A DNA stretch of 64,000 nucleotides. Origin: Crocosphaera watsonii WH 8501. GTDB lineage: Bacteria > Cyanobacteriota > Cyanobacteriia > Cyanobacteriales > Microcystaceae. Where the stretch lies: positions 558,001 to 622,000 of the forward strand of contig NZ_AADV02000001.1 of NCBI RefSeq assembly GCF_000167195.1, read 5' to 3'. The notes beneath the pieces were generated by a model. That model saw only the letters and a program-made list of their open reading frames with translations, had not been told where the DNA came from and searched no databases. Positions 1 to 64,000 of this stretch are shown here, one piece after another. Position 1 is the stretch's first letter. Each line of letters opens with the position of its first letter. The translations under genes and the position numbers were made by a program.

Positions 1-93
1 AATTATTTTGACTATTCCTATTTCATCAATTAAACCAGCTACTATCCCTAAATGGTCTAAATTTTTAACTTGTATTTCTTCTAAATAAGACAT
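1..93 (-). CDS. IS1634-family transposase, N-terminal 31 residues (partial)
   Basis: The reading frame starts at base 93 with MSYLEEIQVKNLDHLGIVAG and is identical here to the 541-residue transposase at 34325..35950. It runs off the left edge, so nothing can be said about whether the full copy is intact. Confidence 0.8.
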   Translation of the reverse strand, partial: MSYLEEIQVKNLDHLGIVAGLIDEIGIVKII

Positions 94-232
94 TTTTCGC
101 TCTTTTTTTACAGAGGAAACAACTTAAGCAATTATCCTACTTTTTTGTCTTCAAGAGCTTAAGCAATTATACTTAATTATTAACCCCAGGCTTGTAGTAT
201 TTAATGCTACTTTTTGAAGTGCGGAATCTGGG
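1..232 (-). mobile_element. IS1634-type element, right-hand end only (cut by window start)
   Basis: These bases repeat the right end of the complete element at 34083..36089 with only a few substitutions, including the 5' end of the transposase gene and the terminal sequence GCGGAATCTGGG. The remainder lies to the left of the window. The element ends inside a solute-binding-domain reading frame, which it truncates. Confidence 0.85.
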
Positions 233-628
233 GTAGAAATAAATAGGGCTAAAGTCTATATTTAAGGTGGCATCTCGTCCAGAGGTTTTGGTGATACGTC
301 TGGCACTGATATCCACTGCTCCTGTGGCTACCATCTCGAAGCCTTCGGTAAAGCTAGGATTTACTAACTCAACTTTTGTGGCATCCCCAAATATAGCAGC
401 AGCCATCGCATTGGTAAATTCTAAGTCAAATTCTGCCCCTGATACTGCGGTAGCGACTTTTAGATACCCTCTTTCAATAATGTCATCATAGATAGTGACT
501 TCGGGATTGGCTACCATATCTAGGGTTGCTGAGTTATACAGTGTCTGACTCTCTTCTGGGGATTGAATTTCTAGATTTACCCCAGTAGGTTGATTGACTA
601 GACTAATAATCTGGGTTAAATCGGCAAT
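233..628 (-). pseudogene. Solute-binding protein family 3-like domain remnant, truncated by IS
   Basis: The frame contains IIERGYLKVATAVSGAEF and a stretch around EFTNAMAAAIFGD, resembling the first lobe of periplasmic amino-acid binding proteins (SBP_bac_3). It is joined upstream, in a different frame, to the last module of the beta-helix repeat gene: the shared sequence ends near 627, and beyond that the repeat frame reads into an early stop while this frame stays open. At its 3' side the frame enters the IS1634-type end at 232 and stops within it. It is probably the C-terminal part of a large secreted multi-domain protein. The link to the repeat gene is visible in the sequence. The function is inferred from weak family resemblance. 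Confidence 0.5.
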
Positions 629-3057
629 TGGATTGACTGCTATTACCAAAAAGATTGTTGTTATTAGCTATTACCGTGCCATAAATTTCGTCTCCTGAGT
701 TGGCATTATTCCCAGAAACGATACTACTACTAATATTTGTTGTTCCTGAAAGGTTGAAAATTCCCCCGCCACTATTAGTAGCAGAGTTACCTGAAACTGT
801 GCTATTACTAATACTTGTTGTTCCTGAGTTTAAAATTCCTGCGCCACCAAAACTAGCAGAGTTATCTGAAACCGTGCTATTACTTATATTTGTCGTTCCT
901 GATAAGTTTAAAATTCCTCCACCAAACGCATCACTAGAGTTACCTGAAACTGTGCTATTACTTAGGGTTAAATTCTCACTGTTATAAATTCCTCCGCCAT
1001 TACCAGAAGAATTGCCCTGTGTAATCGTTAAACCACTAATATTAACTACCTGTTGTGTATTATTATCACCATCGTTAATATTAAATACTCTACTGTTATT
1101 GTTTCCACTTACAGTGATATTATTTGTGTCTCCATCGATGGTGACTGATTTATCGATCACTAATTCTGTGCCGTTGAGGATAATTGTGCCGTTAGCAATA
1201 CTATCAGCAAAGGTAATTGTGCCTCCATCAGTTATCATCCTTAAAGCATCCCTTAAACTGATTTCACCGTCTGCAATACCGTCGTCTTCGTCGTTTAAGG
1301 TATTAACTTCTAACTCAAATACTGATTCAAATGCCCCAATATCTGATTGTTGATTAAAAACTCGCGTAAATCCTGTACCCCGTTGATCTGTTGATAAGTT
1401 ATCATCATTATTACCTGCATTAGTAGCAGGAGAACCCAGCACAAGGGCGATCGTTTTGTTTGAACCACCATTATCCTGTAAACCGTCGGGGTCTAGAATA
1501 TTGTCTAGGGCTACATTCTCACCATCCGTTGTGGCATTAATATCATTTGCCCCGGGTGTGAAATTAACAAAAGCATCACTATTGGATTGACTGCTATTAC
1601 CAAAAAGATTGTTGTTATTAGCTATTACCGTGCCATAAACTTCGTCTCCTGAGTTGGCACTATTCCCAGAAACGATACTACTACTAATATTTGTTGTTCC
1701 AAAAGCGTGGTAAATTCCCCCGCCTTCAGGAGCAGAGTTTCCTGAAACCGTACTATTACTAATATTTGTCGTCCCTGCGTTTAAAATTCCCCCACCTTCA
1801 TCAGAAGCAGAGTTACCTGAAACCGTTGTATTGCTAATATGCATCGTCCCAAATAAGTTTAAAATTCCCCCGCCATAAGCAGCAGAGTTACCTGAAACCG
1901 TAGTGCTACTAATGTTTGTTGTTCCTAATACGTTGTTAATTCCCCCGCCATTCCCAGAAGCAGAGTTACCTGAAACCGTGCTATGGCTTAGGGTTAAATT
2001 CTCACTGTTGTTAATTCCTCCGCCATTACCAGAAGAATTGCCCTGTGTAATCGTTAAACCACTAATATTAACTACCTGTTGTGTATTAGAATCACCATCG
2101 TCAATATTAAATACTCTACTGTTATTGTTTCCACTTACAGTAATATTATCTGTGTCTCCATCTATGGTGACTGATTTATTGATCACTAATTCTGTGCCGT
2201 TGAGGGTAATTGTCCCATTAGCAATACTATCCGCAAAGGTAATTGTACCTCCTTCTGAGATCGCTCCTAATGCTTCTCTTAAACTTATTTCACCGTCTGC
2301 AATACCGTCGTCTTCGTCGTTTAAGGTATTAACTTCTAATTCAAAAATTGACCACTCATAAGCCCCAATATCAACTTGTTGATTGATCACTCGCTCAAAT
2401 CCTGTACCCCGTTGATCCGTTGATAAATTATCATCATTATTACCCGCATTAATGGCAGGAGAATCAGTGACAAGGGCGATGGTTTTGGTTGAACCACCGT
2501 TATCCTGTAAACCGTCAGGATCTAGAATATTGTCTAGGGCTACATTCTCACCATCCGTTGTGGCATTTATATCATTTGCCCCCGATGTGAAATTAACAAA
2601 AGCATCACTATTGGATTGACTGCTATTACCAAAAAGATTGTTGTTATCGGCTGTTACCGTACCGCTATTACTATAAACTTCATCTCCTGATGTTGCACTA
2701 TTTCCAGAAATAATACTACTACTAATATTTGTTGTTCCTGCAAGGTTGAAAATTCCCCCGCCATTCAAACCAGCCGAATTACTGGAAACCGTGCTATTAC
2801 TAATATTTATCGTTCCACCCCAGTTACCAATTCCTCCAGCACTATAAGTAATCGAGTTACCTGAAACTGTGCTATTACTAATGCTTGTCGTTCCTCCAAC
2901 GTTGAAAATTCCCCCGCTAAAACCACCCGCCAAGTTACCTGAAACTGTGCTATTACTTAGGGTTAAATTTTCTATATTCTCAATTCCTCCGCCATTCCCA
3001 GAAGAATTGCCCTGTGTAATGGTTAAACCGCTAATATTGACTACCTGTTGTGTATTA
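629..3057 (-). pseudogene. Beta-helix/choice-of-anchor-Q repeat protein, C-terminal part (interrupted by IS1380 element)
   Basis: This continues the gene that starts at 6701 after the IS1380 insertion. It encodes the rest of module 2, all of module 3 and most of module 4 of a roughly 320-340-residue repeat. Each module begins near EVNTLNDEDDGIADGEISLR, contains many short STVSGNSA-type beta-helix rungs with GGGI motifs, passes NNLFGNSSQSN and ends at DQRGTGF followed by DIGAYE or DIGAFE. This is the pattern of predicted right-handed beta-helix, polymorphic outer-membrane-repeat proteins with choice-of-anchor-Q domains, which are normally secreted or surface-attached. The modules are nearly identical at DNA level. 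The last module breaks off after GNSSQSN, where the frame changes relative to the following binding-protein domain. Confidence 0.8.
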
Positions 3058-5051
3058 CCCGGATTTCTCACAAATTAATTTGAAAGCCCAATCCAGAGAT
3101 GAAAAATGATAATTTTTAGGACTAATAGAAATTTTGAATATAGATGAATAAAAAAATTGACTTTGATTATCCAAAAATTGAGTTTAAGAGGGAATAATTA
3201 TATTAACTTTTGATTTTCTCCACTATAAATAAGACTAAATGAAAGTATCAGTCAGTCAACAACTTATGATAGATATCTTTTTTAAAAAACAACTTATTCT
3301 ACTTATCCAGTATTAGGAATAGTTTTAATTCTTTTGTTAGCAATAGACAAAATATCTTGATAAGGACAAGCACTAGCTATAGCGATAATAATTCTTCTAC
3401 AACTAATCTTTATTCTGGCTCCCAACTTAAGAAGATTTAGACGTATTCTTCCCACAGTTGCTTTAGCCAATGAAGTTTTTTTAAACAGTGTTGACGAAAA
3501 GCATTTATGAGAACATAAGCCCAGAAATGTATCCATAATCTTAGTTGATTACTTTGAAATGTTTGAGTTGAAGTTCTATCAGCTAAAAAGTCTAATTGTT
3601 GTTCTTTAATCCGATTTTCCATCTCGCCTCTCGGACAGTATTTTTTTGTATAAAGTTTTGAGGGTGGAATTTTTGAAGCGGGCAAAGATGTCACCACCTG
3701 GCGCATTTTTAAGCCATCACTTCCATAACAAACTTTTGTCACTACTCTTCTTTGACAACTCCATGACTTTTCTGTTTTATAACGAATAGAGCGATACCAA
3801 GTAGAAATTGGTACTAATTTTTTAACTTCTTCTAAATCTTCTTTTTTCTGAAATAAACTATCCATTAATTCAGTTATTGGAGCTAGTTTTTTTTCATATT
3901 CATGTTTGGCTTTTTCAATTACATCATCCGCTCGTAACTTAAGAACGCCATTTGTTCCCATAGCTATAACATAATCAACTAAAGGCTGATTTTCACAAAA
4001 ATAGAAGATTTCTTCACGGGCATAGGCACTATCACCCCTAACTAGGATATGAGTCTCTGACCATTTTTCTCTAATTAGTCCGATAATTCTTTGTAATTTG
4101 TCTAAGGCTCCATCGGCTGGATCTACATTAGATGAACGAAGTTTAGCCACTAATAAATGATGCCCACAGAAAATATATAAAGGAGCATAACATACTCCGT
4201 GATAATAACTATTAAAAAATGCCCCTTCTTGATTACCATGTACTTGGTCATCCGTGACATCCATATCTAATATAATACTTAAGGGAGGTTTTTTATAAGA
4301 CTCTAAACAAAATTCGACAAAAGATTTTTCAATGGCTTCAAAGTTGGGTTCTATTTTATGATAACGACTCGTTTTTTGGTCAAGAATAGTCTCAGGACAA
4401 TATTCCAATCTATTAATTGTACTTTTTCCAGCTAACCATCCCTTTTTATCTTCAAGTTCATTAAGCTTTTCTAAAGCGATCTTAAGGGCAGGATCGTGAC
4501 TTAATTTATCATGGTCATTGACATCTTCATAGCCTAAAATAATTCCATAAAGCCTTTGTGCTAATAACTCATGAACGGAATGATCTACATAAGATTGATG
4601 ACGATGATCTTGAAAACAGTTACCAAACTTCTCGGTAATTCCCAGTTTTTTATCCAACTCAGCTATCCAGACAATCCCCGCATCTGAAGTGATTAGTCCC
4701 CATCAAAATTAGCGATTATTTCTTTTCCTTTCTGTTTACTAAAGTTGATTACTTGACGAGGGGTTCGGGGATGACTGGGACTCATTAAATCAGTTTAAGG
4801 TAAATTGCTTTAATAATTAAATTATAGCATATTTTATTCTAACAATCTAGTACTATTAGAGATTTTATTAATAATTTTTTTGGAAAAATGAGTGATTGAT
4901 TTATCTTTTCATCTTTGTCTAATTCGGGTTGATTTTAACTTAAAATCTGACAACAGACTGTTGGTTGGGGAAATCTGCGACCGCTCTGTTCAAACCCACT
5001 TCCTGTAAGGCTTCTGTGTTTGGCGATCGCAGATTTTGTGAGAAATTCGGG
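3058..5051 (-). mobile_element. IS1380-family element, copy 1
   Basis: Terminal inverted repeats CCCGGATTTCTCACAAA (left) and TTTGTGAGAAATTCGGG (right) bound a 1994-bp element. The 4-bp sequence ATTA is duplicated at 3054..3057 and 5052..5055. The uninterrupted target, GTGTATTAGAATCACC, is visible in the neighbouring repeat module near 2078..2093, which proves the insertion point. The element is almost identical to the copy at 9979..11973 in the opposite orientation. Confidence 0.95.
3303..4785 (-). pseudogene. IS1380-family transposase, frameshifted
   Basis: A DDE transposase of the IS1380 family. The catalytic Asp segments ILDMDVTDDQVHGNQ and VRGDSAYAREE and the Glu segment ENRIKEQQLDF are all visible. 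Two frame breaks exist. Near the 5' end, the ATG at 4785 opens a 30-codon frame ending in FDGD; a one-base backward shift in a run of four G restores the family-typical FDGGLITSDAG sequence. This break is shared with copy 2. Near the 3' end, a run of seven T (plus strand, 3476..3482) replaces the eight-base run of copy 2 and diverts the last 45 residues into LHWLKQLWEEYV and a stop at 3437. This copy is therefore unlikely to make a full transposase. Confidence 0.85.
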
Positions 5052-6701
5052 ATTAGAATCACCATCACTAATATTAAATACTCGACTGCTATTATTTCCA
5101 CTTATAGTAATATTATCTGTGTCTCCATCGATGGTAACTGATTTATTAATAACTAATTCTGTGCCGTTGAGGATAATTGTTCCGTTGGCAATACTATCGG
5201 CAAAGGTAATTGTGCCTCCATCTGCGATCGCTCCTAATGCTTCTCTTAAACTGATTTCACCGTCTGCGATACCGTCGTCTTCGTCGTTTAGAGTATTAAC
5301 TTTTAACTCCAAATTTGACCACTCAAATGCCCCAATATCTGCCTGTTGATTGATAACTCGCTCAAATCCTGTCCCCCGTTGATCTGTTAATAAGTTCTGA
5401 TTATTATTACCTGCATCAATGGCAGGAGAACCCACTACCAAGGCGATCGTTTTGGTTAAACCACCGTTATCCTGTAAACCGTCAGGATCTAAAATATTGT
5501 CTAGGGGTACATTCTCACCATCCGTTGTGGCATTAATATCATTCGCCCCCGGGGTGAAATTATCAAAAGCATCACTATTGGATTGACTGCTATCACCAAA
5601 AAGATTGTTGTTATTCGCTATTACTGTACCAGAAATATTCTTTACTTCGTCTCCTGAGTTCGCAGCATTATTTCCAGAAACGATACTGCTACTAATATTT
5701 ATCGTTCCCGCCCCGTTGTAAATTCCTCCAGCACTATCGCTAGCATAGTTCCCAGAAATCGTGCTATTACTAATATTTATCGTTCCGAAGAAGTTATTAA
5801 TTCCTCCACCCCCACTAATAAGACTCATAGCATAGTTCCCAGAAATCGTGCTATTATTCAGGGTTAAATTTTCTCTGTTATCAATTCCTCCTCCAAAATG
5901 AGTCCTACCCTTTGTAATAGTTAAACCGCTAATATTAACTACCTGCTGTATATTAATATCACCATCGTCAATATTAAATACTCTACTGTTATTGTTTCCA
6001 CTTACAGTAATATTATCTGTGTCTCCATCTATGGTGACTGATTTATTAATAACTAATTCTGTGCCGTTGAGGATAATTGTGCCGTTGGCAATACTATCGG
6101 CAAAGGTAATTGTGCCTCCATCTGCGATCGCTCCTAATGCTTCTCTTAAACTAATTCCTCCTACTCCAATGCCATCATTTTCATCAACTAAGGTATCTAC
6201 TACTAAACTGGTATTTGCTTCTGCTTGATATACTTGTCGATCAATTACTACTTCTACTTGATCATTTTCTGCTCTTGCTAATGCCAATTGTTCATCCGTT
6301 AAGCTTTCTCCTCTCACCAAAGCTGAAAATATAAAACCTTCATCCCCTTGACTATCTTGGAAATTAATTAAATGATCAATTCCGTGAACATATTCTTCTA
6401 AAATTACGGCTATGATTTGACTTTCTGGGGCGTTGTCAATAAATTCTTGAGCGAGGAATATTTTATTTAATTCTGCCACATAAACCCCATTAGCACCACC
6501 TAACTCACTCTGTGATTTAATATCGACTGTGGGCAAGGAGCTAAAATCACCCTGAATTAACTGTTGAGCTAAATTTTCAAGGGCAAGGTGATTAAACCCG
6601 TTTCCGAAAGCTAGGGTGAAATTTTCGGAAGTAAAACCTTGATTAATAATAAAGTTTTGTAGTAGATATTGACTAGTTGTGAGCAGAGAGCTAATTGGCA
6701 T
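5052..6701 (-). pseudogene. Beta-helix/choice-of-anchor-Q repeat protein, N-terminal part (interrupted)
   Basis: This is the start of the large secreted repeat protein. Residues 1-165 form a domain seen at the N-terminus of many cyanobacterial multi-domain exported proteins. It includes a zinc-protease-like segment ILEEYVHGIDHLIN (EE-x-x-H) followed by GDEGFIFSALVRGE; whether it is catalytic is unknown. Module 1 of the beta-helix repeat follows, starting VVDTLVDENDGI and ending DIGAFEW, and then the beginning of module 2 up to NISDGDSN, where the IS1380 element enters and supplies an early stop. No classical signal peptide is visible. Without the insertion, the frame would continue into 3057..629 for a total of about 1,370 residues. 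Confidence 0.8.
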
Positions 6702-6849
6702 GAGAAAGGATTGAAGTAAATCTAAAAGAATTCTGAGTTTATGCTTGATAGCTTAAATCAGTTCCTATTAGTCTATCAACTGCTTTTTAAAAAATCAATA
6801 AAGCCCTAAACTAAAAGAGACAGCACCCAAATTATTCTCAATTTTATAG

Positions 6850-8412
6850 ATGACATCTTTAAATCCCTCATCACCACAACAAGAACCTTTACTCAGTATT
6901 CATAGCGACTCCCTGACAGAAATCTTAAAACAAATGGGTATTTCCTTAGTTGTTTCCACTTATCAAGCCGGTAAATTAATTGTGGTGCGAAGCGAGCAAA
7001 ATTATGTTAATACCCACTTTAAAATGTTTCCTAAACCGATGGGAATTGCCGTTAAAAATAACCGTATGGCATTAGGGGTGAAATCCTCTATTTGGGAGTT
7101 ACACAATAACCCTTCAGCCGCTTCTCATCTTGAACCTCAAGGTAAACACGATGGTTGCTTTGTACCTCGTAATGTACACTTTACCGGGGATATTGACATC
7201 CATGAAATGGCATGGTGCGCTCAAGAATTATGGTTTGTTAATACTCGTTTTTCTTGTCTTTGTACCCTTGAAAAAGAATATAGTTTTGTGCCTCGCTGGA
7301 AACCCCCTTTTATTACGGCCTACGATTTACGGGATCGATGCCATCTCAATGGCTTAGGCATCAGAGACGAGAAACCCAGATACGTTACTGCTTTAGGAGA
7401 AACTGATCAACCCAATGGATGGCGGGGTAATAAAGCTAATGGAGGGATCTTGATCGATATTGAAACCAATCAAATACTGCTCAGAGGTTTATCCATGCCT
7501 CATTCTCCTCGTTGGTATGATCATCGACTTTGGCTACTAGAATCAGGACATGGGGGCTTATGCTATTTAGATAATAACTCAGGCAAGTTAATCACCATCG
7601 CCAAATTACCCGGATTTACTCGTGGTTTAGACTTCTATGGTAATCTAGCCTTTGTGGGTTTATCACAAATTAGAGAATCTGCCGTTTTTGCTGGTTTACC
7701 TCTCACTCAAACCCTCGAACAAAGAATCTGTGGCGTTTGGGTTGTAGATATTCGCAACGGAAATATTCTCGCCTTTTTAAAGTTTGAAGAGGCTGTGCAA
7801 GAGATTTTTGCTGTCTCCGTCTTGCCCAATATGGTTTTTCCCGATGTCATCGATGCTGATCTAGAGTTTATTGGTATGAATTATGTTTTACCTGATGAAG
7901 CTATAAATCAAACCGAGATGCCTTCATCGGATTGGCAATTTGCTGAAACTTATTTCGCCAAAGGCAATCAACTTTATACTCAAGGGAAATTACAAGAAGC
8001 GATCGCTTCTTTTGAAAAATGCTTAGAATTAGATAGTAGCTATTTATCTGCCCGTTTCAACTTAGGCGTTATCCTTGGCAATCTAGGTCAATACTCCCAA
8101 GCCATTGAGCAGTTAGAGCAAGTTATTCAAGCTGAAGCCCGACACGCAGAAGCCTACAATAGCTTGGGTTTTATCTATAGTAAACAAAGACAATTAGATA
8201 GAGCAATTACATATTATCGACAGGCTATTAATGTTGCTCCCAAGTTTGCTCAAGCCCATTACAATTTGGGTATGACATTACTGCAATTAGGAGAATATCA
8301 AGAAGGCTGGAAAGAGTACGAATGGCGTTTGCAAACTCCACAATTTATGGCTTTTGATCCGCCTCAATGCCGTTGGCTTTACCTTACAATTCTGACTGGC
8401 GTTGGTTATTAG
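6850..8412 (+). pseudogene. TIGR03032-family protein with TPR repeats, internally deleted and frameshifted
   Basis: Residues 1-345 match the TIGR03032 family (Asp/His-rich, propeller-like, function unknown), with blocks such as VSTYQAGKLIVVR, HEMAWCAQELWFVNTRFSCL, MPHSPRWYDHRLWLLESG and LPGFTRGLDF. Residues 360-495 are tetratricopeptide repeats (AYNSLGFIYSKQRQLDRAITYYRQAI). The frame then ends early with LYLTILTGVGY. In the next frame, 8383..8508 reads YNSDWRWLLDRNDSPWYPS then LFRQPQPQD, the usual C-terminus of TPR-linked glycosyltransferase-like proteins. The expected catalytic domain between TPR and tail is missing, so a deletion with a frame change is inferred, followed by an IS605 end abutting at about 8509. 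It is probably non-functional as a transferase; the N-terminal and TPR parts could still be made. Confidence 0.7.
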
Positions 8413-8508
8413 ATAGAAACGATAGTCCTTGGTATCCTTCTATGGAATTATTTAGACAACCTCAACCACAAGATTTGCATTCTGTTTTTACCATTATGTC
8501 CGTTGACA

Positions 8509-8700
8509 TCCTCACCGTCCTCCGCTACGCTAAAGAACGGTGATTCCCTAAAATAAGCTTAACTGCCTGTATTTAGGGGTGGTTGACGCTTCACAGGATG
8601 CTGCTACAGATGAAGTAGTCTTACGCCTTCCTCCACGTCCGTTTTTAGTGTCCAATTGACCACATAGTTTTTGGAACGTGAAAATTAAGTTTCTCCACCG
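8509..8700 (-). mobile_element. IS200/IS605 3'-end remnant with TnpB C-terminus
   Basis: On the minus strand a frame reads ASTTPKYRQLSLF followed by a stop, and is then followed by the typical right-end sequence ending in GAGGATGTCAA. The same C-terminal peptide (STTPRYKQLSLF) and end sequence recur at 31738..31818, so this is the 3' tail of a tnpB-carrying IS200/IS605 element. The rest of tnpB is absent. The tail abuts the stop codon of the J-domain gene. Confidence 0.6.
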
Positions 8701-8704
8701 GATA

Positions 8705-9586
8705 CTATAACCAATGTTGACGGGGGTTAAATTGTTCTTTTTCCCGAATTTGTTGATATAAAGCCCTTTCCTCCTCACTTATTTCCGAAGGGATAGCAAT
8801 TTGTATTTCTACCAGTTGATCCCCCCGTTTTCCCGAACTGTCGGGATAACCTTTATTAGCTAACCGTAACCGTTGGCCGGGACGCACCCCTTTCGGTACA
8901 GTCATTTTAACCAAACCATCGATAGTAGGAACCTCCACAGAACCCCCTAAAATGGCTTCACTAGGGGTTACAGGCACTTGACAAGCGATATCGCTACCCC
9001 GTAACTCAAAAACAGCGTGAGGGGTGATGGTAATCTTAAGATAGAGATCCCCTCCTTGGAGTCCTTGACCTTTGAGGCGAATTTTTTGCCCATCGATCAT
9101 ACCAGAAGGCATATCCACTTCCAGCGATCGCCCATCTTCTAAGCGAATGCGTTCCCGTCCCCCCCGATAGGCTTTTTCTAGGGGAATATTTAACTTCGCT
9201 TCCACATCCCTCGCACTGCGAGAAGGGTTAACTACTTTAGCCCGTTTTGTCCCCCCAGGGTTGTAGTCTTGGAACCGCCAAAACTCGCTATCCCTTTTGT
9301 AACCACTGTTATTGTTGCCATTACGAGGGGGTCGAGATTGGGGACGAGGAGGACGACGTTTGCTTTTGCCAAAAAGACCGCGATCGTATTCAGCACGCTT
9401 AGCTTCATCGGAGAGAATATCGTAAGCTTCGTTAATACCCTTAAATTTTTCCTCTGCTGTCTTATCCCCCGGGTTAACATCAGGATGACACTGCCGAGCG
9501 AGTTTCCGAAAAGATTTTTTAATCTCCTCGGCGGTGGCATCTCGAGAAACCCCTAAAATGGCGTAGTAGTTACGAAGTTGCTGCAT
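8705..9586 (-). CDS. J-domain co-chaperone (DnaJ without zinc finger)
   Basis: The protein has 293 residues. The J domain is residues 1-72 (YYAILGVSRDATAEEIKKSF), with the Hsp70-stimulating HPD at CHPDVNPG. A Gly/Asn/Pro/Arg-rich linker (73-125) follows, then the two beta-barrel client-binding domains of the DnaJ C-terminal region (RDVEAKLNIPLEKAYRGG, then EAILGGSVEVPTIDG and PKGVRPGQRLRL). No CxxCxGxG zinc motifs are present, so it is a class II (CbpA/DnaJ2-like) cytoplasmic co-chaperone that would present clients to DnaK. Cyanobacteria carry several such paralogues. It is monocistronic; the start ATG is the one that opens the J domain. Confidence 0.9.
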   Translation of the reverse strand: MQQLRNYYAILGVSRDATAEEIKKSFRKLARQCHPDVNPGDKTAEEKFKGINEAYDILSDEAKRAEYDRGLFGKSKRRPPRPQSRPPRNGNNNSGYKRDSEFWRFQDYNPGGTKRAKVVNPSRSARDVEAKLNIPLEKAYRGGRERIRLEDGRSLEVDMPSGMIDGQKIRLKGQGLQGGDLYLKITITPHAVFELRGSDIACQVPVTPSEAILGGSVEVPTIDGLVKMTVPKGVRPGQRLRLANKGYPDSSGKRGDQLVEIQIAIPSEISEEERALYQQIREKEQFNPRQHWL

Positions 9587-9639
9587 ATATCAGTGTAAAA
9601 CGGGACTGGGAATCGGGTATGATTTCTATTTTAGCTTAA

Positions 9640-9978
9640 CTGCCAGAAGCCCCACGCTGTATTTTCCCCAAAAACACCCACGCACGAGAGCGTGGGATGA
9701 ATGGCAGTCAGAGCTTTTAACACAAAACAGAAATCTTGTGCTAGAATAATTTATATAAAATTAAATTTCCTCTAAAATGCTACGAGCTATCAAGGTAAGG
9801 TTATATCCAAATACAGAACAAAAGCAGTCACTGGAGCAAAGCTTTGGTAACTGCCGATGGTTGTGGAATTATTGCCTTAACTTGATGAACCAAACGTATA
9901 TAGAGACAGGTAAGGGTTTGTCAGGGTATGAGGTAAAAAAACTTATACCTCAGTTAAAGAAGCAATACGAATGGTTAT
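9640..9978 (+). mobile_element. IS200/IS605 element, left end and tnpB 5' part, truncated by IS1380
   Basis: A stem-loop, CCCACGC/GCGTGGG around 9670..9690, of the kind found at IS605 left ends lies 90 bases before the tnpB start at 9777. The element stops abruptly at the IS1380 inverted repeat at 9979. No continuation appears at the far end of that IS1380 copy, so the rest was lost. Confidence 0.6.
9777..9978 (+). pseudogene. tnpB: TnpB (OrfB) N-terminal fragment
   Basis: The first 67 codons encode MLRAIKVRLYPNTEQKQSL and FGNCRWLWNYCLNLMNQTY, the conserved start of IS200/IS605 TnpB RNA-guided nucleases. After QYEWLSRI the frame runs into the IS1380 end. No RuvC residues remain. It is non-functional. 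Confidence 0.85.
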
Positions 9979-11973
9979 CCCGAATTTCTCACAAAATCTG
10001 CGATCGCCAAACACAGGAGCCTTACAGGAAGTGGGTTTGAACAGAGCGGTCGCAGATTTCCCCAACCAACAGTCTGTTGTCAGATTTTAAGTTAAAATCA
10101 ACCCGAATTAGACAAAGATGAAAAGATAAATCAATCACTCATTTTTCCAAAAAAATTATTAATAAAATCTCTAATAGTACTAGATTGTTAGAATAAAATA
10201 TGCTATAATTCAATTATTAAAGCAATTTACCTTAAACTGATTTAATGAGTCCCAGTCATCCCCGAACCCCTCGTCAAGTAATCAACTTTAGTAAACAGAA
10301 AGGAAAAGAAATAATCGCTAATTTTGATGGGGACTAATCACTTCAGATGCGGGGATTGTCTGGATAGCTGAGTTGGATAAAAAACTGGGAATTACCGAGA
10401 AGTTTGGTAACTGTTTTCAAGATCATCGTCATCAATCTTATGTAGATCATTCCGTTCATGAGTTATTAGCACAAAGGCTTTATGGAATTATTTTAGGCTA
10501 TGAAGATGTCAATGACCATGATAAATTAAGTCACGATCCTGCCCTTAAGATCGCTTTAGAAAAGCTTAATGAACTTGAAGATAAAAAGGGATGGTTAGCT
10601 GGAAAAAGTACAATTAATAGATTGGAATATTGTCCTGAGACTATTCTCGACCAAAAAACGAGTCGTTATCATAAAATAGAACCCAACTTTGAAGCCATTG
10701 AAAAATCTTTTGTCGAATTTTGTTTAGAGTCTTATAAAAAACCTCCCTTAAGTATTATATTAGATATGGATGTCACGGATGACCAAGTACATGGTAATCA
10801 AGAAGGGGCATTTTTTAATAGTTATTATCACGGAGTATGTTATGCTCCTTTATATATTTTCTGTGGGCATCATTTATTAGTGGCTAAACTTCGTTCATCT
10901 AATGTAGATCCAGCCGATGGAGCCTTAGACGAATTACAAAGAATTATCGGACTAATTAGAGAAAAATGGTCAGAGACTCATATCCTAGTTAGGGGTGATA
11001 GTGCCTATGCCCGTGAAGAAATCTTCTATTTTTGTGAAAATCAGCCTTTAGTTGATTATGTTATAGCTATGGGAACAAATGGCGTTCTTAAGTTACGAGC
11101 GGATGATGTAATTGAAAAAGCCAAACATGAATATGAAAAAAAACTAGCTCCAATAACTGAATTAATGGATAGTTTATTTCAGAAAAAAGAAGATTTAGAA
11201 GAAGTTGAAAAATTAGTACCAATTTCTACTTGGTATCGCTCTATTCGTTATAAAACAGAAAAGTCATGGAGTTGTCAAAGAAGAGTAGTGACAAAAGTTT
11301 GTTATGGAAGTGATGGCTTAAAAATGCGCCATGTGGTGACATCTTTGCCCGCTTCAAAAATTCCACCCTCAAAACTTTATACAAAAAAATACTGTCCGAG
11401 AGGCGAGATGGAAAATCGGATTAAAGAACAACAATTAGACTTGTTAGCTGATAGAACTTCAACTCAAACATTTCAAAGTAATCAACTAAGATTATGGATA
11501 CATTCCTGGGCTTATGTTCTCATAAATGCTTTTCGTCAACACTGTTTAAAAAAAACTTCATTGGCTAAAGCAACTGTGGGAAGAATACGTCTAAATCTTC
11601 TTAAGTTGGGAGCCAGAATAAAGATTAGTTGTAGAAGAATTATTATCGCTATAGCTAGTGCTTGTCCTTATCAAGATATTTTATCTATTGCTAACAAAAG
11701 AATTAAAACTATTCCTAATACTGGATAAGTAGAATAAGTTGTTTTTTAAAAAAGATATCTATCATAAGTTGTTGACTGACTGATACTTTCATTTAGTCTT
11801 ATTTATCGTGGAGAAAATCAAAAGTTAATATAATTATTCCCTCTTAAACTCAATTTTTGGATAATCAAAGTCAATTTTTTTATTCATCTATATTCAAAAT
11901 TTCTATTAGTCCTAAAAATTATCATTTTTCATCTCTGGATTGGGCTTTCAAATTAATTTGTGAGAAATCCGGG
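9979..11973 (+). mobile_element. IS1380-family element, copy 2
   Basis: This copy is bounded by CCCGAATTTCTCACAAA and TTTGTGAGAAATCCGGG and is 1995 bp long, one base longer than copy 1 because of an A8/A7 difference. The left flank is tnpB (ending GGTTAT) and the right flank is the interior of an IS-C transposase (starting TTTAGCAT). The two flanks show no target duplication and belong to different elements, so this copy sits at a recombination or deletion junction rather than at a clean insertion. Confidence 0.9.
10245..11728 (+). CDS. IS1380-family transposase (needs a -1 frame change near the 5' end)
   Basis: From codon 10373 (TTG) to the stop there are 451 residues with the DDE segments ILDMDVTDDQVHG, VRGDSAYAREE and ENRIKEQQLDL. 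The C-terminal part lost in copy 1 is intact here (TSLAKATVGRIRLNLLKLG). Family members carry about 40 more N-terminal residues. These are present from the ATG at 10245 (MSPSHPRTPRQVINFSKQKG), but in another frame that stops at 10335..10337. A one-base backward slip at GATGGGGACT (10326..10335) joins the two and restores DGGLITSDAGIVWIAEL. Either translation shifts here or this element lost a base and was moved in trans by a complete copy. Confidence 0.8.
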
Positions 11974-12251
11974 TTTAGCATATTCTTCCTCAAAATCATC
12001 CCAAGGTATCAACTCTGCCATGATTACCCAACGATTATTGGGGGACAATTTGCCCTCGAAAGGTAATTCAAATTTTTCTGGGGGCGGTAAAGGTTGCTCC
12101 TCTTTTCGATACATTTGTTCTTGACCAACAACTGGGAGGTGTTTCTACCAATTATAGCGGTTTGTAGCCGACAAAGCTGATCTTTTTTGCGATCGCGAAT
12201 ATGGGTGTAACCTTTTAAAGAATAGGGTTTTGCTTTTATTCAGCAAACCCT
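11974..12251 (-). mobile_element. IS-C remnant: transposase 5' end and terminal repeat
   Basis: The sequence matches the 5' end of IS-C copies elsewhere in the window. It includes the transposase start MYRKEEQPLPPPEKFELPFE up to EEEYAK and the terminal CAGCAAACCCT at 12241..12251. It is cut at codon 46 or so by the IS1380 element. AATT, the duplicated target of other IS-C copies, follows at 12252. Confidence 0.85.
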
Positions 12252-13056
12252 AATTAAGGACGCTTTACAATCAGGTTATAACGTCCTAGCGGAAAAACCC
12301 TTAACCCTTGATCCTGGGGAATGTTTAGAATTAACTCGTCTAGCAAAACAGCGACAGCGACAGTTAATGATTGATCATACTTATTTATTCCATGCTGCTG
12401 TCAATCAAGGCAAATCTTTTCTAGAAAAGGGTGAGTTAGGAAAATTGCGCTATGGTTATGCCAGTCGTACTCATTTGGGCCCAGTTCGTCAGGATGTAGA
12501 TGCACTTTGGGACTTAGCTATTCACGATATTAGCATCTTTAACCATTGGTTGGGGGAATATCCTGATCGAGTCCAAGCACAAGGAAAGGTTTGGTTACGG
12601 GGCGATCGCCTTACTGCTTTGTCTCCTGATGGTTTAGGGGACATGGTTTGGGTCACTCTATATTATCCTAGCGGATTTCAAGCAACTATTCATCTGTGTT
12701 GGTGTAATCCTGATAAACAGCGTCGTTTGTGTGTGGTAGGTAGTCAAGGAACGTTAATTTTTGAGGAAATGTTGTCAGATGAACCCCTCGTTTTGCAACA
12801 GGGTTATGTGCAACCGCAAGGGGAAAAATTTATCCCTCAAGGACTAGAAAAACAGGTTATTTCTGTGGAGAAAGCGGAACCCCTCAAAGAAGTTTGCGAT
12901 CGCTTTTTAAACGCTGTTCATACCAATACCCCTTGTGAATTTTCTTCGGGAATAGTTGCCACTAAATTAGTACAAATTTTAACTTGTTTAAGTGATTCGC
13001 TACAAAAAAATGGGGCAATTATTTCTATTCCTGAGTTAGATTTTCCTGGAGAATAG
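12252..13056 (+). pseudogene. Gfo/Idh/MocA-family oxidoreductase, N-terminus removed by IS-C
   Basis: The open frame begins at the IS-C boundary (KDALQSGYNVLAEKPLTLDPG) and continues through the family's EKP motif, with the conserved Lys of this enzyme class, into the C-terminal substrate-binding fold (LWDLAIHDISIFNHWLG, with the conserved H-D-x-x-x pair). The N-terminal Rossmann segment with the GxGxxG motif, about 85 residues, is missing, so NAD(P) binding would be lost. An internal ATG at 12367 gives a 229-residue frame, but this starts inside the fold and is unlikely to be functional. The native substrate (a sugar or inositol-like compound) cannot be told. Confidence 0.8.
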
Positions 13057-13089
13057 AAAGCGTTCTCATTAATAATCGTCAAAGGGCTG

Positions 13090-14778
13090 TTAATCTAATT
13101 TTCTACGACTAGCAATGGGCATTCTCCAACCTGTACCAAATGCACGATCGCTTACTTTTAATCCAGGAGGAGCCTGTTTACGCTTAAATTCTGCACGGTT
13201 CACCAATTTTACTATCTTACAAATTGTATCATAATCAAACCCTGCTGCTGTAATTTCTTTTACAGATTGATGACGATGAATTAATCTGTCGAGAATAGCA
13301 TCTAAAATGTCATAAGCTGGTAAAGAATCTTGATCCAGTTGATCGGGCTTTAATTCGGCACTAGGGGGCTTAACTATGATATTATGGGGTATTACCTCTT
13401 GATGTCGGTTTAACCACTTACACAGGCTAAAAACACGGGTCTTAGGAACATCTGAAATAACCGCTAAACCCCCATTCATATCCCCGTATAAGGTACAGTA
13501 ACCTACTGCCATTTCTGATTTATTTCCGGTTGATAATAGTAAATGTCCGAACTTATTGGCGATCGCCATCAACAAATTACCACGAATTCTGGATTGTAAA
13601 TTTTCTTCTGCAACCCCAAACTCTGTATTTTTAAATAAGGGTTCTAACAACAAATCATAAGCTTTCATAACATCCCCAATAGCTAAAGTATGACTATTAA
13701 TTCCTAAGTTATTAACTAACGCTTCTCCATCACTAATAGAATGACTTGAACTATAGGGTGATGGCATTAATATTCCTAACACATTTTCCTTACCTAATGC
13801 TTCAACAGCAATAGCAGCAACTAAAGATGAATCAATACCACCACTTAACCCTAAAATAGCTTTAGAAAAGCCACATTTAGTAGCATAATCTTTTAATCCT
13901 AACACTAAAGATGACCAGATTTCCTCTTCTTCTGTTTCTATAGAATTAGCAATATAACTGGTTTTTAAGTCTTCATTATTTTGGTCATATTCAATAACTT
14001 CTATGGCAGTTTGATATCCTTTTGCACGTAAGCTAATTTCGCCTTTTCTGCTAACAGCAAAACTATTACCATCAAAAATAAGGTCATCATTTCCTCCTAC
14101 TTGGTTAGTATAAATAATGGGAACCTGATAACGTTCTGCACTATGCTTTAACATAGCTTCTCTTATCTTTTGTTTACCAACACTATAAGGAGAAGCAGAT
14201 AAATTAACCACTAAATCTACCCCATATTTAACCAAGTCTTGTATAGGGTTATTTTCATAGTTTCTTTTACCCCAAAATTCTTCATCATTCCATAAATCTT
14301 CGCATATTGTAACCCCAATTTTAAGAGGTTTTGTATTGGGAATGTTAGAAGATAATTGAAAGAAATTACTTTCTTTTCCTGGTTCAAAATATCTATCTTC
14401 ATCAAAAACATCATACGTGGGTAAAAGCCGTTTATGAAAAATTTGTTTTATAGTTTGATTTTCGATTAATACAATACTGTTAAACAAGGGTTTCTTTCCC
14501 TCATTATAAGCATTAGGATTTTCGATAACTGTTCCCACTAAAACAGTTAAATTATTGGGGATTGTTTTAGCTAGTTTTTCTAATTCTGCCCATAACATTT
14601 CTACAAAACTAGCATTTAATAGTAAATCTTTGGGAGGATAGCCACATAGAGAGAGTTCAGGGGTTAATAATAATTGTGCTTCTCCTTGTACAGCTATTTC
14701 TGCCGCTTTACAGATATTTTGAGCGTTGTTTTCAATATCACCAATAATCGGATTAAGTTGAGCGATCGCAATTTTCAT
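13090..14778 (-). CDS. nadE: NAD+ synthase, glutamine-hydrolysing
   Basis: This 562-residue protein converts nicotinic acid adenine dinucleotide to NAD+ using ammonia from glutamine. Residues 1-260 form a nitrilase-type glutaminase with the Glu-Lys-Cys triad in LLTPELSLCGYPPKD, FHKRLLPTYDVFDE and GVTICEDLW. Residues 285-562 form the synthetase with the P-loop LGLSGGIDSSLVAA and the LLSTGNKSEMAVGYCTLYGD segment. The length is normal for the two-domain form. It is the last gene of the pncB-nadD-regulator-nadE run, 20 bases after the regulator gene, so co-transcription is likely. It converges on the Gfo/Idh remnant. Confidence 0.95.
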   Translation of the reverse strand: MKIAIAQLNPIIGDIENNAQNICKAAEIAVQGEAQLLLTPELSLCGYPPKDLLLNASFVEMLWAELEKLAKTIPNNLTVLVGTVIENPNAYNEGKKPLFNSIVLIENQTIKQIFHKRLLPTYDVFDEDRYFEPGKESNFFQLSSNIPNTKPLKIGVTICEDLWNDEEFWGKRNYENNPIQDLVKYGVDLVVNLSASPYSVGKQKIREAMLKHSAERYQVPIIYTNQVGGNDDLIFDGNSFAVSRKGEISLRAKGYQTAIEVIEYDQNNEDLKTSYIANSIETEEEEIWSSLVLGLKDYATKCGFSKAILGLSGGIDSSLVAAIAVEALGKENVLGILMPSPYSSSHSISDGEALVNNLGINSHTLAIGDVMKAYDLLLEPLFKNTEFGVAEENLQSRIRGNLLMAIANKFGHLLLSTGNKSEMAVGYCTLYGDMNGGLAVISDVPKTRVFSLCKWLNRHQEVIPHNIIVKPPSAELKPDQLDQDSLPAYDILDAILDRLIHRHQSVKEITAAGFDYDTICKIVKLVNRAEFKRKQAPPGLKVSDRAFGTGWRMPIASRRKLD

Positions 14779-14798
14779 AATAGTAGTAATTTCTAGGT

Positions 14799-15518
14799 TT
14801 AAATAAAAACAAAAGGTTTATCTTTTAACGGGGCAAAAGCTTCAGGATCAAAGCGATATAAAGTTGCTGGCCTTCCTGCACCTCTAGATACTTTTTTCTC
14901 AGTATCTATCAGAAAACCCAACTTAAGTAAACGGGTTCTAAAATTAGAATAATCAGCAAATTTTTCTCCTAAGACAGTGGTATAAAATTGATATAAATCA
15001 TTTAAAGTAAACACATCAGGTAAAACATCAAAAGCAATGGGACTGTATTCTAATTTACTCCTTAGTCGTTGATAACCATAGTCTAAAATAAGATTATGAT
15101 CAAAAGCTAATTCAGGAACTTTTCCTATCATATACCAAGTAGTGTTATAATCCTTTCTGATTAATTTTGCTTCTTCAAAACGCAGCAAAGCAAAATAACT
15201 AACTGATAGATAACGAACCCCATAACTTAATGGTGATTCTCTGGGATCTCTTTCTGGTCCCCCGAAGGTATAGAGTTGTTCTAAATATAAATTATTAGTC
15301 TCTATTTTTTCCGATAAAATACGATAAGCTGCTGCTTCTAAAGATTCTCCTTTTCTTACTAAAGTTCCTGGTAAACCCCACTGATTAATATAAGGTTTAT
15401 CTGAGCGTTTAACCAATAAAACTAAGAGCCTATTTTTTGAAGAATCGATGGAAAAAATTACATTATCAACCCCTACTTTAAAATTCTCTAAAGTCAATTT
15501 ATTACTATTGGAATTCAT
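14799..15518 (-). CDS. nrtR: NrtR-like Nudix-domain regulator of NAD metabolism
   Basis: The protein has 239 residues. Residues 10-150 form a Nudix fold; residues 160-239 form a winged-helix-like C-terminus (FRTRLLKLGFLIDTE, then GRPATLYRFD), the arrangement of NrtR repressors that sense ADP-ribose. The Nudix box is degenerate: in the segment GTLVRKGESLEAAAYRILSE the expected REUxEE reads RILSEK, and the second Gly is Thr, so hydrolysis is unlikely and a sensor role is favoured. Its ATG overlaps the nadD stop (ATGA), and it sits inside the NAD operon, which supports autoregulation. A fully catalytic ADP-ribose hydrolase is less likely. The operator was not identified with confidence. Confidence 0.75.
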   Translation of the reverse strand: MNSNSNKLTLENFKVGVDNVIFSIDSSKNRLLVLLVKRSDKPYINQWGLPGTLVRKGESLEAAAYRILSEKIETNNLYLEQLYTFGGPERDPRESPLSYGVRYLSVSYFALLRFEEAKLIRKDYNTTWYMIGKVPELAFDHNLILDYGYQRLRSKLEYSPIAFDVLPDVFTLNDLYQFYTTVLGEKFADYSNFRTRLLKLGFLIDTEKKVSRGAGRPATLYRFDPEAFAPLKDKPFVFI

Positions 15519-16081
15519 GCGTATAGTTTTTCCTGATGAATATAATCTTGAACTGGTTGAATTAAGACATTCTCGTTACCATCTTTTCGGTAAGCAGTAG
15601 AAGAAACAGCAGGGGCATTTAAGTCAGCAATTTGACATTTACCTCCTATATCTTCTAAAGCTTTTAAGTCAGATTCATTGATAGTATAACCAGGACGAGG
15701 AACAATTAAAAGGGAAACTTGAGCTAATAATTCATCAATGCGATACCATTGACGAATTTGTTTAACTATATCAGAACCAATCACGAAAAAATAGTCAGAA
15801 TTTTCTCCCCATATTTCCTTAGCTTTGCCAACACTAATCAAACTGCGGCGATGACTTAAACTTTTAGAAAGATAAATATTATCTCCAGGGGAATCAACAT
15901 CATCAATTAATAGCTTTAACATAGCTAGACGATGATCCAAAGAGGTTTTATGATCTTTATATGGGTTATCAGCAGCCCAAATTCCTACATAATCAAAATT
16001 ATTGGATAACCAGTGAATAATCGATTGATGGCCGGCAGTTGGGGGATCAGCACTGGTTCCAAATAAAGCAATTTTTGTCAT
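15515..16081 (-). CDS. nadD: Nicotinate-nucleotide adenylyltransferase
   Basis: This 188-residue nucleotidyltransferase-fold enzyme makes nicotinic acid adenine dinucleotide from NaMN and ATP, the step before NadE. The ATP-binding motif appears as GTSADPPTAGH (the HxGH motif with its first His replaced, as is usual in the cyanobacterial form), and the second conserved motif is APAVSSTAYR. The gene lies between pncB (17 bases upstream) and the regulator gene (4-base overlap). Confidence 0.85.
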   Translation of the reverse strand: MTKIALFGTSADPPTAGHQSIIHWLSNNFDYVGIWAADNPYKDHKTSLDHRLAMLKLLIDDVDSPGDNIYLSKSLSHRRSLISVGKAKEIWGENSDYFFVIGSDIVKQIRQWYRIDELLAQVSLLIVPRPGYTINESDLKALEDIGGKCQIADLNAPAVSSTAYRKDGNENVLIQPVQDYIHQEKLYA

Positions 16082-16098
16082 CTAATTTTTTCCCACAC

Positions 16099-17439
16099 TT
16101 AAACAATTAAAGATTGACGTAAGGTTTCTAAGGGTTGAGAAATATTCACTTGAATAGGACTCGGTTTGGTTATCTTATGAGTATCTTCAGGTAAACTTTT
16201 AAGAGAAGTTTGAACCCGTTGACGAATGGTGTCTAAAGATTCATTTTCTTTTAACAAGTTACCTTCTGTTATGACTAACTCTAATAAGGGGGTTTCTCCT
16301 GATTCAATCTCTTCCTCTATTAAGGCTAAGCGATCGCTTTCTATAATTCCGTTATTATAGCGACGAAATATCTGTTTTCTTCCCGGATAAGTCATCTTAT
16401 TGCTAGATTGTTTCATGGTAGGAACGTTATCTATTTCTACTAATTTATAGACCCCATTAACCGGATGTCCCGTCACCAAACGAGTTCCCACCCCATAACC
16501 GTCAAAAAGAGCGTTTTCTGATCGTAACCGTTGCAACTCCCATTCATCAATATCCCCACTGGCAAAAATATTTACCTTTGGTAGTAGCGATCGCACTTTT
16601 TGAGATAAACTCCCCAAGTCCCCAGAGTCCACACGAACCCCTTTAATCTCTATTTCCCTGTTTTCGGCTAACCGTTGCGCCGCAGCTAAGGTATCATAGG
16701 TATCGATCAATAAGGTTGCCCCTGGAAAGTGACGATTAAAAGCCATAAACGCCTCGTCTTCGCTGCCAGATAAACCTTTAATAGCCATCACCAAAGCGTG
16801 GGCCATAGTGCCACTGGGTTGCTGGTTAAGTTCCTTCGCTGCTAAAACATTAGAAGTGGCATCAAAACCCGCTCCTAAAGCTGCTCTAGCCGCCCAAATT
16901 GCCCCTTGAGGGCTAAATGCTCGCCTTGTACCAAATTCTAACAAAATTGCCTTTTCCCCTGCTATATCGCGCATTCTCGCTGCTCTGGTGGCGATTAGGG
17001 TCTGATAGTTGATGGTGTTCAAAAGGTAGGTTTCTACTATTTGTGCTTGCCATAACGGTGCCTCAACCCGCAATAAGGGTTCATTGGCAAAGATAGGGAT
17101 TCCCTCGGGAACAGCCCAAACATCTCCCGTAAAGCCTTGATTTTGCAATAATGACCAAAAATAAGGGGTTACATGGTCAAAAATACCTGTACTTTGCAGA
17201 TAATCTATCTGTTCTGCTGAAAAACGTAAATTTTCTAGATACTGTAACCCTTGAGCCAGTCCCATAGCTATCAAATAACCAAAATTATCGGGTAAACGGC
17301 GTACAAATAGTTCAAAACTGGCTTTTTTTTCGGCAATGCCTTCTCCTGCGTAACAAGCAGCCATTGTTAACTGATACAAGTCTGTCAACAAGCTACTTTC
17401 TTGGAGTGATGGGGTTAAACTGGGATTGAAAGTTAACAT
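16099..17439 (-). CDS. pncB: Nicotinate phosphoribosyltransferase
   Basis: The 446-residue enzyme salvages nicotinate with PRPP to NaMN, feeding NadD. Typical blocks include SSLLTDLYQLTMAACY at the N-terminus, FELFVRRLPDNFGYLIAMGL, EFGTRRAFSPQGAIWAARAA and the phosphate-binding GVRVDSGDLGSLS with FASGDIDEW. It is the first gene of the NAD operon. An imperfect dyad, ACTA-N4-TAGT, lies at 17463..17474, about 25 bases before the start, and could be an operator for the Nudix regulator; this is only a suggestion. Confidence 0.92.
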   Translation of the reverse strand: MLTFNPSLTPSLQESSLLTDLYQLTMAACYAGEGIAEKKASFELFVRRLPDNFGYLIAMGLAQGLQYLENLRFSAEQIDYLQSTGIFDHVTPYFWSLLQNQGFTGDVWAVPEGIPIFANEPLLRVEAPLWQAQIVETYLLNTINYQTLIATRAARMRDIAGEKAILLEFGTRRAFSPQGAIWAARAALGAGFDATSNVLAAKELNQQPSGTMAHALVMAIKGLSGSEDEAFMAFNRHFPGATLLIDTYDTLAAAQRLAENREIEIKGVRVDSGDLGSLSQKVRSLLPKVNIFASGDIDEWELQRLRSENALFDGYGVGTRLVTGHPVNGVYKLVEIDNVPTMKQSSNKMTYPGRKQIFRRYNNGIIESDRLALIEEEIESGETPLLELVITEGNLLKENESLDTIRQRVQTSLKSLPEDTHKITKPSPIQVNISQPLETLRQSLIV

Positions 17440-17528
17440 GGGTAGTCTTTTTGCTCTTTCAAACTAATTATAGTGATTTTTACCAAAAGTGTAAACAGTT
17501 ACCAATAATCTCGGTGTTGCATCATAAG

Positions 17529-18377
17529 TCAATAAATATTCAAATTTAAAGATAATTGGGTTACCCCTATATCATAGTTTCTAACAAAAATTTCTTGTCC
17601 TTTTTCGGCTTTTCCTTGTTTATAATTATTCATCCCATATTGTAACTGCCAAGGAATAATATTAAAGTCTTGAAAATAGTTTCTAATTTATTGAGAGTCA
17701 TCATAGGTCATTAACCATTGATGATCGCATTTTTTCATAGTATTGGCAAAGTCTTGATGATTAAATGAGGTATGTAAGTCCCCATCTTTTCCATATAATC
17801 TAGATTTAGTTGCGGTTAAATATGGGGGATCTAAGAAGATAAAAGTATTCTCTCCTTTTTGCTTAACAACTTCTCGATAATCTAAGTTTGTAATACGAAT
17901 TCCTGGGAGAATCTGACCTAACTTTTCTAAGCGATCGATGGATGATTCTGTAAACCTTGTCTGAAAAGATTTTTCAGAATATCCCCCTGATTCTATAGTA
18001 CCAGAAAAAGTAATTCTATTTAAAATAAAAAAACGCACTGCTCTTTCAAAATCAGATATTTTTCCTACATCAAGCTCACGTAATTCTTGGAATAATTCTC
18101 GTCCATCTTTCCTATTCTTTTTAATCTGTCTAAGTTCAGTAACTAATGCTTTTAAATCCGATTGAGCAATTTTCCAAAATAAGTATAACTCTGGGTTTAA
18201 ATCATTGATCCAAATATCTATATTAGGATAGATTTGTTTAAGATAAATAAAGACTGAACCACCCCCAACAAAGGGTTCTCGATACTCAGAGAAAGTAAAC
18301 CTTCTAGGAAATTGTTCTTGTATTTGTTTAATCGCTCTTGATTTGCCACCAGGATACCTTAAGGGACTTTTAATCAT
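17529..18377 (-). pseudogene. Dam-type (D12) adenine-N6 DNA methyltransferase with internal stop
   Basis: The family is clear. The SAM motif is EPFVGGGSVFIYL after the N-terminal SPLRYPGGKSRAI; the catalytic DPPY is in FIFLDPPYLTATKSRLYG; the Dam-like tract is GYSEKSFQTRF. After TYDDSQ, codon 230 is TAA (17688..17690). The same frame then continues for 52 codons (IRNYFQDFNIIPWQLQYGMN and onwards) to a TGA at 17529..17531, giving the normal family length of about 282. A single nonsense mutation is therefore the simplest reading. The truncated protein keeps both catalytic motifs but lacks the C-terminal segment. Which site was methylated (GATC-like or other) cannot be told. Confidence 0.8.
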
Positions 18378-18410
18378 AAGATTTTACTCAATATTTAGTT
18401 AGATTTAATT

Positions 18411-20102
18411 AGGGTTTGCTGAATAAAAGCAAAACCCTATTCTTTAAAAGGTTACACCCATATTCGCGATCGCAAAAAAGATCAGCTTTGTCGGCTACAA
18501 ACCGCTATAATTGGTAGAAACACCTCCCAGTTGTTGGTCAAGAACAAATGTATCGAAAAGAGGAGCAACCTTTACCGCCCCCAGAAAAATTTGAATTACC
18601 TTTCGAGGGCAAATTGTCCCCCAATAATCGTTGGGTAATCATGGCAGAGTTGATACCTTGGGATGATTTTGAGGAAGAATATGCTAAACTTTTTCAGCAG
18701 AAAAAGGTGCGCCAGCCAAACTATTTAGAATGGCATTAGGGACATTAATTATTAAGGAAAAATTAGGAACAAGTGATAGAGAAACTATAGAACAGATTAG
18801 AGAAAATCCCTATCTACAATACTTTATAGGTTTAAATTGTTATCAACAAGAGCCACCACTGGAATCTTCAATGCTAGTTCATTTTAAGAAAAGAATTGAT
18901 GGAGAATTGATAAACAAAATCAATAAAAAAATAGTAAAAAGAGAAATAGACAAGAGTGATAAAGAAGTAAAAAAAAAGGATTGTCTCCAAGAAAAAGGAG
19001 AAAAAATAAAAAATAAAGGTAAACTAATTTTAGATGCGACTTGTGCGCCAGCAGACATCAAATACCCAACGGATTTAGGCATATTAAATAAAGCCAGAAT
19101 TGAGACAGAAAGAATAATAGATAATCTTTATAAACCATTAAGAGTAAAATTGAGAAAAAAGCCGAGAACTTCTAGAAAAATTGCTAGAAAGGAATACTTA
19201 AAAGTAGCTAAAAAACGAAAAGTATCTTATCAAGAAAGAAGAAAAGCTATCGGGAAACAGTTAAAATACCTTAAGAAAAATTTAGGAAATATAGAAGACT
19301 TAATTCAAGCTGGGGCTTCCCTGGAAAATCTGAGTAAAAGACAGAAAAATTGTCTAGAGACTATCAAAAAAGTTTATGAACAACAACAGTCAATGTGGGA
19401 GAATAAGACCCAGAGTGTTCCTCAAAGAATTGTAAGTTTAACTCAACCGCATATTCGTCCAATAGTGAGGGGAAAAGCAGGAAAACCAATAGAGTTTCGA
19501 GCTAAACTCTCAGTAAGCTGTGTAGATAACTATGTGTTTCTAGACAAAATAAGTTGGGAAAACTTCAATGAATCTTGTCATTTAAAAGAACAAGTAGAAA
19601 AGTATAAAGAAACGTTTGGCTATTATCCCGAATCCGTCCATGTAGATAAAATTTATCGAACTAGGGAAAACAGAAATTGGTGTAAGGAAAGAGGGATAAG
19701 AATCAGTGGTCCGAAGTTAGGAAGACCTCCGAAAAATGTCAGTGAAGAAGAAAAGAAACAAGCCCACTCCGATGAATGCTTCCGTAATGCTATTGAGGGA
19801 AAGTTTGGACAAGCTAAACGAAGATTTAGCCTAAATTTCGTGATGACAAAACTCCCTGAAACCTCCATTACATCTATTGCTATTACATTTTTAGTTGTCA
19901 ATCTTTCTAAACTTCTGAGGCAGTTTTTGTCGCTTTTTTTGTCCTTATTTACTAATAATAGAACAGGGGAACTCATCAAACCGCCTTTCATTAATTTTGA
20001 TTATACTTTAAACAATTTTTATGTACTAAAACTTATTGATTTGTCAGAAAATTCTTGGTCAAAAGTGGCATAAATTTTGGAGAAACTTTTTCAGCAAACC
20101 CT
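18411..20102 (+). mobile_element. IS-C, copy 1 (AATT target duplication)
   Basis: Terminal repeats AGGGTTTGCTGA and TCAGCAAACCCT bound 1692 bp. AATT is duplicated at 18407..18410 and 20103..20106, so this is a clean insertion just upstream of, or at the start of, the RAYT gene. The transposase has one frameshift. Confidence 0.93.
18548..20073 (+). pseudogene. IS-C transposase (DUF772/IS5- or IS1182-like DDE), frameshifted
   Basis: The N-terminal frame (MYRKEEQPLPPPEKFELPFE) runs out at QQKKVRQPNYLEWH because a T run is five bases long here and six in the other copies (near 18692). From 18730 the second frame supplies the rest, including the DDE residues in LILDATCAPADI, SVHVDKIYRTREN and AIEGKFGQAKRRF. 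The family name is tentative: the fold and N-terminal domain resemble the DUF772-containing IS5/IS1182 group. Confidence 0.85.
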
Positions 20103-20672
20103 AATTATCGTCGTCTTTATGTTCCTGGTGGAACCTATTTTTTCACAATAGTTACTTATCAAAGACGGCCTTATTTTGCTAATTCAGATAATGTGAATAA
20201 ACTTCGTACAGCAGTAGCAACTGTCAAAAAAGAAATGCCTTTTAATATTTTTGGTGCAGTTATTTTACCTAATCATCTTCATTTTCTTTGGGTATTACCT
20301 CCTAATGATAAAAACTATTCTAAACGTATTGGACACATTAAAACCCTATTTACAAAATCATTTCGGGGTAATAACGCTTTACCTAAGACGGTTTCTATTT
20401 CTCGACAAAAACACCGTGAAAGTAATGTTTGGCAACGACGTTTTTGGGAACATACAATACAAGATGAATCAGAGTTAGAAACTTATTTGAATTATATTCA
20501 CTATAATCCAGTTAAACATGGTTTAGTTTCTTGTCCCCATTTGTGGTCATATTCAAGTTTTCATAGTTTGGTTCAAAAAGATGGATATTCATCTAGTTGG
20601 GGATGTGTTTGTCAGGGAAAATTAGATAAAATTCCTAATTTTGATAACATTAAAAATTATGTTGGTGAATGA
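20103..20672 (+). CDS. REP-associated tyrosine transposase (RAYT, Y1_Tnp), 5' end altered by IS
   Basis: This is a single-domain HUH nuclease of the IS200-like/RAYT type. The HUH pair is in LPNHLHFLW and the catalytic Tyr is in LNYIHYNPVKHG; the N-terminal motif is YRRLYVPGGTYFFTIVTYQRRPYF. RAYTs cut single-stranded DNA at REP palindromes, and one lies 55 bases downstream. IS-C inserted at the gene's first codons. Without the IS no ATG is visible upstream; with it, the IS contributes ATG at 20055 in frame (MVKSGINFGETFSANPNYRR), so a fusion start is possible. Expression is uncertain. Confidence 0.8.
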   Translation, partial: NYRRLYVPGGTYFFTIVTYQRRPYFANSDNVNKLRTAVATVKKEMPFNIFGAVILPNHLHFLWVLPPNDKNYSKRIGHIKTLFTKSFRGNNALPKTVSISRQKHRESNVWQRRFWEHTIQDESELETYLNYIHYNPVKHGLVSCPHLWSYSSFHSLVQKDGYSSSWGCVCQGKLDKIPNFDNIKNYVGE

Positions 20673-20726
20673 CAGATATTGTTAGAGATTATGTAAGAAT
20701 TGTTTTTTACCCTAGTCTAGTGGTAA

Positions 20727-20743
20727 GGTGGGCAATGCCCACC
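20727..20743. repeat. REP-like palindrome GGTGGGCA-A-TGCCCACC
   Basis: This perfect 8-bp stem with a one-base centre lies between the convergent RAYT and Abi genes. RAYT genes typically sit next to the REP palindromes they act on. It could also act as a bidirectional terminator. Similar GGTGGGC/GCCCACC repeats are common in cyanobacterial genomes. Confidence 0.6.
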
Positions 20744-20757
20744 CTACTCAATTTAAT

Positions 20758-21666
20758 TTAGGTCTTTCTATGTTTGTGCGTTTCACTCAAAAAAACTATA
20801 AGTGTAGATGCTGCACCAACAGCTAATTTTGCGTGTCTTGGTTGTAAACCTTTGCTTGAATTGGATTTACCATGACCAGTACCATAGTGATTTCTTAACT
20901 CAGCAATTCCTTGAGTAATTGTTGCTAAATTACTGAGTAGGTTTTTAATAGTGTCACTTGCTTTCGCTTTGTCAGGAATATCTTCTGGAGTTAACTCTAA
21001 TTGCTTAACAGTAAGCTTAACAAGTTTAGTCAACTTTTCCTTTTTGGTAAATTGTATATTGCATTCTTCTAATATGCTTTTACAACAAGTTTCTCCTGAC
21101 TCCTTCGCAGTACCTATTGCTAATTCTGGATCATGATTAATAGCTTTTTCCATACGCTCAAGTTGTTTGGAAATATATTCATCATCAATACCTGAGAATA
21201 ATTCTTGAACTAACGGTATTCCTGGTAAGATTGATGTTCCTATAAACTGGCCTTTAAAGATTGGTTTCTTTGAAATTTGTCCTTTTTCAATTATTTGATA
21301 TCCATCGTTTTTTAAGTGTTTATTATAAAGTTCACAGAGTTTTTGTGCTTCGTGAATATCTTGTCTGACAACAGGATGAATAGTTTCACAAAGAAATCTG
21401 AGAAAAGTCTCATCATCACCCCTTATTAAGTTAAATCTTGGATCATCAAAAATCCAGTCTATTGGCCAGTCATTATTATTAACAGTATGTTGCCATATAT
21501 CTTGTTCAGCATTGTTAAATCTGCCATCAAAAGACTCCAGAGATTCTAAATCCCAAATTCTTGAAAGAAACTCAATTTCTTCCAGTCGACCATACAATTC
21601 AATCTCCTCCAAGAATATTGAATCTATAATATCTCTTCTTGTAACTTCTGTAATTTTAGTGTCCAT
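20758..21666 (-). CDS. Abortive-infection family protein (AbiJ N-terminal-like + Abi_C)
   Basis: The 302-residue protein has two parts. Residues 30-110 (IWDLESLESFDGRFNNAEQ, then DWIFDDPRFNLIRGDDETFL) resemble the AbiJ N-terminal domain family that often precedes Abi_C. Residues 185-300 are an Abi_C domain, with AIGTAKESGETCCKSILEE, IAELRNHYGTGHGKS and QPRHAKLAVGAASTLIVF. Proteins of this type are linked to phage resistance by growth arrest, but the activity of this one is unknown. It is a single gene, convergent with the RAYT, in a stretch rich in mobile elements. The start ATG at 21666 is the only in-frame candidate before the conserved region. Confidence 0.75.
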   Translation of the reverse strand: MDTKITEVTRRDIIDSIFLEEIELYGRLEEIEFLSRIWDLESLESFDGRFNNAEQDIWQHTVNNNDWPIDWIFDDPRFNLIRGDDETFLRFLCETIHPVVRQDIHEAQKLCELYNKHLKNDGYQIIEKGQISKKPIFKGQFIGTSILPGIPLVQELFSGIDDEYISKQLERMEKAINHDPELAIGTAKESGETCCKSILEECNIQFTKKEKLTKLVKLTVKQLELTPEDIPDKAKASDTIKNLLSNLATITQGIAELRNHYGTGHGKSNSSKGLQPRHAKLAVGAASTLIVFLSETHKHRKT

Positions 21667-21724
21667 TGCAGTTTCTTACTCGTCAAGCTAAAAAACATTT
21701 TAGTGATTGTTTGTCTTTCGCTTG

Positions 21725-21753
21725 GCTAAAACCCATATTTCATGGATTTTAGC
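21725..21753 (-). terminator. Stem-loop after nrdA
   Basis: Twelve-base arms (GCTAAAACCCAT / ATGGATTTTAGC, one mismatch) with a five-base loop follow the nrdA stop by about 20 bases. There is no T run on the minus strand, so intrinsic termination is only possible. Confidence 0.35.
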
Positions 21754-21773
21754 TTAATTGCATTTCCCAGAGA

Positions 21774-24700
21774 TTAATTAGCACAAGCAGTACAATTATT
21801 ATCAGACTCTTTAAAATCGTCTTTCTGAACTGTCCTAACGTAATATATCGCCTTACAACCTTCTTTCCAAGCTAATAGTAACGTCTCAAAAATATCCTTA
21901 GCAGTCAAACAGCGTTCTGGTTCATCAGCAAAGTAAACACCCTGATTCAAATTAAACAACAATTCCATAGAAATTCCTGTATCTATCCATTGTTGAATAG
22001 TTGCAACCGCTTTGACCACTTTTTGTTGTTCTAGGGTCTTATTTTCGTGATAAAACCAGAAAGATTCTTTAATAAATGGAGGTGCAATAGGAATCGTTCC
22101 CTTAGCCCATTTATCGTAAAAGAAACGACTATAAACAGGGAGAATACTAGCCGTACAACCCTGTACCAAAGAAGAAGAAGTATTAGGGGCGATCGCAGTG
22201 ATATGGGAGTTACGAATACCATAAGTTTTTATGTCTTCTGATAACTGCACCCAACGCTCTTTTTTAGAAGCATTTTCAACGAACCAATCAACAGGTTTTG
22301 AACCTATTAATAACCCTTTACTCCAGTCGCTTCCCTCGAAAGCGTTATAAGGACTTCTTTCTTTGGCCAACTCCATAGATGTATGGGTACACCAATAACC
22401 TACCTCTTCAAATAAGTTACTAATTTCGGTTATATTTTCGTAGGTTAAACCCTTTTTAGCCAACCAGTCAGCTAACCCCATACAACCAACTCCAACGGTG
22501 CGATATCTATCGTTATGTGCCTTTGCATCGTTAAATGGAGGGTTAGTAATATCGATAGTATTATCCAGAATACGAACAGAAATATTACAAAGATAATCCA
22601 GTTCTTCTTCCTCAATATTGGCTAAATTTAAGCTAACTAAATTACAGCAATGAGCAAACTTTCCAGGAGTAACATTGGAAAAAGATTCCGTACATTGTCC
22701 TGTCAAAATGCCATTAAACATTCCTAAATGACGTTTTGGTTCGCTGAAGCAATAAGTATCATCATAACGACAAGTTAACTCTACCTTTTCGACACGAATA
22801 AACTGACTCGCTTCTCGCTGTGGTTCCCTCAAGTTCCACTGTAAACGATTAGTTTTTAATCCGAGTTCTCCTAACTGGAATAAACCATTAGATGAGATCA
22901 ATAAACGATATTTTGCCTGACAAAAATAGTCTTGATATCCTCCCTTTCCATCAGGAAGAGATCGATAACCCATCTCGTCCATTTTGACCACTTTAGAATC
23001 CACCCCTAATGTTTGTAACATCAGACGAATATCTAAAAGAAATTGTTGATGAGTCGAAGCAACTTGTAGAGATTCATTGTCACCATTTCTAGCAACAGTT
23101 CCATCAGCATCTAATAACCCTGCAAGCCATTCTAAACGAGATTGTATGGTGTAACCATTAACAGGAACGGTAAATTTAGCAGGGATATCTAACGGCAGTT
23201 TACAAACAATTCTATCTTGATTTACATCATCATAAACTGCTACTTCATCCCGTTCAATGCGCCAACTTTTATCCCCATAACTTCCTCCGTAATACTTATT
23301 ACGAACGGTAACAAATGGTAGTAGTTCTTTCTTTTCACCATATAAATCTATCTCTGGTTTTCCCATACCGTCATGACTTCCATCACCACTAAAAAAGCCT
23401 GATGTATAAGCATAGGGAAAATCGATGTCATTCTCTGATTCCACTAAAGGAAGACGATATTTAATCAATTTATCTCCCTCTTGTAAATCTTTGGCCTCAA
23501 CAATTTTTACTTTGCCTTTGTAATTTTCTTGAACATGAAACTTATGATAATAAGTACAGTCCAAGGACTCACCATTAGAAAAGTGAACCTTTAACAAAGG
23601 TTGATTTTCTCCTGTCTTTTTAACTAAAACTTCCGACCATTCTGAACCATTCCAAATATTAACCTTTTCTCCTGCTACATCAGCGATCGCTATTTGTCCC
23701 CTATCTGTTAAAATTTTTGTTTCAGGGGCAACACATAAATTTACACCCGGAATATAGCCCACGTGCTTATTCGGATTAGCCTTATTAATAGTATCTTTAA
23801 AAGCTAAATAAGGCATCCCTGTTTCTACCTGCGATCGCATTATTGTTTTAAACAATTCACGAGCATTAACACGCTTATACAGAGTAATTTCTCTATCTAA
23901 TTCCGCCTCGATTAAACCATAAGCTTCCTCAAACTTTTCTCCCCATAATTCTGCTAACTCAATACCCAACTTTTCTTTGACTTGATAGGGATCAACTAAA
24001 GTCCATTCCTCTTTATTTTCCACCCGACGCATAAATTCATCGGTCAATATTAACTGAGGAAAAACATCATAAGCTTTGCGTCTTTGATCCCCGTTTTCTG
24101 TTTGTATCTCTAAAAATTCTGGTACATCTAAATGCCAAATATCCAGTCCAACGGTAACAGCACCGGCCCTTCTTCCTCCTTGGTTAACGGCGATCGCAGT
24201 ATCATTTAACAACTTAATCCAAGGAATAACCCCCCCAGAAGCGTTATTTTTCCCCATCACCCAGCTACCAGTGGCCCGAATACGACTGACATTAACCCCA
24301 ACACCACCGCCATTTTTGGAGATCCTCGCAGTGTTGGTAATCTCTTCAAAAATGCTCTCTAAGTTGTCGTCTATAGACAAAATGAAACAACTGGTCAAAG
24401 ACCCCCCCGGAACCCGTAAATTAGCTAAAATAGGGGTTGCCAGAGACACTTTACCCTTGGCTATGGCTTCATAAAATCGTTTTGCCCAAGGTAATCTATT
24501 TTCAGGGCTTTCTACCGTTGCCAATAGTAAAGCACAGGTTAAGAAAGCTTCTTGGGGAAGTTCATCGTCCAAAAGGTAACGACTGGTTAACAAAACCGCT
24601 CCAGCGTAGTCGTAGTCAGTATCCCAGTCTGGATTAATCCAACTTCCAGCCTCTTGTAATTCTGCTGTAGAATAGGTTAAGAGACGATTATCGTATTGTT

Positions 24701-25124
24701 TAGCATCTATTTTAGTCTTTGCTACAATTTCATAGTTACCATACTGATAACCCCTACTGACTAGGGTATCTTTCCAGAGACTCCAGATATGCAGTCTTCC
24801 GGCAATATAACGCCAGTCTGGTTCATCGGGACTACACATTTCCAAAGCACAGTTAATTAGGTTATCCTGGATCTCCCTGGTGGTGATACCGTCCCGTAAA
24901 CGAGTTGTTAACCCTGCTTCTAAGGCAATACTGTTTACTTCTCGATCAGCACAGGCCCAGTCTACCACTGCCCGAATCTTGACTATATTTAACGCAGTCC
25001 AAGATCCGTCCCGTCGTCTCACTCTAATCTTACTCTCTCCTAACTGTGAATGGTAAAGAGAAGAGGTTTGAGTGTCGCCATGAGAGGTTTGTTTAGGGGA
25101 AGTTAAGACGGTGGGTTGCATCAT
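21774..25124 (-). CDS. nrdA: Ribonucleoside-diphosphate reductase large subunit, with an intein
   Basis: The precursor is 1116 residues. Removing the intein (464-810) leaves 769, normal for a cyanobacterial class I alpha subunit, which reduces ribonucleotides for DNA synthesis. The N-terminal ATP-cone lies around RVRRRDGSWTALNIVKI. The barrel includes SLTSCFILSI with a redox Cys, NGGGVGVNVSRI and PNTSSSLVQGCTASILPVYS. The tail CTACAN carries the C-terminal Cys pair. The radical-site motif NLCxE is split: NL precedes the intein and CTESF follows it, so catalysis needs splicing. Paired NrdR-like boxes lie 94-152 bases upstream. No nrdB partner is in the window. Confidence 0.93.
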   Translation of the reverse strand: MMQPTVLTSPKQTSHGDTQTSSLYHSQLGESKIRVRRRDGSWTALNIVKIRAVVDWACADREVNSIALEAGLTTRLRDGITTREIQDNLINCALEMCSPDEPDWRYIAGRLHIWSLWKDTLVSRGYQYGNYEIVAKTKIDAKQYDNRLLTYSTAELQEAGSWINPDWDTDYDYAGAVLLTSRYLLDDELPQEAFLTCALLLATVESPENRLPWAKRFYEAIAKGKVSLATPILANLRVPGGSLTSCFILSIDDNLESIFEEITNTARISKNGGGVGVNVSRIRATGSWVMGKNNASGGVIPWIKLLNDTAIAVNQGGRRAGAVTVGLDIWHLDVPEFLEIQTENGDQRRKAYDVFPQLILTDEFMRRVENKEEWTLVDPYQVKEKLGIELAELWGEKFEEAYGLIEAELDREITLYKRVNARELFKTIMRSQVETGMPYLAFKDTINKANPNKHVGYIPGVNLCVAPETKILTDRGQIAIADVAGEKVNIWNGSEWSEVLVKKTGENQPLLKVHFSNGESLDCTYYHKFHVQENYKGKVKIVEAKDLQEGDKLIKYRLPLVESENDIDFPYAYTSGFFSGDGSHDGMGKPEIDLYGEKKELLPFVTVRNKYYGGSYGDKSWRIERDEVAVYDDVNQDRIVCKLPLDIPAKFTVPVNGYTIQSRLEWLAGLLDADGTVARNGDNESLQVASTHQQFLLDIRLMLQTLGVDSKVVKMDEMGYRSLPDGKGGYQDYFCQAKYRLLISSNGLFQLGELGLKTNRLQWNLREPQREASQFIRVEKVELTCRYDDTYCFSEPKRHLGMFNGILTGQCTESFSNVTPGKFAHCCNLVSLNLANIEEEELDYLCNISVRILDNTIDITNPPFNDAKAHNDRYRTVGVGCMGLADWLAKKGLTYENITEISNLFEEVGYWCTHTSMELAKERSPYNAFEGSDWSKGLLIGSKPVDWFVENASKKERWVQLSEDIKTYGIRNSHITAIAPNTSSSLVQGCTASILPVYSRFFYDKWAKGTIPIAPPFIKESFWFYHENKTLEQQKVVKAVATIQQWIDTGISMELLFNLNQGVYFADEPERCLTAKDIFETLLLAWKEGCKAIYYVRTVQKDDFKESDNNCTACAN
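22695..23735 (-). other. NrdA intein (347 aa) with LAGLIDADG endonuclease domain
   Basis: The intein begins CVAPETKILTDRGQIAI (block A), with block B at LDCTYYHKFHV (TxxH). The homing endonuclease motifs are TSGFFSGDGSHDG and LEWLAGLLDADGTVA. The C-terminal splicing block is TYCFSEPKRHLGMFNGILTGQ, followed by the extein Cys. The last two residues are Gly-Gln instead of the usual His-Asn, a rare variant known from some RIR1-type inteins. The +1 residue is the enzyme's own radical Cys. Confidence 0.92.
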
Positions 25125-25217
25125 TTATACTACTTAGGACTAATGAAATAACTAATAACTTTGTACTTTAATTTCAGGTAAGTTTATGTCAACTTGAAAA
25201 GGACACTTTCTGGTTAT

Positions 25218-25233
25218 ACCACATATATGGTGT
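25218..25233. promoter_or_regulatory. NrdR-like box 1 upstream of nrdA
   Basis: The sequence ACCACATATATGGTGT is a near-perfect dyad matching the general form of NrdR boxes (ACAC-W-ATATAT-W-GTGT). It lies about 94 bases before the nrdA start. It pairs with a second copy 43 bases away. Confidence 0.5.
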
Positions 25234-25260
25234 TATTTGTCCAATGATGATAGATTAATA

Positions 25261-25276
25261 ACCCTATATGTGGATC
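25261..25276. promoter_or_regulatory. NrdR-like box 2 upstream of nrdA
   Basis: ACCCTATATGTGGATC is, on the other strand, similar to box 1 (CCACATATAGGGT). The 43-base start-to-start spacing is close to four helical turns, consistent with cooperative binding of the repressor NrdR. It is weaker than box 1. Confidence 0.4.
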
Positions 25277-25361
25277 ATGGGATTTTTACCTTAACTTGTT
25301 TTGCTCCCTATGATTGTGATTTTCACTACATTAACTGAATATGTTCTGATATCTTCTAATT

Positions 25362-27054
25362 AGGGTTTGCTGAAAAAGTTTCTCCAAAATTTATGCCACT
25401 TTTGACCAAGAATTTTCTGACAAATCAATAAGTTTTAGTACATAAAAATTGTTTAAAGTATAATCAAAATTAATGAAAGGCGGTTTGATGAGTTCCCCTG
25501 TTCTATTATTAGTAAATAAGGACAAAAAAAGCGACAAAAACTGCCTCAGAAGTTTAGAAAGATTGACAACTAAAAATGTAATAGCAATAGATGTAATGGA
25601 GGTTTCAGGGAGTTTTGTCATCACGAGATTTAGGCTAAATCTTCGTTTAGCTTGTCCAAACTTTCCCTCAATAGCATTACGGAAGCATTCATCGGAGTGG
25701 GCTTGTTTCTTTTCTTCTTCACTGACATTTTTCGGAGGTCTTCCTAACTTCGGACCACTGATTCTTATCCCTCTTTCCTTACACCAATTTCTGTTTTCCC
25801 TAGTTCGATAAATTTTATCTACATGGACGGATTCGGGATAATAGCCAAACGTTTCTTTATACTTTTCTACTTGTTCTTTTAAATGACAAGATTCATTGAA
25901 GTTTTCCCAACTTATTTTTTCTAGAAACATATAGTTATCTACACAGCTTACTGAGAGTTTAGCTCCAAACTCTATTGGTTTTCCTGCTTTTCCCCTCACT
26001 ATTGGACGAATATGCGGTTGAGTTAAACTTACAATTCTTTGAGGAACACTCTGGGTCTTATTCTCCCACATTGACTGTTGTTGTTCATAAACTTTTTTGA
26101 TAGTCTCTAGACAATTTTTCTGTCTTTTACTCAGATTTTCCAGGGAAGCCCCAGCTTGAATTAAGTCTTCTATATTTCCTAAATTTTTCTTAAGGTATTT
26201 TAACTGTTTCCCGATAGCTTTTCTTCTTTCTTGATAAGATACTTTTCGTTTTTTAGCTACTTTTAAGTATTCCTTTCTAGCAATTATTCTAGAAGTTCTC
26301 GGCTTTTTTCTCAATTTTACTCTTAATGGTTTATAAAGATTATCTATTATTATTTCTGTCTCAATTCTGGCTTGATTTAATATGCCTAAATCCGTTGGGT
26401 ATTTGATGTCTGCTGGCGCACAAGTCGCATCTAAAATTAGTTTACCTTTATTTTTTATTTTTTCTCCTTTTTCTTGGAGACAATCCTTTTTTTTTACTTC
26501 TTTATCACTCTTGTCTATTTCTCTTTTTACTATTTTTTTATTGATTTTGTTTATCAATTCTCCATCAATTCTTTTCCTAAAATGAACTAGCATTGAAGAT
26601 TCCAGTGGTGGCTCTTGTTGATAACAATTTAAACCTATAAAGTATTGTAGATAAGGATTTTCTCTAATCTGTTCTATAGTTTCTCTATCACTTGTTCCTA
26701 ATTTTTCCTTAATAATTAATGTCCCTAATGCCATTCTAAATAGTTTGGCTGGCGCACCTTTTTCTGCTGAAAAAAGTTTAGCATATTCTTCCTCAAAATC
26801 ATCCCAAGGTATCAACTCTGCCATGATTACCCAACGATTATTGGGGGACAATTTGCCCTCGAAAGGTAATTCAAATTTTTCTGGGGGCGGTAAAGGTTGC
26901 TCCTCTTTTCGATACATTTGTTCTTGACCAACAACTGGGAGGTGTTTCTACCAATTATAGCGGTTTGTAGCCGACAAAGCTGATCTTTTTTGCGATCGCG
27001 AATATGGGTGTAACCTTTTAAAGAATAGGGTTTTGCTTTTATTCAGCAAACCCT
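25362..27054 (-). mobile_element. IS-C, copy 2 (intact, AATT target duplication)
   Basis: The copy is 1693 bp with AGGGTTTGCTGA and TCAGCAAACCCT ends and AATT at 25358..25361 and 27055..27058. It is inserted into the 3' part of a glycosyltransferase gene. It is the only copy here with an uninterrupted transposase. Confidence 0.95.
25391..26917 (-). CDS. IS-C transposase, intact (508 aa)
   Basis: This is the full-length reference for the four copies. Residues 20-120 form the DUF772-like N-terminal domain (MALGTLIIKEKLGTSDRETI, then SSMLVHFRKRIDG). A Lys/Glu-rich coiled region (160-290) splits the catalytic core. The DDE triad is in LILDATCAPADI, SVHVDKIYRTREN and AIEGKFGQAKRRF. It could supply transposase in trans to the three defective copies. 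Close to IS5/IS1182-group transposases; the exact family is not certain. Confidence 0.9.
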   Translation of the reverse strand: MYRKEEQPLPPPEKFELPFEGKLSPNNRWVIMAELIPWDDFEEEYAKLFSAEKGAPAKLFRMALGTLIIKEKLGTSDRETIEQIRENPYLQYFIGLNCYQQEPPLESSMLVHFRKRIDGELINKINKKIVKREIDKSDKEVKKKDCLQEKGEKIKNKGKLILDATCAPADIKYPTDLGILNQARIETEIIIDNLYKPLRVKLRKKPRTSRIIARKEYLKVAKKRKVSYQERRKAIGKQLKYLKKNLGNIEDLIQAGASLENLSKRQKNCLETIKKVYEQQQSMWENKTQSVPQRIVSLTQPHIRPIVRGKAGKPIEFGAKLSVSCVDNYMFLEKISWENFNESCHLKEQVEKYKETFGYYPESVHVDKIYRTRENRNWCKERGIRISGPKLGRPPKNVSEEEKKQAHSDECFRNAIEGKFGQAKRRFSLNLVMTKLPETSITSIAITFLVVNLSKLLRQFLSLFLSLFTNNRTGELIKPPFINFDYTLNNFYVLKLIDLSENSWSKVA

Positions 27055-27603
27055 AATTAAAACACAGGCAAAACTCGTCCATTGGGGTCTAAAAGGCGTA
27101 TTCTGGACAGGTATGGGGACATTATAAGCATCAAGCAGCTTGGTAATAGGTCCAGTTGCTGCACCATCGATAAACTGACTGATAGGGGAATGATAGCGAA
27201 AACAGCTAATTTGTGGGGTTTCATCGGGCCATTCGAGACGGGGACTGATTAAACCCGCTTCGGGATGCTTTTCTAAAGCGGTTTCTAGAGAAGCTATCGC
27301 CCCAGGCCTAAGGATGGTATCACTATTAAGCAACAAATAAGCTTTAGCAGTAATTGCTTTGATTCCTACGTTGTTACCCGCAGAAAACCCACCGTTAACG
27401 GGTGAGGGAATTAAAGTTACCCAAGATTCCCACTGATATTCCTTAATAGCTTGTTCTAAAATAGGAAGAGAATCATCCCCAGAGTCGTTATCCACTAACA
27501 TTACTTTATGACGCGAACTGTCTATTTGGGGTTGGAGGGATTGTAAAGAGTCGATCACCAGTTTTGGGGTTCGATAGTTAATAATAACAACAGCTAGATC
27601 CAT
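27043..27603 (-). pseudogene. Family 2 glycosyltransferase, C-terminus lost to IS-C
   Basis: The frame reads AVVIINYRTPKLVIDSLQS, MLVDNDSGDDSLPIL, NGGFSAGNNVGI and LLLNSDTILRPGAIASLE, the nucleotide-sugar-binding and metal-binding (DxD-like NSDT) core of GT2 rhamnosyl/WcaA-like transferases. It ends at SFACVLI, where IS-C inserts and supplies the stop RVC*. On the far side of the IS, IRR continues as in the family, then the frame stops soon after, so the C-terminal half is gone. Probably inactive. Confidence 0.8.
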
Positions 27604-27655
27604 TTTCTTTGTAAATTTGCTAACCTTTTCTTAGGGTATCATTACTTGAAACATT

Positions 27656-27763
27656 ATGGTTAAAATTATTGGTTGTCGTTCCTTAGGAACACAGAAGGTT
27701 TATGATATTGGGGTGGAAAAAGATCACAATTTTTTGTTAGCCAATGGTTCCATTGCTTCTAAC
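27656..27763 (+). other. Split DnaE intein, C-fragment (36 aa)
   Basis: It ends in Ser-Asn before extein Cys-Phe-Asn, with the splicing residues of the naturally split DnaE inteins ([12 protein letters not shown] block). It is functional only with the N-fragment fused to the N-terminal DnaE half encoded elsewhere. Confidence 0.95.
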
Positions 27764-29008
27764 TGTTTCAATAAATCTCACTCCACAGCCTATGCTTATG
27801 TTACCTATCAAACCGCTTATTTAAAGGCAAATTATCCCGTTGAATACATGACGGCATTATTAACAGCTAGTAGTGATAGTCAAGATAAGGTGGAAAAATA
27901 TCGGGAAAACTGTCAAAAAATGGGCATTGATGTTTTGCCACCCGATATCAATCTCTCCAAAAAAGATTTCACTCCCATAGATAAACAAATTCTCTTTGGT
28001 TTGTCAGCGGTTAGAAACTTAGGGGAAGGGGCGATCGAGAACATTTTAAAAGCACGAGAAGAAGAAGAAGGAGGGTTTAAATCCTTGGCAGATTTTTGTT
28101 GTCGTGTTGACCTTCGTTCGGTAAATAAAAGGGCTTTAGAAACCTTGATTTATGCCGGAGCTTTTGATGCACTTAATGCCAATCGTCAACAATTAATTAA
28201 TGACTTAGAATTGGTTATTCCTTGGGCGCAAAAACGAACCAAAGAAAAAGAAAGTGGTCAACTAAATCTTTTTGACTTAGTGAGTGATAACAATGGGGAA
28301 ACAACAGAATCAAAAAACGATTTTCAGCAGGCACCCAGTACGTCTCCTGTGGAAGCTTATTCCTTACAAGATAAATTAAGATTAGAAAAAGAACATTTAG
28401 GATTTTATGTATCGGAACATCCTTTAACAGCCCTTAAAAAAGCAGCAAAGTTATTATCACCGATTAACTTAAATGAAATAGCAGAACAGAAAAAAAATAC
28501 AAAAGTTAGTGCTGTTATTATGGTTAATGAGGTCAAACAATACACAACTAAGAAAGGCGATCCTATGGCTTTTCTAGTTTTAGAAGATGGATCAGCACAG
28601 GTGAAAGGGGTTTGCTTTCCTGAAACTTACAAGAAAGTTCGTGAGGTTTTAACTGAAGATTCTCGACTCATTGTTTGGGGAAAAGTTGACCACAGAGAGG
28701 ATAAAATTCAACTAATTGTTAACGATGCTGAACCGGTAGAAACAGTCAGAATGGTAATGGTAAAATTGAGTGTTGAACAAGCAAGAAATAGAGACTATTA
28801 TTCTAGTTTAAAAAGGATTCTTCGTGACAATGCTGGAGATAAAAATAAATCAAAAATCCCGGTAATTGCCATTATTGGAAGTGGAGAAAATCGTCAATTA
28901 ATTCGCTTAGGTGAAGATTATTGGGTACACAATGATAAATCTGTGGTTGAAGCTCTGAGAAATGCTAAGTTTGATGCTTTTCCTACCCCCCTAGTGAGTA
29001 ATTCTTGA
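27656..29008 (+). CDS. dnaE: DNA polymerase III alpha subunit, C-terminal half with split intein C-fragment
   Basis: In many cyanobacteria dnaE is encoded by two distant genes whose products are joined by trans-splicing. Here residues 1-36 are the DnaE intein C-fragment (starts [11 protein letters not shown], ends [14 protein letters not shown]), and the C-extein begins [20 protein letters not shown]. The extein carries the rest of the polymerase core ([30 protein letters not shown]), an OB-fold ([18 protein letters not shown]) and the C-terminal domain. The intein C-fragment matches what I recall of the Crocosphaera watsonii one, the best organism clue here. The N-half gene is outside the window. 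Confidence 0.95.
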
Positions 29009-29078
29009 TCAACAGAACCAGTCAGTCCCCCTTTTGATAAGATTATAATATTTGAAAAACTCAAACAATATACCTTTC

Positions 29079-29852
29079 ATGGATGTTATCCCTGCGATCG
29101 ATCTGCTAGAAGGACGTTGTGTCCGTCTCTACCAAGGAGACTATCAACAATCCCAAGTTTATAACGAAAATCCTGTGGAAGTAGCCCGTCAATGGGCCGA
29201 TGAAGGAGCAACCCGTTTACATTTAGTGGACTTAGATGGGGCAAAACAGGGTCACCCAGTCAATCTTGATACCATAGAAGCTATCGTTAGAGCTATATCC
29301 ATTCCTGTACAAGTTGGAGGGGGATTACGCGATCGCCAAAGTATCGCCCAACTGATTGATTTAGGGGTCGCACGCACCATTGTCGGCACTGTGGCGGTGG
29401 AAAATCCTGCTTTGGTGCAAGAATTGTGTCAAGCTTTTCCAGGTAAAATTGCAGTGGGGATCGATGCTCGCAACGGGAAAGTTGCCACCAGAGGATGGCT
29501 AGAAACCTCCGAAGTCTTAGCAGTGGACTTAGCCCAACAAATGGCCGAATTTGGGGTGAGTGCCATTATTTATACAGATATACACCGTGACGGAACCCTA
29601 CAAGGGCCTAACCGTGAAGCCCTGGGAGAATTGGCACAGCAGATAAATATCCCTGTGATTGCTTCGGGGGGTGTTAGTTCTTTGAGTGATGTCTTAGGGT
29701 TATTGTCCTTAGAACCCATCGGCGTAGCTGGTGTAATTATTGGTAAGGCATTATACACAGGAGATGTCAGCTTAACCGAGGCAGTTCGGGCTGTTGGCCC
29801 TGGCCGTTGGCAAGATATTCCTCCTGATCTTGGTTCATCTGCTTTTAGTTAA
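29079..29852 (+). CDS. hisA: ProFAR isomerase of histidine biosynthesis
   Basis: The 257-residue TIM barrel catalyses the ProFAR-to-PRFAR isomerisation. Features are the catalytic Asp near the start ([12 protein letters not shown]), the phosphate-binding [13 protein letters not shown], the second catalytic Asp in [16 protein letters not shown], and [14 protein letters not shown]. The ATG at 29079 is chosen because it begins the family's MDVIPAID; an in-frame TTG at 29052 is less likely. The stop overlaps the stop of the convergent anti-sigma gene. Confidence 0.95.
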
Positions 29853-30319
29853 CGAAGAGTGGGAGGTATTTCTACCGCCGGACGGTTTAAAGCAATGGTT
29901 AGAGCTTGGTTATCTCCGTTGGTACGAGCATAACGGGGAAATAATCCATCCTGTAAAGAAATATGGGTAATGGAGCCAACAATCACCGCAGCAATTCCTA
30001 ACGCACTAGCAATCAAGCCCCGTTTTCTCCCGTCTTGACGATCTATGGTGTCAAAAACTCCCTGAGATAAGTCATCCACAGAAATAGAACTTTCTGGGAC
30101 CTTAAGAGTCGGAGTCTCTCGTTGCACCCGTAACAGTTGCTTATACAACTCATGGAACTCGGGATCAATATCCAGCCATTGCTGAACCTGTTTACGTTCT
30201 TCCGCTGTCAGTTCTCCGTCCATGTAGGCGCTCAACAACTCAAAACGCTCAAACTGATTATCCATATCACTTGAATCAGTGGGAAACAAACCTTGCTTAT
30301 GTTCAAAATTAGACATCAT
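29849..30319 (-). CDS. Putative anti-sigma factor for the adjacent ECF sigma factor
   Basis: The protein has 156 residues. The N-terminal helix pair [20 protein letters not shown] resembles the anti-sigma domain that clamps ECF sigma factors. A single hydrophobic segment around [19 protein letters not shown] suggests a membrane anchor with a short outer tail. There are no cysteines, so it cannot be a zinc-binding redox sensor. The start is set at tandem ATGs at 30319, preceded by AAGGAGA; the upstream ATG at 30370 lacks this. It lies 115 bases downstream of the sigma gene and is probably co-transcribed. Confidence 0.65.
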
Positions 30320-30434
30320 GATTAATTTCTCCTTCGATCCTATAAATAAGACCCTTGGTTGCGGAGACAAATGCTTATAAAAGCACAGTCATGACACCCA
30401 TCACGAATGATAATTGAGATGAGAAGGATCTCAA

Positions 30435-31088
30435 CTAATCAACATATTTCTTTAAAACCGTTTGTAGTTTACCTCTGGCTCTAGCAATACGGGATTTGAC
30501 TGTACCCAAAGAAACCCCAGTCATTTCTGCGATTTCTTCGTAAGCTAGACCTTCGATTTCCCTTAAAATTATAGTGGTTCTAAAAGCTTCGGGTAAATCG
30601 GCGATCGCCACTTTGAGACGCTCATAAAATTCACGAGTAGCTAAATCGTCATCTGGACTAGGATAATCTGAGACAATATCCCATTCTATTTCTCCATCGT
30701 CTACCCGACGGGGAGCATCTAATGAGATAGGATGGCTAACTCGTTTCCTTTTACGTAATTCGTCATAAAATAAGTTTGTGGCAATTCTACTTAACCAACC
30801 CCGAAATTTAACCGGTTCATTAAGACGCTTAATATTGCGATAAACCCTAATCCAAACTTCTTGAGCTAGATCAGCGCGATCCTGCCAATCGGGGGCTAAA
30901 TGGTAAAGAATTCTATCTACGTGGGACTGATAACGGTTTAGAAGTTCAGCAAAGGCTACACGATCTGGCTTTGCTCCCTCCTGGCACTTAACAATCAAAT
31001 CGTAGTTTGAGAGCTTTTCTGGAGCTACTAGCGATTGCTTGCCCCACTGGCGAAGTAGTCCTTGAGATCCTGTAATTGCTTGACTCAT
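30435..31088 (-). CDS. sigG: ECF sigma factor (group 4, SigG/RpoE-like)
   Basis: The 217-residue protein has sigma region 2 at FAELLNRYQSHVDRILYHL and DLAQEVWIRVYRNIKR, and region 4 helix-turn-helix at LPEAFRTTIILREIEGLAYEEI and GVSLGTVKSRIARARGKL. Regions 1 and 3 are absent, as in ECF factors. Cyanobacterial SigG-type factors respond to envelope or light stress. The following gene looks like its anti-sigma partner. The name sigG is by resemblance. Confidence 0.8.
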   Translation of the reverse strand: MSQAITGSQGLLRQWGKQSLVAPEKLSNYDLIVKCQEGAKPDRVAFAELLNRYQSHVDRILYHLAPDWQDRADLAQEVWIRVYRNIKRLNEPVKFRGWLSRIATNLFYDELRKRKRVSHPISLDAPRRVDDGEIEWDIVSDYPSPDDDLATREFYERLKVAIADLPEAFRTTIILREIEGLAYEEIAEMTGVSLGTVKSRIARARGKLQTVLKKYVD

Positions 31089-31183
31089 AAGTTTACCTGA
31101 CGATGAATTCTCCTCACGTTAGCATCCTAGACGTAAGAGTTCAAACAATGGTTCCCTTGGGTTTAATCTTGTTTTTATATTTA

Positions 31184-31705
31184 TCAATCAGGGGCTAAGG
31201 ATTTAAGCATATCAGTCATATTTTTTAGAATATCCCTGCGTTGTTCTCGTTCGAGGGGTCTTCGGTTAGGAATCGTAGGACGTTGAAAATAGCTTTCAAT
31301 TCCTTCTGTCACCTCTTGAGCAATCAAACTTTGTAATTCTTCTTTTGCCCGTTTTCTTTGATAGTCTGCCCCTTCATGGGTGGTGGCATAGAGGGGAGGT
31401 AAACGGTTGAGGGCATAAGCTGCTATGTCTCCAATATCAAGGTTACAGGCTTCTTTTGATTCTTGTTTGGCAACTTGGTTAATGGCTTCACTCAAGACCA
31501 ATTCTTCCATAACGTTAATGAACTGTTTTCTTGCTACGGCTTTAACTTCTCCGGTTAATAATGCCCCCATCAGGCGATCTAATGCGGTGTATTCCTCCGT
31601 AGATAAGTCTGAAGCCGATTCACAGAGTCGTCCGACTTCTTCCTCCATTAGGGGTGTTAAATAGCCATTTTTGAGTGCGTTTTCGACAATTTGTTGAATG
31701 CTCAT
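31184..31705 (-). CDS. comFB: ComFB-family protein
   Basis: The C-terminal half (CNLDIGDIAAYALNRLPPLY, then THEGADYQRKRAKEELQSLI) is the ComFB (late competence development) domain, proposed in cyanobacteria to bind cyclic dinucleotides. The N-terminal 90 residues are helical and extra to Bacillus ComFB. The start is put at MSIQQIVENALKNG (31705). The upstream ATG at 31735 has no ribosome-binding site and adds an unlikely leader. Confidence 0.75.
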   Translation of the reverse strand: MSIQQIVENALKNGYLTPLMEEEVGRLCESASDLSTEEYTALDRLMGALLTGEVKAVARKQFINVMEELVLSEAINQVAKQESKEACNLDIGDIAAYALNRLPPLYATTHEGADYQRKRAKEELQSLIAQEVTEGIESYFQRPTIPNRRPLEREQRRDILKNMTDMLKSLAPD

Positions 31706-31737
31706 GGTTTTATTGTTTGCTAAAAAGAGGAGCAATC

Positions 31738-31818
31738 TTTGACATCCTCCCCGCCCTGAAACAAGCAGGGATTCCCTAAAACAGACTTAACTGTTTGTAT
31801 CTAGGAGTGGTTGACGTT
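31738..31818 (-). mobile_element. IS200/IS605 3'-end remnant
   Basis: On the minus strand this segment encodes STTPRYKQLSLF and a stop, then the element end GGGAATCCCTGCTTG through GGGGAGGATGTCAAA, which form a hairpin. The same tail occurs at 8509..8700. The upstream part of tnpB is absent. Confidence 0.6.
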
Positions 31819-31897
31819 AGATTACCAAAAATTGAACTAAAAGTTACAACCAGATAGCATTAATTTCCTTGTTGACAAAAGAAGCAATCTGATCGGG

Positions 31898-32110
31898 TTA
31901 AGGAACAGGTTTAATATAGATTAGGGCTTGTCGCCAAATTAACAGAGATTGCTCGGACTGATCCGAAACACAAATACATTGAGGATCTTGCCATAAAACT
32001 TGACCGGTGATGGTTTCTTGTGTGGTTAGCTGTATGACAATTTTTTGTTGCTCTTTGATGTACTTTTGAACTTGTCGAACACTAGGTAGCCCTGTATCAA
32101 ATTCAGTCAT
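31898..32110 (-). CDS. hfq: Cyanobacterial Hfq-like RNA-binding protein
   Basis: This 70-residue Sm-fold protein (SVRQVQKYIKEQQKIVIQLT, ETITGQVLWQDPQCICVSD, LLIWRQALIYIKPV) is the short cyanobacterial form of Hfq, which lacks the classical RNA-binding residues and in Synechocystis is tied to type IV pilus function. It is divergent from dapF, a neighbour pairing commonly seen in cyanobacteria. Confidence 0.88.
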   Translation of the reverse strand: MTEFDTGLPSVRQVQKYIKEQQKIVIQLTTQETITGQVLWQDPQCICVSDQSEQSLLIWRQALIYIKPVP

Positions 32111-32204
32111 GGTACTATGATGATTTATTTCTATTATCAGGTATCCCTTGTCCTTATGTGTCGGTTAATTGATAATTGTTGATATAGTCCTCGCTTGAAT
32201 TATT

Positions 32205-33041
32205 ATGGAATTTACTAAATATCAGGGTCTAGGTAATGACTTTATTTTAGTGGATAATCGCCACAGTACCACCCCCTCATTGTCCCCAGAAGAAGCCGTT
32301 AAATTATGCGATCGCCATTTTGGAATCGGGGCAGATGGAGTGATTTTTGCTCTCCCTGGAGATGAAAATAGCGATTACACTATGCGGATTTTTAATTCTG
32401 ATGGTTCAGAACCGCAAATGTGTGGCAACGGAATTCGTTGTTTAGCCCGTTTCTTGGCTAAATTAGAAGGGATTGACACTACAGAAAAATCTTACCGTAT
32501 TCAAACCTTAGCAGGTATCATCATCCCTAATTTAGAAGCAGAAGGACAAGTAAAGGTGGATATGGGAACCCCTTTTTTATTGGCCAAGGAAATTCCTACC
32601 ACGTTAACCAAAGCAGAAGAAAAGGTCATTGATCAATCCTTAGAAGTAGGAGATCAATCTTGGTTAGTGACTTGTGTGAGTATGGGTAATCCTCACTGTA
32701 TTACTTTTGTAGAAGATGTAGCTAAGATTCCTTTGGAAACCATTGGTCCAAAATTTGAGCATCATGCTGTATTCCCCGAACGAACCAATACAGAATTTAT
32801 CGAAGTAGTTCGCCGTGATTACCTGAAAATGAGAGTTTGGGAACGGGGGGCAGGAATAACTTTAGCCTGTGGAACAGGTGCTTGTGCTTCTGTTGTAGCA
32901 GGGGTATTAACGGGACATTGCGATCGCCTTTGCACAGTGGAGTTACCTGGAGGATGTTTAACAATTGAATGGTCTAAAAAAGATAATCGACTGTATATGA
33001 CAGGCCCTGCTGAAGAGGTTTTTACCGGGGTTATTGATTAG
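32205..33041 (+). CDS. dapF: Diaminopimelate epimerase
   Basis: The 278-residue enzyme converts LL-DAP to meso-DAP for lysine and peptidoglycan. Both catalytic cysteines are visible, in [13 protein letters not shown] and [15 protein letters not shown], as are the N-terminal [16 protein letters not shown] and the ERGAG loop. Length is as expected. Confidence 0.96.
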
Positions 33042-33063
33042 TGACATCCTCCCACGCTAACTG

Positions 33064-34082
33064 CTAGGCAGTATAGCGTGGGCTTCCCGACTCACGACGG
33101 GATATTTCTGCCCACAGGGGTGTACCCCTACGCCAGTTATCTAGGCTCATCACCCCCGACACCTCGACTTGACAGACTGTTTCCTTTCCTCTGAGTCCCA
33201 GAGTAGTAGTTTCTATTCCTCGATTGCAAATTTCCTGTGCCGATGCTACGTCTCTATAACAGCGATAGCCACATTCAGGACAATAATGTGTCCTATCAGC
33301 TAGAGTTTTTCTGACTTCTGTACGACAATTTGGGCAAGTCTGGCTAGTCCCCCGATGGTCAACTAAACCGAAATATTTCCCTCTTATCAAACAGACATAT
33401 TTCAGAATATCCCTAAACTGCCCAAAACTCGCATCTAGAGTATGCTTACCCAAAAAGCCCTTGGCCATAGTCCGAAAGTCAATATCCTCCATGAAGATAC
33501 TGTCTCCCATGTCACAAACTTTGTGGGCTAATTTGAACTGATAATCTTTACGTTTGAAAGCAATATGATTATGTTGTTGTTCTACTCGTTTTCTAGCTTT
33601 TTCGTAGTTCTTGGAACGCTTCTGTTTTCTACTTAGGCGACGTTGCAGCAATTTCAGCTTGCGTTGTTCACTTTTGAAGAATTTACGCCCTTTTTCTACA
33701 TAGTTATCACTAGTTGCTAAGTAACTAGATAACCCCACATCTAACCCTAAAGGATGCCCAAAAGGAGCATTAACTTCAGGTAAGTTAATGTCTGATTGAA
33801 TGATAATTACGGCAAACCATCCCATTGCTTTCTTAACAACTCTTATCTGCTTAATAACAAAACCATCAGGTATTGGACGATGAAGATTTATCTGTACTTT
33901 TCCTAATTTTGGTAATTTTATTTGCCATCCACCCACCCCCAGCCCCTCCTGGGAGGGGAGTTGGAGGGGTGGGTTTTTGAATTGAGGAAACAGCAAAGAC
34001 TTCATCTGTCCATACTTTTTGAACCGAGGAAAACCAAAACCCCTATTACGAAAGAAATCCCAAGCATCATGTAGTCTTCTTA
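33064..34082 (-). pseudogene. tnpB: TnpB, 5'-truncated, with an in-frame palindrome insert
   Basis: The RuvC residues are present: Asp in HPLGLDVGLSSYLATS, Glu in SIFMEDIDFRTMA, and Asp in CYRDVASAQEICNRG. The zinc ribbon is intact (SQTCPNCRTEV, then YCPECGYRC). About 80-100 N-terminal residues are missing. Between FPQFK and WQIKLPKLGKV there are some 17 extra residues (PPLQLPSQEGLGVGG), encoded by a G/C-rich inverted repeat at 33929..33973. The frame's apparent start MKCGIW lies within the IS1634-type end. It is not expected to be active. Confidence 0.8.
33929..33973. repeat. G/C-rich inverted repeat inserted inside tnpB
   Basis: The arms ACCCACCCCCAGCCCCTCC and GGAGGGGAGTTGGAGGGGTG fold into a long imperfect stem in otherwise AT-rich sequence. 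It keeps the reading frame open. It resembles the short repeats seen between genes at 44595..44630, 47615..47660 and 48205..48236 in base composition, but not in exact sequence. Confidence 0.65.
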
Positions 34083-36089
34083 CCCAGATTCCGCACTTCA
34101 AAATGTAGTATGAAAAAATACATAGTTTTAAAAAGTCCGAAAATCATACCTGGGCAAGAATATTTCTCTTTTCATTAAATTTTTAGGAAAAATAATCAAA
34201 TTAAGAAGATTTATACTCATTGAAAACTTAGTAAGACTCAGCACAAACGAAGGAGAGTTTCCTCTTCTCATTTGATATCATTAGACTCTTATTCTTTTAT
34301 TATTTTTGCTTTATCCAATTCAATTTATAGATAATATCTTTGACAAGATGCAGGTAATAAACTCAATATAAAACGCCTTTCTTCTGTTAAATTGACAATT
34401 TGTTTAACTCCGTTTAAAATCACATAATGAATACCTTGAAAACATTGAAATATCCACCTCAAAGTCGGACGCAATGTTACTTTCCCTACTTGATTATTTA
34501 TTCCTTTTTTGACTCTTTTTAAACAATTTCTTAATTCTCTTTGCCCCAAGTTATAAATCAACAAACACAAAGACATTAAAAATAACATTGTTTCTATTCT
34601 TTCTGGTTTTTCAACGAAGAAACTATCAGTAAAAAATAAGGGATCTTTCAAAAATCGAAATCCTCTTTCCGTAGATTGCTGGTTTTTATAAGTTATCAGA
34701 ATTTCACTAGCTTCTAATTTATTTTCCTCTACTAAGTTAGTTGCTAAAATAAATTTTCCTGCTTCTTTAGTCTTTCTACTTATCTCTTCATCTTTTTTGA
34801 TGATCAGACTAATCATTTTATAAATCTTTTCCTTTTTTTTCGAGTAAGTTTCAATCAGTTCAACTTCTTTTATTTCCAACAATCTCAATTTTTTATTAAT
34901 AGCTTTTAATTTATATCGAGCAGCTTGAGGATGTTCAAATTCTTCAGATTGTATTTCTTTAAGAAATTTTTGGGATTTCTTCTCTTCTTGGGAAAGTTGT
35001 TTTTCTAGTTTTTCCAAATCACTTTTCTGTCTTTTTTCACTCAAGACTATTAACCAAGTTTGCTTGATTCCACCATAAGTAACAATTTCTTCTTTCCAGG
35101 TATAACTTTCTAAATTTAGGTCACTTCTTTTTTCTTTATCTTCGTCTTTTACTTCTTCCACCTCTATATTTTGCACTAATTCTTTTGCTTTTTTTATGGT
35201 CATTGGAACTCTCGTTATCCATTTTAAATGTTGGATTAGTTGGAGATTTTCTTGACCATATAAAGCACTATCACAAACCATGATACTATCAAACTTTATT
35301 TGCTTTTTGAATTCTACTAAAACTTTTCCAAATACAGCTTTATCAGATTCATTTCCATCTCCTACTCTCACAAATAATGGAATATCTCCATCTTGGCTTG
35401 TTATTAAATCCAAGACACATTGTTTTAAGTCTGGTCTATGATCCCGAGAATATCCTTTCTTAATAAAAATTGGTCTTTCTTTAATAATTTTTTCTTCTTC
35501 CTGTTTCTCTTTATCTTCTTCCCTTTTATATTCTCCATCTAAATGAAATGATGTGGAATCTAAATGGGAGTATTTAAGGTCTATTTTAAATTTTTTAATT
35601 ACTTCTAAAACTACTTCAATAAAAATATCATTTAGTCCATATTTATATAATTCATCCATTACTCTCCCAATTTTATCATCATTAAGGTAATCAGGTTTAA
35701 TTCTTTCTCCTAACAATTTCTCAATGGCTTTATCTTGAAAAAACTGACTGAATAAATATAGAGGTCTTGAAACAAATCCTAGTCCATTGATTAAAATAGA
35801 CTTAACTACTGTACCTGCTGAGATTTTTTCTCTAACATCTATTCCTAATTTATTATTAATTATTTTGACTATTCCTATTTCATCAATTAAACCAGCTACT
35901 ATCCCTAAATGGTCTAAATTTTTAACTTGTATTTCTTCTAAATAAGACATTTTTCGCTCTTTTTTTACAGAGGAAACAACTTAAACAATTATCCCACTTT
36001 TTTGTCTTCAAGAGCTTAAGCAATTATACTTAATTATTAACCCCAGGCTTGTAGTATTTAATGCTACTTTTTGAAGTGCGGAATCTGGG
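34083..36089 (-). mobile_element. IS1634-type element, complete
   Basis: Inverted repeats CCCAGATTCCGCACTTCAAA and TTTTTGAAGTGCGGAATCTGGG-type ends enclose 2007 bp. Flanks are unrelated genes (tnpB on the left, an FG-GAP/PEP-CTERM gene on the right) and share only three bases, TTA. The 5-6-bp duplication usual for this family is not visible. Confidence 0.88.
34325..35950 (-). CDS. IS1634-family transposase
   Basis: This 541-residue transposase has the DUF4277-like N-terminus (VKNLDHLGIVAGLIDEIGIV), then a DDE core: Asp in LKYSHLDSTSFHLDGEY, Asp in DSIMVCDSALYG and Glu in QQSTERGFRFLKDPLF. A Lys/Glu-rich coiled insert (305-385) separates the second Asp from the Glu. The frame is intact. The family is assigned from these motifs and the length. 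Confidence 0.88.
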   Translation of the reverse strand: MSYLEEIQVKNLDHLGIVAGLIDEIGIVKIINNKLGIDVREKISAGTVVKSILINGLGFVSRPLYLFSQFFQDKAIEKLLGERIKPDYLNDDKIGRVMDELYKYGLNDIFIEVVLEVIKKFKIDLKYSHLDSTSFHLDGEYKREEDKEKQEEEKIIKERPIFIKKGYSRDHRPDLKQCVLDLITSQDGDIPLFVRVGDGNESDKAVFGKVLVEFKKQIKFDSIMVCDSALYGQENLQLIQHLKWITRVPMTIKKAKELVQNIEVEEVKDEDKEKRSDLNLESYTWKEEIVTYGGIKQTWLIVLSEKRQKSDLEKLEKQLSQEEKKSQKFLKEIQSEEFEHPQAARYKLKAINKKLRLLEIKEVELIETYSKKKEKIYKMISLIIKKDEEISRKTKEAGKFILATNLVEENKLEASEILITYKNQQSTERGFRFLKDPLFFTDSFFVEKPERIETMLFLMSLCLLIYNLGQRELRNCLKRVKKGINNQVGKVTLRPTLRWIFQCFQGIHYVILNGVKQIVNLTEERRFILSLLPASCQRYYL

Positions 36090-36341
36090 TTACAAAAGTT
36101 AACCGCCCCTGATGGTTCGGCCGGTGATTTATTTGGGGCTTCTGTGTCATTGTCAGGTGATAGGGCTTTAGTGGGTAGTTTCCGTGATGATGATAATGGA
36201 ATTGATAGTGGTTCAGCTTATGTGTTTACAAATAGCCAACCCGTACCAGAACCTTTAACTATTTTAGGTGCTGGAACTGCCATTGGTTTTGGTGCATTTT
36301 TTAAACGCAAATTAGCTAAGAAGAATCAAAAACAAGGTTAA
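36090..36341 (+). pseudogene. FG-GAP repeat/PEP-CTERM protein, C-terminal remnant
   Basis: An open frame from the IS boundary reads LTAPDGSAGDLFGASVSLSG and GSAYVFTNSQPV, an FG-GAP-like beta-propeller blade. It ends with the PEP-CTERM sorting signal VPEPLTILGAGTAIGFGAFF followed by KRKLAKK. Such proteins are exported, and the tail is cleaved by an exosortase. Everything N-terminal is missing, including the signal peptide, so this is a remnant even though a GTG at 36144 could open it. Confidence 0.75.
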
Positions 36342-36355
36342 TAACTGTTTTGATC

Positions 36356-36393
36356 CCATTGTAGAGATGTTTTAGGAAATGTCTCTACAATGG
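36356..36393. terminator. Stem-loop with 12-bp perfect arms
   Basis: CCATTGTAGAGA and TCTCTACAATGG pair over a 14-base loop, just after the PEP-CTERM remnant. This could end its transcription, or it may be one of the many dispersed cyanobacterial palindromes. No clear T run follows. Confidence 0.45.
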
Positions 36394-36444
36394 TTGGAAA
36401 AAATGGATTATAATCAAGATAAAGTACATTTTAAAAGCTAAGTC

Positions 36445-36687
36445 ATGCCAAACTATCATCCAGACACCCATAATTCTCATAATATAGAAATACGAGAAAA
36501 AGTTATAGCGGAGGTTGAACAAACACCAGAAGAATATTTACCCAATTTGTTAGAAATGATTCGTCTATTTCGTGAAAGTGTAACTCTGAAATCAGCAGAA
36601 GAGAGTTTTCGTCAAGGATGGTATGAAGCAATAACAGATAATACTATTCCTGTTTCTCAACTTTGGGATGGAATTGATGCAGAATGA
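36445..36687 (+). CDS. Putative antitoxin of a type II toxin-antitoxin pair
   Basis: This 80-residue, acidic, helical protein has a C-terminal segment ESFRQGWYEAITDNTIPVSQ ending LWDGIDAE, found in small cyanobacterial genes directly upstream of RelE-like toxins. The stop overlaps the start of the next gene by 11 bases (or 20 if the earlier ATG is used), as in toxin-antitoxin operons. No DNA-binding domain is obvious. Confidence 0.6.
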   Translation: MPNYHPDTHNSHNIEIREKVIAEVEQTPEEYLPNLLEMIRLFRESVTLKSAEESFRQGWYEAITDNTIPVSQLWDGIDAE

Positions 36688-37027
36688 ATCACAATCTATC
36701 CAAATTTTAGTTACTTCTGAATTCAAGAGAAATTTAAAGATATTATCTAAAAGGTATCGTCATATTCGTTCTGATGTTCAACCTATTATTGATCAGTTAC
36801 AATCAGGAGAAATAGTTGGTGATCAGATCCCTAAGATTCCTTATACTGTTTTTAAAGTTAGAATAAAAAATAGTGATAACCAAAAGGGTAAAAGTGGAGG
36901 TTATCGCTTTATTTATTATCTTAAGACTTCAAATAAGATTATTTTAGTAACTATTTATTCAAAATCTGATCAGCAAGACGTAGCTATTACTAAAATAAAA
37001 CAAATTATAGATGGTTTTTTATCCTAG
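36677..37027 (+). CDS. RelE/ParE-family toxin
   Basis: The 116-residue basic protein has TSEFKRNLKILSKRYRHIRS near the N-terminus and the RelE-like core GGYRFIYYLKTSNKIILVTI followed by YSKSDQQDV and a C-terminal helix. This fits ribosome-dependent or gyrase-type toxins of the RelE/ParE superfamily. The start could be ATG 36668 or 36677, both overlapping the antitoxin gene. Activity is not shown by sequence. Confidence 0.65.
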   Translation: MQNESQSIQILVTSEFKRNLKILSKRYRHIRSDVQPIIDQLQSGEIVGDQIPKIPYTVFKVRIKNSDNQKGKSGGYRFIYYLKTSNKIILVTIYSKSDQQDVAITKIKQIIDGFLS

Positions 37028-37087
37028 TAAAGCAAATTTAAAGTTTAGTCATGACAATGTTATTAATGTAGTTAATTGTTTTTATTT

Positions 37088-38560
37088 CTAATTAGCTAGG
37101 AAAATATGCATAGGATAAGATTCAGCTACTAATTGATTAGCTTTTGTTTCAATATTGAGATTAGATTGAAACGCATATTTTGGCTGAGTTTCTTCAAAGT
37201 CAAGTAAGGTTTTAATGCGTTGATATGCTTGATAAGCAACCGTAGGAAAGAAGGAAAACTTACCTGGTAAAACACACATATAATTACTGTCCTCATCAGA
37301 CTCAATCCAATAACTATAGCGTCGTTTTTGTTCTTCCTGACTAATAAATTCGGTCTTAACACATTCATAACTATATAGTTGACGACTATATAACTTTTCT
37401 TTGCCAAAATAACGTTCTGCTGATTCTAAAATGGGTTCTATATCAACTCCATCATTACTATCATCATTAGCATAGCCAGAATCAGCTAATAAAGAGTAAA
37501 TATATTTTTCATGTCCTAGTTCTCTTTGTTGCACAAAATGATTAAAATGAAAACGGGTTTTAGTTGACATTCTGACAAAATTAGTATCCACTAAAGCAGG
37601 ATAAGCTACCACCATTGCGCTGCGACTTCTCTTTAATTTTGCCCTTACTTGTAAATCTTTTAAAAAGGGTTCAAAACCTTCTCCAACTGCAAAGATAAAT
37701 AACTTGGCTTTTAATCGTTTTGAACGTCCTTCTTGGGTTTCACATAATAAACTTTTGATTCTTAGTTTACCATAACCATCAATTAACAATTTGTTGATTT
37801 TTATTCCAGTCTCAAATGTTACCCCACGACTCAAACAACTTCCGACTAAATCTTGTAGTATTCTACTGGTGTGCATAGAACAATCTAGGGTTTTAATAAA
37901 GTCATAATTAGAGGGAGCCATGTTATAAGATTCATCAAATTGACTGCAAAGATTACGGATAATTTCTGTTGAATCTTTCAAAGAACAATCTAACTTTTCA
38001 TAATTTTCGACTTGTTCATAAGTTGGTGCTAAACATTGATCATTAACTAACCAATTATGTTGTTTTCCGTAGGCAACTTCTAATCTTCCTAAAACTCTAT
38101 TGCGCTGGATATTTATTTGTATGGCATCACTTTTTAAGCGAGATGAGCGAATTTCTGGGGCATCTTCTTGGGGATAAATTAAATAAACAGGAGCATCATT
38201 AAACCAACCTTTTGAGTTAGGACAAATATTAGGGCTGAAAAAATTCGTGTTTTTTTCTACTAAATTAACATTACATTGCTCCTTAAAATAAGGACTGTAA
38301 AGGTTTATTAAATCTTCTAAACCGTTGACACAATTAATAAAAGTTTGAGCATCATCTTGACCAGAATATAACGCACCAGTATGGTACCATCCTTCTAATT
38401 TTCCTGATGCTAAAGTACCCAGTTGGGGAGCTTTTTCTAACAGTTTAATGGATAAGTTACTATGACGGGCTAAAAATTCGGCAATGGCCACTCCAGCGAT
38501 ACCACCACCTACGACAACAACATCAACGTATTCAATTTCTGAGACTTGAAGAGGTTTCAT
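37088..38560 (-). CDS. FAD-dependent oxidoreductase (DAO-like)
   Basis: The 490-residue protein has the dinucleotide-binding VDVVVVGGGIAGVAIAEFLA and then LLEKAPQLGTLASGKLEGWYHTG, as in D-amino-acid oxidase/glycerol-3-phosphate dehydrogenase-type flavoproteins. A second FAD-contact segment is KLFIFAVGEGFEPF. There is no clear transmembrane segment. The substrate is unknown. It stands alone between a toxin gene and mutL. Confidence 0.7.
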   Translation of the reverse strand: MKPLQVSEIEYVDVVVVGGGIAGVAIAEFLARHSNLSIKLLEKAPQLGTLASGKLEGWYHTGALYSGQDDAQTFINCVNGLEDLINLYSPYFKEQCNVNLVEKNTNFFSPNICPNSKGWFNDAPVYLIYPQEDAPEIRSSRLKSDAIQINIQRNRVLGRLEVAYGKQHNWLVNDQCLAPTYEQVENYEKLDCSLKDSTEIIRNLCSQFDESYNMAPSNYDFIKTLDCSMHTSRILQDLVGSCLSRGVTFETGIKINKLLIDGYGKLRIKSLLCETQEGRSKRLKAKLFIFAVGEGFEPFLKDLQVRAKLKRSRSAMVVAYPALVDTNFVRMSTKTRFHFNHFVQQRELGHEKYIYSLLADSGYANDDSNDGVDIEPILESAERYFGKEKLYSRQLYSYECVKTEFISQEEQKRRYSYWIESDEDSNYMCVLPGKFSFFPTVAYQAYQRIKTLLDFEETQPKYAFQSNLNIETKANQLVAESYPMHIFLAN

Positions 38561-38701
38561 AAACAGGCTAATAAGACGATTTTTTAGATTGATTTTATAG
38601 GTCAGATTAGATTATAACGTAAAATAAAAAACCTATGCTGAGCCGAAATCCGAAATTCTCAATGGATCATGGATAATGTACTGCTATAGAACCACTAAAA
38701 C

Positions 38702-40366
38702 TTAGATTCCATGACTTTTTCCAATTACCCAATGACGACGAAAAAAACGGGATAAAGAAGATTCTTCTAAGGGTAAATAAATGGGTCTACCGTGGGGACA
38801 AGTTCGCGGATTACGGGTTTTTTTCCAATTATTTAAAATTTCTTGCATTTGAGATAATTCTAATACTGTACCGTTACGAAGAGCACTACGACAAGCAACA
38901 GCTACCTGTGCGCTTTCTAAGTCCCCTCCTAAACTTAATTCTATCAAAGCATCTGGACAATCTTCTCTATTTTCTAACAATTTGGGGACATTCCTTACTG
39001 CCCAAGTATTGTCCCCAAATGGTTCAATATCTAAACCTATTCTTTGTAGTTGTTCCACTTGCTTAAGGGATATTTGGGTTAAAATAATGGCTTGTTGCAC
39101 AGGGATTAATTGCCATTCATCTTGTAATTTTTCATATAATATTCTTTCGTGGGCAATATGTTGTTCAACTAACCATAAACCGTGAGAGTGTTCAGCAACA
39201 ATATAGGTTTGGTTAACCTGTCCTACTGCCCTTAATTGAATTAATTCTAATTCGTTTGATTCAGAATGACCAAGATTATAAACACCTTTGTTCTCTGAAG
39301 CTTTCAGTAACTTTTTAACCCGTTGGTTTTGCTCTCCTGTGCTGATAGTTATGGGGGATAATTTTAAGGCTTTGTCTATAACTTCTGTAACTCTTTCTTG
39401 CCAAAATTCTAGGGACTTTAAATAAATTTCTGTTTTGGCTGGATGACGATTCCAATCTATCTCTGAAGGTGGTATAATCAAGTGAAGAAATCCCACAGGA
39501 AAACGGCCTTTAGGTAAAGTTCGACTCAACCCGGCTAACATAGTTTGTTCTAGCTGAGGCGATCGCACCACACGGCCATTGACTGCTATTTTTAACCAGT
39601 CCAAACGACCCCGTGAAGTGCGATCGGGTAATCCTAAAACCATCTCGATTTTAGCCTGTTCATGGCTAGGAGTTATTACAGTCTCACAGAGAAACTGTAG
39701 ATCATTAAAATGGACTCGCTTTAATAATTGAGGTAATATGTGTTGTGAGGTTTTACCTGGACTGATACTTAGCCAAGATTTTTTATTGTGGTGAACTTGC
39801 CAAGTGATTTGAGGATGACAAAGGGAAAGATTCTCAACTATTCCCTGTATCGCCTTTAATTGCTGCGAGAAGGTAGGTAAACCTTGACGACGGACAGGCA
39901 TAGTCCCAAACAAATGAGAAGCCGTAACAATGGTGCCTGGTGCCATTGGTGCTGTTGATTCTTCGCTCATCTCTCCTTGCTGATTATAGTTAACCAACCA
40001 TCCGTTACTGTCATTTGTAGCATCACGACTTTGAATGGTTAACTGGCCAACCTGAGCAATACTGAATAAAGCCTCTCCACGAAATCCTAAACTGGTAATT
40101 TTCCAGAGATCATCTAGGTCGAAAATTTTGCTAGTGTGATGAGCTTGAGCGCAGTGACGTAAATTATCTAACGACATTCCCCTCCCATTATCAGCCACCA
40201 TAACTTGCCAAAGTTCGGGAAAAACTGAAACGGTTAAACGGGTAGCTTGTGCGTCAATGGCATTTTCAAGCAATTCACGAACCACAGCAGCTAAGGAGTC
40301 AATCACCTCTCCTGCTGCGATTAAATTGATAATCTCAGGGGAAAGAAGTTGAATGGGGGGTGACAT
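38702..40366 (-). CDS. mutL: DNA mismatch repair protein MutL
   Basis: The 554-residue protein has the GHKL ATPase motifs LIAAGEVIDSLAAVVRELLE-N-AIDAQ, VADNGRGM and TSKIFDLDDLWKITSLGFRGEAL, and the dimer-linked FPVGFLHLIIPPSEIDWNRHP. The C-terminal domain keeps endonuclease-type motifs with small changes: VEQHIAHERILYE (Asp to Glu in the DQHA motif), VACRSALRNG and CPHGRPIYLP. This suggests a nicking MutL as in bacteria lacking MutH. Confidence 0.94.
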   Translation of the reverse strand: MSPPIQLLSPEIINLIAAGEVIDSLAAVVRELLENAIDAQATRLTVSVFPELWQVMVADNGRGMSLDNLRHCAQAHHTSKIFDLDDLWKITSLGFRGEALFSIAQVGQLTIQSRDATNDSNGWLVNYNQQGEMSEESTAPMAPGTIVTASHLFGTMPVRRQGLPTFSQQLKAIQGIVENLSLCHPQITWQVHHNKKSWLSISPGKTSQHILPQLLKRVHFNDLQFLCETVITPSHEQAKIEMVLGLPDRTSRGRLDWLKIAVNGRVVRSPQLEQTMLAGLSRTLPKGRFPVGFLHLIIPPSEIDWNRHPAKTEIYLKSLEFWQERVTEVIDKALKLSPITISTGEQNQRVKKLLKASENKGVYNLGHSESNELELIQLRAVGQVNQTYIVAEHSHGLWLVEQHIAHERILYEKLQDEWQLIPVQQAIILTQISLKQVEQLQRIGLDIEPFGDNTWAVRNVPKLLENREDCPDALIELSLGGDLESAQVAVACRSALRNGTVLELSQMQEILNNWKKTRNPRTCPHGRPIYLPLEESSLSRFFRRHWVIGKSHGI

Positions 40367-40523
40367 AAAGGGAAAATATGATTCCTTAAATGGCTTGATA
40401 ATTGAACTTATAATCTTAGTCCATTGTCCACTCTTTTTCAGCGAACCGATGTTTCGGATCCCCCCCCACTTCCACCTTATTCTGGGATTTTGTCACCAAC
40501 AAATCCCCATATTTCGGAACCAT

Positions 40524-41264
40524 TTACACCACTGCCGCATCGGTAGATAAAGGCATTTGTTCAGAACTGGGTAACTCTAAACAGTAGCCGGCTCCATAAA
40601 CGGTTTTGATATAACAAGGATGTCTGGGATCTGGTTCTAATTTTGTCCGTAAATGACGAATATGGACACGAATAGTCTCAATATCGTCATCGGGATCGTA
40701 TCCCCACACTTCCTTAAGAATTTCGCTAGGTGAAACCGTTTGACCGTGACGCTGTAGTAAGCAGTGTAGTAACTCAAATTCTAGGTGAGTTAGCTTAACC
40801 GTATTCTCAAAGCAGATAGCTTCAAAACGCTCAGGAATTAAGGTCAAGGGACCATAATTCAAAATTTCTGAATGTTTCGCTGCTTGGGGGATGCGATCTG
40901 TTCGTCTTAATAAAGCTCTCACCCTAGCCAGCATTTCTGCTAACTCAAAGGGTTTGGTCAAATAATCATCGGCTCCAGCATTAAACCCTTCTACTTTATC
41001 TTGGGTTTGACCCAAAGCAGATAACATCAACACGGGGATATCAGAAGTACGATCATCCCGGCGGAGTCTTTGGCAGACGGTAAACCCGTCTACTTTGGGC
41101 AACATTAAATCGAGCATGATTAAATCGGGCTGTAACTGGACGGCTAAAGCCTGTCCTTTAATGCCGTCTGGTGCTTGTTTGATGTCATAACCTGCCATCT
41201 CTAGATTAGTGGCAATTAGGTCTCTGATGGCATCATCATCTTCAATTACGAGTATTCGAGGCAT
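40524..41264 (-). CDS. rpaA: OmpR-family response regulator RpaA
   Basis: The 246-residue regulator has a receiver domain with acidic pocket VIEDDDAI, phospho-acceptor Asp52 in [13 protein letters not shown] and Lys in DDYLTKPFE, and a winged-helix output domain ([20 protein letters not shown], then [20 protein letters not shown]). The linker [20 protein letters not shown] is as in RpaA, the output regulator of the KaiABC clock and of photosystem balance. RpaB is the main alternative. A histidine kinase gene diverges from it. Confidence 0.85.
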
Positions 41265-41751
41265 TGCAACAAATGATAACTAAATGTAAACGTTAACTAA
41301 GAAGTATGTTCAGATCATAATTAATCCTGTACCGATTATAAGCGTGATTTCTAAAATCGTTCCTAAATTGTTAAATTTCCCAGATAAAACCTTGAACTTA
41401 ACCATTATTGATTAAGAATTGTTAAGAAATGGTAAGTGTAGGGAGAATTGGACGGTGGGAAATATTAAGTTCTACCTGGGGAGAACTCCCCGATTGAGCA
41501 ACCTGAGTTCGATATAAGGAAATTTATAAACAACTGGTCAAAATCAAGAGTCTTAAACCCTGATTATCTCATGGAAAAAACTCCGAACTCCGAACTTCGA
41601 ACTCCGAACTCAGGTGAGCCAGACCTGCTCTTGCTTGAGGAACGAAAACCGAGGGATGAGAGCCAGGAAACCAAAAGTTTTGTGATACAATGAGGGTGGC
41701 CAGAAGGTATAAACCTGAACTTTAGCCAGACTTGGAGTCCATCCATCCAAG
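41265..41751. other. Intergenic region between rpaA and the DICT kinase
   Basis: The 487 bases lie between two divergent genes, so both promoters should be here. The only structure I see is a short tandem repeat of ACTCCGA-type units (41580..41612, strand + CTCCGAACTCCGAACTTCGA...). No credible gene or palindrome is visible. Similar repeats occur at 47279..47297. Confidence 0.5.
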
Positions 41752-43863
41752 ATGAGAGTGAAAGACAGACCTTGGATAAAATCATTGATGAGCAAATCAA
41801 AATCGGTTTTAACACTACTACTGCAAATTTTTCCTCAATGGCGGCCTCAGATGTATTTTAAGGCTTCCCTGACGGCTCTATCTCATGCTATGGAAGATCA
41901 AGTATTAGCAGGATCAGAAGAGCCGTTAGTTATCGCTAGTTTTCAAAAAGAACGATTTTATCGTCAAGAAGCTCAACGATATCGGCGGATCTCCCAAAAA
42001 AGTGATCAAGTCTATGTCTTGGCTGCTCCTGAAACTGAGTTTAAAAACTGTTCCCGAGAATACGAAACCATTGCCTTTGATCCTGACGATACCTTGACCC
42101 AGGAGTGGCATCTAGTAGTTTTGGGAGCTAATTATGCCAGTTGTTTAATTTGTCAGGAAAAAAGTGTCTCTACAAGTCAACAGATGATAGATGACATTGA
42201 TAACAATCGTCGTTTTGAGGGAATCTGGACTTTTGACCGTCAGGTGACACAACAGGCCGCTTACATCCTCCTAAATACTATTGTTGAATATCGTCCTGAG
42301 CTACAAGAAAAAGTTGACATTGCCCGTAAAAAATATTTGCACCCCGATATTTTAAGCCAAACCATCACCCAACCGAAGAATATTGATAACACCAGTTGGG
42401 ATATTAGTCCCAATGATCCTGATCCTTTTGTACAACGGTTAGTTACCTATATCCAGGCAGGTCAGTATAAACTGATTAAAGCTAATCGTTCCTTAGCGTC
42501 CAAAGAACATAAAGAAAGATTAATTAATTCCATTACCACTGCCATTCGTTTATCCCTCGATCCTAACGAAATTCTACAAATTGCTGTACAAAAGTTAGGG
42601 GAAGGTTTGGGAGTTTGTCGTTGTTTAGTTTATCGCTGCAAAGAAACAGACTCCACGGCAACTATTGAACACGAATTTCTTAATAAAGGAATTGCCTCGA
42701 TTAAAGGACAAACTTGGCCCCTCAAACATAACCCTTTATTTCAAGAGGTAGTTGAATTACGAGATGCTTTAACTATAGATGACGCTATCCGTGATCCTCG
42801 CCTAACCAATGATCAACAGCAAGGACGATTATCAGGAAAATCTTTACAAATCTTAGTGAACAGTTGTTCAATTTTATCCTGGATGTTAGTGCCGATTTTT
42901 TATCGCGGACGACTCTTAGGAATGTTAGAGTTACATCATTGTGGCCCTAAGACCATGACTTGGAAAGAGGATGATGTGGGCTTAGTTAATGCGATCGCCA
43001 CACAAATTGGGGTAGCCTTAATCCAAGCGGAAGCCTATGCTAATCTTCAGGATCTTAATGAACAACTAGAAGCCCTCGATCGCACTCGTTCCAATTTAGT
43101 TGCTATCACTGGCCACGAGTTAAGAACTCCTTTATCCACCATTCAAGTGTGTTTAGAAAGTTTGGCCTCAGAACCAGATATGTCCCCTGAGTTGCGCCAA
43201 GTCATGCTCAACACAGCCCTAGAGGATGCGGAAAGAATGCGCAAGCTGGTACAAGATTTCTTAACCCTTTCCCAGTTAGAAAGTGGACGAGTAGAATGGA
43301 ACATTGAAGCTTTAGATTTACAGGAATGCGTAGAACTATCCTTAAGTAATGTGCGGGCCCGTCATAAAGGGACAGCCCTGCCGAAAATTGAAAACCACGT
43401 AAAAGATGAATTACCCCTGGTGAGAGCAGACGGGGAATGGCTAGTGGAAGTATTAGCGAAGTTATTAGACAATGCTTGTAAATTTACCAGTCAAGAAGGC
43501 AAAATTACCCTAGAAGTCAGTTCTCAAACTCCCTATCAACTAGAGGTGACTGTAGCTGATACTGGGCGAGGAATCGAGCCAAAACGCCTAGAAACGGTCT
43601 TTGATCGTTTTTACCAGGAAGAAGGGGCGTTACGTCGCAGCGCTGGGGGAACCGGTCTAGGGTTAGCTATCTGTCGTCAAATAGTTCGGGGTTGGGGGGG
43701 AAAAATTTGGGCAGAGTCTCAAGGTAAAGATCATGGCAGTCAGTTCCACTTTACAATTCCTATTTATGGGGATCAAATGCCAAAGGAACCCTCTCAACCA
43801 ACTATGAGGAGTTCTCGGCAATCACGATCAAGGGCAAAAGGGAAAAGGAAACAAATGTCTTGA
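41752..43863 (+). CDS. DICT-GAF sensor histidine kinase
   Basis: The protein has up to 703 residues. A DICT sensory domain comes first (around 30-160: LTALSHAMEDQVLAG, WHLVVLGANYASCLIC), then a GAF domain (250-430; WMLVPIFYRGRLLGMLELHH, then IGVALIQAEAY), the phospho-acceptor His455 in LVAITGHELRTPLSTIQ, and an ATPase domain with LLDNACKFTSQEG, VADTGRGIEP and GTGLGLAICRQIV. No membrane segment is visible, so it is a soluble kinase, divergent from rpaA; a regulatory link is possible but unproven. The start may instead be ATG 41788 (MSKSKSV). Confidence 0.85.
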   Translation: MRVKDRPWIKSLMSKSKSVLTLLLQIFPQWRPQMYFKASLTALSHAMEDQVLAGSEEPLVIASFQKERFYRQEAQRYRRISQKSDQVYVLAAPETEFKNCSREYETIAFDPDDTLTQEWHLVVLGANYASCLICQEKSVSTSQQMIDDIDNNRRFEGIWTFDRQVTQQAAYILLNTIVEYRPELQEKVDIARKKYLHPDILSQTITQPKNIDNTSWDISPNDPDPFVQRLVTYIQAGQYKLIKANRSLASKEHKERLINSITTAIRLSLDPNEILQIAVQKLGEGLGVCRCLVYRCKETDSTATIEHEFLNKGIASIKGQTWPLKHNPLFQEVVELRDALTIDDAIRDPRLTNDQQQGRLSGKSLQILVNSCSILSWMLVPIFYRGRLLGMLELHHCGPKTMTWKEDDVGLVNAIATQIGVALIQAEAYANLQDLNEQLEALDRTRSNLVAITGHELRTPLSTIQVCLESLASEPDMSPELRQVMLNTALEDAERMRKLVQDFLTLSQLESGRVEWNIEALDLQECVELSLSNVRARHKGTALPKIENHVKDELPLVRADGEWLVEVLAKLLDNACKFTSQEGKITLEVSSQTPYQLEVTVADTGRGIEPKRLETVFDRFYQEEGALRRSAGGTGLGLAICRQIVRGWGGKIWAESQGKDHGSQFHFTIPIYGDQMPKEPSQPTMRSSRQSRSRAKGKRKQMS

Positions 43864-43888
43864 AACTGATAGACATATATGTTATAAT
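43860..43888 (+). promoter_or_regulatory. Promoter of tRNA-Leu
   Basis: A -35 TTGAAA (overlapping the kinase stop codon) and a -10 TATAAT are separated by 17 bases. The tRNA begins 20 bases after the -10. Confidence 0.6.
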
Positions 43889-43908
43889 AAAAAGCTGGAC
43901 AACAAAAT

Positions 43909-43989
43909 GCGGACGTGGCGGAATTGGTAGACGCGCTAGATTTAGGTTCTAGTGTCTTTGGCGTGAGAGTTCGAGTCTCTCCGTCCGCA
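43909..43989 (+). tRNA. trnL-UAG: tRNA-Leu (anticodon UAG)
   Basis: The acceptor GCGGACG pairs with CGTCCGC, with discriminator A. The D arm has GGAATTGGTAGACGC, the anticodon stem CTAGA/TCTAG encloses TTTAGGT (anticodon TAG), a long variable arm is typical of leucine, and the T loop is GTTCGAG. CCA is not encoded. Confidence 0.97.
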
Positions 43990-44000
43990 CTCTTTAAACT

Positions 44001-44441
44001 TTAGTAAAGATAAACTGCTCCTGTTTGTTGTAAATTAACGGAACGATGTCCTAGAAAACTGGGCTTATCTTTGATAACTGAAATATTAACAATATTATTA
44101 TCTTCATCCATTGCTACTGTGTAACGTAAATTAAACTCACTGGTATCATTAACCAAAGGATAAATGACAATATTAGCAGAACTACCGAAACCTTTTAAGT
44201 TTCCTGTTTGTTGTGGTTCTAACTTTTGAGGGTTCATTGCTTCTAGGTCTGTTAAGTCGTATTCTATAGGAATATCTGTGTTATTAATAATATTAACTTC
44301 TACGATTCTTTTGGTATCAAACCTAGCCACAGGTTGCCAATAACCAGGTTGATAGGTTTCGGCAGAGGGAACTTGCGCTTGAACCACAGAAATAGGAGAA
44401 ACCCCTAATGTTAATAAGATAATAAGTGATAATGATTTCAT
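44001..44441 (-). CDS. Exported protein of unknown function
   Basis: Residues 1-22 form a signal peptide (hydrophobic SLIILLTLGVSPISVVQAQV, cleavage near AQA). The mature part of about 124 residues, with few charged clusters, contains VEVNIINNTDIPIEYDLTDL and a C-terminal LQQTGAVYLY. It is likely periplasmic and probably beta-rich. I do not recognise a named family. It is tail-to-tail with the tRNA gene. Confidence 0.65.
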   Translation of the reverse strand: MKSLSLIILLTLGVSPISVVQAQVPSAETYQPGYWQPVARFDTKRIVEVNIINNTDIPIEYDLTDLEAMNPQKLEPQQTGNLKGFGSSANIVIYPLVNDTSEFNLRYTVAMDEDNNIVNISVIKDKPSFLGHRSVNLQQTGAVYLY

Positions 44442-44580
44442 AAGTTATAGATTCTAAGTGATGCGTTGTCTTATATGTTATCAGCTAGATTTACTGATTA
44501 AATTATCTATGGTCAGTTTTTCTAACTGTCCACTTATTAAACAAAAGTTAAGATAAACAACGATTACTTGACAAATAATT

Positions 44581-44674
44581 TAGAGATACCCCCTTTAGTT
44601 CCCCCCTTACAAAGGGGGGTTAGGGGGGATAAGTTTCAACATTGATTCTCACAACTGATAAATGATTGCTATAT
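44581..44674 (-). repeat. 94-bp dispersed repeat, copy A (inverted relative to copy B)
   Basis: Its reverse complement matches 47570..47663 almost base for base: ATATAGCAATCATTTATCAG, GTTGTGAGAAT, GAAACT, a TCCCCCCTAACCCCCC/GGGGGGAACTAAAGGGGG stem, then ATCT. The two copies flank the block from 44808 to 47131. Confidence 0.9.
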
Positions 44675-44730
44675 TACAGCAGTAATCTTAAACTTAGATA
44701 CGGTTAACCTCAGCGATGAAATAGAAATTT

Positions 44731-44760
44731 TGTGGGGGTCAACGGCCGTTGACCCCTACA
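44731..44760. repeat. 30-base near-perfect palindrome
   Basis: The inner 22 bases, centred on AACGGCCGTT, are a perfect palindrome (GGGGTC...GACCCC arms), and the next four pairs match except one. It lies about 50 bases upstream of the DUF3172 gene and could form a cruciform or an operator. Confidence 0.75.
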
Positions 44761-44807
44761 CCGTATGTGTAGCGTAAAATAGAAGAATAACAAATTTAAA
44801 AAACTTT

Positions 44808-45362
44808 ATGGCCCGTAGACCTCCTCCTCGTTATTCCGATCGCCGTTCTAACCCTTCTCCGTCACCCTCTTCTCCCTCTTTAGGATCTAAAATCAACTAT
44901 GGAACCATTGCTCTATTTGGTGGCATTTTTGTCTTAGGGATCGGGGTAGGAATAGGAGTAACTTCTAATGCTAGTTTTGACCCCCAAAATGTCGCTTCAC
45001 GGGAAGTTATCGATAAAAGCGCGCCTAATGCAGAACTCTGTGTACAATACGGTGCAAGTTCCATTGTCACGGATATGCGAGTTTTTATCACCCTGAACCC
45101 CTTTAGTGTCTATGTAACTCAACCCCAAATGAAACCGGGTTGTGTGTTACGTCGTTCTAATATGAACCTCTTGGAACAAAAACGACTAATTACCTCAGAA
45201 CAGGCCAGAAGCTGTCGAAACCGCATGAATACCTTTGGGTTTGTGGGATCTTTGGATAGTAACCCCAAGATCGATTGTATCTATCCTAATGATGCTGCCG
45301 GGAACTTATTCTTGAACCCACCTGGATCGGTTAACCCTCGTTCGGAAGGTGAGAACTTTTAA
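44808..45362 (+). CDS. DUF3172 membrane-anchored protein
   Basis: The 184-residue protein has a Pro/Ser/Arg-rich N-terminus (RRPPPRYSDRRSNPSPSPSS), one membrane span at residues 29-50 (TIALFGGIFVLGIGVGIGV), and a conserved soluble part with AELCVQYGASSIVTDMRVFI, FSVYVTQPQMKPGCVLRRSN and DCIYPNDAAGNLFL. The DUF3172 family is conserved in cyanobacteria and plant plastids; its role is not established. The soluble part is probably lumenal or periplasmic. Confidence 0.8.
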   Translation: MARRPPPRYSDRRSNPSPSPSSPSLGSKINYGTIALFGGIFVLGIGVGIGVTSNASFDPQNVASREVIDKSAPNAELCVQYGASSIVTDMRVFITLNPFSVYVTQPQMKPGCVLRRSNMNLLEQKRLITSEQARSCRNRMNTFGFVGSLDSNPKIDCIYPNDAAGNLFLNPPGSVNPRSEGENF

Positions 45363-45413
45363 GTTAGTCAAAATCGGATAAAATAAGACATAAATAATTT
45401 AATAGATTTTAGT

Positions 45414-46334
45414 ATGACTATTTATCAAAAGAAACCCATTACTATTGCTGTGGTGGGAGATGTTCATGAGCAATGGGAAGAGGCCGATAATTCTGCTTTA
45501 GAAGGGTTAGGAGTTGATTTGGTTTTGTTTGTCGGGGACTTTGGTAACGAATCTGTTCCCATAGTGCGGAAAATTAGTCAGTTATCTGTGCCAAAAGCAG
45601 TGATTATGGGTAATCATGACGCTTGGTACACTGCTTCGGGTTGGGGACGGAAAAAATGCCCTTACGATCGCTCAAAGGAAGATTGGTTACAGGATCAATT
45701 GGATATTTTGGGGGATCTTCATGTGGGTTATAGTAAGTTAGATTTTCCTCAATTTAATCTTTCGGTTGTGGGGAGTCGTCCCTATAGTTGGGGGGGACCA
45801 GAATGGAAAAATAAAGGGTTTTTGAGCGATCGTTATCAAGTTTCTAGTTTTAAAGACTCAACGGAAAAAATAATGTCTGCTGTGCAAGAAACTAGCGAAC
45901 AAAATGTTATTTTTTTGGGTCATAATGGCCCTGCTGGTTTAGGAAGAGATCCCGAAGATATTTGTGGTAAAGACTGGCAACCTATAGGGGGTGATCACGG
46001 TGATCCCGACTTTTCTCAAGCGATCGCACAAAGTTATGATTTCGGGAAAAAGATTCCTTTAGTAACTTTTGGTCATATGCACCATCGTCTCCGTCATACT
46101 CGTTCCCGACTCCGTACAAGGGTGGTAACAAATGCAGAGCAAACCGTGTTTTTAAACGCTGCTTGTGTTCCTCGTGTTATTGAAGAAAATGGTCATAAAT
46201 TACGCAATTTTTCTTTAGTTTCTCTGGATAACAATACTGTGACTGATATTGCTTCTGTTTGGGTGGATGCTCAAGGGGCGATCGCTACTAAGGAAAGTCT
46301 TTATCAAGAACCTGTACTTTCTTCTATTTATTAA
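45414..46334 (+). CDS. TIGR04168-family metallophosphoesterase
   Basis: The 306-residue protein has the calcineurin-like metal motifs in order: AVVGDVHEQWEEAD (D-x-H), LVLFVGDFGNE (GD), VIMGNHDAW (GNHD), NVIFLGHNGPAG (GH) and TFGHMHHRLR (GHxH). The family is conserved in cyanobacteria and plants; the substrate is unknown. Six bases separate it from the next gene, so they are probably co-transcribed. Confidence 0.88.
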   Translation: MTIYQKKPITIAVVGDVHEQWEEADNSALEGLGVDLVLFVGDFGNESVPIVRKISQLSVPKAVIMGNHDAWYTASGWGRKKCPYDRSKEDWLQDQLDILGDLHVGYSKLDFPQFNLSVVGSRPYSWGGPEWKNKGFLSDRYQVSSFKDSTEKIMSAVQETSEQNVIFLGHNGPAGLGRDPEDICGKDWQPIGGDHGDPDFSQAIAQSYDFGKKIPLVTFGHMHHRLRHTRSRLRTRVVTNAEQTVFLNAACVPRVIEENGHKLRNFSLVSLDNNTVTDIASVWVDAQGAIATKESLYQEPVLSSIY

Positions 46335-46339
46335 TTATT

Positions 46340-47131
46340 ATGAGGTTATTATCTCCTTTTTCTTCTCAATCTTTTGACCCTCTATTTATTTATTTTCCTG
46401 GGATGGATGGGACAGGAAAATTGTTTGATAGGCAAGCAGAAAAACTAAAGGATTTTTTTGCTATTCGTTGTCTATCTATCCCATCTTATGATCAAAGTGA
46501 TTGGTCAACTTTGGTACATAAAACTGTTACTTTGATTCGGAAAGAATTAGAAGCTCATCCTCACTCTTCTGTTTATATATGTGGGGAATCTTTTGGGGGT
46601 TGTTTAGCGATGAAAGTTGCTCTAGAATTCCCTGAGTTGATAGAAAAAATAATTTTAGTTAATCCTGCGTCTTCTTTTAATAAACATTCTTTTTTAAAGT
46701 TTGGAGTTGAGTTAAATCAATGGGTTCCTAATATTGTTTATAAAGTAGCTACTATGGTTCTTTTAGGGTTTTTAGGCTCATCAAATCGTATGAATACTAA
46801 GGATAGTAAAGCTTTATTAGATGCGATGCAATCCCTTCCTCAAGATGTTGTCAGTTGGCGACTTTCTTTGTTAAGGGATTTTCGGATTAATAGTGCAAAA
46901 TTGAGGATGTTTGAAAAACCTATATTATTATTAGCTAGTCAAGAAGATAAATTATTACCCTCTGTAGATGAAGGAAGAGAACTAATTAATTATTTTCCTA
47001 ACAGTCGCTTGACAATTTTACCAGAAAGTGGTCACGCTTGTCTATTAGAAGATAATGTTAATTTATTAGAAATTTTAGAAAAACATGATTTTCTTTCAGC
47101 AAGTAACACATTAATAATGGACAATGGATAG
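46340..47131 (+). CDS. Alpha/beta hydrolase
   Basis: The 263-residue protein has the nucleophile elbow in YICGESFGGCLAMKVA (G-E-S-F-G), an acid in LLLASQEDKLLPS and the His in LPESGHACLLED, with the oxyanion region YFPGMDGTGKLFD. It may act on lipids or esters, as in the phytyl-ester-type hydrolases of cyanobacteria, but the substrate cannot be told. It probably forms an operon with the preceding phosphoesterase. Confidence 0.8.
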   Translation: MRLLSPFSSQSFDPLFIYFPGMDGTGKLFDRQAEKLKDFFAIRCLSIPSYDQSDWSTLVHKTVTLIRKELEAHPHSSVYICGESFGGCLAMKVALEFPELIEKIILVNPASSFNKHSFLKFGVELNQWVPNIVYKVATMVLLGFLGSSNRMNTKDSKALLDAMQSLPQDVVSWRLSLLRDFRINSAKLRMFEKPILLLASQEDKLLPSVDEGRELINYFPNSRLTILPESGHACLLEDNVNLLEILEKHDFLSASNTLIMDNG

Positions 47132-47278
47132 ATGAACAAAAAAATTAATTCTCAATTTTCCCATTCCCTTCACGTTAAGCTCCTGGGAGGTATTTTTTAC
47201 TTCTCTTGAAATCTGCATTATGTTATTAATTTGTCACGAATATAGCATTTCTCGGACTCAATATGTACACCTAATATC

Positions 47279-47297
47279 TAACTCCGAACTCCGAACT
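47279..47297. repeat. ACTCCGA short tandem repeat
   Basis: The repeat is ACTCCGAACTCCGAACTCC. The same unit is seen in the rpaA-kinase intergenic region (41580..41612), so it is a dispersed heptamer-like repeat, as known in other filamentous and unicellular cyanobacteria. Confidence 0.6.
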
Positions 47298-47374
47298 CCT
47301 AACACTAGAAAACTCTGTACCTCACAAGTATGAGAAGTGCTATATTGATTGATAATCCTCTGATCAATTAATAA

Positions 47375-47485
47375 TTATTTTTTATTAATCTCTGATGTCC
47401 CTGAGAATAGCATCAACATTCCTACAATTAAAATAATGAGGGCAATACCTCCTAAAATAAAGTCTAGTGTTGTGTTAGGTTCCAT
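47375..47485 (-). CDS. Small single-span membrane peptide (36 aa), hypothetical
   Basis: The peptide MEPNTTLDFILGGIALIILI continues through VGMLMLFSG to a charged tail (TSEINKK). One hydrophobic helix of about 20 residues with a short acidic N-terminus resembles the small subunits of photosynthetic complexes in size, but I do not recognise the family. The ribosome-binding site is weak. It lies between two convergent repeats. Confidence 0.45.
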   Translation of the reverse strand: MEPNTTLDFILGGIALIILIVGMLMLFSGTSEINKK

Positions 47486-47569
47486 ATTTTTTAAGGATGA
47501 TTAAATTCCTGCTAATCTTAATGATACACTGTGTGAAGACAAAATAATGTAGAATAAACACCATAGACA

Positions 47570-47663
47570 ATATAGCAATCATTTATCAGTTGTGAGAATT
47601 AATATTGAAACTGATCCCCCCTAACCCCCCTTATTAAGGGGGGAACTAAAGGGGGGATCTAGA
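47570..47663 (+). repeat. 94-bp dispersed repeat, copy B
   Basis: This is the inverted partner of the copy at 44581..44674. Its C-rich/G-rich stem (TCCCCCCTAACCCCCC with GGGGGGAACTAAAGGGGGG) is also found in reduced form at 48205..48236. Confidence 0.9.
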
Positions 47664-47736
47664 TAATCTCATGAATCATTCCTGATTGCTATAGTAAGTA
47701 CACATTGAGAATAAGAAAAATTAGAGGGTGATGTTC

Positions 47737-48120
47737 ATGGAACTTATTCAACTTTTAACGGAAAGTCTCGGAGTACAGGAGTCACAAGCTGAAGGTGGTG
47801 CTGGACTTCTTTTCCAACTAGCAAAAGATAAGTTAGGAGACGATGATTTTGCTAAAGTCGCAAGTTATGTTCCAGGGATAGAAAATCTGCTCTCCTCTGC
47901 CCCAGAAGCTGGAGGAATGATGGGTGCATTGGGGGGATTAGCTTCAGCTATGGGAGGTGAAGCTGCTGGTATCGGAAGTCTCATGAGTTTGCCAGGAGGT
48001 TTCTCTAAGCTAGGATTAGATAGTGGAATGATAGCTCAATTTCTCCCTATTATCCTCTCCTTTGTCCAAAATCAAGGAGGTGATGAAATTAAAAACCTTT
48101 TAGAAAACGTTTTAAATTAA
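47737..48120 (+). CDS. DUF2780-family protein
   Basis: About 127 residues; VcgC/VcgE-like small protein with MELIQLLTESLGVQESQAEG, LLFQLAKDKLGDDDFAKVAS, a Gly/Ala/Met-rich middle (GMMGALGGLASAMGG) and FSKLGLDSGMIAQFLPIILS. The family is of unknown function and is found in many proteobacteria and cyanobacteria. The start is set at the third in-frame candidate (ATG 47737), where AGAGGG sits 8 bases upstream; GTG 47728 and ATG 47731 are alternatives. Confidence 0.75.
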   Translation: MELIQLLTESLGVQESQAEGGAGLLFQLAKDKLGDDDFAKVASYVPGIENLLSSAPEAGGMMGALGGLASAMGGEAAGIGSLMSLPGGFSKLGLDSGMIAQFLPIILSFVQNQGGDEIKNLLENVLN

Positions 48121-48204
48121 TCCCCTATCCTTCATCAATAAATAAATGTATAAACAATTCTTCGCATTAATATTATCTGTTGAATATACCTGCTTTTCCA
48201 ATTA

Positions 48205-48236
48205 TTCCCCCCTTTTTAAGGGGGGTTAGGGGGGAT
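48205..48236. repeat. C-rich/G-rich palindrome, third short copy
   Basis: The stem TCCCCCCTTTTTAAGGGGGG is followed by TTAGGGGGGAT. It matches the stem region of the 94-bp repeats without their AT-rich flank. Confidence 0.6.
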
Positions 48237-48310
48237 ATACCGCTACGCGAAAGGCAAAAGGCAAAAGGTAAAAGGCAAAAGTAGGTTGGTAAAGACTTTC
48301 GGGTTTTGTT

Positions 48311-48342
48311 GATGTCCTAACAAAAATGCGTAGTGCTATAGT
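48311..48342 (-). repeat. Dispersed 32-bp repeat, copy 1
   Basis: The reverse complement reads ACTATAGCACTACGCATTTT and then GTTAGGACATC. It matches 53607..53637 with four to five differences. Confidence 0.55.
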
Positions 48343-48408
48343 AAGGGATCTCCTTTATCAGAAATCACCTAAAAATGAGACAAAACGAACCTACTGTATT
48401 CTTAGTAT

Positions 48409-50101
48409 AGGGTTTGCTGAAAAAGTTTCTCCAAAATTTATGCCACTTTTGACCAAGAATTTTCTGACAAATCAATAAATTTTAGTACATAAAAATTGTT
48501 TAAAGTATAATCAAAATTAATGAAAGGCGGTTTAATGAGTTCCCCTGTTCTATTATTAGTAAATAAGGACAAAAAAAGCGACAAAAACTGCCTCAGAAGT
48601 TTAGAAAGATTGACAACTAAAAATGTAATAGCAATAGATGTAATGGAGGTTTCAGGGAGTTTTGTCATCACGAGATTTATGCTAAATCTTCGTTTAGCTT
48701 GTCCAAACTTTCCCTCAATAGCATTACGGAAGCATTCATCGGAGTGGGCTTGTTTCTTTTCTTCTTCACTGATATTTTTCGGAGGTCTTCCTAACTTCGG
48801 ACCACTGATTCTTATCCCTCTTTCCTTACACCAATTTCTGTTTTCCCTAGTTCGATAAATTTTATCTACATGGACGGATTCGGGATAATAGCCAAACGTT
48901 TCTTTATACTTTTCTACTGGTTCTTTTAAATGACAAGATTCATTGAAGTTTTCCCAACTTATTTTGTCTAGAAACACATAGTTATCTACACAGCTTACTG
49001 AGAGTTTAGCTCCAAACTCTATTGGTTTTCCTGCTTTTCCCCTCACTATTGGACGAATATGCCGTTGAGTTAAACTTACAATTCTTTGAGGAACACTCTG
49101 GGTCTTATTCTCCCACATTGACTGTTGTTGTTCATAAACTTTTTTGATAGTCTCTAGACAATTTTTCTGTCTTTTACTCAGATTTTCCAGGGAAGCCCCA
49201 GCTTGAATTAAGTCTTCTATATTTCCTAAATTTTTCTTAAGGTATTTTAACTGTTTCCCGATAGCTTTTCTTCTTTCTTGATAAGATACTTTTCGTTTTT
49301 TAGCTACTTTTAAGTATTCCTTTCTAGCAATTTTTCTAGAAGTTCTCGGCTTTTTTCTCAATTTTACTCTTAATGGTTTATAAAGATTATCTATTATTCT
49401 TTCTGTCTCAATTCTGGCTTGATTTAATATGTCTAAATCCGTTGGGTATTTGATGTCTGCTGGCGCACAAGTCGCATCTAAAATTAGTTTACCTTTATTT
49501 TTTATTTTTTCTCCTTTTTATTGGAGACAATCCTTTTTTTTTACTTCTTTATCACTCTTGTCTATTTCTCTTTTTACTATTTTTTTATTGATTTTGTTTA
49601 TCAATTCTCCATCAATTCTTTTCCTAAAATGAACTAGCATTGAAGATTCCAGTGGTGGCTCTTGTTGATAACAATTTAAACCTATAAAGTATTGTAGATA
49701 GGGATTTTCTCTAATCTGTTCTATAGTTTCTCTATCACTTGTTCCTAATTTTTCCTTAATAATTAATGTCCCTAATGCCATTCTAAATAGTTTGGCTGGC
49801 GCACCTTTTTCTGCTGAAAAAAGTTTAGCATATTCTTCCTCAAAATCATCCCAAGGTATCAACTCTGCCATGATTACCCAACGATTATTGGGGGACAATT
49901 TGCCCTCGAAAGGTAATTCAAATTTTTCTGGGGGCGGTAAAGGTTGCTCCTCTTTTCGATACATTTGTTCTTGACCAACAACTGGGAGGTGTTTCTACCA
50001 ATTATAGCGGTTTGTAGCCGACAAAGCTGATCTTTTTTGCGATCGCGAATATGGGTGTAACCTTTTAAAGAATAGAGTTTTGCTTTTATTCAGCAAACCC
50101 T
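48409..50101 (-). mobile_element. IS-C, copy 3 (no target duplication)
   Basis: The copy is 1693 bp. The left flank ends AGTAT and the right flank starts AATTAATC, so the 4-bp duplication seen around copies 1 and 2 is missing. A flank has probably been exchanged by recombination. The transposase carries a nonsense codon. Confidence 0.88.
48438..49964 (-). pseudogene. IS-C transposase with nonsense mutation
   Basis: The frame is collinear with the intact copy, but the codon after KKKDCLQ is TAA in place of GAA (at about 49518..49520; TTATTGG in place of TTCTTGG on the plus strand). No frameshift is needed to join the two halves. The catalytic residues are present downstream. Confidence 0.88.
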
Positions 50102-50117
50102 AATTAATCATCTCCTC

Positions 50118-50801
50118 CTAGATAGTCAAGGAATTAGCATGAGACTGCTTATCCATAAGATTATATTGAGAATTATCCAGTATTTTCATTAATTCGTAGG
50201 GACTGTTAATGAGAAAATCTGGTTGGTGTTTAGCCAAAGCTTCACCAGAATTAAATCCCCAAGTTACACCCACAGATTTAACCTGACTTTTTTTCGCAGA
50301 ATTAATATCTCTTGTTTCATCTCCGATGTACATAACTTCATGGGAAAGAAGTTGTTTCTCTTTTAGTAATCTTTTAATGATTTTATGTTTACCAAATAGA
50401 GTTGTTCCTGCATAAATAAAATCAAAAAACTGCTCTAGTTCATGATGAATAAGAAAACTCAGCACATTTTCCTCAGCATTAGAAGTGATAATTCCTAAGC
50501 TATAACCTTGACTTTTTAATTGTTCAATACAATGAGGAATATCCTGAATTGGCTCAAGTTCTTTAATTTTACTGGTCAACTCAGACTTAAGACGCTTTAA
50601 AACAAATGGGATTTTAAAGACAGAAATTTCTGATTGTTTAATCAGATCCCTTGCACTTAAATTTTTTAGGTTTTCCTGTTCTTTTTCATTAACCGGTTTA
50701 TAGCCAAATTCTTCTGATAAGCTATTAGCGATTTCAATAAACGCATCATAAGTATCGGCCAGAGTCCCATCAAAATCGAAAACAATTACTTTGAGTGTCA
50801 T
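50118..50801 (-). CDS. HAD-family phosphatase (phosphoglycolate phosphatase-like)
   Basis: The 227-residue protein has motif I IVFDFDGTLADTYDAF, motif II LGIITSNAEENV, motif III Lys in FGKHKIIKRLLKE and motif IV VMYIGDETRDINSAKKS, with a small helical cap between I and II. It is close to Gph-like phosphatases; the substrate is not certain. The gene ends 17 bases from IS-C copy 3. Confidence 0.82.
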   Translation of the reverse strand: MTLKVIVFDFDGTLADTYDAFIEIANSLSEEFGYKPVNEKEQENLKNLSARDLIKQSEISVFKIPFVLKRLKSELTSKIKELEPIQDIPHCIEQLKSQGYSLGIITSNAEENVLSFLIHHELEQFFDFIYAGTTLFGKHKIIKRLLKEKQLLSHEVMYIGDETRDINSAKKSQVKSVGVTWGFNSGEALAKHQPDFLINSPYELMKILDNSQYNLMDKQSHANSLTI

Positions 50802-50953
50802 TTTTTAGCAGGTGAAGAATGAAGAGTAAGAGTGGTAAGAGAAATAAGTTAGAATAAATAGATAGAGAGAAGTTCGCCCCTTAGATAAGACAAAACAATT
50901 TAGGGAACAAGCAAGCCTAACTTATGCACATCATAATAATGATCTAAGAAAGC

Positions 50954-51883
50954 CTATGTTTCTAGATTAGCACGAGCATTTCGTTGCCACATCCTCGGTT
51001 TAATTCTCCTTAATGCAGAAGCTGGAAATTTTTCCTGCCATTTTTCTTGATCTATGTTAACTAATTCTTCTAAATTTGGGGCTATATTGCCAGAATAAGG
51101 CTGAAAATCAGGAACATCGCTTACTTGAGAAAATCGCTGGTTCCAGGGACAAACCTCTTGACAAATATCACAACCTGCTATCCATCCCTGTAAGTTTTTC
51201 ACAATATCTTTAGGAAGATGTTCGGCACGATTTTCGATAGTATGATAAGCGATACAAAGATTAGCATCCACTACGAAAGGACTGGCGATCGCACCAGTGG
51301 GACAGGCTTCTAAACATCGTGTACAAGTGCCACAATGTTCTGTATGGGGAGTATCAGCAATTAAGTGCAAATTAGTGATAATTTCTCCTAAAAACACCCA
51401 ACTACCGTATTCTCTAGTGATAACATTGCTATTTTTAGCGATCCAACCAATGCCCGATCGCATAGCCCAAACTTTATCTTGAATGGGTCCTGTATCAACA
51501 TAGTAACGGGTTTTAATATTATTATCTTGATTAGCTAACCATAGACTCAAAGCTTTGAGCTTTTTTTCCATGACTCTATGATAATCTCTACCCCATCCAT
51601 AACGGGAGATTTTACCCTGTTGTTTATCCTGGGAGTGTTGATGAGGGGTGTAATAATTAAGAGCCACAGAAATGACTGATTGAACCTCTGGCATACATTG
51701 ACGAATATCAAACCGTTTCGGGTTATTCATCCAGGCCATCTCTGCTTGATATCCTAACCCTAACCAAGTTTGAAGATGCTCAACCGCATTATCTTGATAG
51801 TCAGTGTCAACTTTAGCGATACCAACCTTATGAAAGCCAATTTCAAGGGCTTTTTCTTTAATTTGTTGGGTTAATTCTTGCAT
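50954..51883 (-). CDS. queG: Epoxyqueuosine reductase
   Basis: The 309-residue enzyme makes queuosine in tRNA from epoxyqueuosine, using a cobalamin and two 4Fe-4S clusters. Both cluster motifs are visible in CGTCTRCLEACPTGAI and CDICQEVCPWN. The family segments VALNYYTPHQHSQDKQQGKI-SRYG, YHRVMEKKLKALS and RYYVDTGPIQDKVWA are present, with the catalytic Asp in YYVDTGP. Length is normal. Confidence 0.93.
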   Translation of the reverse strand: MQELTQQIKEKALEIGFHKVGIAKVDTDYQDNAVEHLQTWLGLGYQAEMAWMNNPKRFDIRQCMPEVQSVISVALNYYTPHQHSQDKQQGKISRYGWGRDYHRVMEKKLKALSLWLANQDNNIKTRYYVDTGPIQDKVWAMRSGIGWIAKNSNVITREYGSWVFLGEIITNLHLIADTPHTEHCGTCTRCLEACPTGAIASPFVVDANLCIAYHTIENRAEHLPKDIVKNLQGWIAGCDICQEVCPWNQRFSQVSDVPDFQPYSGNIAPNLEELVNIDQEKWQEKFPASALRRIKPRMWQRNARANLET

Positions 51884-51918
51884 ATAATTATTAATTAATT
51901 ATCCATTATCTATTGACC

Positions 51919-53076
51919 TCAATTTTGAATTAAACGGTTTCTCACCATTTTTCCATGACTGGTTAACTTGAATTCAACCCCACGCCAAATGACAGTACGC
52001 TGAGTAAAAGCCAAAGCCCAAAAAATTAAACCCACTGCATCACGAAAAGGTAATAAATATAAACTCTTAATTGTCTCTTTGTCTCCTATTTCCTTAGCTA
52101 CCATAGCAGCAGTTATTACTCTAACTAAAATAGTAGCAGTTAACACCCCTAATCCAATAATATCCCATCGCAAAAAAGAAAAAATTAAAGCAAAGGGAAT
52201 AGAACGAATTAAAATAGTGGAAATAAAAGCAGCCGGTCTAGCTAAATAGGTATTTTGGTCCCAATAAACCTGATGACTCCACCAATTTTTCCAACTGGCT
52301 AAATCCACCACGACATCGATAATATAAGGTAACAGCACCATTTTTTGTCCCGATGTCCATACCCGTCGTCCGATCTCGTAATCTTCTACTAAATAATCGG
52401 CTAAACTCTCTAAACCCCCCAACTGATCTAAAGTTGAGCGACGAATGGCGATAGATGGACCCAAACAGGAGTTAGAAGCCCCTGTTACCTCTGCAAACAT
52501 GACACTAGGCATGAAATCAGCGTTCATGGTCAAAAGTTCCATTTTTTCGTACCAAGTATCTGCTTTTGTAACTTTAAAAGGGGTACAGACACAACCTACA
52601 TCGGGGTTAGCTAGAGGGTTGACAATATTTTTAATATAATCGGGCTGTAAATAGGTATCACTATCACTAATGATAATGATATCGTGACGGGCTTCTTGAA
52701 TAGCTCCTAAGAGGTTGTTAACCTTGCCATTTGCTCCTGCTTCGACGGTACTGATGACCACAGAAATGCGCTCTTTGCCTAACTCTTGTTGGATCTCTTT
52801 TAAGATAGGGTAGGCCGGATCTTGGGGATCTTGAACCGAGTAGATCACTTGATAGTCAGGATAGTCTTGAGTAGCAATGGTTTTTAGGTTGCGTAATAAA
52901 TTCTTTTCTAAACCCCGTACTGGTTTTAAGACAGATACTGGGGGAGTAAAAGGGTTACGAGTCGGTTTTCTCTTAAAAAACCGTTTAATCGTGCCTAAAG
53001 TTAGCACAGAAAAGACAGACCCCCCCAAGATGGGCAATAAGGTCACTATTTGTAAACTATTGATAAGATTTAACAC
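51919..53076 (-). CDS. Ceramide-glucosyltransferase-like (HpnI-type) glycosyltransferase
   Basis: This 385-residue membrane GT2/GT21 enzyme has an N-terminal hydrophobic segment, the donor-site VSVLKPVRGLEKNLLRNLKT, DSDTYLQPDYI (DxD-like), VEDYEIGRRVWTSGQKM (D and RxxW-type motif) and two C-terminal hydrophobic stretches (LIFSFLRWDIIGLGVLTATI, GLIFWALAFTQRTVI). Relatives add sugar to ceramide or to the bacteriohopane side chain (HpnI). The substrate here is not certain. Confidence 0.75.
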   Translation of the reverse strand: MLNLINSLQIVTLLPILGGSVFSVLTLGTIKRFFKRKPTRNPFTPPVSVLKPVRGLEKNLLRNLKTIATQDYPDYQVIYSVQDPQDPAYPILKEIQQELGKERISVVISTVEAGANGKVNNLLGAIQEARHDIIIISDSDTYLQPDYIKNIVNPLANPDVGCVCTPFKVTKADTWYEKMELLTMNADFMPSVMFAEVTGASNSCLGPSIAIRRSTLDQLGGLESLADYLVEDYEIGRRVWTSGQKMVLLPYIIDVVVDLASWKNWWSHQVYWDQNTYLARPAAFISTILIRSIPFALIFSFLRWDIIGLGVLTATILVRVITAAMVAKEIGDKETIKSLYLLPFRDAVGLIFWALAFTQRTVIWRGVEFKLTSHGKMVRNRLIQN

Positions 53077-53320
53077 TAATTCTTTGTTTCCTCACACACC
53101 TACTTGATTTTTAATTTAGCAGAATGTTGGCAAAAGTAGTGTAGGGTTCCCACTCAATATTCTAACTTTGGGACATAATCTCATTCAGATAAAGGACTTG
53201 GGGCAGATTCTTGATTAATTTGGTTGATTAAGGTTTCCATTTTTTATGGGACAAAAGATGTGCGTAATATGGGATAATATCTACAGTCTATCCTATCCTT
53301 GATAAATTTTTCTATCAAAC

Positions 53321-53464
53321 ATGTATTTCTCAACCTTATTCTCTACCTTAAAAGACTGGATGAACGTTATTAGCTTTCTAATACTACTTCTGTTAGCCAG
53401 TTACTCTCTCTTTTTACTCTTTCGATATCTCTTCTCTTCCCTCTTTTTACTCTACTTGAGTTAA
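53321..53464 (+). CDS. Possible 47-aa membrane peptide
   Basis: The peptide MYFSTLFSTLKDWMNVISFL is followed by ILLLLASYSLFLLFRYLFSS and ends FLLYLS. It is rich in Leu, Phe and Ser. It could be one membrane helix, but the T- and C-rich strand favours such frames by chance, and there is no ribosome-binding site. Confidence 0.25.
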   Translation: MYFSTLFSTLKDWMNVISFLILLLLASYSLFLLFRYLFSSLFLLYLS

Positions 53465-53606
53465 AACCATACTAGAGAGCGTTAAAATCAAAAATTTTTA
53501 AACCCAATGAGGGATAACGGATGATCTGCGATCAACCCTTTATCCCTCATTCTTTATTGGATTTAGATAGTAATAACAATGTGGTTATCTCGGATTTCAT
53601 GATGAA

Positions 53607-53637
53607 ACTATAGCACTACCCATTATGGTTAGGACAT
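53607..53637 (+). repeat. Dispersed 32-bp repeat, copy 2
   Basis: ACTATAGCACTACCCATTAT then GGTTAGGACAT; the inverted partner lies at 48311..48342. It sits just downstream of the 53688 hypothetical gene. Confidence 0.55.
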
Positions 53638-53687
53638 TAAAAGGTAACAATTTTTTAACTCTCATTCAGAGTCAAGAAGGGATTTGA

Positions 53688-53912
53688 TTATTGAGAATTG
53701 AATTTTTCCGCCAGTATGGTTTGTAAGAAATTATCCAATTTTTCCTCTGGACAAGCTTCAATTAAACTATAAAAAGCTTCTAATAATTTGGCTGAAATTT
53801 CCCCATGAACTGCACTTAAACCCCACACATCTTCTACCCAGTCTTGGGGGTGGGTTTCCTCAAAAATCATTCTTTCTAAGAGTTGTTTGGCTTCGGTTTT
53901 AGAAATAGTCAT
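53688..53912 (-). CDS. Small conserved hypothetical protein (74 aa)
   Basis: The acidic, helical protein has ISKTEAKQLLERMIFEETHP, WGLSAVHGEISAKLLEAFYS and CPEEKLDNFLQTILAEK. No domain is recognised. The ordered composition and the clear start after AATTCAAGTTG support a real gene, possibly of cyanobacterial origin only. Confidence 0.5.
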   Translation of the reverse strand: MTISKTEAKQLLERMIFEETHPQDWVEDVWGLSAVHGEISAKLLEAFYSLIEACPEEKLDNFLQTILAEKFNSQ

Positions 53913-53953
53913 AAAATCATTCTACGTCAACTTGAACTTAAATTATAATCAAA

Positions 53954-54010
53954 TTAATCTTTCTCAGGATTAATGGCAGAAAATAAAGCAGAGTAATCAC
54001 TATCAGAAAA
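53954..54010 (-). pseudogene. 3-hydroxyisobutyrate dehydrogenase-like gene, C-terminal remnant
   Basis: The short frame FSDSDYSALFSAINPEKD ends at a TAA (53954..53956). The DYSALF tail is typical of the last helix in beta-hydroxyacid dehydrogenases (HIBADH). The N-terminal remnant of such a gene lies on the other side of the IS605 element (55961..56071), in the same strand and order, so both belong to one broken gene. Confidence 0.55.
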
Positions 54011-54038
54011 TCAGCGTGGGATGAATTGCCGTCCGAGA

Positions 54039-54458
54039 TTACTCGTGAGGACAAGTTTGATTTTCAACATATTTCTTAAGAGTAGAAATAGTGACACCAC
54101 CACAAGAGGCTATAAAGTAAGAACTATTCCAAAAAACCTCTTTCCAATAAAATTTATTAATTTGCTCTGGAAACTCTTGTCTTAATTTACGACTAGAGAC
54201 ACTTTTAAAATTATTGACAAACTTGCTTAACTCCATAGCAGGATGGTATTGAAAGAGGATATGCACATGATCTTCTTCTCCATTTATTTCTATCAACCTA
54301 CATTCCCACTTCTCTAATAAATTTTCTGTGATTTCGTGGAGACGGGTTAACATTTCACTTGTAAAGACTTTTTTTCTGTATTTTGTAGTTAAGACTAGAT
54401 GAGCTTTTAAGTCACTTACCGACCTTCCTCGACTATAAAAATCATTTTTCATTGACAC
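54039..54458 (-). CDS. tnpA: IS200-like transposase TnpA
   Basis: The 139-residue HUH-type Y1 transposase cuts and joins single strands at the ends of the element. The HUH motif is in GEEDHVHILFQYHP, the catalytic Tyr in TLKKYVENQ, and the N-terminal segment is LKAHLVLTTKYRKKVF. The frame is intact. Confidence 0.92.
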   Translation of the reverse strand: MSMKNDFYSRGRSVSDLKAHLVLTTKYRKKVFTSEMLTRLHEITENLLEKWECRLIEINGEEDHVHILFQYHPAMELSKFVNNFKSVSSRKLRQEFPEQINKFYWKEVFWNSSYFIASCGGVTISTLKKYVENQTCPHE

Positions 54459-54526
54459 TTAATTTTTCCTTGTGCTAAGATGAGTGATATCAATTATATA
54501 TTCACTCATGCCGGATAACCTATAAA

Positions 54527-55936
54527 ATGATCCTCAATTACCAGTACCGATGTTATCCAGAGACACCCCAGAAAAGCCAGTTGAATAGCTGGCTGAGGGT
54601 TTGTCAATATTGGTACAATTGGCAAATTGGGGATCGTTTTCGTTGGTGGGATAGAAATCGCACTAATTACGTTATTCCTAGCGGTGAGTTTTGCTGTATC
54701 TCTTGTAGCCTACCTCCTTTAGAGCTAAGAGATAAACCCACTTTTTATTCTCAAAAGAAACTGTTACCTGAGAAGAAAAAAGACTTAAAGATAGTAAAGC
54801 ATTCAGGAGAATTACTCGACTTTTCTATTGTTCCGTCTCAAACTTTACAGGATGTTTCCAAGCGTGTTAAATTAGCTTTCGACCGATATATTAAGGGTGA
54901 TATTAATGGCAGTAGAAGTGGAAAACCACGCTTCAAAAACCGTTATCGTACCCTCAAAATAGAGGCTCAAGCTATTAAGATTAAAAGAATAGAAAAAAAT
55001 TGGTTTTATCTTTCTATTTCTAAATTAGGTGGTTGGTTAAAGATCAGATTACATCGTCCTTTGCCACAAGGGTTTTCCCTCAAAAACATTTTGATAACAA
55101 GAAAAGCCGATGGTTGGTACTGCACGATGTGTCTAGATGATCCTTCTGTCCCCAAAATCAGCAAAGATGAAATTATCCCAAGTTGGGATAATTCTATGGG
55201 AATAGATGCGGTACTTTTCGAGGATAATTACTTGGCGAATTCGGAAGGAAATAAATTACCTTCTGTTAAGTCCTATCGAAAGAATCAAACCAAATTAGCC
55301 AAGATTTCTCAACGAAAAAATACCAAGGAAAAAGGTTCTAAAGCTAGAAGGAAATTGGCTAAAAGGGAGGCAAGAAAACATCAACAAATTGCTAGAGCCA
55401 GAAAAGATCATGCTTATAAAATGGCTCATTCCTTAGTTCATAGCGACAAAAAAGTATTCTTTGTCGAAAATCTGAATTTACAAGGATTGAGAAAACGAAA
55501 TAAGACAAAAAAAGACCATCAGGGGAATTATCTTCCTAATGGCCAAAGTGCTAAATCAGGACTAAATAAGTCTTGGTCTGATGCTTCTTTTGGGCAGTTT
55601 TTTGATATTTTCAGTTACATAGCCGAAAAAGCTGGTGCTGTGGTCAAAAAAGTTAATCCTGCCTATACATCCCAACTCTTACCTCATCGTGATGAGTTTG
55701 TCTTTACTGATTGTAGTATCAGAAAATATTGGGATGAAATTGAAAAAAATTGGGTTGATAGAGACATTTCTGCTTCTATCAATCTCAAAAGAGTCGGGTT
55801 GGAACTGTTCCCGACTATAAACCGCCGTAGTGGGAAAATTGTTAAATCTCAAACTAATAGTACCGCAAAGGAAGTTCTGGCAGTTCTTAAGAGGATACCA
55901 GAAGCCTACGCTCTGTCCTTAGACGAGCGTAGGTAG
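54527..55936 (+). CDS. tnpB: TnpB, zinc-ribbon-less type
   Basis: The 469-residue protein starts MILNYQYRCYPETPQKSQLN and has the RuvC residues in NSMGIDAVLFEDN (Asp), KVFFVENLNLQGL (Glu) and WVDRDISASINLKRVGL (Asp). Between the second and third, the usual four zinc-ribbon Cys are absent: the segment is AYTSQLLPHRDEFVFTD with only one Cys nearby. The basic linker KARRKLAKREARKHQQIARA precedes the Glu. The 3' end of the gene and the adjacent right end would encode the guide RNA in TnpB systems. The frame is intact, so it may be active. Confidence 0.88.
   Translation: MILNYQYRCYPETPQKSQLNSWLRVCQYWYNWQIGDRFRWWDRNRTNYVIPSGEFCCISCSLPPLELRDKPTFYSQKKLLPEKKKDLKIVKHSGELLDFSIVPSQTLQDVSKRVKLAFDRYIKGDINGSRSGKPRFKNRYRTLKIEAQAIKIKRIEKNWFYLSISKLGGWLKIRLHRPLPQGFSLKNILITRKADGWYCTMCLDDPSVPKISKDEIIPSWDNSMGIDAVLFEDNYLANSEGNKLPSVKSYRKNQTKLAKISQRKNTKEKGSKARRKLAKREARKHQQIARARKDHAYKMAHSLVHSDKKVFFVENLNLQGLRKRNKTKKDHQGNYLPNGQSAKSGLNKSWSDASFGQFFDIFSYIAEKAGAVVKKVNPAYTSQLLPHRDEFVFTDCSIRKYWDEIEKNWVDRDISASINLKRVGLELFPTINRRSGKIVKSQTNSTAKEVLAVLKRIPEAYALSLDERR
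55905..55933 (+). ncRNA. Right-end hairpin of IS605, candidate guide-RNA (reRNA) scaffold
   Basis: A perfect 9-bp stem, CCTACGCTC/GAGCGTAGG, overlaps the last codons of tnpB, and TAGTTCACCCCC follows. In TnpB systems the RNA transcribed from this end carries the guide from the flank. Whether this end is transcribed cannot be seen. Confidence 0.4.
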
Positions 55937-55960
55937 TTCACCCCCTAATGGTTTTAATTC

Positions 55961-56071
55961 TTAGGCTTTGCTTATAGTTCTATTATAGACAATTACGGAA
56001 TAATTAGCTTGTAAAAGCCTTTCTGCCAGGGGTTTGCCCATTAATCCTATGCCTAATACGCCGATATTCAT
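55961..56071 (-). pseudogene. 3-hydroxyisobutyrate dehydrogenase-like gene, N-terminal remnant
   Basis: The 36-codon frame begins MNIGVLGIGLMGKPLAERLL, the NAD(P)-binding Rossmann motif (GxGxMG) of the beta-hydroxyacid dehydrogenases, and stops after VYNRTISKA, where the IS605 right end begins. The central and catalytic part of about 230 residues is missing. Confidence 0.85.
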
Positions 56072-56136
56072 AAGTTCATTTTGTTTACATTTGTTTCTCT
56101 GAAAAATAACACAATTTTGGTTCTTATCTCTTAACT

Positions 56137-57675
56137 ATGTCTTCTACAGAAATTATTATTATTGGTAGCGGTATTGGTGGCTTAAGTTGTGCGGCTTTAT
56201 TAGCCCATTATGGCTTAGAAGTCACTGTTTGCGAAAGTCATAGCATTGCTGGTGGGGCAGCCCATAGTTTTCAACGGGATGGGTTTATCTTTGACTCAGG
56301 CCCATCCTTATATTCTGGCCTTTCTTATAGTCCTTCACCTAACCCCTTAAAACAAGTCCTAGATGCTATTGGGGAACCCTTACCCTGCATAAACTATGAT
56401 ACTTGGGGTTGTTACTTACCCGAGGGCAACTTTAACACCTCCGTAGGAGTCGATCAATTTTGCGATATTCTGCAACAACTACAAGGCAAAACAGCAGTGG
56501 AAGAATGGCGCAAGTTACAAAAGGTGATGAAACCCTTAGCCGAAGCCAGTGTTGCCCTTCCTCCAGCCGCTATTCGCTTTGACTGGAATGCGATCTTAAC
56601 CGTTGCTAAGTTTGCCCCTAGTTTACTCCTGAAAAGTAATCAAGTTTTTCAAATCACGGGGCCTTTCAGTAATATTGTTGATCAAGTGATCCGTGATCCA
56701 TTTATTCGTCATTGGTTAGACTTGTTATGTTTCCTCTTATCAGGACTTCCAGCTTCGGGAACTAGTACAGCAGAAATGGCCTTTATGTTTGCTGACTGGT
56801 ATCGGCCAGGAGTGATGTTAGATTATCCTGTGGGGGGTAGTGGAGCTTTAGTAGATGCTTTAGTGCGTGGGTTAACTAAAAATGGTGGTAAACTGCGTTT
56901 AAACGCCCATATCGAGCAAATATTAGTCAAAAAGAAACAAGCGATCGGGGTAAAGTTACGCAACGGTGACACCCTAACCGCCAGTCGTGGGGTCATTTCT
57001 AATGCCTCGGTTTGGGACACTCTGAAACTCTTACCCTCAGATGCAGTACCGCAACAGTGGAGAAAACAAAAACAAGAGACTCCCCCCTGTGAAAGTTTTA
57101 TGCACCTTCATCTAGGTATTGACGGTAAAAACCTACCTCCAGACTTACCTTGTCATCATATTATCGTCAATGACTGGGAAAAAGGTATTATGGGCGATCA
57201 AAATGTGGTTTTAGTCTCTATTCCCTCCCTACTCGACCCCAGTTTAGCCCCTCCAGGAAAACAAACGATCCATGTTTATACCCCAGGTAACGAACCGTAC
57301 CATATTTGGTCACAACTAAAGCGCAATAGTAACGCTTATGAGCAACAGAAGGAAAAAAGAAGTCAGGTTATGTGGCAAACATTAGAACGTATTATTCCCG
57401 ATATCCGCGATCGCGTTTCTGTCTCTTTAGTGGGGACTCCCTTAACCCATGAACGGTTTTTGCGTCGTCATCGAGGATCTTATGGACCAGCTATCCAGGC
57501 AGGAAAAGCGCTGTTTCCAGGACCCAATACACCCCTTGAGGGGTTATGGTGTTGCGGTGACTCTACTTTTCCGGGTATCGGTTTACCGGCAGTGGCCGCT
57601 AGTGGCATGATCTTGGCTAATACCTTCGCTTCAGTTGATCAACATTTACAGTTGTTAGAAAGTTTATTTCTCTAG
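56137..57675 (+). CDS. Carotenoid-isomerase-like FAD oxidoreductase
   Basis: The 512-residue protein has the FAD motif IIIIGSGIGGLSCAALLAHY, then ESHSIAGGAAHSFQRDGFIFD, PVGGSGALVDALVRGL, GVISNASVWDTLKLLP and a C-terminal GLWCCGDSTFPGIGLPAVAA, as in phytoene desaturase/CrtISO-like enzymes. It could be the cyanobacterial CrtH-type prolycopene isomerase, or a paralogue of unknown substrate. A stem-loop follows. Confidence 0.75.
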   Translation: MSSTEIIIIGSGIGGLSCAALLAHYGLEVTVCESHSIAGGAAHSFQRDGFIFDSGPSLYSGLSYSPSPNPLKQVLDAIGEPLPCINYDTWGCYLPEGNFNTSVGVDQFCDILQQLQGKTAVEEWRKLQKVMKPLAEASVALPPAAIRFDWNAILTVAKFAPSLLLKSNQVFQITGPFSNIVDQVIRDPFIRHWLDLLCFLLSGLPASGTSTAEMAFMFADWYRPGVMLDYPVGGSGALVDALVRGLTKNGGKLRLNAHIEQILVKKKQAIGVKLRNGDTLTASRGVISNASVWDTLKLLPSDAVPQQWRKQKQETPPCESFMHLHLGIDGKNLPPDLPCHHIIVNDWEKGIMGDQNVVLVSIPSLLDPSLAPPGKQTIHVYTPGNEPYHIWSQLKRNSNAYEQQKEKRSQVMWQTLERIIPDIRDRVSVSLVGTPLTHERFLRRHRGSYGPAIQAGKALFPGPNTPLEGLWCCGDSTFPGIGLPAVAASGMILANTFASVDQHLQLLESLFL

Positions 57676-57697
57676 ATCAAACTTCTGTCAAAATTAT

Positions 57698-57721
57698 ACC
57701 CACCATAACAAGTTGGTGGGT
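57698..57721 (+). terminator. Stem-loop after the carotenoid-isomerase-like gene
   Basis: ACCCACC pairs with GGTGGGT over a 10-base loop, then TATTGC. It lies 23 bases after the stop. The T run is weak, so it may be a factor-dependent end. Confidence 0.5.
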
Positions 57722-58262
57722 TATTGCTGTAGAGCTAAAAGCAGATATTATCCTTGAGTTGTTGGAAAAGCAAGCGAGTAGCACAGAACGTTAAGCGCAT
57801 AATAGCATCTTTCCCCTTAGCTTGCTTAACCTCCTTGAAATTGTCCCATTTCTTCCCCAACTTTTTCCCTATCTCTGTATTTAACCGCTTAGGTGGTTTA
57901 GGACAGATACTGGACAGACACCATATATAATAATTCTGTCTAAAAGCCACTTAAACCCATTACTACCCGGTGGAAAGGGTTGGAAGCTTCCCACGATAAC
58001 CTTACCTCTAGTAAGGTTATTTCGACTGGTTGCCATCCAGTTCTCATTCAGGTGGGGAGGGGAAAACATTCCTGATCCGGTTCACCCAGTCAAGGATGAC
58101 TTTAACCGAAAATAAACTCAGGTTATATGCCACTTGATACTCGTTAACTAAGTTTTTAACATCGTCTTCCCATACTTCTATCTTCTCGGGATCAACCTCC
58201 TCAACTTCATCATCTTTGAGATCGCCTTCTTCATTCATTTCCCCTGTTTCTGGATCGTAGTT
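57722..58262 (-). pseudogene. Decayed gene of unknown function, truncated by IS-C copy 4
   Basis: Several minus-strand frames appear to be parts of one older gene. The first (58262 to 58044), open from the IS boundary, reads YDPETGEMNEEGDLKDDEVE and a helix VNEYQVAYNLSLFSVKVILD. A later one (57735..57950, another frame) reads KRLNTEIGKKLGKKWDNFKE and IMRLTFCATRLLFQQLKD. I cannot place it in a family. A perfect 10-bp hairpin ATAACCTTAC/GTAAGGTTAT lies at 57996..58020. It is not expected to yield a functional protein. Confidence 0.35.
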
Positions 58263-59948
58263 AGGGTTTGCTGAATAAAAGCAAAACCCTATTCTTTAAA
58301 AGGTTACACCCATATTCGCGATCGCAAAAAAGATCAGCTTTGTCGGCTACAAACCGCTATAATTGGTAGAAACACCTCCCAGTTGTTGGTCAAGAACAAA
58401 TGTATCGAAAAGAGGAGCAACCTTTACCGCCCCCAGAAAAATTTGAATTACCTTTCGAGGGCAAATTGTCCCCCAATAATCGTTGGGTAATCATGGCAGA
58501 GTTGATACCTTGGGATGATTTTGAGGAAGAATATGCTAAACTTTTTTCAGCAGAAAAAGGCGCGCCAGCCAAACTATTTAGAATGGCATTAGGGACATTA
58601 ATTATTAAGGAAAAATTAGGAACAAGTGATAGAGAAACTATAGAACAGATTAGAGAAAATCCCTATCTACAATACTTTATAGGTTTAAATTGTTATCAAC
58701 AAGAGCCACCACTGGAATCTTCAATGCTAGTTCATTTTAGGAAAAGAATTGATGGAGAATTGATAAACAAAATCAATAAAAAATAGTAAAAAGAGAAATA
58801 GACAAGAGTGATAAAGAAGTAAAAAAAAAGGATTGTCTCCAAGAAAAAGGAGAAAAAATAAAAAATAAAGGTAAACTAATTTTAGATGCGACTTGTGCGC
58901 CAGCAGACATCAAATACCCAACGGATTTAGGCATATTAAATCAAGCCAGAATTGAGACAGAAAGAATAATAGATAATCTTTATAAACCATTAAGAGTAAA
59001 ATTGAGAAAAAAGCCGAGAACTTCTAGAAAAATGCTAGAAAGGAATACTTAAAAGTAGCTAAAAAACGAAAGTTTCTTATCAGAAAGAAGAAAGCTATCG
59101 GGAAACAGTTAAAATACTTAAGAAAATTTAGGAAATATAGAAGACTTAATTCAAGCTGGGGCTTCCCTGGAAAATCTGAGTAAAAGACAGAAAAATTGTC
59201 TAGAGACTATCAAAAAAGTTTATGAACAACAACAGTCAATGTGGGAGAATAAGACCCAGAGTGTTCCTCAAAGAATTGTAAGTTTAACTCAACCGCATAT
59301 TCGTCCAATAGTGAGGGGAAAAGCAGGAAACCCAATAGATTTTGGAGCTAAACTCTCAGTAAGCTGTGTAGATAACTATGTGTTTCTAGACAAAATAAGT
59401 TGGGAAAACTTCAATGAATCTTGTCATTTAAAAGAACAAGTAGAAAAGTATAAAGAAACGTTTGGCTATTATCCCGAATCCGTCCATGTAGATAAAATTT
59501 ATCGAACTAGGGAAAACAGAAATTGGTGTAAGGAAAGAGGGATAAGAATCAGTGGTCCGAAGTTAGGAAGACCTCCGAAAAATGTCAGTGAAGAAGAAAA
59601 GAAACAAGCCCACTCCGATGAATGCTTCCGTAATGCTATTGAGGGAAAGTTTGGACAAGCTAAACGAAGATTTAGCCTAAATCTCGTGATGACAAAACTC
59701 CCTGAAACCTCCATTACATCTATTGCTATTACATTTTTAGTTGTCAATCTTTCTAAACTTCTGAGGCAGTTTTTGTCGCTTTTTTTGTCCTTATTTACTA
59801 ACAATAGAACAGGGGAACTCATCAAACCGCCTTTCATTAGTTTTGATTATACTTTAAACAATTTTTATGTACTAAAACTTATTGATTTGTCAGAAAATTC
59901 TTGGTCAAAAGTGGCATAAATTTTGGAGAAACTTTTTCAGCAAACCCT
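58263..59948 (+). mobile_element. IS-C, copy 4 (decayed, no target duplication)
   Basis: The copy is 1686 bp. The left flank is the decayed gene (ending GTAGTT). The right flank is the terminal 41 bases of an IS1634-type element. No 4-bp duplication is present, so the junction was rearranged. Confidence 0.88.
58400..59919 (+). pseudogene. IS-C transposase with several small deletions
   Basis: The first frame ends at INKK because an A run is six rather than seven bases long (58780s). Further one-base losses in the region 59028..59130 (for example AGAAAAATGC for AGAAAAATTGC) change frame again. The last 226 residues, with the second Asp and the Glu of the DDE triad, are collinear with the intact copy. 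Confidence 0.88.
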
Positions 59949-59989
59949 ATGTATTTTTTTATACTACATTTTGAAGTGCGGAATCTGGG
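59949..59989 (-). mobile_element. Remnant of IS1634-type left end
   Basis: The 41 bases ATGTATTTTTTTATACTACA then TTTTGAAGTGCGGAATCTGGG match the left end at 34083..34126 in reverse, with one single-base difference. They truncate the phytochrome gene and are themselves cut by IS-C copy 4. Confidence 0.85.
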
Positions 59990-61632
59990 ATTTAAGGGAG
60001 TGCGTAATTCATGACTCATCTTGGCCAAAAATTGGCCTTTAGCTAAATTCGCTTGATTAGCTTTTCTGGTTGTTTCTTCGAGAATAGACTGGGAATAACC
60101 CAAAACTGCTAATAGCAAGGTACCTCTTAATTCTTCGGCTGCGTCTATTTCTAAAGACTTCCAAGGAAGGGATTTTCCTGTCACAATTTCTTTCCATTGG
60201 AGAAAAGAATTCCGAGGACATAGCTCAGTATTTCCTTGGGAATCGGTTATTAATTTAACATCATAAGGATTACCCGCCCATTGTACTTCATAAGTTTGTT
60301 CAGGCCGAAACCAGATAATATGATAGGTACTATTATTGGCAGCAAGAGAAATAGCTAAAATTCCTGAAGCAATTTCTTTAATTTTTCTGGAAATAGGATA
60401 TGACTCTGTGAGAATATCTGTAAAAAAACATCCTTTTTTTTAGGGAGCAAAAAATCATTTATCAATGCTTTAATTTGCTTTTTTTTAGGGGTATTTCCCT
60501 TAACATAAATTTTATTATCTAGACAAATAGCGATTCCTCTCGCAGAAATCAACTTGAGAAAACTATCACCATTTTTCTGAATAATATTGTCAATAAAATC
60601 ATGTTTATTCTTATTTTTTGATAGTTCTTCTTTAATCCTTTTCTTAATCTCTTTAATTGTCTGACGATACTGACGAAAACTTTTTTCTTCTTCATACATT
60701 AGTTTGAGAGAAAAAATTTCCCCTAAAAGTTCACAGATTTTGCGAATTTCGTAAATCACATATTTAGGGGAATAATGATGACAAGCAATCAGTCCCCAAA
60801 GCTTGTTTTCCTTGAGCAAAGAAATGTTGAAAGAAGCAGTTACTCCCATATTTTTCAGATATTCAATATGACAGGGTGCAATACTTCGTAAAAACGCATT
60901 CTGCAAATCTAATTTTTTCTTTTTGAGCGGATGTTTACGGGGAAGTATAGGAATAGGTTCATCATGAATATTGGGAATCATTCTTAGCAATTTCTTACTA
61001 AAAAATTGTCTCGCTGGATTAGGAATGTCATAATAAGGGTAATGTAATCCTAAATAACTTTCGATATCTTCCCGTTTATTTTCAGCAATAACCACTCCAC
61101 TATCATCATTCTCGAAACGATAAATTAAAACCCGATCAAATTTTGTGATTTTTCTGATCTCTTCAGTTATTTTTGCTGAAAGTTTCTTCAGATCGTTAGT
61201 TTTTCCAGTATTAATAATTGCGTCTTGAAATAGCTTATAATAATCAATATTTTTATTATTATCATTTAACTTAAAAGTTTCCAATTCGCCAATAATACTA
61301 TCTTGCACTCTATGAAAAATACCTTTAAATTGTGTATCATATTTCTTCTTTTTTAGTTTAATAATATCCACAAAATGATTATTATTCTCAAGTATATTTT
61401 TGATGTTTTTAATTTGTTTTAAATACATTAAATAAGTTAAAGGTTTACCCAGTAATGTCTTAGGTTTAACCCCTAAAAATCTTTTTGTATTTTCGCTAAC
61501 TTGAATAATAGTAAAGGTTTTGATGTCAATTACTAATAATACACCATGAGGTTGAATCGAACCAGGATAGCGAAAATCAAAGTTTTCATATTTTTTGTAA
61601 TCATTTAACGATAAATTTCTCATATTCTTCAA
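59990..61632 (-). pseudogene. Phytochrome-like histidine kinase, frameshifted and truncated
   Basis: A PAS_2 domain (about 18-125; YPGSIQPHGVLLVIDIKT) is followed by a GAF domain (140-310) with the chromophore-binding Cys254-His255 in LRSIAPCHIEYLKNMGV and the DIP motif in YYDIPNPARQFF; PHY begins after 330. After KKKDVF a seven-T run diverts the frame into a stop at 60355. With one more T, the PHY domain continues (TDILTESYPISRKIKE onwards) to the kinase H-box AKMSHELRTPLN at 60000, where the IS1634-type end cuts it. The ATPase domain is missing. The Cys suggests it once bound a bilin. Confidence 0.85.
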
Positions 61633-61684
61633 GAGATATTGTTGATAATCTAGTCATATTTTATTGGGATTTACAATCAGTGAA

Positions 61685-62134
61685 TCAAGCTTCTTTTTCT
61701 AACAGCAAAGTTACTGGCCCATCATTATTAATACTCACCTCCATCATTGCTCCAAATATCCCCGTTTCAACCTTCAAACCACTCTTTTTTAACTGCTCAA
61801 CAAATAAATTATATAATTTCTCTGCTTCAGCAGGAGGGGCAGAATTACTAAAAGAAGGACGGCGGCCTTGACGACAATCCCCATATAAAGTAAACTGACT
61901 AATAACTAATAATTCCCCTCCAATATCCTGAACCGATTTTGTCCATTTACTTTCAGAATTTTCATCGGAAAATAATCGTAATTCTAAACATTTACGCACC
62001 ATCCAATTAATTTCATTGATACTATCATTAGTAGCAATTCCCACTAACAAATTTAATCCTTTCTCTATCTTTCCCACAATCTCCCCATTAACCCTTACTT
62101 GCGACGACCTTACTCGTTGAATAATGACACGCAT
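61685..62134 (-). CDS. dtd: D-aminoacyl-tRNA deacylase
   Basis: The 149-residue enzyme removes D-amino acids from tRNA. The motifs [17 protein letters not shown] and [10 protein letters not shown] are the two catalytic-site signatures. Start is set at MRVIIQRV (62134), as in the family; the ORF extends 11 codons upstream without a conserved part. Confidence 0.93.
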
Positions 62135-62350
62135 AAGCAATTTATTATTTTGAAATTTAATTATCAATTAATTATTTTACCAGTTTTATTAATAAAAACA
62201 CCAATAATAATAGGCTAGAGAATAACAATCGATTGTACTCCGTATGTTTCTTTACAAAAATTTACAAAAAGTAACTACATTGGTAAAGCAAAATTAAGTT
62301 AAAGTTCATTTAACTTGACTTAGTCTATGTTTCCTGTTATCTGAATCAGT

Positions 62351-62809
62351 ATGGTCTCCAACAATGATAAAAGTAATCGTGTCTTTTTGTATGAAGTAAT
62401 GATTAACCCCAAAATGGTTAAACCGATTCAGATTAACGGTTTATTTCAACGTCGGGGTAAATTTTACTTAAGGGTGCCTTATGATAGGATGAGCCAAGAA
62501 ATGCAGAGAATCAGCCGTTTGGGGGGTAAAATTCTCAATATTGTTGCTATTAGTGCATTAGATGACCTTTCTAGCCACCATGAGGATGATTTTCACTGGT
62601 GGGTGGAAATTACCACCACTCGTCCCCATTGTATCTATTACTTTGGTCCTTTTGACAACTTTCCCGAAGCTTATGGACATCATGGGGGTTATGTGGAAGA
62701 CTTGCAAGAAGAAGGGGCGCAAGGGATTATCATAAATATAAAACAGTGCCAACCCTTAGTGTTGACCCAAGAATTAGAAGAAGAATCTTATCATATATTT
62801 AATGATTAG
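62351..62809 (+). CDS. CpcD-like/DUF1816 phycobilisome-associated protein
   Basis: Residues 18-75 (FQRRGKFYLRVPYDRMSQEM, then RISRLGGKILNI) resemble the CpcD linker domain that caps phycobilisome rods or joins core parts. Residues 80-140 (DDFHWWVEITTTRPHCIYYF, then GPFDNFPEAYGHHGGYVEDL) are DUF1816, which appears in a group of phycobilisome-linked proteins. The pair in one chain suggests an adaptor or assembly protein. Ten bases separate it from the lyase gene, so they are probably co-transcribed. Confidence 0.8.
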   Translation: MVSNNDKSNRVFLYEVMINPKMVKPIQINGLFQRRGKFYLRVPYDRMSQEMQRISRLGGKILNIVAISALDDLSSHHEDDFHWWVEITTTRPHCIYYFGPFDNFPEAYGHHGGYVEDLQEEGAQGIIINIKQCQPLVLTQELEEESYHIFND

Positions 62810-62819
62810 GAACCCAAAC

Positions 62820-63413
62820 ATGGACGCACTCAAATTTTTTCAAAATAGTTCAGGAAAATGGCGATCGCAACGTACAACCCATCATTTAGCTTTCAGAAGG
62901 GCTGAAATTGGCGATTCTGAGATTTATGTAGAGGCATTAGAGGCAGATAACCCCAAAATCATCGAAATTTGCCAAATGCACGACGTTGACCCCGCTTTAG
63001 CTGTTGGTGGTGCTTTTGTCAGTTGGGATGGTTCCATGGCCTGGGATAGAAACGAAGAAAACCACACTGGAACCACCATTTTTGCTCTCATTCCTGAAAA
63101 AGATAACCCCAGAGAAGGTGTTTTATTGAGAGAAAGAGGTTATGCGGAAATCGTTCCCATTGCTGGCCGTTATCATCTGGATGGCGATGATGCCCTAGTT
63201 TTAATCACCGAATACGATACCATGAGTACCATTGAGAGGTTTTGGTTTGTTAACCCAAACCTACGGTTAAGGACTAGCACCGTGCAAAGGTTTGGAGGGT
63301 TTAATACCGCCACATTTTGTGCAGAAATGCGCCAAGGGGATGATGTGGACTCAGAAACCCAAACAAGCAATATTACCCCTTTCAACTTGGGTTATTCCAT
63401 CACAGGATGGTAA
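62820..63413 (+). CDS. cpcS: Phycobiliprotein lyase, CpcS/CpeS family
   Basis: The 197-residue lipocalin-like beta-barrel attaches bilins to Cys84-type sites in phycobiliproteins. Family segments include MDALKFFQNSSGKWRSQRTT, HHLAFRRAEIGDSEIYV, GGAFVSWDGSMAWDR and RTSTVQRFGGFNTATFCAE. The start is set at MDALKFF (62820), since this begins the family; the ORF's earlier ATG at 62802 overlaps the previous gene. It may be CpcS-III or CpeS; I cannot separate them. Confidence 0.88.
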   Translation: MDALKFFQNSSGKWRSQRTTHHLAFRRAEIGDSEIYVEALEADNPKIIEICQMHDVDPALAVGGAFVSWDGSMAWDRNEENHTGTTIFALIPEKDNPREGVLLRERGYAEIVPIAGRYHLDGDDALVLITEYDTMSTIERFWFVNPNLRLRTSTVQRFGGFNTATFCAEMRQGDDVDSETQTSNITPFNLGYSITGW

Positions 63414-63448
63414 ATTATCAGTGATCAGTGACCAGTATTCCTTTTTTA

Positions 63449-63514
63449 GGGCTTAATAATATTAAGCCCCTACAACTCCCCCCTCTCCCCACACTCCCCA
63501 CACTCCCCCTCTCC
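63449..63514. terminator. Hairpin plus C-rich repeat after cpcS
   Basis: GGGCTTAATA-A-TATTAAGCCC is a perfect stem (63449..63469), followed by a run of CCCCACACT/CCCCCTCT tandem units to 63514. The hairpin could stop cpcS transcription ahead of cpcG. The C-rich run could make the opposite strand G-rich enough to fold. Confidence 0.45.
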
Positions 63515-63656
63515 CGAAACTAACAAGTAGGAAAACAGGATGACTTTTTCTCATTTTTTGTAACATTTTTTAACATTTAACCGTTTAACGACCCCAACTC
63601 CCTTATGATTAGGATTAAAGTTTTAAAGACTTTGTAAAATAACGGAGGTTCTTTCT

Positions 63657-64000
63657 TTGGCTATTCCTCTTTTAAATTACGCGCCTAAAACCCAAAATGC
63701 GCGTGTAGAAGGATACGTTGTACCAGGAGACGATCAACCCATCATTTTCAGCACTGAGAATGTTCTCTCTCCTGGAGACATGGATGTTTTAATCGAAGCA
63801 GCTTATCGTCAAATCTTTTTCCATGCGTTCAAACAGGATCGTGAACGCTTTTTAGAGTCCCAACTTCGTGACGGACAAATCACCGTGCGGGACTTCATTC
63901 GTGGTTTGCTCCTTTCTAATACCTTTGTTACCAGCTTTTACGAGAAAAACAGTAACTATCGTTATGTTGAGCAATGTGTTCAACGGGTATTAGGACGAGA
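63657..64000 (+). CDS. cpcG: Phycobilisome rod-core linker, 5' part
   Basis: The N-terminal 115 residues are [20 protein letters not shown], then [40 protein letters not shown] and [20 protein letters not shown], the start of the pfam linker domain of CpcG, which joins phycocyanin rods to the core. The start is TTG at 63657, with GGAGG eight bases upstream and the family's MA-x-PLL opening. It runs off the right edge. Confidence 0.93.

Follow-up and report, generated by a model that had tools for sequence, protein, structure and literature searches.

The window, that is, the whole stretch of 64,000 nucleotides from Crocosphaera watsonii WH 8501 that was analysed, carries on its minus strand an uninterrupted nrdA open reading frame running from 25124 to 21774 (1116 codons without stop or frameshift). 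The features recognised in this frame are listed below; block names follow the accessible text of PMC4031507, PMC6195587 and PMC7664689, and their fit to the window intein is our own.

21774–25124, minus strand: nrdA precursor, class I RNR large subunit with intein, 1116 aa, the sole PF02867 match in the genome.
23736–25124, minus strand: N-extein, aa 1-463, ending ...YIPGVNL, placed by alignment to N437-L438 of 1rlr.
22695–23735, minus strand: NrdA intein, aa 464-810 (347 aa), Hint domain plus LAGLIDADG endonuclease.
23733–23735, minus strand: Cys464, intein residue 1 and predicted N-terminal nucleophile, Cys in 115/115 non-redundant rows.
23544–23555, minus strand: block B TxxH, reading T61-Y-Y-H64 by intein number; T61 in 114/115 rows, H64 in 115/115.
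23376–23411, minus strand: first LAGLIDADG-type motif, intein 109-120 with D118; residue 118 is D in 100/115 rows, E in 11 and A in 4.
23100–23129, minus strand: second LAGLIDADG motif, WLAGLLDADG, intein 203-212 with D209 (PF14528); D209 in 113/115 rows.
22695–22760, minus strand: blocks F and G, DTYCFSEPKRHLGMFNGILTGQ, assigned from conservation across the aligned rows; Cys F:4, His F:13, Thr G:5, Gly G:6 and Gln G:7 are intein residues 329, 336, 345, 346 and 347.
22695–22697, minus strand: Gln810, final intein residue, CAA codon (CAA in 13/13 cyanobacterial NrdA inteins examined).
22692–22694, minus strand: Cys811, predicted +1 splicing nucleophile and radical cysteine of the mature enzyme, aligned with C439 of E. 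coli R1; +1 Cys in 114/115 rows.
21774–22694, minus strand: C-extein, aa 811-1116, plus stop codon.

A phmmer alignment, counted back from residue 451, places the host motif on E. coli R1 (1rlr) as N437-L438/C439-x-E441 (here and below, a slash marks the insertion point). The +1 residue Cys811 thus falls on Cys439 of E. coli NrdA, the thiyl-radical cysteine, and the preliminary description of this DNA was right to place the insertion directly before it. The intein C-terminus is RHLGMFNGILTGQ, followed by the extein sequence CTESFSNV; the last residues are Thr-Gly-Gln, in agreement with the Gly-Gln ending described earlier. The uninterrupted sequence NLCTESFSNV stands at the insertion position in six congeners (L064-L066, L068-L070), that is, in 6/9 genomes of the genus, and the insert is present in 14 of the 98 genomes searched, including 2/9 in the genus. 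Since GQ ends the intein at all 14 loci of the insert-bearing genomes (L001, L051-L063), a sequencing error masking a canonical His-Asn, a check proposed at the outset, is very unlikely.

Several attributes of class 1 inteins were found: the insert is in frame with exact junctions and missing from homologues, and it has Cys464 at position 1, Cys811 at +1 and a TxxH block B. The NCBIfam profile intein_Nterm (TIGR01445) matches above its cut-off and LAGLIDADG_3 matches at 3e-12; Pfam Intein_splicing (PF14890) scores 23.1, under its cut-off of 35.8. The AlphaFold model of the intein (pLDDT 94.6, pTM 0.92) predicts the Hint fold of class 1 and aligns with the TliVMA intein 7qss (VIA-align Z 23.5, rmsd 4.7, 300 aligned). 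On superposition, the Hint part matches both the class 1 Ssp DnaB intein 1mi8 (Z 18.7, rmsd 1.7, 125 residues) and the class 3 DnaB intein 6bs8 (Z 18.6, rmsd 1.8, 122 residues). A sequence search of solved structures with the intein alone gave weak matches, the top one being a bacterial intein-like domain (2lwy, E 0.002). The terminal residue agrees with class 1 through a variant, as Gln, Asp and Glu are known to replace the terminal Asn and Gln is listed in the accessible text of PMC4031507. The penultimate residue is Gly346 instead of His; a His is common there but not required, because about 5% of functional inteins carry another residue (same source, accessible text). Regarding class 3, in which position 1 is neither Cys nor Ser, Cys1 is present and the triad Trp B:12/Cys F:4/Thr G:5 reads Phe66, Cys329 and Thr345, two of three. 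Two motifs with acidic D118 and D209 and the PF14528 match are those of a LAGLIDADG homing endonuclease, and insertion before the radical cysteine, between residues 438 and 439 of 1rlr, is that of the RIR1 intein type of Chilo iridescent virus.

The Chilo iridescent virus RIR1 intein likewise lies in an RNR large subunit, ends in Gln and is 'full-length', but its host is an insect virus. In the accessible parts of the literature it is called 'glutamine-type' (PMC549080) and is allelic with SPbeta-prophage and cyanobacterial inteins (PMC1635734); its presumed kinship to the window intein follows from this published assignment and from the NL/C position that an SPbeta-type phage intein (L110) shares with the window intein. 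Cyanobacterial NrdA inteins (Spirulina, Hydrococcus, Xenococcaceae, Nostoc plasmid pNe_5 and others) occupy the same site, are about 66 to 94% identical to the window intein and end GMFNGILTGQ; all those examined end in Gln, and their HLGM reads NLGM in L063. The NrdA inteins of phages (ICP1, eugene 12A10, PH357, PhAER-4, phiTE, a Silviavirus and Rheinheimera phages) share the site and the GQ ending at about 42 to 49% identity, the host enzymes of the first five being only 22 to 29% identical in aligned pieces. SPbeta-type NrdE, T5-like, Corynebacterium and Caulobacter phage inteins have the same NL/C site but end Gly-Asn. The inteins of cyanobacterial NrdJ (class II RNR) at FH/CNL are about 25 to 30% identical and end GQ or GN, but differ in insertion point and RNR class. 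Finally, the P. abyssi and P. horikoshii Pol II inteins share the C-terminal Gln, Cys1 and Cys+1 but are mini-inteins in a polymerase; the accessible text of PMC4031507 describes two Gln-ended Pol II inteins as slow and improved by Asn; the Pab one is slow in its Gln form, and Asn speeds it up.

The preliminary description had regarded a terminal Gln as rare. This does not hold within the family, where Gln is terminal in 84 of 115 non-redundant relatives and Asn in the other 31, in a sampling that is not unbiased, the viral scan having been seeded from Gln-ended members. At least 15 Gln/Asn changes fall on the family tree. By our own count from the tree listing, Gln/Asn endings number 11/0 in cyanobacterial NrdA, 15/8 in cyanobacterial NrdJ, 51/14 in IMG/VR and 7/9 in named phages, whose 16 rows were picked to spread over the listing; as Gln is not the majority in this last group, it is not the rule everywhere. 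This is a large, mostly viral intein family in which Gln is the commoner ending, so that the insert itself is ordinary, and in the lineage of the window intein Gln is a settled ending and not a fresh defect.

Simple causes of the Gln ending were considered and rejected. The site does not dictate it: Asn ends 18/60 non-redundant rows at the same NL/C, cyanobacterial NrdJ carries at its class II radical cysteine (NP/CGE) another intein, whose AHN ending directly precedes CGE in L083, L091 and L202, and the NrdA intein of a congener (L033), at HC/CNLVSL, ends VHN. Nor does the organism favour it, as two other complete inteins of the genome end in Asn; their host proteins, named on sight, are presumably DnaB and a phosphoenolpyruvate-synthase-like protein. 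His F:13 as a needed partner of Gln is not supported, being present in 57/84 Gln and 15/31 Asn rows and otherwise Asn or Gly.

The window intein is 86.7% identical to that of L056, from another family of the same order, and the exteins are 77.2% identical; over 78 pairs, the median intein-minus-extein identity difference is -4.4. The cyanobacterial NrdA inteins form one clade (SH-aLRT 100; 11 rows, all Gln), which sits among viral rows on the tree. This uneven divergence with L056 supports horizontal transfer, by which the intein has apparently moved between cyanobacteria. The LAGLIDADG domain would spread it between nrdA alleles, presumably by site-specific cleavage of empty alleles, for which the uneven divergence is indirect support. 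Judged from these comparisons, the window intein belongs to a known kind of intein and moves horizontally; its relatives are common in phages.

Across the 115 rows, Cys1 is conserved in 115, His B:10 in 115, Thr B:7 in 114 and Cys F:4 in 113. In a comparison with L002, the nearest locus that carries the intein, dN/dS is 0.037 and 0.043 for the N- and C-terminal splicing parts, 0.098 for the endonuclease, and 0.096 and 0.076 for the exteins. Constraint on the endonuclease is not certain everywhere, because close pairs (L052 against L053, L054, L055 and L057) give dN/dS of 0.39 to 1.57 on 1 to 4 synonymous changes. The genome contains one RNR large subunit (PF02867) and one small subunit, NrdB; no second large subunit and no NrdD were found in this 99.95%-complete draft, although its 323 contigs could lack a second RNR. 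In G004, the other congener with the intein, there is likewise one RNR large subunit. Because NrdA is the only RNR detected in the draft genome, the cell would depend on splicing for its mature enzyme, as had been proposed. With its intact splicing blocks, low dN/dS and confident model, and with no second RNR large subunit or NrdD found, the intein does not look dead; purifying selection and the presence of one RNR speak against its being crippled.

From the directly observed anatomy, site, conservation, purifying selection, uneven divergence and single RNR, we infer splicing, the class 1 order of its steps and cutting by the endonuclease: the insert is very probably an active, mobile, full-length RIR1-type intein between the L438 and C439 equivalents of NrdA, with class 1 splicing and LAGLIDADG-driven spread. 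In the most likely route, Cys464 would take up the N-extein as a thioester, Cys811 would take it over from Cys464, Gln810 would cyclise to an aminoglutarimide and so release the branch, and the extein thioester would rearrange to a peptide bond, creating the NLCxE active site. Points against this explanation are the Gly in place of the penultimate His, the PF14890 score under the gathering cut-off, the slow Gln-ended Pol II inteins (PMC4031507, accessible text), the uncertain endonuclease constraint in close pairs and the draft state of the genome.

Thr G:5 occurs in 83/84 Gln-ended versus 20/31 Asn-ended members. This Thr, at -3, was spotted by eye before the covariation scan, in which 1041 column/residue pairs were compared by Fisher's test (1096 in a version including the flanks). 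Raw p values were smaller or similar at 181 Leu, 218 Gly and 120 Thr, for which the on-tree LR was 10.6, -0.3 and 8.9. Thr 345 gave an LR of 20.4 and 23.7 in two runs, the top of the 24 pairs run on the tree (14 best plus 10 random), followed by Arg 297 with 13.6; several optimiser runs of this test returned negative LR and were not fully converged. The correlation on the tree (p about 1e-4) is not significant after full correction, and it is a lead, because Bonferroni correction over the 1041 pairs leaves p at about 0.1 to 0.4. A pairs test on well-supported branches (7 pairs) was not significant, Thr changing the same way in 2.4 and the opposite way in 0.0 on average. The pattern suggests that Thr G:5 assists Gln cyclisation, and this link to Gln may be new. 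A wider reading, which we hold only tentatively and consider rather unlikely, is that the RNR active-site inteins have adapted as a lineage to splicing with Gln: Thr G:5, possibly helped by Cys F:4 and His B:10 in the manner of class 3 inteins, would compensate for the absent penultimate His and let Gln cyclise efficiently; after a change to Asn, Thr would be free to be lost. If true, this family would be a mechanistic subclass combining Cys1 with a class 3-like triad.

The preliminary description had suggested that splicing could be slow or conditional on account of the Gln, a consequence that the evidence does not support. In such a scheme Gln would slow the branch-resolving step or make it stress-dependent, for example through a disulfide among Cys1, Cys60, Cys329 and Cys+1, and splicing would gate dNTP supply. 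These four cysteines do lie in or beside the splicing blocks (C60 in 80/115 rows), and the cell depends on the window RNR. In the accessible literature, redox-dependent splicing is published for the class 3 intein of Msm DnaB (PMC6195587) as well as for the Gln-ended Pab Pol II intein, and the Aquifex R2 subunit intein is reported to raise iron loading (PMC8772380), so a host can be affected by an intein in its RNR. However, exchanging the native Gln of the Chilo iridescent virus RNR intein for Asn makes its splicing less efficient (PMC4031507, accessible text), the family has undergone the Gln/Asn exchanges counted above, Gln is also found in lytic phages such as ICP1, where a slow RNR should cost, and the site is empty in most genomes of the genus. 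These points make such gating improbable.

It is very improbable that the intein is a class 1/class 3 hybrid in which Cys F:4 would join Cys1 as an extra branch nucleophile, aided by His B:10 and Thr G:5, a trio described in class 3 inteins. Cys F:4 is indeed nearly invariant and Thr is found in 104/115 rows by alignment column; the full Trp-Cys-Thr occurs in 11/115 rows, with Cys1 in all 115, and the accessible text of PMC7664689 states that WCT occurs only in class 3 inteins. The modelled Hint part superposes on the class 3 intein 6bs8, but equally well on class 1 inteins such as Ssp DnaB. Nearly every row retains Cys1 and the TxxH of class 1, whereas class 3 inteins lack Cys1 and generally the block B Thr (PMC6195587, accessible text); residue B:12 of the window intein is Phe, and among inteins at large only one residue is commoner than Cys at F:4 (PMC4031507, accessible text). 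The reading, raised early, of a dead remnant that no longer splices and leaves the gene inactive could draw on the Intein_splicing score and on Gly-Gln replacing His-Asn, but has next to no likelihood given the open frame, intact splicing blocks with dN/dS of about 0.04, and the only RNR large subunit found.

Taken together, these results favour class 1 splicing of an ordinary, mobile RIR1-type intein and, as far as the draft genome shows, one protein-splicing event would complete the radical site for all DNA precursor synthesis. Natural variants with Gln and with Asn are numerous at one site, and the host enzyme can be checked catalytically, so the family lets the reason for Gln endings, and whether Gln slows splicing, be tested directly, and offers a natural test of how such inserts excise themselves.

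The window's intein interrupts nrdA, and both of its junctions were fixed by comparison, because six congeners have an unbroken NLCTESFSNV without the insert.

21774-25124, minus strand: nrdA, class I ribonucleotide reductase (RNR) large subunit, 1116 aa; domains: ATP cone, all-alpha, barrel
22695-23735, minus strand: intein insert, 347 aa (aa 464-810), junctions by comparison with congeners

The intein starts with CVAPETKILTDRG and ends with HLGMFNGILTGQ, followed by CTESFSNV. An alignment with R1 of E. coli (1rlr) puts the insertion point between L438 and C439, so that N437 is cut off from C439 and E441. We take C439 to be the bearer of the thiyl radical, and N437 and E441 to be active-site residues. 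The preliminary description had read from the sequence a Gln-ended intein directly before the radical Cys, and every part of that observation was correct (ORF, junctions, Gln end, and site by the 1rlr alignment). Of the splicing residues, Cys1 (block A), the TxxH of block B, Cys F:4, His F:13, Gln G:7 and Cys+1 are all present; the penultimate residue is Gly and not His, and Asp is kept in both LAGLIDADG motifs. The literature already covers an RNR intein that ends in Gln, inteins inserted at active sites, ideas on conditional splicing and an allelic spread over phages, cyanobacteria and iridoviruses. In open-licence full texts, which give a partial view of the literature, we recognised no description of how often Gln ends these inteins, of the recurrent switching between Gln and Asn or of the Thr coupling reported here, and the novelty of these points is unproven.

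To compare last residues across the family, junctions were read for 163 matches, accepting Asn or Gln alone as last residue; removal of 5 partial matches and 1 without a readable junction left 157 (134 distinct), and 133 of these, one with internal stops being set aside, formed 115 clusters at the 90% level. Gln ends 84 of these 115 non-redundant rows and Asn 31.

Last residue of the intein by insertion site (non-redundant rows)
NL/C, class I radical Cys: Gln 42, Asn 18
NP/C, read as class II radical Cys: Gln 20, Asn 4
FH/C, cyanobacterial NrdJ and one viral row: Gln 16, Asn 8
Other sites: Gln 6, Asn 1

FH/C presumably corresponds to the second of the active-site cysteines in class II enzymes. 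By source, the Gln/Asn counts were 11/0 in cyanobacterial NrdA, 15/8 in cyanobacterial NrdJ, 51/14 in IMG/VR and 7/9 in named phages, which were hand-chosen among listed rows. The viral scan covered the best 80 of 114 loci and used two patterns taken from an alignment in which every member ends in Gln; one of these patterns, GMFNGI, lies near the C-terminal end. At least 15 Gln/Asn changes are required on the tree, which was built with the last column left out. Since an independent-trait model gave a Gln-to-Asn rate of 0.40 per unit length with Asn-to-Gln at its lower bound, Gln is probably ancestral within the family, on a tree without outgroup; in the dependent model, Asn-to-Gln was 0.30 where Thr G:5 is missing. 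The Gln codon is CAA in all 13 cyanobacterial NrdA inteins examined and needs two base changes, via Lys or His, to become an Asn codon, a path that may help to hold lineages at Gln.

Thr at position -3 (G:5) was found in 83/84 Gln rows and 20/31 Asn rows (21/31 by alignment column). Its evolution was correlated with that of Gln on the tree (LR 23.7, 4 df, p 9e-5; by alignment column LR 20.4, p 4e-4, the top of 24 column/residue pairs tried), without significance after full multiple-test correction or in a small independent-pairs test, and the fitted rate of Thr loss on a Gln background was at its lower bound. In published work, the equivalent Thr123 of gp41-1 is required for fast C-terminal cleavage, which T123A halves, and works through the penultimate His (PMC12245125), whereas the family studied here is without that His; in class 3 inteins, Thr G:5 makes up a triad with Cys F:4 and His B:10 (PMC7664689). 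By analogy with these data, assistance by Thr G:5 in Gln-ended inteins is a plausible lead. Cys F:4 is conserved in 113/115 rows, and 11/115 have the full Trp-Cys-Thr set plus Cys1. The window's intein is not class 3, because it has Phe-Cys-Thr and Cys1.

It had also been proposed that splicing might be slow or conditional. Of these, redox gating is conceivable in principle, and an Aquifex R2 intein is reported to raise iron loading (PMC8772380), but nothing specific to the window's intein points to a switch. Slowness due to Gln is reported for two Pol II inteins, those of P. abyssi and M. marisnigri (PMC4031507). The closest studied relative, the Chilo iridescent virus RNR intein, speaks against it here, since the same source finds splicing of that intein to be more efficient when it ends in Gln than when it ends in Asn. 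The allele of that intein is common to SPbeta prophages and a cyanobacterium, according to PMC1635734, and an SPbeta-type phage intein (L110) shares the insertion site of the window's intein.

Among 98 genomes searched, 82 gave matches, some solely via NrdJ inteins, and 14 carry the NrdA insert. Within the genus, the insert is present in 2/9 genomes and the site is empty in 6/9; the remaining genome (G005) has another intein, ending VHN, which lies 16 residues downstream. The same arrangement was read in a Crocosphaera MAG (L033, 4001-7417), where a different, His-Asn-ended intein splits NrdA ahead of the second Cys of HCCNLVSL; two Rhizonema MAGs (L009, L010) show a tblastn gap, and thus a putative insert, at that place. 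The inteins of the window and of L056, from another family of the order, are 86.7% identical against 77.2% for the exteins, and the intein-minus-extein difference of the L052-L061 pair is +11.3 points. Because the median over 78 cyanobacterial NrdA pairs is -4.4 points, both pairs stand out as probable transfers on sequence identity. In a quick-search tree of the 115 inteins, all 11 rows from cyanobacterial NrdA group together in a single clade (SH-aLRT 100) amid viral rows, and 329 INPHARED phage records contain a relative (E 1e-5). Nostoc edaphicum plasmid pNe_5 carries an intein-bearing nrdA with nrdB close by. The intein frame is broken within the endonuclease part in Vibrio phage ICP1_2011_A, where two overlapping genes are annotated, and unbroken in ICP1_2001_A. 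Three cyanobacterial loci have group I introns inside or next to breaks in the nrdA frame: L008 (2109-2497) and L063 (2629-2934, minus strand), both also with a Gln-ended intein, and L048 (4858-5073), where the site is empty. Three further intein-type matches in the window's own genome (L225, L226, L228), named on sight, are a DnaE N-part in which an intein begins, a DnaB (intein end VHN) and a phosphoenolpyruvate-synthase-like protein (VCN).

Compared with L002, the nearest intein-bearing locus, dN/dS was 0.037 and 0.043 for the N- and C-terminal splicing parts, 0.098 for the endonuclease part and 0.096 and 0.076 for the exteins; in four close pairs of another genus, with very few changes, the endonuclease value ranged from 0.39 to 1.57. 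An AlphaFold2 model (66 sequences; mean pLDDT 94.6, pTM 0.92) was alignable to solved inteins from first to last residue (7qss: Z 23.5, rmsd 4.7, 300 aligned).

The neighbourhood of nrdA holds the following features.

18404-20107 and 25357-27061, inverted orientation: IS copies flanking nrdA and its neighbour, 1.7 kb, 99.4% identical, transposase matching PF13586/PF05598
48408-50107 and 58258-59949: more copies of the same IS
11973-12257: IS piece, 285 bp
20758-21666, minus strand: gene adjoining nrdA, AbiJ_NTD3 and Abi_C domains, probably an abortive-infection protein
20055-20672, plus strand: IS200-like Y1_Tnp protein gene, overlapping the end of an IS copy

Lying between inverted copies, the sole RNR gene could be open to inversion by recombination. 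In the draft genome, 6.24 Mb in 323 contigs with completeness 99.95, the profile search gave a single PF02867 match, a single PF00268 match on a contig other than that of nrdA, and no PF13597 match; among 14 control genomes it detected these families in 11, 7 and 6, respectively. Because of these counts, growth of the cell would rely on the product of NrdA splicing, unless the draft lacks a gene.
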